From IMG/VR virus record IMGVR_UViG_3300035670_001485, positions 1-20,244 of that record: a stretch of DNA of 20,244 bases; one strand, written 5' to 3'. The notes below the pieces were generated by a model. The model had not been told where the DNA came from. It searched no databases and saw nothing but the letters and a program-made list of their open reading frames with translations. The DNA comes from a virus. This document shows, one piece after another, positions 1 through 20,244 of the stretch; the stretch's first letter is position 1, and every line of letters starts with the position of its first letter. The translations under genes and the position numbers were made by a program.

Positions 1-48
1 GCACGAGATTTGGCTGGTTCGTGGACGGGTTGGGGCTACCCTTGTTGA
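1..48 (+). CDS. possible 3' end of an upstream unknown gene (partial)
   Basis: Frame 1 is open from the window edge and stops with TGA at 46-48, directly against the ATG of the small terminase gene, a junction style common in this window. Only 15 residues are visible (ending GWGYPC), so no family can be named. Frame 2 is also open across this stretch and reads plausibly for its first 18 residues, but it then runs deep into the terminase gene as arginine-rich nonsense, so frame 1 is preferred. Confidence 0.25.
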   Translation, partial: ARDLAGSWTGWGYPC

Positions 49-591
49 ATGGCAACCAGGTCAACCGGAGTCGGTCGAGGCAACAAGGCCGAGCCGCTCG
101 AACGGAAACGTGCGCGTGGCGCACGCATCAGGAATGGGTTGGCTGCGGCACCGGTTCCCGAGGCCGCCCTGGCTGTTATCGATTCGGCTGCGGTGCCGAT
201 TGCGCCGGAGGTGTTGGGCGATGTGGGGGTGGCGTATTGGGAAATGTTTTGGACGGCTGGCCGCAGGCATCTGAGCGAGCTGCACGATTCGGCTTTGATG
301 CTGCGCCTGTGTCTGAATCTGGAGAAGATTGCTGCGCTCGAGGCGTGGCTGGGGGAGGATGTGGAGCGGCGTTGGTATACGACGGCGAATGGCCAGGTGG
401 TGACGCATCCTGCGGTGAAGCAGGTCGATCAGTTGGATGCTCAGAATACGGCTTGGATGTCGTTGCTTGGGTTTACGCCTTCGGATCGGGCGAGGTTGGG
501 TTTGGCAGAGATAAGGGTGGCGAATGAGCTTGATCAGTTCCGGAAGCGTAAGTCCAACGTGGTCGACTCCGAGGTTGTATCCGAAGTCTGA
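49..591 (+). CDS. terS: terminase small subunit, P27-like
   Basis: The 180-residue product would recognise phage DNA and load the large terminase onto it for packaging. A basic N-terminus (residues 8-29, rich in R and K) is followed by a helical core. The C-terminal part, with HP at 120-121, a helix holding D127 and D130, and GFTPSDRARLGL at 141-152, is the usual signature of the P27 family, where a residue run ending in P-x-x-R-x-x-L closes the core. It lies immediately upstream of a clear large terminase, which supports the call. The ATG at 49 has no good Shine-Dalgarno sequence and abuts a stop at 46-48, so start by coupling is likely. The last 68 bases overlap the next gene. Family membership is inferred from pattern and context, without a search. 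Confidence 0.8.
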   Translation: MATRSTGVGRGNKAEPLERKRARGARIRNGLAAAPVPEAALAVIDSAAVPIAPEVLGDVGVAYWEMFWTAGRRHLSELHDSALMLRLCLNLEKIAALEAWLGEDVERRWYTTANGQVVTHPAVKQVDQLDAQNTAWMSLLGFTPSDRARLGLAEIRVANELDQFRKRKSNVVDSEVVSEV

Positions 592-1987
592 CGGTTTGTT
601 GGTCGCTGATTTTGCGTCCACGTTTCTTCATGTGTCGAAGGGTGTGAGGGCTGGGGATCCGTTGCTGCTGACGGATTGGCAGCGTGAGTTGTTGACGAGT
701 TTGTTTGAGCGTCGGCCTGATGGGTTGTTGAGGTATCGACGGAGCTTGGTTGGGTTGGCTCGGAAGAATGGGAAGTCGTTGTTGGGTTCGTTGATTGCGT
801 TGTATGGGTTGATTGAGGGTGAGCCTGGGGCTGAGGTGTATTCGGCTGCTGGTGATAGGCAGCAGGCGCGGGTGGTGTTCAATGAGGCGAAGTGGCAGGT
901 GTTGCAGTCGTCGGCGTTGAGTGGTGTGTGCAAGGTGTATCGGGATGCGATTGAGGTTCCGTCTACTGGTGCGGTGTATCGGGTGTTGTCGTCGGATGCG
1001 AAGTTGCAGCAGGGGTTGAATCCGTCGACGGTGGTGTTTGATGAGTTGCATGTTCAGGCGAATGATGATTTGTGGGATGCGTTGACGCTTGGTTCTGGTG
1101 CGCGGCTTGATCCGATGATTGTGGCGATCACTACGGCTGGTCATGACAAGGACACGATTTGTGGCCGTTTGTATGACTACGGGAAACGGGTGATTGCTGG
1201 TGAGGTGGAGGATGAGCGGTTTGGGTTGTGGTGGTGGGAGGCTCCTGAGGGTTGCGATCTTTCGGATCAGGCGGCGTGGGTGGCGGCGAACCCGAACCTG
1301 GTTGACGGATTGCTTGATCCTGAGGACATGGAGGTTTCGGTGCGGCAGACGGCTGAGATGTCGTTTCGTCGGTTTAGGTTGAATCAGTGGACGCAGGCTC
1401 AGGATTCTTGGTTGCCTGCTGGAGCGTTGAATGCGTGTGTGAGTGACTTGGAGTTGGATGCGGAGTTGCCGGTGTTTGTTGGGGTGGACATGGCGTTGAA
1501 GCATGATTCGATTGCGGTGGTGGTGGCGCAGCCTCGTGGGGATGGTCGGGTGGTGTGTCGGGCGAAGATTTGGCATCCTGATTCTGCGATGGATGTGGCG
1601 GCTGTGGAGGCTCACATTCGTGGGTTGGCTCGGGATTGGCGGGTGGTTGAGGTGGCGTATGACCCAGCGTTTTTTCAGCGTTCTGCTGAGGTGTTGGCTG
1701 ATGATGGTTTGCCGATGGTGGAGTTTCCGCAGTCCACTGCCCGTATGGTTCCGGCGTGTGGCACGTTGTACGAGATGATTGTTGGGGGGAAGTTGGCGAT
1801 CAACAATGATCCGATGTTCATTGACCAGTTGTTGTCGCCTGCGCAGAGGCAGACGGATTCGGGTTGGCGGTTGTCGAAGGGTAAGTCGAAGCGGAAGATT
1901 GATGCGGCGATTGCGACGGTGATCGCGGTGGATCGTGCGACGAGAAGGCAGGAGGTCGCCCCGACCCCTGGGTTCTTTGTAGTCTAG
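524..1987 (+). CDS. terL: terminase large subunit (ATPase and nuclease)
   Basis: This is the 487-residue packaging motor that pumps DNA through the portal and cuts concatemers. The ATPase half has a variant Walker A, GLARKNGKS (77-85), in which R and K precede the NGKS loop as in many phage terminases. It also has a Walker B, VVFDEL (170-175), and a coupling motif, AITTAG (201-206). The C-terminal RNase H-like nuclease half shows acidic residues at the expected spots: D322 in FVGVDMA, D380 in AYDP and D460 in KIDAA. Length is normal for the family. The ATG at 524 gives a 68-base overlap with the small terminase. The next in-frame starts are TTG codons (530, 575) that would trim a conserved N-terminal strand, so 524 is kept with some doubt. 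Third codon positions are strongly G/T-rich. Confidence 0.95.
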   Translation: MSLISSGSVSPTWSTPRLYPKSDGLLVADFASTFLHVSKGVRAGDPLLLTDWQRELLTSLFERRPDGLLRYRRSLVGLARKNGKSLLGSLIALYGLIEGEPGAEVYSAAGDRQQARVVFNEAKWQVLQSSALSGVCKVYRDAIEVPSTGAVYRVLSSDAKLQQGLNPSTVVFDELHVQANDDLWDALTLGSGARLDPMIVAITTAGHDKDTICGRLYDYGKRVIAGEVEDERFGLWWWEAPEGCDLSDQAAWVAANPNLVDGLLDPEDMEVSVRQTAEMSFRRFRLNQWTQAQDSWLPAGALNACVSDLELDAELPVFVGVDMALKHDSIAVVVAQPRGDGRVVCRAKIWHPDSAMDVAAVEAHIRGLARDWRVVEVAYDPAFFQRSAEVLADDGLPMVEFPQSTARMVPACGTLYEMIVGGKLAINNDPMFIDQLLSPAQRQTDSGWRLSKGKSKRKIDAAIATVIAVDRATRRQEVAPTPGFFVV

Positions 1988-1990
1988 AGT
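1985..1990 (+). promoter_or_regulatory. TAGAGT box before the small membrane gene
   Basis: The stop codon of terL begins TAGAGT, which fits the actinobacterial -10 pattern TAnnnT, three bases before the ATG at 1994. Because TAG is a required stop here, the match may be chance. It is listed because several uncoupled genes in this window have a TAGnnT box just upstream of their start and no strong Shine-Dalgarno sequence. Confidence 0.15.
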
Positions 1991-1993
1991 CAA

Positions 1994-2140
1994 ATGATTT
2001 TCTTGCTGGAGTTACTCGCCACCCTGCTGATCGCCGCAGGAATCTTCATGATGTCAATCCCGTTGGGTATGATTTCTGTGGGTCTTTTCTTGTTGTTGTT
2101 CGCGTTCGCTTTTGAGCGTGGCCGAGCGAAAGGTAAATGA
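1994..2140 (+). CDS. 48-residue membrane protein between terminase and portal
   Basis: A very short gene encodes an almost wholly hydrophobic protein. Residues 2-20 and 22-40 can form two membrane helices separated around P23, and the tail is basic (ERGRAKGK, 41-48), which would sit on the cytoplasmic side. It starts 6 bases after the terL stop, and its TGA overlaps the portal ATG as ATGA (2137-2140), so it appears to be translated as part of the operon. The reading frame has no internal stop and fits the gap exactly. No family is recognised. A role in lysis, superinfection exclusion or membrane anchoring of packaging is possible, but nothing in the sequence selects among these. Confidence 0.6.
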   Translation: MIFLLELLATLLIAAGIFMMSIPLGMISVGLFLLLFAFAFERGRAKGK

Positions 2141-3483
2141 TGCTGTCTCGGCTGTTGGGCGGAGGTGAAGAACGCGCAATCTCGTTCCAATCGTTGTTCG
2201 CTTTGGGCGACGGTTTCACGATGACCACAAACGCTGGCACCATCGTCACACAAAACGAGTCACTCAAAATTGAGGCTGTCTATTCGTGTGTTCGGATTAT
2301 TGCTGACTCAATTTCCACGTTGCCTGTGGATACTTTTGTGCGTGTTGATGGTGAGCGTCGCCCGTTCCGTCCACGCCCCGAATGGTTGAACTACCCCGAG
2401 TCAGGTATCACGCGCACCGAGCATTTCCAGCAGGTGTTGGTGTCGTTGCTGTTGGATGGTAATTCGTTCACCCGTATTCTGCGTGATGATCGTGGGATTG
2501 CTGGGTTGGTCGTGCTGAACCCGCAGAAGGTGGAATGCACTCGTGATCGTGTGACCCGTCGCCCGATTTACATCTACGACAACCGAGACACGATTCCTCT
2601 TGAGGACATGATTCACATCACCGAGTTGCGGATGCCTGGCGAGCTGCGTGGCCGTTCCCGTATTGACATGATGAAAGAGAACCTCGGGTTGGCGAAAGCG
2701 TTGGAGGAGTTCGCTGCACGATTCTTCGGTCAAGGCTCCAGCGCATCAGGAATCATCGAGTACCCAGGGAACTTGTCGCGTGAGCAGGCGAAGGATCTGG
2801 TGGACGGGTTTGAGGAGGGTCATCGTGGTTTGCGCCGGTCGCATCGCCCAGGCATCTTGTTCGGTGGCGCAAAGTTCATGAAGACCACAGTGGACAACGA
2901 TGCTGCACAGTTCTTGGAGTCGCGGCGTTTCGCTGTTGAGGAAATCGCCCGTATCTTCCGAGTCCCCCCATCCATGCTCGGTGTGACTACGCCTGGTGCG
3001 ATGTCGTATGCGTCAGTGGAAATGAACGGTATCCATTTCGTTCAGCACACCCTTAGGCCGTACATCACCAAGATTGAGGATGGCTACCAGAAGTTGTTGA
3101 CGAACAACGCCTTCATCAAATTCAATGTGGATGGTTTGCTGCGTGGCGATCAACAGTCCCGCTATCAAGCGTTCTCGACTGGTATTCAGGCTGGGTTCTT
3201 GTCAATCAATGACATTCATCGGATCGAGGACATGGCACCGGTTGAGGGTGGTGATTCGTATCGGGTGCCGCTCGCCAATGTTGACATCAATGCCGCGAAC
3301 CTGTCTGAGATGGATCGCAAGTCACTGATTGCGCAGCGTTTGATTCTCGCAGGTTTTGATCCTGCTGGCGTGTTGGCTGCGTTGGAGATGCCGACGATTG
3401 ATCACACTGGTGTGCCGTCCACGCAGTTGCAGCCGCTAGCAAGCCTGAATCCAGCCGACCCCGAATCCGCCTACCCCGTCTGA
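2137..3483 (+). CDS. portal protein, HK97 family
   Basis: The 448-residue product would form the dodecameric ring at the capsid vertex through which DNA enters and leaves. It reads as an HK97-type portal: the N-terminal segment SLKIEAVYSCVRIIADSIST (43-62) is the classic opening motif, followed by a core with LLLDGNSFTRILRD (104-117). A helical stem and crown region lies around residues 230-380, including AVEEIARIFRVPPSMLG (266-282), a strongly conserved stretch in this family. The C-terminus is proline-rich and probably flexible. Length is typical. The start forms an ATGA overlap with the small membrane gene, indicating translational coupling. A second ATG follows at once (MM), and the choice between them does not matter functionally. 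Confidence 0.95.
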   Translation: MMLSRLLGGGEERAISFQSLFALGDGFTMTTNAGTIVTQNESLKIEAVYSCVRIIADSISTLPVDTFVRVDGERRPFRPRPEWLNYPESGITRTEHFQQVLVSLLLDGNSFTRILRDDRGIAGLVVLNPQKVECTRDRVTRRPIYIYDNRDTIPLEDMIHITELRMPGELRGRSRIDMMKENLGLAKALEEFAARFFGQGSSASGIIEYPGNLSREQAKDLVDGFEEGHRGLRRSHRPGILFGGAKFMKTTVDNDAAQFLESRRFAVEEIARIFRVPPSMLGVTTPGAMSYASVEMNGIHFVQHTLRPYITKIEDGYQKLLTNNAFIKFNVDGLLRGDQQSRYQAFSTGIQAGFLSINDIHRIEDMAPVEGGDSYRVPLANVDINAANLSEMDRKSLIAQRLILAGFDPAGVLAALEMPTIDHTGVPSTQLQPLASLNPADPESAYPV

Positions 3484-3485
3484 TC

Positions 3486-3749
3486 ATGGCTTTCTCAGCT
3501 GCGCGTGTCGCTATCGGAACTGCTGCCACATACATCAACGGCACTGACATTCAGCCGATGCAGTTGTGGGTTCACAACGATGACGGCACATCCGACATCT
3601 GGTTGGGTGGTGCCGATGTGACGCAGAACAACGGACTGTTGTTGGAGAAACAGGAATCAATTTTCTTGACGATTCTTCCTGGGAATTATTTGTACGCTGC
3701 TGCTGGCAAAGACCCACATTTTGTTTCGTGGATGGCGCAGAGGTTCTAA
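3486..3749 (+). CDS. small beta-rich structural protein (possible capsid decoration or fiber domain)
   Basis: The 87-residue product has no membrane segment and alternates short hydrophobic strands with glycine turns. An N-terminal VAIGTAATYING (8-19) is followed by a strand LWVHND (27-32), then IWLGGADVTQNNGLLL (38-53) and a final strand ending LYAAAG. This layout, with strand-G-x-x-VT-x-x-NG-strand, recurs in small phage head proteins and reads as a compact beta-sandwich. It starts two bases after the portal stop and ends in a TAATG overlap with the protease gene, so it is made together with head proteins. A decoration or spike role on the capsid is inferred from fold impression and position only. 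The family is not firmly recognised. Confidence 0.6.
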   Translation: MAFSAARVAIGTAATYINGTDIQPMQLWVHNDDGTSDIWLGGADVTQNNGLLLEKQESIFLTILPGNYLYAAAGKDPHFVSWMAQRF

Positions 3750-5317
3750 TGCCGTACTACATCAGCGACCAGAACCCCGACTGCAACGGTTGGGCAGTAG
3801 AGAAGGAAGATGGCGAAGTTATCGGCTGCCACACCACCAAACAAGATGCCATCGACCAGATGGTTGCTGTGTCGATTGCTGAGGACTTGGAGCCTGGTGG
3901 TGAGCGTGCGATGCCAGACGAACTAGAGGAAGGTGATTTTGTTTCTTGGAATTCGTCGGGTGGTCGCGCTCGGGGTCAGATTGAACACATCATGCGTGAA
4001 GGCACCCTCGGTATCCCTGACAGCGATTTCAGTATTGAAGCCACCCCTGAAGACCCTGCCGCGTTGATTCGCATCTTCCGTCGGGTTGAGGGGGGTTGGG
4101 AGCCGACTGAGGTGTTGGTGGGTCACAAGTTTTCTACGTTGACGAAGATCAACGATTTGGATGAGCCGGATGACGACGAGATGGAAGATGACGAGCGGCA
4201 GGTGAATCTGAATGTGCCGCAATACATTCGGGACAACGCTCGTAAGGGTTTGGATTATTACGCTCGGGGCTGGGCTGGGGATGGTTTGGTTGATCGGACG
4301 GTGCGTGAGGCGCGTGAAATGGCTGCTGGTCGGATCACTGAGGACAAGGTGATTCGGGCGAACGCTTGGGGTGCGCGTCACATGGTTGACCTTGATGCAC
4401 CAAAGAACAGTGATCCTGATAACGATGAGTGGCCTGGGCCTGGTGCAGTCGCGTTCTATCTGTGGGGCATTGACCCGTTGAACCCTGAGCAGGCGATGAA
4501 CTGGTTTGCTGAGAAGGCTGAGGCAATTGAGGAGTATGAGGAGGGTCGAGGGGTGTCGTCGTTCTATTTTCAACGCAAGACTGATGATGCCTTTGGTACT
4601 GTTGTTGTGATGAATGATCAGGTAGAAACGCGCCGCGTCACATTCAACGACTTTGAGTTGCGTCAAGCCCCTTCTGGGGATGGGATGTCGTTCTCGGGTT
4701 ATGCGGCTGTGTTCAATTCGGATTCGGAGCCGTTGCCGTTCATTGAGCGTATTCTGCCTGGCGCGTTCTCTAAGTCGTTGCGATCACGGAACAACATTCG
4801 GATGTACATGAATCATGATTCGTCGATGCTGTTGGCGACGACTCGTGCCAAGACGCTTCGCCTTCAGGAGGACTCGAAGGGGCTGTTGGTGGATGCTGAT
4901 TTGCCTGATACTTCGGTTGGGCGTGACTTGTCGGTGTTGATGCAGCGCAAGGATGTGGATTCGATGTCGTTCGGGTTCACGGTGCCTGCTGGTGGGGATC
5001 GTTGGAGTGATGACGGGATGACCCGTGAGTTGAAGCAGGTGCGCCTGTTTGAGGTGTCGGTCGTCACTGGTTTCCCTGCCTATACCGCTACGTCGGCTTC
5101 GGTGCGTTCGCTGGATGCGTTGGCGACCCGTACAGGCATTGATGCAGACAAGTTGGCTGCGGCGATCACCGTGTTGGAATCAGGACAAAACCTGAGTGCT
5201 GATCATGCTGCGTTGTTGCGTGAGACGGTCGCCAAGTTGGAGCCGACACCACAGGCGGCACCTTCGCATCTTTCTGTGATGCAGAAGCATCTTGACCTGA
5301 TCAAGAACGCTATCTAG
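3749..5317 (+). CDS. multidomain prohead protease (capsid maturation protease)
   Basis: The 522-residue product carries a C-terminal S78-type prohead serine protease that would remove the capsid delta domain inside the prohead. Catalytic candidates are H356 (MYMNHD), S407 (DSMSFGF) and E435 (LFEVSVV) within residues 296-465. Ahead of it are about 290 extra residues. Residues 1-45 are a small GWAVEKEDGEVIGC module. Residues 61-134 resemble the DUF2945/hypervirulence-associated Tudor domain (GDFVSWNSSGGRARGQIEHI). Residues 155-260 are a helical module with RANAWGARHMVDLDAP and AFYLWG. An acidic linker (138-150) joins the last two. The start at 3749 has AGAGG at 3739-3743 and a one-base overlap with the upstream stop. 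An in-frame ATG at 3728 lacks a ribosome site. HK97 protease itself is only about 225 residues long. Confidence 0.9.
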   Translation: MPYYISDQNPDCNGWAVEKEDGEVIGCHTTKQDAIDQMVAVSIAEDLEPGGERAMPDELEEGDFVSWNSSGGRARGQIEHIMREGTLGIPDSDFSIEATPEDPAALIRIFRRVEGGWEPTEVLVGHKFSTLTKINDLDEPDDDEMEDDERQVNLNVPQYIRDNARKGLDYYARGWAGDGLVDRTVREAREMAAGRITEDKVIRANAWGARHMVDLDAPKNSDPDNDEWPGPGAVAFYLWGIDPLNPEQAMNWFAEKAEAIEEYEEGRGVSSFYFQRKTDDAFGTVVVMNDQVETRRVTFNDFELRQAPSGDGMSFSGYAAVFNSDSEPLPFIERILPGAFSKSLRSRNNIRMYMNHDSSMLLATTRAKTLRLQEDSKGLLVDADLPDTSVGRDLSVLMQRKDVDSMSFGFTVPAGGDRWSDDGMTRELKQVRLFEVSVVTGFPAYTATSASVRSLDALATRTGIDADKLAAAITVLESGQNLSADHAALLRETVAKLEPTPQAAPSHLSVMQKHLDLIKNAI

Positions 5318-5323
5318 ACTTTC

Positions 5324-5378
5324 CGTATCTCATCGGATACGCGGAGCCGCCGCCGATGTTGCTGATCGTGGAGCCACG
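5324..5378 (+). promoter_or_regulatory. capsid leader with competing inverted repeats
   Basis: The 115-base gap before the capsid gene contains several perfect inverted repeats. CGTATC (5324-5329) pairs with GATACG (5336-5341) around a 6-base loop. CATCGG (5331-5336) can instead pair with CCGATG (5353-5358), enclosing GCGG/CCGC (5341-5344 with 5347-5350). CGTGG (5367-5371) pairs with CCACG (5374-5378). The first two helices share bases and exclude one another. No T-run follows, so simple termination is not indicated. An mRNA leader, processing site or attenuator for the most abundant virion protein is possible. Confidence 0.4.
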
Positions 5379-5432
5379 ACAGATTCACCCCTGCGTGTCC
5401 CAATCCATTTTCAACAACAAGGAAACACAACC

Positions 5433-6623
5433 ATGAAGGAATACATCGACCGTCAGGTTGAGATCCGTAATCGTGCGTGGAACGAAGCCAAGTCCATCTT
5501 GGATGCTGCCGCCGCCGAGAAGCGTGACCTCACCGCAGAAGAAACCCAGACCTACGAGCGCATCAGCAAGGAACTTGATGAGCGCGCCCAGGTCATCGCC
5601 AAGTTGCGTGAGGATGAGGCTCGTGAGCTTCGCCTCGATGCTGCGACCCGCGAAATCTCCGAGCAGGCTCGTCCCGTCGCCGGTATGCCGGTAGCAGACG
5701 ACATCGCCAATGTTCGCGCCCTCGTCACCGGTGAGCGTCGCTCATTCGTGTTTGAGAAGCGTGACGTGGTGAAGACCTCGCAGGGTGCGCCAGTCCCCAC
5801 CTCGTTCTACGATCAGGTGATCGAGCAGGCTCGTTTGGTCGGCCCGATGCTGGCAACCTCCACCGTGCTGAACACGGCTGGTGGCGAGAACCTCCAAATC
5901 CCGTCGCAGGCCGCTTGGTCGACCGCAGCGATCGTCGGTGAAGGAACCGCCATCGACGAGTCCGATCCGGTGTTCAACTCGTTCATCACCCTCGGTGCCT
6001 ACAAGTATTCGTTCCTCGTCCAAGTGTCGACGGAACTCCTTGAGGACTCGGGTGTTGATCTGCTCGGCTTCCTCGCCAGCCAGGTCGGAAACGAACTCGG
6101 CTTCCGCGTCAACAGCGGCCTCACGGTCGGCTCTGGCACGGGTGCGCCGAAGGGCGTTGTCGCTGCTGCTGGCTCGGGCATCACGGGTGGAACGGGTGTC
6201 GTCGGTGCGTTCACCGCAGACAACCTGATTGACCTCTACTACAGCCTCAACGGTGCAGCCCGAATGCTGCCTGGTGTCGGCTGGATGATGAACGGTGCCT
6301 CGATCGGTAAGGTGCGCAAGCTGAAGGACACCGCTGGACAGTATGTGTTCCAGCCTGCCCTCTCCGCAGACTCACCCGACACCCTGTTGGGCAAGCCGAT
6401 CTTCGAGAACCCCGCAATTGTCGACACGGCAACCAACGCCAAGTCGGTCATCGTGGGTCACCTCCCGTCGTACTTTGTTCGCACCGTCGGTGGCATCCGC
6501 CTCGACCGTTCGGACGACTACGCATTCAACGCAGGACTCGTCACCTTCCGTGCGACGTTCCGTGTTGACGGCAACCTGCCGCAGCCAAGCCACATCAAGT
6601 ACTTCATTGGTGGCACGGCCTAA
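5433..6623 (+). CDS. major capsid protein, HK97 fold
   Basis: The 396-residue product would form the icosahedral shell. Residues 1-75 are charged and helical (KEYIDRQVEIRNRAWNEAK near the start) and match the delta or scaffolding domain that the upstream protease removes. The body starts around residue 100 (RRSFVFEKRD), with the N-arm and E-loop region, then PVPTSFYDQVIEQARLVGPM (120-139) and the recognisable capsid core with ELLEDSGVDLLGFLASQVGN. Length and order are typical of the phage capsid family. AAGGAA at 5419-5424 lies 8 bases before the ATG. Third positions are C-rich, as expected for a highly expressed gene, and differ from the G/T-rich terminase. No separate scaffold gene is present, consistent with the built-in delta domain. 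Confidence 0.95.
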   Translation: MKEYIDRQVEIRNRAWNEAKSILDAAAAEKRDLTAEETQTYERISKELDERAQVIAKLREDEARELRLDAATREISEQARPVAGMPVADDIANVRALVTGERRSFVFEKRDVVKTSQGAPVPTSFYDQVIEQARLVGPMLATSTVLNTAGGENLQIPSQAAWSTAAIVGEGTAIDESDPVFNSFITLGAYKYSFLVQVSTELLEDSGVDLLGFLASQVGNELGFRVNSGLTVGSGTGAPKGVVAAAGSGITGGTGVVGAFTADNLIDLYYSLNGAARMLPGVGWMMNGASIGKVRKLKDTAGQYVFQPALSADSPDTLLGKPIFENPAIVDTATNAKSVIVGHLPSYFVRTVGGIRLDRSDDYAFNAGLVTFRATFRVDGNLPQPSHIKYFIGGTA

Positions 6624-6648
6624 GCAATTTCCAAAACTCCCATGATCT

Positions 6649-6683
6649 GGGGGCTGGCCGAACACGCAGGGCGGCCAGCCCCC
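6649..6683 (+). terminator. strong hairpin after the capsid gene
   Basis: GGGGGCTGGCCG (6649-6660) and CGGCCAGCCCCC (6672-6683) form a perfect 12-bp stem with an 11-base loop, 25 bases after the capsid stop. No T-run follows, so it is either a U-less terminator of the kind proposed in Actinobacteria or a 3' stabilising structure for capsid mRNA. Partial read-through would lower expression of the following glycosyltransferases relative to capsid. Confidence 0.7.
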
Positions 6684-6717
6684 ACCCATCATCCTGCGTC
6701 CTGCGAAGGAGGAAACG

Positions 6718-8016
6718 ATGGCAAATGGTCGTCGTAATAAGAAACACGCCAATCGATCTGCCCGACCTGGAGGCGGAATACCTGTTGAGGCTGGGCGTAG
6801 CGCACTTGCCCGAGGTGGCAGACTTACCGATCCCAACGCGCTACGAATCCTCTGGTACAGCAACGCCCCGTTCACGAACACCGGCTACGGGCAGCAAACC
6901 GCGCAAATCGTCCCGCGCCTCATCGAAGAAAACCACGAAGTAGCCATCCACGCCATGTACGGCCTTGAGGGGTCGACATCCATGTGGAACGGCGTGAAAC
7001 TCTACCCACGAGGCCTATCGGCCTACAGCGACGACATCATGGTTGCGCACTGGATGGATTGGGCAAACGGCAACCGCAACCTGCCCCCCATCCTCATGAC
7101 CCTGTTTGACGTATGGGTATTCAAGTCAGCCACCTTTGACCAGGTGCCACGGATCGCATCCTGGGTGCCAATCGACCACGCCCCCACCCCACCGGATGTC
7201 CTGGCGTGGCTGGCTCGCAAGAACGTGATGCCGATAGCGATGAGCCAGTTCGGGAGCCGAATGCTGGAGAAGGCTGGGTTGGAACATTTGTACGCCCCGC
7301 ACGGAATCGAGGACACGTTCAGGCCAACCGAGGTGTTCAGCAACGGACGCGCCCAGGCCACCGGTCGACAGCTCATGGGCATCGAAGACGACCGGTTCGT
7401 GGTCATGATGAACGCAGCCAACAAAGGCGTGAACCCGTCCAGGAAGGCATTTGCTGAGAACCTGCTGGCGTTCGGCATCTTCGCTCAAACCCACCCTGAC
7501 GCGGTGCTGTACCTGCACACCGAGGCCAACGGCTCGATGGGCGGCATCAGCTTGCTGCACCTGGCGGAGGCCTGCGGGATCAAACCAGAACAACTCAAAA
7601 TCGTCGATCAGTACGCCTACCGTGCCGGATTCCCCCAGGAAGCCCTGGCGGCCATGTATTCGGCCTCCGACGTGCTTCTGTCCTGCTCGATGGGCGAGGG
7701 CTTCGGTTTGGCTGTGATCGAGGCCCAGGCCTGCGGCACTAGGGTGATTGTCTCGGATTTCACGGCTCAGCCTGAGCTGGTGGGGTCGGGGTGGACGGTT
7801 GAGGTGCAGCCGTTTTGGGATGCGGCTCAACGCTCTTGGTTCTGCACCCCACAGGTTCCATCCATCGTGGATGCCCTGAAACGGGCCTACGAGGCTCCTA
7901 GAGGCGTGGATGAGATGGCTGTGGGGTTTGCTAGCCAGTATTACGCTGACGCGGTTTATACGGCGTTCTGGCAGCCGATCATGGGAAGGCTGGCGGCATG
8001 GTGCCGATCCCAGTAA
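6718..8016 (+). CDS. glycosyltransferase, GT4-like (GT-B fold)
   Basis: The 432-residue product would transfer a sugar from an activated donor. Residues 1-36 are a basic, glycine-rich leader. The N-terminal Rossmann half starts at ALRILWYSNAPF (41-52) with the glycine loop TNTGYGQQT (53-61). The C-terminal half has HTEANG (267-272), SASDVLLSCSMGEGFGLAVI (315-334) and the diagnostic E-x7-E pair E327/E335, followed by ACGTRVIVSD, as in GT4 enzymes. Acceptor and sugar cannot be read from sequence. It begins a four-gene coupled run and has the best ribosome site in the area, AAGGAGG at 6706-6712. Composition changes from C/A-rich to G/T-rich near 7740, just after the E-x7-E motif, hinting at a recombinant C-terminus. 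No signal peptide or membrane segment is visible, so it probably acts in the cytoplasm. Confidence 0.88.
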   Translation: MANGRRNKKHANRSARPGGGIPVEAGRSALARGGRLTDPNALRILWYSNAPFTNTGYGQQTAQIVPRLIEENHEVAIHAMYGLEGSTSMWNGVKLYPRGLSAYSDDIMVAHWMDWANGNRNLPPILMTLFDVWVFKSATFDQVPRIASWVPIDHAPTPPDVLAWLARKNVMPIAMSQFGSRMLEKAGLEHLYAPHGIEDTFRPTEVFSNGRAQATGRQLMGIEDDRFVVMMNAANKGVNPSRKAFAENLLAFGIFAQTHPDAVLYLHTEANGSMGGISLLHLAEACGIKPEQLKIVDQYAYRAGFPQEALAAMYSASDVLLSCSMGEGFGLAVIEAQACGTRVIVSDFTAQPELVGSGWTVEVQPFWDAAQRSWFCTPQVPSIVDALKRAYEAPRGVDEMAVGFASQYYADAVYTAFWQPIMGRLAAWCRSQ

Positions 8017-8657
8017 TCATCGTCCCTGTCCTCAACCGGTACGACCTGCTGCGCCGTGCCGTTTGGTCTATCGACTACCCCGTCGAAACCCTCATCCTGA
8101 TTGACAACGGCGACCGGCGAGAAACCTATCCCTGGCACACCAAACCCACCACCGTCTATGAGCAATACGTCTGGCACATCCCCACCAACCTTGGGGTCGG
8201 CCCGTCATGGAATGCTGGTATCAAATCGACACCACACCGAGACGGCTGGCTCCTACTGAACTCGGATGCCTGGTTCCTGTCCAACGAACTGGAGCGATTC
8301 TGGCAGGACTGCCAACCAGACAACATCGTGAAAACCCGTTCCCACTGGTCATGCGTCTGGATCGGCTCCCAAGTGGTCGCCAAGATTGGTCTGTTCTCCG
8401 AGTGCTACGTCCCCGCCTACTTCGAGGACAACGACTTCGAGCAACGGGCTGTGAACGCTGGGTTCAGCCTGGTGGTATCTGAAGCCCAGATAGGTCACGA
8501 CAACTCATCAACCATCGGCTCCGACCCGTTCCTGTTGATGAAGAACGCGCACAGCTTTGAACAGAATCGGCTGCTTCATGTGCGCCGGTGGTCTGCCGGT
8601 GTGCCGGAAGCCGGTGCTTGGGATCTGACCAGGCGGCGAGAATTGGGTTGGGAATGA
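7998..8657 (+). CDS. glycosyltransferase, GT2-like (GT-A fold)
   Basis: The 219-residue product has the layout of a compact GT-A enzyme: a first strand and turn VPVLNRYDLLRRAVWSI (9-25), a nucleotide-binding IDNGD (35-39) and NLGVGPSWNAGI (64-75). LLLNSDAWF (86-93) supplies the DxD-like metal site (NSD), and PAYFEDNDFEQRA (139-151) matches the acceptor and catalytic-base region of GT2 rhamnosyl- or galactosyl-type enzymes. It lacks any membrane helix and would be cytoplasmic. The ATG at 7998 overlaps the GT4 gene by 19 bases, and a GTG follows directly as an alternative. Third positions are strongly C/A-rich (20 G or T in the 60 bases from 8101), unlike the end of the preceding gene. The donor sugar is unknown. 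Confidence 0.82.
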   Translation: MVPIPVIIVPVLNRYDLLRRAVWSIDYPVETLILIDNGDRRETYPWHTKPTTVYEQYVWHIPTNLGVGPSWNAGIKSTPHRDGWLLLNSDAWFLSNELERFWQDCQPDNIVKTRSHWSCVWIGSQVVAKIGLFSECYVPAYFEDNDFEQRAVNAGFSLVVSEAQIGHDNSSTIGSDPFLLMKNAHSFEQNRLLHVRRWSAGVPEAGAWDLTRRRELGWE

Positions 8658-9388
8658 CCGTCTTTGACCTGGTTCTCTATAACGGGGAGGACGACGTTCT
8701 TGAATGCCGACTGTGGGAACTGGCCGATGTCGTTGATGTGATGGTCGTCCTCGAGGGGGATCGAACCTTCACCGGCAAACCGAAAGAGAAGAAACCCCGC
8801 GACAGGTTCAAGCAGTGGGACGGCCTGATCCATTGGGTCGACTATGTGACCCCGTTCGATCAGAACGCCTGGCTGGTCGAAACAGCCACCAGGAACCACC
8901 TGCTAGAGGTGGCTGACGGCTTGGGCTGCCAAGCAGACGATGTGGTGACGATCTGTGACGTGGATGAAATCTGGTCGCCCACAATGGTTTCAGCGTTCGC
9001 TGAGGAGCCTTGTGGGGTGATGATGCGGCATCTGGCGATGTCGGTGTTGTGGGAGCTGCCGCTCGAACTGACGTGTGTGGCAGGCCCACGGCATCGAGTA
9101 GGCCCGACAGCAGACCAGTTCCGGCGCAATCGAGGCAGCCATCGACTCCTGGTTGGCGGCTGGCACGTCTCTTGGATGGGCGGGGAGGAGTGGTGCGCCA
9201 ACAAAATCAGGTCATTCAGCCATCAGGAACTCAACCAGGGGAACGTGGACGCGGCCATGATCGACTGCCACCGGCACGGCAGGTTCGTTCACGGCGAAGT
9301 GTATAACGAGGTGCAGATCACCGAGGACTGGCCCCTGTGGATAAAGGCTGGGAAGGCACCCGAGTCCTGGTATCGGAGACGGCCATGA
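8654..9388 (+). CDS. glycosyltransferase, GT17-like (N-acetylglucosaminyltransferase family)
   Basis: The 244-residue product matches the GT17 pattern, a family named for eukaryotic beta-1,4-mannosyl-glycoprotein beta-1,4-GlcNAc transferase and common in phages and bacteria. Visible motifs are FDLVLYNGEDDVLECRLWEL (4-23), VVLEGDRTFTGKPK (31-44), TICDVDEIWSP (99-109) with the DVDE metal-type motif, GGWHVSWMGG (168-177) and KIRSFSHQE (184-192). The order and spacing agree with the family. The start at 8654 is chosen because it forms an ATGA overlap with the GT2 stop. An in-frame ATG at 8588 would add 22 cysteine- and arginine-rich residues lying inside the GT2 gene. Activity on a protein or glycan is inferred from family, and the exact linkage is unknown. 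Confidence 0.85.
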   Translation: MTVFDLVLYNGEDDVLECRLWELADVVDVMVVLEGDRTFTGKPKEKKPRDRFKQWDGLIHWVDYVTPFDQNAWLVETATRNHLLEVADGLGCQADDVVTICDVDEIWSPTMVSAFAEEPCGVMMRHLAMSVLWELPLELTCVAGPRHRVGPTADQFRRNRGSHRLLVGGWHVSWMGGEEWCANKIRSFSHQELNQGNVDAAMIDCHRHGRFVHGEVYNEVQITEDWPLWIKAGKAPESWYRRRP

Positions 9389-10284
9389 TCGTTGCCATCG
9401 CCCCAGCGCACGCCGTCACCGGTGGCCCCGAGGCCTTACATCAGCTAGTGCATACCGCCAACCGGCTGAAGCCTGGTTCGGCTGCGATCTGCTACCACCC
9501 GTTTGACCAGCGAGCCTGGGTGCCTGCCCCGTATCAAATCTATGACACCCCCGTGATAGGTAGGGAGGCCATCCCTGATGATGCGGTTGTAGTGTTGCCC
9601 GAGATTTGGCCTGAACTCGCTCAAGGGTTCACGCAACGCTGCGCCCTGTGGTGGCTGTCTGTGGATAACTATGGGACGCACGGCCAACGCAGCCTCAAAG
9701 GAATCGACCTGCACCTATTCCAATCCCACTATGCGGCTTTACATGGACGTGAGTTGGGGCTGCCAGGCATGATGCTCACCGACTACCTCAGCCCTGATTT
9801 CGTTGAGTTGGTGGCTTCCGTTGATGTGTCGCACAAGGATCGGTGTGTGGTGGTCAATCCGGCGAAGGGTCGTGAACTTATCCACAGGTTCCAGGCGATG
9901 AATCCAGACATTGAGGTTCGGGAGTTGCGTGGGTTGGATCGGGCTGGGGTGCGCGGCTTGTTGTTGTCGTCGATGGTGTATGTGGATTTTGGGCATCATC
10001 CTGGGCGGGATCGACCTCCGCGTGAGGCGGCGATGGCGAAGTGTGTGGTGTTCTCAACTCGGTTTGGTGCTGCTAGGAATCAGGTGGACATGAGGGTTCC
10101 TGAGCGGTTCAAGTTTGATTCGTTGGATGGTTTGGGTGAGCAGATTCGTGGCGTGTGGGATTCGCCTTCTGCGTTCGTGCGGAACTTGGATGACCAGTTG
10201 GAGTATCGGTTGTGGATTCGTGGCAACGAGCAAACATTCCGTGACGAGGTTTCGGTTCTGTTGAAATGGGCTGAAGTAGGATAG
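9385..10284 (+). CDS. GT-B-like glycosyltransferase-related protein
   Basis: The 299-residue protein begins with a short strand and glycine turn typical of a GT-B N-terminal half, MIVAIAPAHAVTGGPEALHQ (1-20). A WWLSVDNYG segment (89-97) follows, and a second half starts at CVVVNPAKGRELI (154-166). Its best landmark is YVDFGHHPGRDRPPREAAMA (199-218), where the E plays the part of the donor-site glutamate of GT-B enzymes. I recall similar DFG-HPG-DR-PREA proteins beside glycan genes in phages and bacteria, but the exact family is uncertain. The start at 9385 forms an ATGA overlap with the GT17 stop. An in-frame ATG at 9337 lies inside the previous gene and is rejected. The 3' half (from about 9740) is G/T-rich while the 5' half is mixed. 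It closes the four-gene run. Confidence 0.65.
   Translation: MIVAIAPAHAVTGGPEALHQLVHTANRLKPGSAAICYHPFDQRAWVPAPYQIYDTPVIGREAIPDDAVVVLPEIWPELAQGFTQRCALWWLSVDNYGTHGQRSLKGIDLHLFQSHYAALHGRELGLPGMMLTDYLSPDFVELVASVDVSHKDRCVVVNPAKGRELIHRFQAMNPDIEVRELRGLDRAGVRGLLLSSMVYVDFGHHPGRDRPPREAAMAKCVVFSTRFGAARNQVDMRVPERFKFDSLDGLGEQIRGVWDSPSAFVRNLDDQLEYRLWIRGNEQTFRDEVSVLLKWAEVG
10277..10282 (+). promoter_or_regulatory. TAGGAT box before the adaptor gene
   Basis: TAGGAT fits the TAnnnT -10 pattern and ends 9 bases before the ATG at 10292. The same TAGGATAGG string precedes the second fiber gene at 18157, also 9 bases from its ATG. Its AGG may instead be a weak Shine-Dalgarno sequence. Confidence 0.25.
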
Positions 10285-10291
10285 GCAAGCG

Positions 10292-10912
10292 ATGACGACG
10301 AATTATGCGACCCGCAACCAGATCAAAGCTGCCCTTCGTATCGGGACGGCTGACAGCATCGACGACGATCTGATTGACAACTGTGCTGGTGCTGCGTCGC
10401 GTCTCATTGACGGCTACTGCAACCGAAAGTTCTGGACATCAGGCACCGCCCAGACACGCACCTACACGGCAGGCAACGAGTTCGTTTGCCAGATAGATGA
10501 CATCGCAGGCACCGCCATCACCCTCAAAACTTCAACGCTTGGTGACGGCAACTTTGATGTGACTTGGACAACGAGCGACTATCAGCTTGAGCCGTTGAAC
10601 GGGAACTTGGATGGGTTGGATTGGGCGTATGACCGTATTCGTGCCATCGGTGATTATCTGTTCCCAACATTGAATGCGAACTATGGGGAGCAGGCTTTAG
10701 TGCAGTTGACGGCTGTGTTCGGTTGGCCGTCGGTTCCGTCACCGGTGACGCAGGCGACGATCATTCAAGCGTCACGCATCTTCAAGCGTTATGACTCTCC
10801 GTTGGGTGTGGCTGGGTTCGGTGATCTTGGGGCGATTCGTGTGTCTCGTTTCCTTGATCCCGATGTTGCTCAACTTGTGGAGCCGTATCGCAGGATGCGG
10901 ATGTTTGCGTGA
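10292..10912 (+). CDS. head-tail adaptor (connector) protein
   Basis: The 206-residue product is most likely the adaptor that docks under the portal. The N-terminus, YATRNQIKAALRI (5-17) followed by IDDDLIDNCAGAASRLIDGY (23-42), is the standard helical opening of gp6/gp15-type connectors, where a DD pair precedes a long helix ending in an aromatic residue. A beta-rich insert with DYQLEP follows. The C-terminal segment has a helix holding QATIIQASRIFKRYDSPLGV and the ending ARxxRFLDPDVAQLVEPYRR-like pattern seen in connectors. It directly follows the glycosyltransferase run and restarts the conserved structural order. Its stop overlaps the next GTG start (GTGA, 10909-10912), so the two are coupled. 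Confidence 0.8.
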   Translation: MTTNYATRNQIKAALRIGTADSIDDDLIDNCAGAASRLIDGYCNRKFWTSGTAQTRTYTAGNEFVCQIDDIAGTAITLKTSTLGDGNFDVTWTTSDYQLEPLNGNLDGLDWAYDRIRAIGDYLFPTLNANYGEQALVQLTAVFGWPSVPSPVTQATIIQASRIFKRYDSPLGVAGFGDLGAIRVSRFLDPDVAQLVEPYRRMRMFA

Positions 10913-11322
10913 GCGCAGAAACAACGGTCACTGAAATCAAGCAAGGGTTGGCTGATCGTCTCGCCACCATCTCTGGTTTGCGTTCGTATGCTCAGCAGCC
11001 TGACAATGTGAATCCTCCGTTTGCTTGGCCGATGCTGGAATCCATCACCTACAACGGGGCGATGGGTGGCGGTTTGGTGGTTCACACTTTTCAGGTTTCG
11101 GTGGTGGTGGGCAGGGTGGCGGAGCGTTCCGCCCAAAACCAACTGGACGGCTATCTGTCCTATAGGGGGGCGACTTCGATCAGGGCTGCGATTGAGGGCG
11201 ACAAGACGCTCGGTGGCAAGGTTCAGAATCTGATTGTGGAGTCTGCGGCGAACATCACGACGGTGGATGCGAATGATGCCACCTATCTCATGACTGATTT
11301 TCGTGTCGTGGTGTATTCTTGA
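10909..11322 (+). CDS. tail terminator or neck protein
   Basis: The 137-residue product would cap the tail tube and join it to the head connector. A helix near the start (TEIKQGLADRLATISGL, 7-23) is followed by a beta strand region, NPPFAWPMLESITYNGAMGG (34-53), and VVHTFQVSVVVGRVAERSAQ (57-76). A helix with LDGYLS comes next, then a closing strand YLMTDFRVVVYS. This strand-helix-strand order with a central variable loop agrees with tail terminators of actinophages. The start codon is GTG at 10909 overlapping the adaptor stop, and no ATG lies close by. The assignment rests on pattern and on the position between adaptor and tail tube. Confidence 0.65.
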   Translation: MSAETTVTEIKQGLADRLATISGLRSYAQQPDNVNPPFAWPMLESITYNGAMGGGLVVHTFQVSVVVGRVAERSAQNQLDGYLSYRGATSIRAAIEGDKTLGGKVQNLIVESAANITTVDANDATYLMTDFRVVVYS

Positions 11323-11325
11323 ACG

Positions 11326-11490
11326 ATGGCAAAGTATCGGGTCACCACGTTCCCTGTTGAGGGTGTGCAACCTGGCGGCATCGTGGACGGCAAAGACGTG
11401 CAGGATGTAAATTTGCTGTTGTCGGCTGGCTTGATCGAGCCGATCCAAGAACCGAAATCAACCAAGTCGACCGACAAGGAAAAGGAATAA
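11326..11490 (+). CDS. 54-residue connector-region protein
   Basis: A short gene begins three bases after the previous stop and ends six bases before the tail tube start. The product begins MAKYRVTTFPVEGVQPGGIV and continues with a DVNLLLSAGLIEPI segment (27-40), then a lysine-rich tail. Small proteins of the form strand-GV-x-PGG-x-V then LL-x-AG-LI-EP are common beside connectors in actinophages and look like SH3-like beta folds. Their function is not known to me. The frame has no internal stops and fills the gap exactly, which supports it as a real gene. Confidence 0.65.
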   Translation: MAKYRVTTFPVEGVQPGGIVDGKDVQDVNLLLSAGLIEPIQEPKSTKSTDKEKE

Positions 11491-11496
11491 CCAAAA

Positions 11497-11904
11497 ATGG
11501 CCAAGCAAGTTCTCACCGATGTCAATGTGACGCTGGCGGGTACCGACATTTCCACGTCGGTTGCCGCCATCACGCTCACCACTTCTGCTGCTGAGGTACC
11601 GACCACCGCGTTCGGTTCCACCTCCATCACCCGAGTCTCAGGCTTGATTGATAACAGCGTGACGCTGGAAATGCACCAGCAATACAGTGCGATTGATGCG
11701 CTCGTTCTTCCGCTTGTCGGTTCAACGGCTGTGCAGATGGTCGTGAAGCCGAACGGCACTGCTGCTGCTTCGTCAGCAAACCCGTCGTACACCTTCAGCG
11801 TTCTCTGCACCAACTGGACTCCAGTTGCTGGTGCAGTGGGCGAGTTGGCAACGGCTTCGGTCACTTGGCCGATCTCGGGTGCCATCACAGTCGCACGCGC
11901 ATAA
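11497..11904 (+). CDS. major tail (tube) protein
   Basis: The 135-residue product is small, beta-rich and rich in serine, threonine and alanine, as expected of a tail tube subunit. It starts with a strand containing DVNVTLAGTDIST (8-20), continues with AAITLTTSAAEVPTTAFG (23-40) and has a central segment VTLEMHQQYSAIDALV (55-70). It closes with the paired strands ASVTWPISGAITVARA (120-135), where the W-P-hydrophobic-G ending is characteristic of siphovirus tube proteins. It precedes the tail assembly chaperone frameshift pair, the fixed location of the tube gene. AAAGGA at 11481-11486 lies 10 bases before the ATG. The gene is C-rich at third positions, as is the capsid gene, consistent with high expression. 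Confidence 0.82.
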   Translation: MAKQVLTDVNVTLAGTDISTSVAAITLTTSAAEVPTTAFGSTSITRVSGLIDNSVTLEMHQQYSAIDALVLPLVGSTAVQMVVKPNGTAAASSANPSYTFSVLCTNWTPVAGAVGELATASVTWPISGAITVARA

Positions 11905-11927
11905 CTTCATTCCCAACCCTTACCTGC

Positions 11928-11932
11928 GGAGG
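11928..11932 (+). promoter_or_regulatory. strong ribosome binding site of the tail assembly chaperone
   Basis: GGAGG ends six bases before the ATG at 11939, giving an efficient start that suits a protein made in two forms by frameshifting. Confidence 0.7.
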
Positions 11933-11938
11933 TAACAA

Positions 11939-12229
11939 ATGAAAATCGCACTAGACATCGTTAGTGCAGTCGACGGCAAGGAACGCACAGTGATTGCGGC
12001 GTTCCCAGACTTCATCGCGTTCGAGGAAAAATACTCTCGTAGCGTGGCGAAGTTTGAGATGGAAATGACGCTCACCGATCTGGCGTTCTTGGCATGGCAT
12101 TCGGAGCATCGCCAGAAGAAGACTGGTTTGGATTTTGATTCATGGATCGGTGAGGTCGAGTCGCTGTCTGTGGGGGATGCTGACAAAGCAGTGATCGCCC
12201 CTTTGGAGAGCAGTCAGCCCACTGGTTGA
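11939..12229 (+). CDS. tail assembly chaperone, short (unshifted) form
   Basis: The 96-residue product corresponds to lambda gpG. It assists tape measure folding and recruits tail tube subunits during tail assembly, and is not part of the virion. It begins with a strand (MKIALDIVSAVDG) and a segment ERTVIAAFPDFIAFEEKYSR (15-34), followed by MTLTDLAFLAWHSEHRQK, the aromatic-rich helix usual for these chaperones (FAWHAR-like). Position between tail tube and tape measure is diagnostic. The last seven codons after the slippery site (12199-12205) are used only when no shift occurs and end at TGA 12227-12229. Confidence 0.85.
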   Translation: MKIALDIVSAVDGKERTVIAAFPDFIAFEEKYSRSVAKFEMEMTLTDLAFLAWHSEHRQKKTGLDFDSWIGEVESLSVGDADKAVIAPLESSQPTG

Positions 12230-12348
12230 TCGCGTACCTGTCGGTGGAGACAGGTATTGCGCCGTCAGTGTTGCTGGCTGAATCTCCGAGGATGCTTTAC
12301 ACGATGGTCGGCTATTTGCGGTGGAGGGCTGTTCATCTGAAGCGGTAG
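11939..12348 (+). CDS. tail assembly chaperone, long form by -1 ribosomal frameshift
   Basis: The predicted long product (lambda gpGT equivalent) reads 11939-12205 in frame, slips back one base on C-CCT-TTG, and continues 12205-12348, giving 136 residues. The shifted tail, beginning GEQSAHWLIAYLSVETGI and ending at TAG 12346-12348, is the typical second chaperone domain. The -1 frame is closed by TGA at 12181-12183, just upstream of the slippery site, and has no start of its own before an internal ATG at 12295, so the shift is the natural way to express it. The shift site, frame and product all agree, and only the efficiency is unknown. Confidence 0.85.
12199..12205 (+). promoter_or_regulatory. 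slippery heptamer CCCTTTG for -1 frameshift
   Basis: In the gene's own frame the bases read C-CCT-TTG, a perfect X-XXY-YYZ heptamer (X=C, Y=T). Both tRNAs can re-pair with CCC and TTT after moving back one base. It lies within the only window where the -1 frame is open upstream of the short-form stop. Confidence 0.85.
12235..12256 (+). promoter_or_regulatory. hairpin downstream of the frameshift site
   Basis: TACCTGTC (12235-12242) pairs perfectly with GACAGGTA (12249-12256) around a six-base loop. It begins 29 bases after the slippery heptamer, farther than the usual 5-9 bases, so a stimulatory role is uncertain. A weaker 4-bp hairpin, CAGT/ACTG (12211-12224), is nearer. Confidence 0.4.
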
Positions 12349-12351
12349 TGT
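12346..12351 (+). promoter_or_regulatory. TAGTGT box before the gp10-like gene
   Basis: TAGTGT matches TAnnnT and ends exactly six bases before the ATG at 12358, the spacing expected for a leaderless transcript, and no Shine-Dalgarno sequence is present. TAG is also the stop codon of the long chaperone, so chance is a real alternative. Confidence 0.25.
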
Positions 12352-12357
12352 CGCCTC

Positions 12358-12930
12358 ATGGCTTTCAATGGCACTCCTCTTGGTCAAAATAAGGATGCAT
12401 CGATTGTTGGTCGTGCCGGTCAAGCCAGGGTTGTTCCTCGGAACGGGATCTACATTGAGGGCTTGTGGGAGTTGTTGCGCGACCTGCAGAAGGCTGATGA
12501 TCGGTTCAACACTGAGATGCGTAAGGCTTCGCTGGAGGTGGCGAAGGGGGTGACGCAGAATTCTCGTCGGGCGGCTTCTACGGTGCAACATAATCGGCAG
12601 GCGTTGGAGGCGGCTCACGGGTTGCAAGCCAAGTCGGATCGTGTGCCGACGATCAAGTTGAATGAGAAGCAACGGTTCATTTCGGTGAATCGTGGCAGGG
12701 TGCGTGGCTCAAGGGGTCGTCTGGTGAATCGTAAGGTGACGATGGGGGACGTGTTCTTTGGTGCTGAGTTTGGTGGCGGTGCTAGAAGGACGACCAGGCA
12801 GTTCCCACCGCATCGAGGCAGGGGCGGGTATTTCTTTTGGCCTACGGTGCGCCGGATGCGCAACGAAATTGCTGAGCAATACTTGGACGCTATTGAGGAA
12901 ACCATGCGGAAATTGGGGTTTGACCAGTAG
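12358..12930 (+). CDS. HK97 gp10-like neck or tail completion protein
   Basis: The 190-residue basic protein has an N-terminal region with GLWELLRDLQKADDRFNTEM (35-54), then a long helix (EVAKGVTQNSRRAA) and a glycine-arginine loop. It continues with VFFGAEFGGG followed by FPPHRGRGGYFFWPTVRRM, and a closing helix EQYLDAIEETMRKL. The order helix, A-x-x-V, Y/F-G-x-x-x-E-F-G, hydrophobic-P and C-terminal helix fits the HK97-gp10-like head-tail or tail completion family. In most siphoviruses this gene lies upstream of the tube gene, but here it follows the chaperones. The name is therefore given with caution, and a minor tail role is possible. The ATG at 12358 has no clear ribosome site. Confidence 0.5.
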   Translation: MAFNGTPLGQNKDASIVGRAGQARVVPRNGIYIEGLWELLRDLQKADDRFNTEMRKASLEVAKGVTQNSRRAASTVQHNRQALEAAHGLQAKSDRVPTIKLNEKQRFISVNRGRVRGSRGRLVNRKVTMGDVFFGAEFGGGARRTTRQFPPHRGRGGYFFWPTVRRMRNEIAEQYLDAIEETMRKLGFDQ

Positions 12931-12938
12931 TTGGATGA

Positions 12939-12957
12939 CCTAGCTGGGCAGGCTAGG
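12939..12957 (+). promoter_or_regulatory. hairpin before the primase-like gene
   Basis: CCTAGC (12939-12944) and GCTAGG (12952-12957) form a perfect six-bp stem with a seven-base loop in the 45-base gap after the gp10-like gene. No T-run follows. It could be a weak terminator or a boundary element of an inserted gene. Confidence 0.4.
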
Positions 12958-12975
12958 GTGGGCTGAGGAGGGTTC

Positions 12976-13704
12976 ATGGCTGTTTTGTTCAAGTCGGTGA
13001 AGTCAATTTATCCGCGTCGGATTGCGTCTGATTGGGTGGGCTTGAAGGAGTTGTTGTCGTTTCATGAGGAGAACCCTGTGAAGCAGGCTGGGGCGTTGTG
13101 GTCGCCTGTGGAGTATTACGGGGGGACGACTAGAGGCAACAGGAATGTGCGGTTTGTTGAGGCTCTGGTTGTGGACATGGATGGTGACGGGTTTGATGGG
13201 TGCAGGTTGGATGGGTTGGAGTGGTTTGCGTATTCCACTTATTCGCATCGGTTGGATGATCCGCACTATCACCTTGTGTTGCCGTTGAAGGAGCGTGTGC
13301 CTGCTGGGTTGTGGCGTGTGATGTGGCAGGAGTTGGTGGGTCGTTTGCGGTTGCCTGCTGACCCTGCGACGAAAGATCCTGCTCGTTTGTTTTATCTGCC
13401 TCAGCACGCACCTGATCAGCCGTTTGAGTTCCATGAGGGTTCGGGCAGGTTGCTGGATGTGGATTGGGATTGGGATGCGTTGTCGGAGCCTTACGAGTTG
13501 CCGAAGTCTGGTCGTCAGCGTTCTGCATCGAACAAGCGTCGGATTGTTGATGATGCGGATGGGGTGGCGTTTGCTGTGTTGAGTGATGATTGGTGGGAGC
13601 GTGGTGATGCTTCTCGGTTCAACGGGTTGAGTGGGTCTGCGTTGTATCGTGAGGCGTTGCGTCAGTTCCGTGAACTCAGGTATGGGGTTTCTGTGGCTGA
13701 GTAG
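12976..13704 (+). CDS. primase-polymerase-like (AEP-like) protein of unknown role
   Basis: The 242-residue protein resembles the catalytic part of archaeo-eukaryotic-type primases and RepA-like phage replication proteins. A metal-binding DxD pair lies in ALVVDMDGDG (63-72; D67 and D69). It is followed by AYSTYSHR (85-92, an S-x-H-type motif with H91), HYHLVLPL (97-104) and KDPARLFYLP (133-142), where an R after DP precedes an aromatic strand. No helicase or zinc-finger segment follows, so any activity would need a partner. GAGGAGGG (12965-12972) is a strong but closely spaced ribosome site. It sits between a neck-like gene and the tape measure, a place where replication genes are not expected, and is flanked upstream by a hairpin, so it may be a mobile cargo gene. 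The family call is by motif reading and uncertain. Confidence 0.5.
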   Translation: MAVLFKSVKSIYPRRIASDWVGLKELLSFHEENPVKQAGALWSPVEYYGGTTRGNRNVRFVEALVVDMDGDGFDGCRLDGLEWFAYSTYSHRLDDPHYHLVLPLKERVPAGLWRVMWQELVGRLRLPADPATKDPARLFYLPQHAPDQPFEFHEGSGRLLDVDWDWDALSEPYELPKSGRQRSASNKRRIVDDADGVAFAVLSDDWWERGDASRFNGLSGSALYREALRQFRELRYGVSVAE

Positions 13705-13707
13705 AAT
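13702..13707 (+). promoter_or_regulatory. TAGAAT box before the tape measure gene
   Basis: TAGAAT is a good actinobacterial -10 match (TAnnnT) and ends seven bases before the ATG at 13715. The ten bases TAGAATCGGT recur at 17226-17235 before the first fiber gene. The TAG is also the stop of the preceding gene. Confidence 0.35.
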
Positions 13708-13714
13708 CGGTGAA

Positions 13715-15898
13715 ATGGCTGGTGAACGCACTTTTGTTGTCAGGGTTTTGGCTGACTCAAAGGAGGCTATTGCTGGTCTGAAGAAGTTGGGGGTTGAAAC
13801 CAGCAAACTTGGTTTGGACATGGACAGGGGTTTGGGGTCTGTGTTGAAGGGGTTGGTGCCGTCGTTCAAAACGGTGGCGTTGGCTGGGACGGCTGCGTTT
13901 GGTGCGTTGACTGCGTTCACAATCAAGTCGGTGATGGCTGCGAAGGATGCGCAGGCTGAGCAGAATCGTTTGCGTCAAATCTTGTTGACGACTGGTGGCG
14001 CGACTGAGCAGCAAGTGGAGGCGTTGAACAAGCAGGCTCAGGCGTTGCAGAACTTGGGTGTGGTGTCGGCTGGCAACATTTCGGTGGTGCAGGCTCAGCT
14101 TGCGACGTTTGATTTGCAGGCCTCGACCATTGAGCGTTTGACTCCAGCGATTCTTGATTATGTGACGGCTGAGAAGGGGGCGACTGCTTCGGCTGAGGAT
14201 TTCAAGTCAATGACGAACGGGTTGGCTCAAGCGTTGCAGGGGAACTTCGGGTCTTTGACTCGTGTCGGGTTTGTGTTGGATGAGACTACGAAGAAGCAGA
14301 TCACATCAGGGAATGAGGCTGAGCGTTCTGCTGCGTTGGTGAAAGTGTTGAATTCGACTTATGAGGGATTCAATGCGACGCTTCGTGATACGACTGAGGG
14401 TCGTTTGCAGGTGTTGCGCAACGGGTTCCAAGACATCCAAGAGGAGATTGGGAAGGCGTTGTTGCCGGTGTTGGACAAGTTGTTGGATTATTTCAACGAC
14501 AAGATCATGCCCGTGATCATGGAATCGGTGATCCCTGGATTCCAGATGTTCGTGGATGTGTTGGGCAAGCGTGGGATCGGTGACGCGACGATTTACGCAA
14601 TCGCCGCTATGGGCGACTTCGGGTTGAAAGCCATCGGCGTTCTTGAATCCGTCACCCGTTCGGTACTGACCTTCATCCGTGACTTTGCTTCTATTGGTGA
14701 GTCGGTCGGCATGATCGGAACCTTGGTTGGTGCGTTGGCTCGTGATGTGAAGTTGGTTGCTACGGCTGGGTCGGCTGGGTTTGCGTTGGGGAGACTTGAG
14801 GATGACATCAACAAGCGGTTGACGAACATTGGCAGCGATTTTGACGACATCCGAGGCAAGATCAACGAGGCAAACAAAGGTTTGGCTCAGTTGGTTCCTG
14901 GGAAGGATTTTGAGCAACAGGTTGGCGATTATCGCGGGAGCATGGGTAAGGCAACCAAGACGACGGCTGATTTCAGCAACACTTTGAGTGGTGCGAGTGG
15001 GACGGTGAAGAAGGGCAAGGATGCTGTGAGGGAGTATGCGGATGCGATGAAGGCCGCCTCCAGCGCACAGGATCGATTCAACACGTCAATCAAGTCGACG
15101 GATCGTGCGCAGCGTTCACTAAACGAAGCGAATGCGAGTTTGGCTGAGGCGCAGGCGAAGTTCAATCAGGCGGTGGCTGGGTATGGGGCTGATTCGCAGC
15201 AGGCTAAGGATGCGCAGCGTGAGTTGGATGCGGCGCAGCGTGGGGTGGAGCGGGCTGGGTATCGGGTTGAGGATTCGGTGTTTGCGATTGCTGATGCGGA
15301 GAAGGCGTTGCAGGAGGTTCGTAGCAGGCCTGGTGTGACGGCGCGTGAGGTGCGTGAGGCTGAGATTGCGTTGGCTGAGGCGAAGTTGTCGTTGGCTGAT
15401 GCGACTGATGATCAGGTGCGTTCGACTCAAAGTTTGTCGGATGCGCAGGCCATGTTGAATGAGGTGGTGTTTGGGGCGTTGCCTGGGTCGGCGTTGTATA
15501 GGGAGTTGTCGGATGCGGTGGCTGAGGCGGAGCGGCGTCGAGCTGATGCGTTGGATGCGGTGACTGAGGCGTTGAAGCGACAGAAGGATGCTGAGGAGGC
15601 GTTGTTTGAGGCGGTGAAGAAGACGCAGGGGTTCAAGGGTCGTCCTGGGTTTGTGGCGACAGTGCCGAACCCTGTCGGGGCTGCAACCGCTTCTATCCCG
15701 CAGGCTTTGTCTCCGTTCTTCATCGGCTCAGGATTGGACAATCCTGCTGTCGCCAGAGCTGTCAACGTCACAGTGAACGCCGGACTCGGCACATCAGGAG
15801 TCGCAGTCGGAGAAGAAATCTACAACTACCTCAGCCAGTATCAACGGTTGAATGGCGGCCAGTTCAACCGCTACGGGAACATCGGTAGTGTGCTGTGA
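13715..15898 (+). CDS. tape measure protein
   Basis: The 727-residue product is the longest protein here and has the usual build of a tape measure that sets tail length and is ejected ahead of DNA. Its N-terminus (RTFVVRVLADSKEAIAGLKK, 5-24) is the common opening. A hydrophobic stretch VALAGTAAFGALTAFTI (54-70) could insert in the membrane. A middle region with LDKLLDYFNDKIMPV follows. Residues about 438-642 form an alanine- and glutamate-rich coiled coil. At 1.5 angstrom per residue the tail would be about 110 nm. The start at 13715 is preferred because an in-frame ATG at 13631 lies inside the preceding gene and adds an unlikely cysteine-rich leader. No muralytic domain is evident. Composition turns C/A-rich near 15660, in the last 80 residues. 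The stop overlaps the next GTG (15895-15898). Confidence 0.93.
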   Translation: MAGERTFVVRVLADSKEAIAGLKKLGVETSKLGLDMDRGLGSVLKGLVPSFKTVALAGTAAFGALTAFTIKSVMAAKDAQAEQNRLRQILLTTGGATEQQVEALNKQAQALQNLGVVSAGNISVVQAQLATFDLQASTIERLTPAILDYVTAEKGATASAEDFKSMTNGLAQALQGNFGSLTRVGFVLDETTKKQITSGNEAERSAALVKVLNSTYEGFNATLRDTTEGRLQVLRNGFQDIQEEIGKALLPVLDKLLDYFNDKIMPVIMESVIPGFQMFVDVLGKRGIGDATIYAIAAMGDFGLKAIGVLESVTRSVLTFIRDFASIGESVGMIGTLVGALARDVKLVATAGSAGFALGRLEDDINKRLTNIGSDFDDIRGKINEANKGLAQLVPGKDFEQQVGDYRGSMGKATKTTADFSNTLSGASGTVKKGKDAVREYADAMKAASSAQDRFNTSIKSTDRAQRSLNEANASLAEAQAKFNQAVAGYGADSQQAKDAQRELDAAQRGVERAGYRVEDSVFAIADAEKALQEVRSRPGVTAREVREAEIALAEAKLSLADATDDQVRSTQSLSDAQAMLNEVVFGALPGSALYRELSDAVAEAERRRADALDAVTEALKRQKDAEEALFEAVKKTQGFKGRPGFVATVPNPVGAATASIPQALSPFFIGSGLDNPAVARAVNVTVNAGLGTSGVAVGEEIYNYLSQYQRLNGGQFNRYGNIGSVL

Positions 15899-17220
15899 CC
15901 GTCACCGCCAAATGGGGGATGAACTACCAAGCACTCCTTGATGTCGGTTTCATCACCGACGAATTCACCCTCGACTCACCCACCAACGGCATCCTCGGCA
16001 CCAGCGTCCTAGACGGCACCACCTCCTTCGTCGACATCAGCCAATACGTGCAAAACATCAACATCACCCGAGGCCGCTCCACCCAACTCGAAGTATTCAA
16101 CGCAGGCAACCTCACCCTCCAAGCCGACGACCAAGCCGCCAACCGAGCATTCGACCCACTCAACGAATCATCCCCCTGGTACCAAGGCAACCTCGGCATC
16201 GCACCACGACGCAAAATCCGAGTCATCGCAGGCACAGCCGACATCTTCAACGGCTTCATCTACGACCTAGACGTCAACTACAACGAACCAAACCTCTCCA
16301 CCGCCATCATCACCGCAGTAGACGCACTCGCCCAAATCTCCCAAACCACCCTCAACGCCTTCACCCCACCCAACGAATTCGCATCCGACCGAATCGAAAC
16401 CATCCTTGACCGAGGAGAAGTCGGATTCGGCACCGCCACAGCCCCACGCCAAATCAACCAATCCGTCTCATCCGTCGGCACCGCCCCATACGAAGCAGGC
16501 ACCAACACCCTCCAAGCCCTACAAGAAGTTCAAATCGCAGAAAACGGACGATTCTTCGCCACCAGAGAAGGAGCCATCCGATTCGACCCCCGAGTCCAAG
16601 CCTCGTTCGCCACATCCATCGCCACCCTCGGAGGCACCGCCACCAGCGCAATCCCCATCACAGGCCTAGACAACGTGTACGGGGCAGAAACCGTCCTCAA
16701 CCGAGTCAGCGTCCAAATCGCAGGCTCCACCGCCATCAGCGTCGCAGAAGGCACCGCCAGCCAAGCACTCTACGGAATCCGATCCCTCTCCTTCGGCAAC
16801 CTCCCACTCGCCACCGACGCAGCAGGATCAGCCCTAGCCGAAGACCTAGTAGCCCTCTACCAAGACCCCGTAGCCCGATTCACCGGCGCAACCATCAACC
16901 TCAACGCCCTCAGCACAGCCCAACAAAACACCGTCACCGCATTCGAGATCGGAGACGTGATCACCGTCTCCAAAGAATTCGCGGCAGGCTCCCCCACCAC
17001 CATCAACCAAACCGTCGTCATCGAAGCCATCCGACACACCATCACCGCCAACCAACACACCATCAACCTCAGCCTCGCCCCAGCCCAAATCCTCACCCAA
17101 TTCATCCTTGACGACCCAGAGCAAGGCACCTTGTCTACGACGAATGCGTTGGCGTTCAACATCCTTGAGGACTTCTTCGTCGACATCTCCGAGGTTGACT
17201 CGGACTACACGTTCACCTGA
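15895..17220 (+). CDS. minor tail protein, probable tail hub or distal tail protein
   Basis: The 441-residue product follows the tape measure and would form the tail tip. It begins with a TVTAKWGMNYQALLDVGFIT segment, then VDISQYVQNINITRGRSTQL (47-66), a pattern shared by Dit or hub-like tail proteins in which the RGRS turn precedes a strand. FNAGNLTLQADDQAANRAFD and SSPWYQGNLGIAPRRKIRVI follow. These conserved blocks resemble the actinophage minor tail proteins placed right after the tape measure. Late repeats of ITLxA-type strands suggest a hub made of jelly-roll and gpD-like folds. No separate Dit gene is evident. Its start codon is GTG in a GTGA overlap. It is the most C/A-rich gene at third positions in the window (13 G or T in the 60 bases from 16321) until about 17125, where the neighbouring G/T-rich style returns before the stop. 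Confidence 0.75.
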   Translation: MTVTAKWGMNYQALLDVGFITDEFTLDSPTNGILGTSVLDGTTSFVDISQYVQNINITRGRSTQLEVFNAGNLTLQADDQAANRAFDPLNESSPWYQGNLGIAPRRKIRVIAGTADIFNGFIYDLDVNYNEPNLSTAIITAVDALAQISQTTLNAFTPPNEFASDRIETILDRGEVGFGTATAPRQINQSVSSVGTAPYEAGTNTLQALQEVQIAENGRFFATREGAIRFDPRVQASFATSIATLGGTATSAIPITGLDNVYGAETVLNRVSVQIAGSTAISVAEGTASQALYGIRSLSFGNLPLATDAAGSALAEDLVALYQDPVARFTGATINLNALSTAQQNTVTAFEIGDVITVSKEFAAGSPTTINQTVVIEAIRHTITANQHTINLSLAPAQILTQFILDDPEQGTLSTTNALAFNILEDFFVDISEVDSDYTFT

Positions 17221-17225
17221 TCGTC

Positions 17226-17231
17226 TAGAAT
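17226..17231 (+). promoter_or_regulatory. TAGAAT box before the first fiber gene
   Basis: TAGAAT, within the same TAGAATCGGT seen at 13702, ends ten bases before the ATG at 17242. Here TAG is not a stop codon, as the hub gene stops at 17218-17220. No Shine-Dalgarno sequence is visible. Confidence 0.35.
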
Positions 17232-17241
17232 CGGTTGCATC

Positions 17242-17970
17242 ATGGCTGGTCTAGGTGGCAAGAATTGGTCGTTCCAGGAGGAAGTCACATCGTCGGATGT
17301 GAACGGCTTTCTCGCTGATCAGGTGGTGATGCGGTTCGCTGATGAGGCGACGAGGACTGCTGGGTTCGGTGGATCGGGTGAGCCGACTTTGGCTGAAGGG
17401 ATGGTGTCGTATCTGGATGACAGCAATACGCTGGCTGTGTATAACGGGTCGGCGTGGGTTGGGGTTGCGGATGCTGATGCGCCTGCTGGTTTGCAGTTGG
17501 TCAAGACTCAGGTGATTGGGTCTGCGGTTTCTAGTGTGACAGTTACAGGTGCGTTTAGTGCAGACTATGACAACTATTTGATTCAAGTTGCTGGTGGTTC
17601 TTCATCGGCTGGATGTGTATTGAAATGCACGTTGGGAGCATCATCAACTGCTTATTATCAAGTTCGCTTATCACTCCTCTATTCTGGTGCAAGCACTTCA
17701 TTCGGGAGTGACAACAATGCCGCCGCTTGGAGCGCAGTCGGCAGTGGACAAAGCACTGGACTTTTCGCCTCGTTCACTCTCAATTCCCCATTTCTTGCCA
17801 AAGTAACGCACGGCCATGCTAGTTATCAGTCAACCGATAATCTTGCTGGCGCACTTGTGTTCCTTGAGCATCGAGTCTCAACCAGTTATACCGATTTCAC
17901 TTTGACACCAAGTACGGGAACCATCACGGGTGGCACTATTCGTGTCTATGGGTATAGGAACGCTGTATGA
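17242..17970 (+). CDS. tail fiber-like protein, copy 1
   Basis: The 242-residue product has an N-terminal module of about 75 residues common in phage tail proteins: EVTSSDVNGFLADQVVMRF (14-32), a GEPTLAEGMVSYLDDSNTL segment and VYNGSAWVGV. This module probably attaches to the tail. The rest is beta-rich, with FSADYDNYLIQV and the ending TGTITGGTIRVYGYR, a typical closing motif of phage adhesin domains, and may bind the host surface. It pairs with a downstream paralog (18172-18957) that has the same modules and the same start and end motifs. Base composition becomes less GC-rich and less G/T-biased from about 17540, where the C-terminal domain begins. Receptor binding is inferred. Confidence 0.7.
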   Translation: MAGLGGKNWSFQEEVTSSDVNGFLADQVVMRFADEATRTAGFGGSGEPTLAEGMVSYLDDSNTLAVYNGSAWVGVADADAPAGLQLVKTQVIGSAVSSVTVTGAFSADYDNYLIQVAGGSSSAGCVLKCTLGASSTAYYQVRLSLLYSGASTSFGSDNNAAAWSAVGSGQSTGLFASFTLNSPFLAKVTHGHASYQSTDNLAGALVFLEHRVSTSYTDFTLTPSTGTITGGTIRVYGYRNAV

Positions 17971-18164
17971 GTTACAGGGTGCAGGTTGATGATGTGGTGC
18001 GTGATGCGACACCTGAGGAGGTGGCGATGTTGGAGGCGCAGAGGGTTGAGGCGGAACGGGTCAAGGCTGAGTTGCAGGCGAGGGTTGATGCTCGTGTGTC
18101 GGCGTTGGCGAAGTTGGCTGCGTTGGGTTTGGATGAGGCTGAAATCAAGGCACTGTTAGGATAG
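17967..18164 (+). CDS. small helical protein following fiber copy 1
   Basis: The 65-residue protein starts in an ATGA overlap with the fiber gene. After a short strand (SYRVQVDDVVRDA) it is one long charged helix (EEVAMLEAQRVEAERVKAEL) with a C-terminal motif LAALGLDEAEIKALLG. The second fiber gene is followed by a related protein with the same helix and GL-x-x-E-E-I-x-x-LG ending. Location right after a fiber gene suggests a fiber chaperone or assembly protein, though this is inferred from context only. Codons are strongly G/T-ending (42 G or T in the 60 bases from 18061). Confidence 0.6.
   Translation: MSYRVQVDDVVRDATPEEVAMLEAQRVEAERVKAELQARVDARVSALAKLAALGLDEAEIKALLG
18157..18162 (+). promoter_or_regulatory. 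TAGGAT box before the second fiber gene
   Basis: TAGGAT ends nine bases before the ATG at 18172 and repeats the TAGGATAGG string found before the adaptor gene at 10277. The downstream AGGTGG could be a Shine-Dalgarno sequence instead. Confidence 0.25.
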
Positions 18165-18171
18165 GTGGATT

Positions 18172-18957
18172 ATGGCGATCACTGGCACTAAGGCGTTCAC
18201 TAGCGGTGAGGTATTGACTGCGAATGATGTGAACCAGTATTTGATGCGTGGCGTGAAAGTGTTTTCTTCGACTGCTGTAAGGGATGCTGCTTATGGTGGT
18301 GCAGGGGAACCGACATTGGAGGAGGGTGAGACTTGCTACATCACGGGGGATGACGAACTGCAAACTTATGATGGTTCGTCTTGGGTGAAGATCGGGCCGT
18401 TCGTCAGTGATAGTGGAATCAGGGCAATAGTTCCGACATCCGTCACAGTGACGGGCGCAGGCTCGTCAAGTTCAGTTGGCGCGAATGGGAAAATCACATT
18501 TGGAACAGCCGAAAGCGTGTCAATCAACGGTGTGTTTAGTTCAACATTTGACAATTACAGGTTTATTTTTGACGCGACGCCATCAACGAGCAACAACATT
18601 GACATCCGATTGCGTGTCGGTGGCGTAGACAACTCCACGTCAAACTCGTACATTTTCCAGTTGGTCGATTTATCAAGCACAACGTCGTCACCAAGCCGCG
18701 TGACGACTACCGCTTTTAGAGGCGGCACACTTACATCAAATAGCACATACACAAGCGGCTTTATTGTGGATGTGATCAACCCCTTTGCGGCGGCTCGCAC
18801 CAACTATTACGCAACGAATCAAGACGCAGAAAGCGGCGCACGAATGCGAATCTTTGTCGGCACCCATAACCAAGCCACTTCCTATGACGGATTTAGTTTG
18901 ATTTGCTCAACAGGCAACATCACCGGCACAGTCACGGTCTACGGATACTTTGGATAA
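18172..18957 (+). CDS. tail fiber-like protein, copy 2
   Basis: The 261-residue product is a paralog of the fiber at 17242. The N-terminal module holds FTSGEVLTANDVNQYLMRG (9-27), GGAGEPTLEEGETCYI and ELQTYDGSSWVKI, matching copy 1 motif for motif. The C-terminal domain contains FSSTFDNYRFIFDA, serine- and asparagine-rich strands, and a STGNITGTVTVYGYFG ending. Copies differ greatly in their central parts, as expected of receptor-binding domains. From about 18410 the base composition is AT-richer than neighbours (23 G or C in the 60 bases from 18541), which suggests a domain of separate origin. Start at 18172 is supported by AGGTGG upstream. An assignment as receptor-binding protein is inferred. 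Confidence 0.7.
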   Translation: MAITGTKAFTSGEVLTANDVNQYLMRGVKVFSSTAVRDAAYGGAGEPTLEEGETCYITGDDELQTYDGSSWVKIGPFVSDSGIRAIVPTSVTVTGAGSSSSVGANGKITFGTAESVSINGVFSSTFDNYRFIFDATPSTSNNIDIRLRVGGVDNSTSNSYIFQLVDLSSTTSSPSRVTTTAFRGGTLTSNSTYTSGFIVDVINPFAAARTNYYATNQDAESGARMRIFVGTHNQATSYDGFSLICSTGNITGTVTVYGYFG

Positions 18958-18961
18958 CAGC

Positions 18962-19156
18962 ATGAAAAACATCACACCCCAAAATTCAGTTGTACCCGTG
19001 TACCGCGCCGAAGTAGACGAGGCACAACGCGCCGCCGATCAAGCCGAAGCCGAACGAGTAGCCGCCGAACAAGCCGCCGCACTCGAAGCCCGAAAAGCAC
19101 CACTTCGCCGCATCGGACTCACCGATGAGGAAATCAACACCGTCCTCGGTCTCTGA
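18962..19156 (+). CDS. small helical protein following fiber copy 2
   Basis: The 64-residue protein is a distant paralog of the one at 17967. A short strand (SVVPVYRAEVD) is followed by an alanine- and glutamate-rich helix (EAQRAADQAEAERVAAEQ) and the ending RRIGLTDEEINTVLGL. The ATG at 18962 is preferred, four bases after the fiber stop. A TTG at 18950 would add four residues and overlap the fiber end. Unlike its paralog, its codons end in C or A (20 G or T in the 60 bases from 19021), so the two copies are not a recent duplication. Possible fiber chaperone, by context only. Confidence 0.55.
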   Translation: MKNITPQNSVVPVYRAEVDEAQRAADQAEAERVAAEQAAALEARKAPLRRIGLTDEEINTVLGL

Positions 19157-19177
19157 CTTGATGGTGTAGTCGTCAAC

Positions 19178-19183
19178 TAGATT
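19178..19183 (+). promoter_or_regulatory. TAGATT box before the holin-like gene
   Basis: TAGATT ends exactly six bases before the ATG at 19190, the spacing of a -10 element for a leaderless transcript. TAG is not a stop codon here, and no Shine-Dalgarno sequence is present. It would give the lysis genes a separate start of transcription. Confidence 0.35.
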
Positions 19184-19189
19184 GGTGTT

Positions 19190-19378
19190 ATGACTAGGGA
19201 TCAGTTTCGTGAACTCATGAAGTCGTGGGTGAAGGTGTTTGCTGCTGGCACGATTGCCTGCTATTTGGCTGGGGTGCGTGATCAGTGGATGTTGTTGGAT
19301 GCTGGGTTGGCTGCGTTGCTGCCGGTGGTTTATACCTGGTTGGATCCTTCGGATCATCGGTTTGGGACGAAGGGATGA
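19190..19378 (+). CDS. holin-like membrane protein 1
   Basis: The 62-residue product has two hydrophobic segments, WVKVFAAGTIACYLAGV (13-29) and MLLDAGLAALLPVVYTWL (34-51), joined by a short RDQW turn, with charged ends. The closing PVVYTWLDPSDHRFGTKG is a form common in small actinophage membrane proteins placed next to endolysins. It overlaps the endolysin gene as ATGA (19375-19378), so the two are translated together. A holin that permeabilises the membrane for lysis is the likely role, from size, topology and neighbour. Direct family evidence is not available here. Confidence 0.6.
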   Translation: MTRDQFRELMKSWVKVFAAGTIACYLAGVRDQWMLLDAGLAALLPVVYTWLDPSDHRFGTKG

Positions 19379-19854
19379 GGCGGCCCTATACGGGCGACAA
19401 ACGCCCTGTTGCTAAGCGAGCCACGCCCCACATCGTTTCGTTGGTGGAGTGCATTGAAGCGAATTGGCCTGCTCTGTGGAATAACGGGATGTGGGCGGTG
19501 CGTGAGAAACGGTCAAAGAATCAGATGAGCGTTCATGCGAAGGGGACTGCGGCTGACGTGTCGTACCGATTTATGGGCAGCAAGGGGAAGCGGTTTGGTG
19601 GGCGGAAGCAGGCGTTGGCTTGTTGTGCGTTTCTGGTGGAGAACGCTGATGCGCTTGGGATCGAGATGATTATTGACTACAAGTTCGGGAAGTATGGTCG
19701 CGCCTACCGGTGTGATCGCAACGCTTGGAAGGTGTACGACAAGCCGACGGTGCAGTTTGGTGGTTCGGGGGATTGGCTGCACATTGAGGTGGACGGGCGG
19801 TTGAAGGCTCCGCAGGTGAAGGCTGTGTTCAGGTCGTTGGGGATGGCGGCGTGA
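19375..19854 (+). CDS. endolysin, peptidase M15-like
   Basis: The 159-residue product has the zinc peptidase motif of the M15 (VanY-like, LAS) group: SVHAKGTAAD (52-61), supplying H54 and D61, and GDWLHIEVDG (132-141), supplying H136 with D133 as a candidate catalytic acid. It would cut peptide bonds in peptidoglycan cross-bridges or stems at the end of infection. Only this one domain is present, with no cell-wall-binding repeat and no signal peptide, so a holin is needed for export. The start at 19375 is chosen for its ATGA overlap with the holin-like gene. An in-frame ATG at 19285 would add 30 residues lying inside that gene. A virion-associated lysin is less likely given the flanking membrane proteins. 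Confidence 0.8.
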   Translation: MRRPYTGDKRPVAKRATPHIVSLVECIEANWPALWNNGMWAVREKRSKNQMSVHAKGTAADVSYRFMGSKGKRFGGRKQALACCAFLVENADALGIEMIIDYKFGKYGRAYRCDRNAWKVYDKPTVQFGGSGDWLHIEVDGRLKAPQVKAVFRSLGMAA

Positions 19855-19855
19855 C

Positions 19856-20110
19856 ATGGATGCTGGTACCGCAACCGTCCTAGCTGCCGTCATCTCTGGG
19901 TTTGTGGCGTTGGTTGGGGTGGTACTCAAATTCATGTCCGAGAACCGCAAAGACCATGGACGGGTGATGGAGGTACTCCATAGGATTACAGGCAAGCTCG
20001 ACAAGGTTGATGGGCGGTTGACTCATCACATCGACTGGCACCTACAAGGGAGGACTGATGGGGAAACTGTTGGACGAGTTGAAGGAGCCGACGAAACGCA
20101 ACAGGGTTGA
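19856..20110 (+). CDS. holin-like membrane protein 2
   Basis: The 84-residue product starts one base after the endolysin stop. It has one N-terminal membrane segment, ATVLAAVISGFVALVGVVLKF (6-26), followed by a basic, amphipathic helix (ENRKDHGRVMEVLHRITGKL, then VDGRLTHHIDWHL) that can form a coiled coil. A single helix with a cytoplasmic coiled coil next to an endolysin is typical of a class III-like holin or a holin regulator. The last 53 bases overlap the next gene, whose ribosome site lies inside this one. Confidence 0.6.
   Translation: MDAGTATVLAAVISGFVALVGVVLKFMSENRKDHGRVMEVLHRITGKLDKVDGRLTHHIDWHLQGRTDGETVGRVEGADETQQG
20048..20053 (+). promoter_or_regulatory. ribosome binding site of the last gene
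   Basis: GGGAGG ends four bases before the ATG at 20058. It is the reason for calling a gene that begins inside the preceding reading frame. Confidence 0.6.
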
Positions 20111-20244
20111 GCAGATTGTGGCCGAGTTGGGTGCGGATGGTGAGGATTTGTTGGTGGCGTTGCGTGATCCGTTGATTCCGACGGCTCGGATTAGGCAGGT
20201 GTTGTTGGCTCGGGGGTTTGTGGTGGCGGCTTCGACGTTGGGTT
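20058..20244 (+). CDS. putative helix-turn-helix protein (3' truncated by window end)
   Basis: The visible 62 residues begin MGKLLDELKEPTKRNRVEQI and continue LLVALRDPLIPTARIRQVLLARGFVVAASTLG. The pattern of a helix, an AL-x-DP-hydrophobic-P turn, I-x-x-x-L and G-F-x-V-x-x-S-T-L resembles a small actinophage helix-turn-helix protein in which L-x-D-P-x-I and G-x-x-V-S-x-x-T-V precede an HRR-type ending. That ending lies beyond the window and cannot be checked. Codons are G/T-ending like the terminase. It may be a regulator or DNA-binding accessory protein. Placement after the lysis cassette fits the start of a new functional block. Confidence 0.5.
   Translation, partial: MGKLLDELKEPTKRNRVEQIVAELGADGEDLLVALRDPLIPTARIRQVLLARGFVVAASTLG

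Follow-up and report, generated by a model that had tools for sequence, protein, structure and literature searches.

The DNA analysed here, which we call the window, comprises an entire IMG/VR viral contig of 20,244 bases, and no close DNA match to it was found among phage records. It carries a siphovirus structural region made up of terminase, portal, protease, HK97 capsid, glycosyltransferase genes, connector and tail genes. The glycosyltransferase cassette is bordered on the left by the gene for an HK97-type major capsid protein (5433–6623; PF05065, E 1.5e-56; phrog_10) and on the right by a head-tail connector gene of the gp6/Ad1 type (10292–10912; phrog_442, E 7e-14), and the cassette genes, f1 and the RNA element described below lie, like these, on the plus strand. 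The four genes in between encode GT1 (6718–8016; PF00534, phrog_2170), a GT4-type retaining glycosyltransferase whose residues ~1–40 are dual-coded; GT2 (7998–8657; PF00535, phrog_29879), a GT2-family enzyme; GT3 (8654–9388; PF04724), a GT17-family enzyme; and GT4 (9385–10284), a glycosyltransferase of predicted GT-B fold, outside any Pfam family, that was recognised with AlphaFold and Foldseek. GT3 and GT4 are the first and second genes of a variable slot. A Shine-Dalgarno sequence, AAGGAGG (6706–6712), is conserved in relatives and is common to GT1 and an overlapping open reading frame, f1. GT1 and GT2 overlap by 19 bases, and ATGA overlaps join GT2 to GT3 (8654–8657) and GT3 to GT4 (9385–9388).

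An earlier sequence-only reading of the window had described four coupled glycosyltransferase genes between capsid and connector, and its coordinates, overlaps and ribosome site all hold. It had also placed an 87-residue protein beside the capsid gene; this protein is actually encoded at 3486–3749, between portal and protease. A WhiB gene in one relative, the host of the Pontimonas phage phiPsal1 (MG835450) and MAG matches point to an actinobacterial host.

Family, fold and selection of the four enzymes

The earlier assignments of the four genes as GT4-like, GT2-like, GT17-like and GT-B-like are borne out by Pfam and PHROGs for GT1–GT3 and by structure prediction for GT4. GT1 matches PF00534 (E 3e-11, 43.6 bits against a Pfam cut-off of 26.4), and both glutamates of the EX7E motif expected in a GT4-type domain, E286 and E294, are invariant in an alignment of relatives. 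Its best solved relative in a profile search was B736L (3oy2, E 2e-13), a chlorovirus enzyme (PMC4691112). GT2 matches PF00535 (E 6e-5) and phrog_29879 (E 2e-34); its catalytic Asp is invariant in 68 distinct sequences, and the Asp of 'NSDA' and 'PAYFED' shows no variation among relatives. GT3 belongs to GT17, with a PF04724 match of E 2e-19 (70.3 bits, cut-off 26) and a DxDEIW motif invariant in 15 sequences. GT4 had no match in Pfam or PHROGs. Its AlphaFold model, built from a nine-sequence alignment (pLDDT 89.8), resembles GT-B glycosyltransferases, and the best solved Foldseek match was the Actinobacillus glucosyltransferase AmGGT (8xsh, E 4e-10, TM 0.71); by sequence, the second Glu alone of the EX7E motif appears conserved. 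Simple hydropathy predicted a membrane segment in none of GT1–GT4.

Measured against one relative, dN/dS was 0.07–0.11 for GT1, GT2 and GT4, which argues that these genes are not chance reading frames; saturated synonymous sites made the value for GT3 inestimable. Protein identity to the closest relative drops along the cassette, from 89–90% for GT1 through 80% for GT2 and 78% for GT3 to 71–74% for GT4, with 94% for the capsid and 97% for the connector.

A conserved RNA element upstream of GT1

The stretch from the capsid gene to GT1 contains a conserved RNA element (6648–6705), which forms a hairpin and probably also a pseudoknot. The hairpin (6648–6684) has a 13-bp stem (6648–6660 with 6672–6684) and an 11-base invariant loop, AACACGCAGGG (6661–6671). 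Across 19 distinct sequences the stem cells are 100% paired, with compensatory changes in 10 of the 13 pairs, and sliding the stem partner abolishes this pairing and compensation signal. Eleven distinct stem sequences occur among relatives. The complement of the loop lies in a downstream stretch, CCCTGCG; in the window CCTGCG is found at 6693–6698 and again at 6700–6705. Since this second helix hardly varies among the main group of relatives, the case for it comes mainly from complementarity. Four divergent relatives carry the loop GTGCAG together with a downstream CTGCAC (three of the four) or CCCGCAC (the fourth), which we read as fitting a compensatory change from C-G to U-A.

The element is present in 73 of the 77 capsid-anchored relatives with GT1, and a pattern search of viral contigs placed it after the capsid gene and before GT1 in every one of the 79 examined loci that extend beyond it. 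A T-rich tail resembling that of an intrinsic terminator follows most copies, but not those of the window's own clade. Rfam returned no family above its gathering score, only sub-threshold chance matches, and the hairpin escaped a simple terminator scan, whose limit of 8 bases is exceeded by the 11-base loop. Placed after the capsid gene and terminator-like in most relatives, the hairpin would probably keep the enzymes at a lower level of expression than the capsid.

Overlapping start of GT1 and f1

The ORF f1 (6725–6943) spans 72 codons in the +1 frame inside the 5' end of GT1 and would encode a small protein (MVVVIRNTPIDLPDLEAEYLLRLGVAHLPEVADLP...; MLVIIKNTPVELPDLEAEILLRRGIAHLPE...). In 82 of 82 loci its ATG is exactly equally far from the GT1 domain, and its end falls in nearly the same place, at ~72 codons. 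Over the first 38 codons of f1 (6725 onward), pN/pS was 0.31 in the +1 frame versus 1.60 in the GT1 frame (1,951 pairs of 65 distinct sequences; pairs and sequences are non-independent and the figures descriptive), and the pattern reverses between the frames where the GT1 domain starts. The GT1 frame is nevertheless uninterrupted in all 65 distinct sequences (65/65), against an expectation of ~15% each under a codon-resampling model, a count that is likewise descriptive given the non-independence of the sequences. An in-frame RTG or TTG lies 4–13 bases before the +1 ATG in 80 of 80 loci scored.

The best reading of this arrangement is that GT1 and f1 are two overlapping genes that start from one ribosome site. 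The basic 36-residue leader of GT1, previously suggested to be a binding tail, does read as described, but selection preserves the other frame (0.31 vs 1.60). We therefore rejected a capsid-binding leader; purifying selection in the +1 frame, with none in the GT1 frame, marks the leader as an alternate-frame by-product of f1. Two starts are also preferred over an f1-GT1 fusion made by a -1 frameshift, because no slippery heptamer was seen at the junction in the sequences inspected and because relatives keep both a start codon and an open leader in the GT1 frame. The f1 protein may weakly resemble DUF7210 (PF23843), which one relative matches below the cut-off (E 0.07, 13.1 bits versus 27). No convincing f1 relatives were found in known phages, and phiPsal1 is without f1.

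Conservation of the cassette beside the capsid gene

Among viral contigs, a search anchored on GT1 recovered 258 relatives or more, and searches with GT2, GT3 and GT4 only three to five close relatives each. The order capsid-GT1-GT2-slot-connector is invariant in ~80 distinct GT1-anchored contigs, wherever these are long enough. Two capsid-anchored searches controlled for the ascertainment bias of glycosyltransferase-anchored ones. With the window capsid, GT1 directly followed the capsid gene in all 76 testable relatives (71–94% capsid identity), which answers the question raised by the sequence-only reading of whether the run always adjoins capsid. With the phiPsal1 capsid, which represents a sister lineage, GT1 came next in 55 contigs and was absent there in 11, eight of which are empty sites that go directly from capsid gene to hairpin to connector. 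Two cassette-free genomes retain homologues of the phiPsal1 capsid, portal, tape-measure, neck and tail proteins. The cassette is thus universal among tested relatives in the window's own clade and dispensable for assembly in the sister lineage. Comparison with the two cassette-free genomes yielded no clear candidate for a virion gene present only with the cassette, which would be a possible acceptor.

Empty sites, together with the homing endonucleases described below, show that the site is an insertion hot spot, so adjacency to capsid may mark a tolerated insertion point rather than a function.

A modular slot and a probable stepwise pathway

For the 71 contigs that include both borders, we tallied what the slot between GT2 and the connector contains. 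The slot takes at least nine different combinations of enzymes, and nearly all of the genes encode glycosyltransferases, methyltransferases or related enzymes: MptE/DUF115-like, GT17, GT2-like, two GT-B types and two methyltransferase types. A DUF115/MptE-like protein fills the slot in 42 of 71 contigs, and in another 6 it is accompanied by an HNH or GIY-YIG homing nuclease; GT17 is paired with a GT2-like enzyme in 6 and with an ORF read more closely as a SAM methyltransferase in 3, and GT-B with a methyltransferase in 4. The window's GT17 and GT-B pair is among several rarer sets. For the MptE-like enzyme, the AlphaFold model (pLDDT 55) was too poor for a fold search, and no solved relative was found by profile.

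Slot genes are exchanged between near-identical phages while GT1 and GT2 stay constant. Contigs L027 and L028 share 99.9% nucleotide identity in GT1 and 98.7% in the connector, yet their slot genes are unrelated (a GT-B-like gene in one, a methyltransferase and a GT-B of separate descent in the other). The near-identical phages L029 and L031 likewise differ, with GT-B in one slot and GT17 in the other. In a distant MAG contig, GT1 and a GT2-type domain are fused in one 649-residue protein at the same place, and the cassettes of two distant relatives, L182 and the Microcystis phage Mae-JY09, include an NAD-dependent sugar epimerase.

These comparisons bear on whether the genes share a pathway at all. 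Loosely related accessory genes gathered at an insertion hot spot would account for the eight sister-clade contigs without any cassette and for homing endonucleases in the slot. They would not explain why GT1 and GT2 stay together in the window's clade, why the testable genes are under purifying selection, why the slot takes almost only glycan-type enzymes, or the GT4-type/GT2-type fusion, and we consider such a collection improbable. The constant GT1 and GT2, the glycan-enzyme slot, the fusion and the epimerases instead give good support to the stepwise glycan pathway proposed earlier, and the four genes very probably build a glycan in successive steps. Because the slot is modular and GT1 and GT2 are fixed, we envisage a constant core with variable outer steps. 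GT1 most likely attaches the first sugar to the acceptor and GT2 would then extend it; the GT17 and GT-B enzymes of the swappable slot would add outer sugars, presumably from host nucleotide sugars. The comparisons themselves demonstrate what the genes are, their coupling, position and modularity, the selection on them and the covariation of the RNA; reaction order, donors, acceptor, regulation and the role in the phage's biology are inferred.

Comparison with known systems

Phage-encoded glycosyltransferases, by which a phage virion-glycosylation system can be recognised, are present in the window according to Pfam, PHROGs and the fold match. The closest biological analogy is the capsid glycan of chloroviruses, which glycosylate their own capsid protein with their own enzymes and combine a conserved core with variable outer sugars (PMC7826918). 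In PBCV-1/NY2A the N-glycan enzymes A111/114R, A064R, A075L and B736L are, as in the window, several virus-encoded glycosyltransferases serving one glycan; a methyltransferase is included, the outer sugars are strain-specific, and B736L is the best solved relative of GT1. The differences are that chloroviruses are eukaryotic giant viruses with several multidomain enzymes and a solved capsid glycan structure, whereas the window has a 3.6-kb phage operon and a putative acceptor.

Among actinobacterial tailed phages, mycobacteriophages are reported to decorate capsid and tail tube with glycans using encoded glycosyltransferases (Freeman et al. 2023, as cited in PMC12619734 and PMC12691614). Those glycans, as cited there, are at C-termini, whereas the window capsid has no Ser/Thr-rich C-terminus (it ends ...PQPSHIKYFIGGTA). 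Ser/Thr-richness is a criterion of our own; capsid C-termini of cassette-bearing and cassette-free relatives were alike in lacking such a tail. In the F1 mycobacteriophage Tweety, the putative glycosyltransferase gp104 is encoded at the far genome end, away from the capsid gene (PMC2884959). Among virion segments encoded in the window, Ser/Thr content peaks in the C-terminal halves of two tail proteins, which we note as a lead.

The capsid-GT4-MTase-GT2-neck module of phiPsal1 has the same position and flanking genes, with homologous GT1 (42%) and GT2 (37–38%), but has no GT17 or GT-B gene and carries its methyltransferase on the opposite strand. We found no report of a functional test of this module in the literature. 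Actinobacillus NGT with Agt/AmGGT offers a bacterial example of stepwise protein glycosylation in the cytosol. AmGGT has the fold nearest to that of GT4, at 16% sequence identity; its own substrates are oligosaccharides, and glycopeptides are used only by its Agt homologues, which extend peptide-linked glucose (PMC12159676).

The likely acceptor

The chlorovirus analogy, the B736L match and the reported mycobacteriophage glycans lead us to favour decoration of the virion, and we lean slightly towards a virion protein as the acceptor. The phage is probably a lytic siphophage of actinobacteria with the cassette in its late structural operon, and the acceptor would most likely be a capsid or tail protein in the cytosol, with outer sugars varying from phage to phage. 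The earlier proposal of an oligosaccharide on the virion is plausible and no more than that: no acceptor emerged, and cassette loss in the sister clade leaves the structural genes intact.

Soluble glycosyltransferases can also act on cytosolic precursors of host wall glycans. The enzymes might then modify a host surface glycan, for example through a cytosolic wall-polysaccharide precursor, and block adsorption of competing phages during infection. Variable outer sugars would suit receptor diversity, and a distant homologue of the GT4 gene (L004) belongs to a polysaccharide locus of a phage, where its neighbours resemble flippase, polymerase and mutase genes (functions read from sequence). The Pontimonas wall is unusual, of a polyrhamnose type, with many glycosyltransferases (PMC6106888), and superinfection exclusion or DNA protection has been proposed for the glycosyltransferases of freshwater actinophages, including a host-surface role in Nanopelagicales phages (PMC10202952). 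Against this, the cassette has no membrane protein, flippase or anchor-synthesis gene; by its contents and hydropathy, the membrane flippase and membrane glycosyltransferase of gtrABC-type seroconversion are missing. The genes also sit in the late structural operon, and by that stage a lytic phage gains little from altering the cell surface. As for the integrase expected of the temperate phages with gtrABC-type seroconversion, a search confined to tyrosine integrases (PF00589) gave no match in the window or five larger relatives, in records that are possibly incomplete. We regard host-surface modification as unlikely, if the more serious competitor.

Glycosylation of phage DNA as protection from nucleases, suggested for phages of the same habitat (PMC10202952), has precedent in known phage DNA glycosyltransferases. 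No thymidylate-synthase/hydroxymethylase family gene (PF00303), as in the T4-like hydroxymethylated-base pathway, was found in the window or the five larger, possibly incomplete, relatives, and the closest relative has an apparent C5 cytosine methyltransferase instead. The GT17 and GT2 types are not known as classical T4-type DNA glucosyltransferases. DNA as the target is highly improbable.

Implications

Returning to decoration of the virion, we tentatively raise the possibility that freshwater actinophages widely share a modular system for glycans on the virion, in which constant core glycosyltransferases and exchangeable enzymes for outer sugars lie beside the capsid gene, with an undescribed RNA hairpin-pseudoknot upstream, f1 co-started from one ribosome site, and a surface glycan switched by recombination at a single locus. 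The RNA element and f1 add two further features, each testable in its own right, that standard annotation overlooks. Should the particle carry the glycan, an abundant group of uncultured freshwater phages would change its surface chemistry through a single recombination slot, the cassette would parallel in bacterial viruses the capsid glycans of chloroviruses, and many unexplained phage glycosyltransferases would gain a testable reason for their presence.

Results and discussion

GT1, the GT4-type gene that follows the capsid gene, carries within its 5' end an overlapping +1-frame ORF of 72 codons (window 6725-6943, plus strand) under clear purifying selection. Ordinary annotation misses this ORF. 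On L181, an actinobacterial MAG contig, GT1 is fused to a GT2-type domain in one 649-residue protein (6913-8862) encoded between the capsid gene and the connector. An internal TAA stop was observed within GT1 of G010 (C1:7432-8622), a contig whose capsid is ~95% identical to that of Pontimonas phage phiPsal1.

In the variable slot, the exchangeable enzyme genes between GT2 and the connector, homing-type endonuclease genes were found inserted: HNH genes in related contigs L039, L067, L085, L086, and L088, and a GIY-YIG gene in L043 (10573-11292). These insertions could possibly drive slot exchange. A homologue of GT4, the GT-B-fold gene, adjoins GT2-, methyltransferase-, flippase-, UDP-galactopyranose-mutase-, and polymerase-like genes on phage contig L004 (5000-12800); by its sequence, this region is a polysaccharide locus carried by a phage.

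In relatives of the window, a repeat protein rich in Ala and Thr is encoded between the portal and protease genes (L015:4059-4745); it is a possible glycan acceptor. Downstream of its tape-measure gene, the window encodes two tail proteins that are related to each other (17242-17970 and 18172-18957); in both, the C-terminal half is rich in Ser and Thr.

Between the capsid gene and GT1 is a conserved RNA hairpin (window 6648-6705, plus strand) with an invariant loop and a probable pseudoknot; it had no match in Rfam. Sister-clade hairpins directly 3' of the capsid gene (L298, L299, L300, L301, L309, and others, in the phiPsal1 lineage) have TTGTAGGT as their recurrent loop instead, and a T-run follows. 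Among these phages, conservation of terminator loops may be a more widespread habit.

Follow-up and report, generated by a model that had tools for sequence, protein, structure and literature searches.

In phages, AEP-type primase-polymerases are normally parts of replication proteins. Among the described systems closest to the gene analysed here are the VapE-type primase-helicases, such as Brevibacillus phage Emery gp96 and Corynebacterium phage Adelaide gp43, in which the same type of AEP domain is joined to PF05272. Another is the PrimPol of cyanophage S-2L (6ZP9; All3500-like, PrimPol-PV1), for which the available portion of PMC8065100 gives the residues E85, D87, T112, K115, H118, D146 and R157. 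As described in the part of PMC5862659 that is available, AEPs carry motif I (hhhDhD/E), motif II (sxH), motif III (hD/E) and, for PrimPol-PV1, motif IV (Rh), and the residue of motif II differs between families, many having His there, some Gln and the DR0530-like family Arg or Lys. Conjugative elements, according to the accessible sections of PMC5512222, move primases along with DNA. The nearest isolate to the group of uncultured phages considered here is Pontimonas phage phiPsal1 (MG835450; PMC6106888).

Here we analyse a 20,244-base phage record (the window, meaning the whole stretch) in which a gene that an initial annotation had called primase-polymerase-like lies among tail genes. We ask how its product, its position and its relatives compare with the systems above.

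A predicted AEP gene between neck-like and tape-measure genes

The window extends from close to the terminase genes, across those for head and tail, as far as a lysis-like region. At 12976-13704 (+) it holds an intact ORF of 242 aa with an ATG start. All four motifs that had drawn the initial annotation to this ORF are present (VVDMDGD at residues 65-71, TYSHR at 88-92, HYHLVLPL at 97-104 and DPARLFYLP at 134-142), and its numbering of D67, D69 and H91 is correct in the translation. The gene had been placed between a neck-like gene and the tape measure, and PHROG matches of both flanks agree. Upstream, the gene at 12358-12930 (+) is best read as neck or tail-completion-like from a weak match to PHROG 5 ('tail completion or Neck1', E 0.0066); downstream, the tape-measure gene at 13715-15898 (+), which begins 10 nt past the AEP stop, matches PHROG 28 best (E 1.3e-8), along with others. 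The strong ribosome site attributed to the gene is also there, as GAGGAGGG at 12965-12972 (+) ahead of the ATG, and AGGAGGGG is kept upstream of the AEP gene across the family.

The 81 loci, the window counted, yield 60 full-length homologues that are distinct, with a median pairwise dN/dS of 0.165 (91 pairs from 14 sequences, with pairs at dS >=2 excluded), which together place the ORF beyond chance. The corresponding medians are 0.161 for the neck gene, 0.113 for a 96-aa gene, 0.178 for the tail tube, 0.090 for the adaptor and 0.107 for the terminator gene; the AEP value falls within this range, and the gene is maintained like its neighbours.

Elsewhere in the window, the interval from major capsid to head-tail adaptor (6718-10284) contains several glycosyltransferase genes (GT4-like, GT2-like and family 17) and encodes a protein of 315 aa that Pfam does not match; in phiPsal1, two glycosyltransferases are annotated at the equivalent place. 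Between the two glycosyltransferase genes of one related record (G004) lies an additional ORF of 156 aa (L087:3364-3834, -), which has paired cysteine motifs and resembles an HNH/endonuclease VII-type gene.

Family placement and predicted fold

Searched against PHROGs, the 242-aa protein matches DNA primase 9765 (E 6.9e-14), DNA helicase 256 (3.9e-9) and 10537 (1.7e-6), and both 9765 and 256 match 11/11 aligned AEP family members. When 11 family members and 20 VapE-type AEP domains are compared by hhalign, the probability is 97.5% (E 6.5e-12, 135 columns). With tblastn against 50,697 phage records we obtained 257 weak matches, all below 60% identity (23.9-29.9% among the 60 matches listed), most of which fall near the N terminus of primase/helicase or virulence-associated-E-type proteins. 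When eight of the matched regions were opened, six showed a gene for a primase or helicase with replication genes around it. The other two were a large protein of Caulobacter RBC11 annotated as hypothetical and an 882-aa ORF in MT837827, a record without annotation, whose C-terminal part we read as ATPase-like. Every VapE-type relative checked (47/47) lies within a protein of at least 768 aa, and Pfam finds PF05272 in all three VapE proteins tested. The 242-aa protein itself has no Pfam match at E <= 1, and so neither PF05272 nor PF09250; no NCBIfam model matches it, and phmmer and hmmsearch against PDB sequences return no significant match. A search for proteins that are related to the primase of Vibrio phage V6Aob and stand alone found none, and a scan of genome contigs found no host or prophage copies of the AEP gene.

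Given 54 alignment rows (11 family, 43 VapE-type), AF2 produces a model with a pLDDT of 75.6 and a pTM of 0.72, confident over residues 1-168 and mostly of low confidence over 169-211; on the 11 family rows alone the model is poor (pLDDT 39.5). Because the alignment rests largely on VapE-type rows at 19-24% identity, the model is not a fully separate line of evidence from the family placement. Foldseek returns a single PDB chain at E <= 0.001, the S-2L PrimPol AEP (6zp9, E 8.7e-5), and the same structure heads the VIA-align list (139 residues aligned at 3.3 A, Z 9.7). HP0184 of H. pylori comes next at Z 7.5, and further rows at Z 4-7 are mostly PriS, CAPP, LigD PolDom, human PrimPol, AsfvPrimPol and poxvirus E5; Z values below 8 can reflect only a common arrangement, and here the list is nearly all one superfamily. 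The closest viral model is that of a 234-aa protein from an uncultured Caudovirales phage (57% identity), after which come primase or helicase proteins, those of VapE type among them.

The product of 12976-13704 is predicted to adopt an AEP/RRM-like catalytic fold, in line with the initial annotation, which had made its reading hang on such a fold. Judged by profile and model, the product is an AEP-type primase-polymerase domain, VapE-type by profile, that stands alone without a helicase. Where an AEP-type primase or a RepA-like core had been offered, the first part holds, on fold and catalytic residues, and the second falls for lack of a helicase or RecA part. We rejected a RepA-like or D5-type identity because the protein is a single AEP domain with no ATPase or RecA-like match in Pfam or PHROGs.

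Active-site residues

D67, D69, T88, H91, H99, D129 and R137 are each invariant in 60/60 distinct full-length family members, a shallow set with a mean pairwise identity of about 91% and a minimum of 64%. Among these are D67, D69 and H91, the residues on whose conservation in homologues the initial annotation had staked the catalytic reading. Across the 54 rows of family and VapE-type sequences, D67, D69, Y86-S87-T88, D129 and R137 are invariant, and it is these residues that the tail AEP shares with VapE-type proteins.

Motif I is matched by LVVDMD; the codons of D67-M-D69, a site that by analogy with the AEP family would bind metal, lie at 13174-13182 (+), and D occupies both positions in 43/43 VapE-type rows. 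The T88-Y-S-H91 segment (13237-13248, +) would, from its spacing, make triphosphate contacts like those of T112 and K115 in S-2L PrimPol; VapE-type relatives have T88 in 43/43 rows and H91 in 38/43. H99 (13270-13272, +) is the likely motif II histidine and coincides with the motif II histidine of the NHEJ polymerase (PolDom) in GLHVVVPL, in an alignment that is non-significant (E 1.5); set against sxH, the residue two earlier is H, not small. D129 (13360-13362, +) is the likely motif III acid and R137 (13384-13386, +) the likely motif IV arginine, both present in 43/43 VapE-type rows. The residue preceding D129 in the family is small, not hydrophobic, and R137 is followed by I or L in 60/60 family members and 43/43 VapE-type rows. 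By order and spacing, we infer that D67/D69 correspond to E85/D87 of S-2L PrimPol, T88 to T112, H99 to H118, D129 to D146 and R137 to R157.

The family departs from the VapE type at position 89, which is Y in 11/11 aligned family members versus H in 43/43 VapE-type rows, and at position 99, which is H in 11/11 versus R in 43/43; at position 97 the family has H and the VapE type R or K. The joint change at 89 and 99 provides a ready mutagenesis test of the role of motif II in VapE-type AEPs.

Beyond the catalytic region, the C-terminal tail (residues 204-242; window 13585-13701), where the model is uncertain, carries the conserved pattern WW...D.SR..GL.G..LY...L..F..LR.G.SV.E, with which VapE-type rows align a G..G....Y...AI..FL segment. 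This tail is perhaps the start of a next domain that has been lost.

Insertion in one lineage

The position of the gene is nearly constant. A neck-like match lies upstream in 80/81 loci and a tape-measure match downstream in 80/81, the two misses (L002 and L004) being contig ends; the AEP stop is 9-10 nt from the tape-measure start in 79/80 loci, and the neck stop is 40-62 nt from the AEP start in 80/80. These 81 loci were collected by searching with the AEP gene itself. An AEP-independent set, assembled from an adaptor-protein alignment search and a phiPsal1 search, comprised 85 loci, of which 28 could not be assessed; the remaining 57 syntenic relatives all lack the gene (57/57, cut-off E <= 1e-3). 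In every AEP-less relative inspected (23/23), the gene preceding the tape measure ends between -10 and +2 nt from its start. As the neck-like and tape-measure genes touch or overlap in syntenic relatives that lack it, the AEP gene is a lineage-specific insertion, and the proposal that it is an inserted gene stands in this evolutionary sense. A single insertion in one lineage is the simplest history; loss elsewhere is less likely. An extra gene thus separates genes that adjoin in relatives, as in a moron-type insertion.

Upstream elements

A promoter-like element precedes the AEP gene. In 78/80 loci it reads TTGA(C/T)(T/A)-N16-TACCCT, 16-17 nt before the ATG, with nearly invariant hexamers and a variable spacer. 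The window and its nearest relative (L005) depart from this form and carry TTGG(A/T)T-17 nt-TAGGGT in the corresponding position; the window's version, TTGGAT-N17-TAGGGT at 12931-12959 (+), is weaker in its TTGGAT hexamer. A relaxed form of the pattern occurs in 288 of 16,000 random 100-nt stretches (1.8%). Where the upstream sequence was long enough to judge, it was found before none of the adaptor (41), terminator (4), 96-aa (77), neck (2), tape-measure (80), next tail (46), GT4 (18) or capsid (11) genes. We take the element to be a probable promoter of actinobacterial type. A generic sigma-70 scan did not call the site in the window or in a second locus (L014), and a simple consensus scan called no terminator-like site between the AEP and tape-measure genes of the window.

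The relaxed pattern also precedes the major tail gene, with other hexamers and spacing, in 49/63 loci, and an exonuclease gene in some records, so the element does not tell timing; we dropped an early-type promoter reading on these grounds. The major tail element itself reads TTGAT(A/T)-18 nt-TA(G/T)AGT, 44-45 nt before the start (for example L014:8360-8389), and is absent from the window and L005.

The upstream hairpin of the initial annotation exists as a perfect 6-bp inverted repeat (CCTAGC/GCTAGG, 12939-12944 and 12952-12957, +), whose 3' arm overlaps the promoter-like -10 hexamer, but as a feature it does not survive. Its folding is at the level of shuffled sequence (z -0.37; 64 of 200 shuffles are at least as stable) and is therefore not evidence, and we rejected it as a regulatory structure. 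When four other loci were folded, only L005 had a similar hairpin (z -2.33), the values for L003, L014 and L006 being -0.20, 0.05 and -0.17. A ribosome-site hairpin considered in the L003-like clade was likewise rejected, at chance level.

A second primase in the phage group

Whether these phages carry another primase was a question raised at the outset, and in relatives they do. A protein of 650-700 aa is encoded in the distal part of all six records fetched (G001, G002, G003, G004, G007 and G008), and Pfam, run on three of the six, identifies Prim-Pol PF09250 (E 5.1e-39 to 5.2e-44) together with AAA_25. As the window's record ends before the replication region, its own second primase is deduced from these relatives. 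Profile comparison of the tail AEP with the group's Prim-Pol/AAA protein gives no similarity (probability 0.1%), and on this basis we rejected the idea that the AEP is a copy of the phage's own Prim-Pol. Because relatives have a separate, unrelated Prim-Pol/AAA protein, the tail AEP is unlikely to be the main replication primase; with its helicase part also missing, an accessory enzyme is likelier than a replicase. In the near relative G001, a C-5 cytosine DNA methylase gene (PF00145, 2.7e-55) lies before the Prim-Pol gene, at L084:11591-12904 (+).

Discussion

The reading we favour, with moderate confidence, is that 12976-13704 encodes a captured, probably active accessory AEP that was inserted between the neck-like and tape-measure genes and acts on phage DNA. 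One phage lineage would have gained, by insertion, the AEP together with a short upstream stretch carrying the promoter-like element and the strong ribosome site, the domain being of a type otherwise seen in replication proteins of phages, where a VapE-like helicase is fused to it. The enzyme would be made together with the tape-measure protein. By analogy with the AEP family, it would bind two metal ions via D67, D69 and D129, hold the incoming nucleotide with T88, H91/H99 and R137, and make or extend short strands on phage DNA, the most likely substrate. It could prime or fill gaps as an accessory to the phage's Prim-Pol/AAA replication protein. Production with the tape measure would fit a late role or loading into the virion, and the promoter-like element leaves other timing possible. 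Speaking against an accessory enzyme of this kind, the second AEP of the group makes the gene seem redundant for replication.

A rival reading is that the AEP is virion cargo. Made with the tape-measure protein, it would be packed into tail or head, leave together with the genome and prime or repair the incoming DNA at once, much as conjugative primases act on transferred strands. The fixed place directly before the tape-measure gene would suit such a protein, as would the existence of a separate primase for ordinary replication, and primases moved in conjugation and the virion RNA polymerase of N4 are precedents (PMC5512222, in its available portion). That portion, however, restricts the Primpol domains of polyvalent proteins to conjugative elements; adjacency of genes is by itself a weak guide, and a promoter-like element of its own allows the gene other timing. 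We regard virion loading as an outside contender. Somewhat more doubtful is that the insertion is a moron-type accessory gene whose product modifies or copies nucleic acids to block host defence or a rival element. Relatives do without it, and a lineage-specific insertion among late genes that has a promoter-like element and a ribosome site of its own would suit such a gene, but no terminator was called before the tape-measure gene, and it occupies one fixed site in all loci rather than a patchy set (the loci having been found via the AEP gene itself). PADLOC returned no match to a known defence protein, which also tells against the defence enzyme that the initial annotation had entertained.

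The same annotation had raised a repurposed non-catalytic fold, which here might serve as a tail-assembly or DNA-binding factor beside the tape-measure protein. The setting among tail genes and the exchanges relative to the VapE type (Y89 for H89, H99 for R99) can be read that way. Every catalytic position is conserved, however, with D67, D69, D129, R137 and H91 invariant in all 60 members, and the change at 99 goes towards the canonical motif II histidine, and we consider loss of catalysis improbable. An intact catalytic core under purifying selection would suit a further reading, in which the AEP is the phage's essential replication primase in an unusual place; this we think still less probable, given a PF09250 plus AAA_25 protein in 6/6 records (Pfam tested on three) and phiPsal1-like relatives that lack the AEP gene.

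That phages with another primase have a small, conserved, lone AEP fixed in the tail cluster points to a further role for AEPs, with late DNA synthesis, DNA entry and conflict with the host as candidates. The literature searched, with partial coverage, yielded no report of an AEP beside a tape-measure gene; what is new here is that an AEP of VapE type stands alone and has a fixed place among tail genes.

Compared with known systems, the tail AEP stands closest by domain type to the VapE-type primase-helicases. Those proteins differ in being fused to a helicase, and the ones opened lie in replication modules, whereas the tail AEP is alone and has H99 instead of R and Y89 instead of H. The S-2L PrimPol AEP is the closest solved fold to the model, with a comparable set of catalytic residues (PMC8065100, as far as its available portion describes them), but it is only 14% identical and belongs to a multidomain replicase, as opposed to a lone domain among tail genes. 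The phage group's own Prim-Pol/AAA_25 protein is likewise an AEP primase-polymerase and differs by its AAA fusion and its place in the distal replication region. phiPsal1 shares the order of portal, capsid, glycosyltransferase, adaptor, tail tube, neck-like and tape-measure genes, with 44% identity in the capsid and 40% in the large terminase; it differs in having no AEP, its neck-like and tape-measure genes overlap, and RepO and a replisome organizer are annotated instead. The polyvalent or injected primases of conjugative elements and the N4 virion RNA polymerase, as outlined in the accessible part of PMC5512222, embody a similar idea, a polymerase encoded or moved with the transfer machinery; the tail AEP differs in having one domain. 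A bolder and rather unlikely possibility is that a phage lineage with a replication primase of its own captured a second, stand-alone AEP, that the nucleotide-binding motif of this AEP was rewired (H99/Y89 for R99/H89), and that the protein is built into the tail along with the tape measure to enter the cell with the DNA, which would make it the phage counterpart of the primases that conjugative plasmids deliver.
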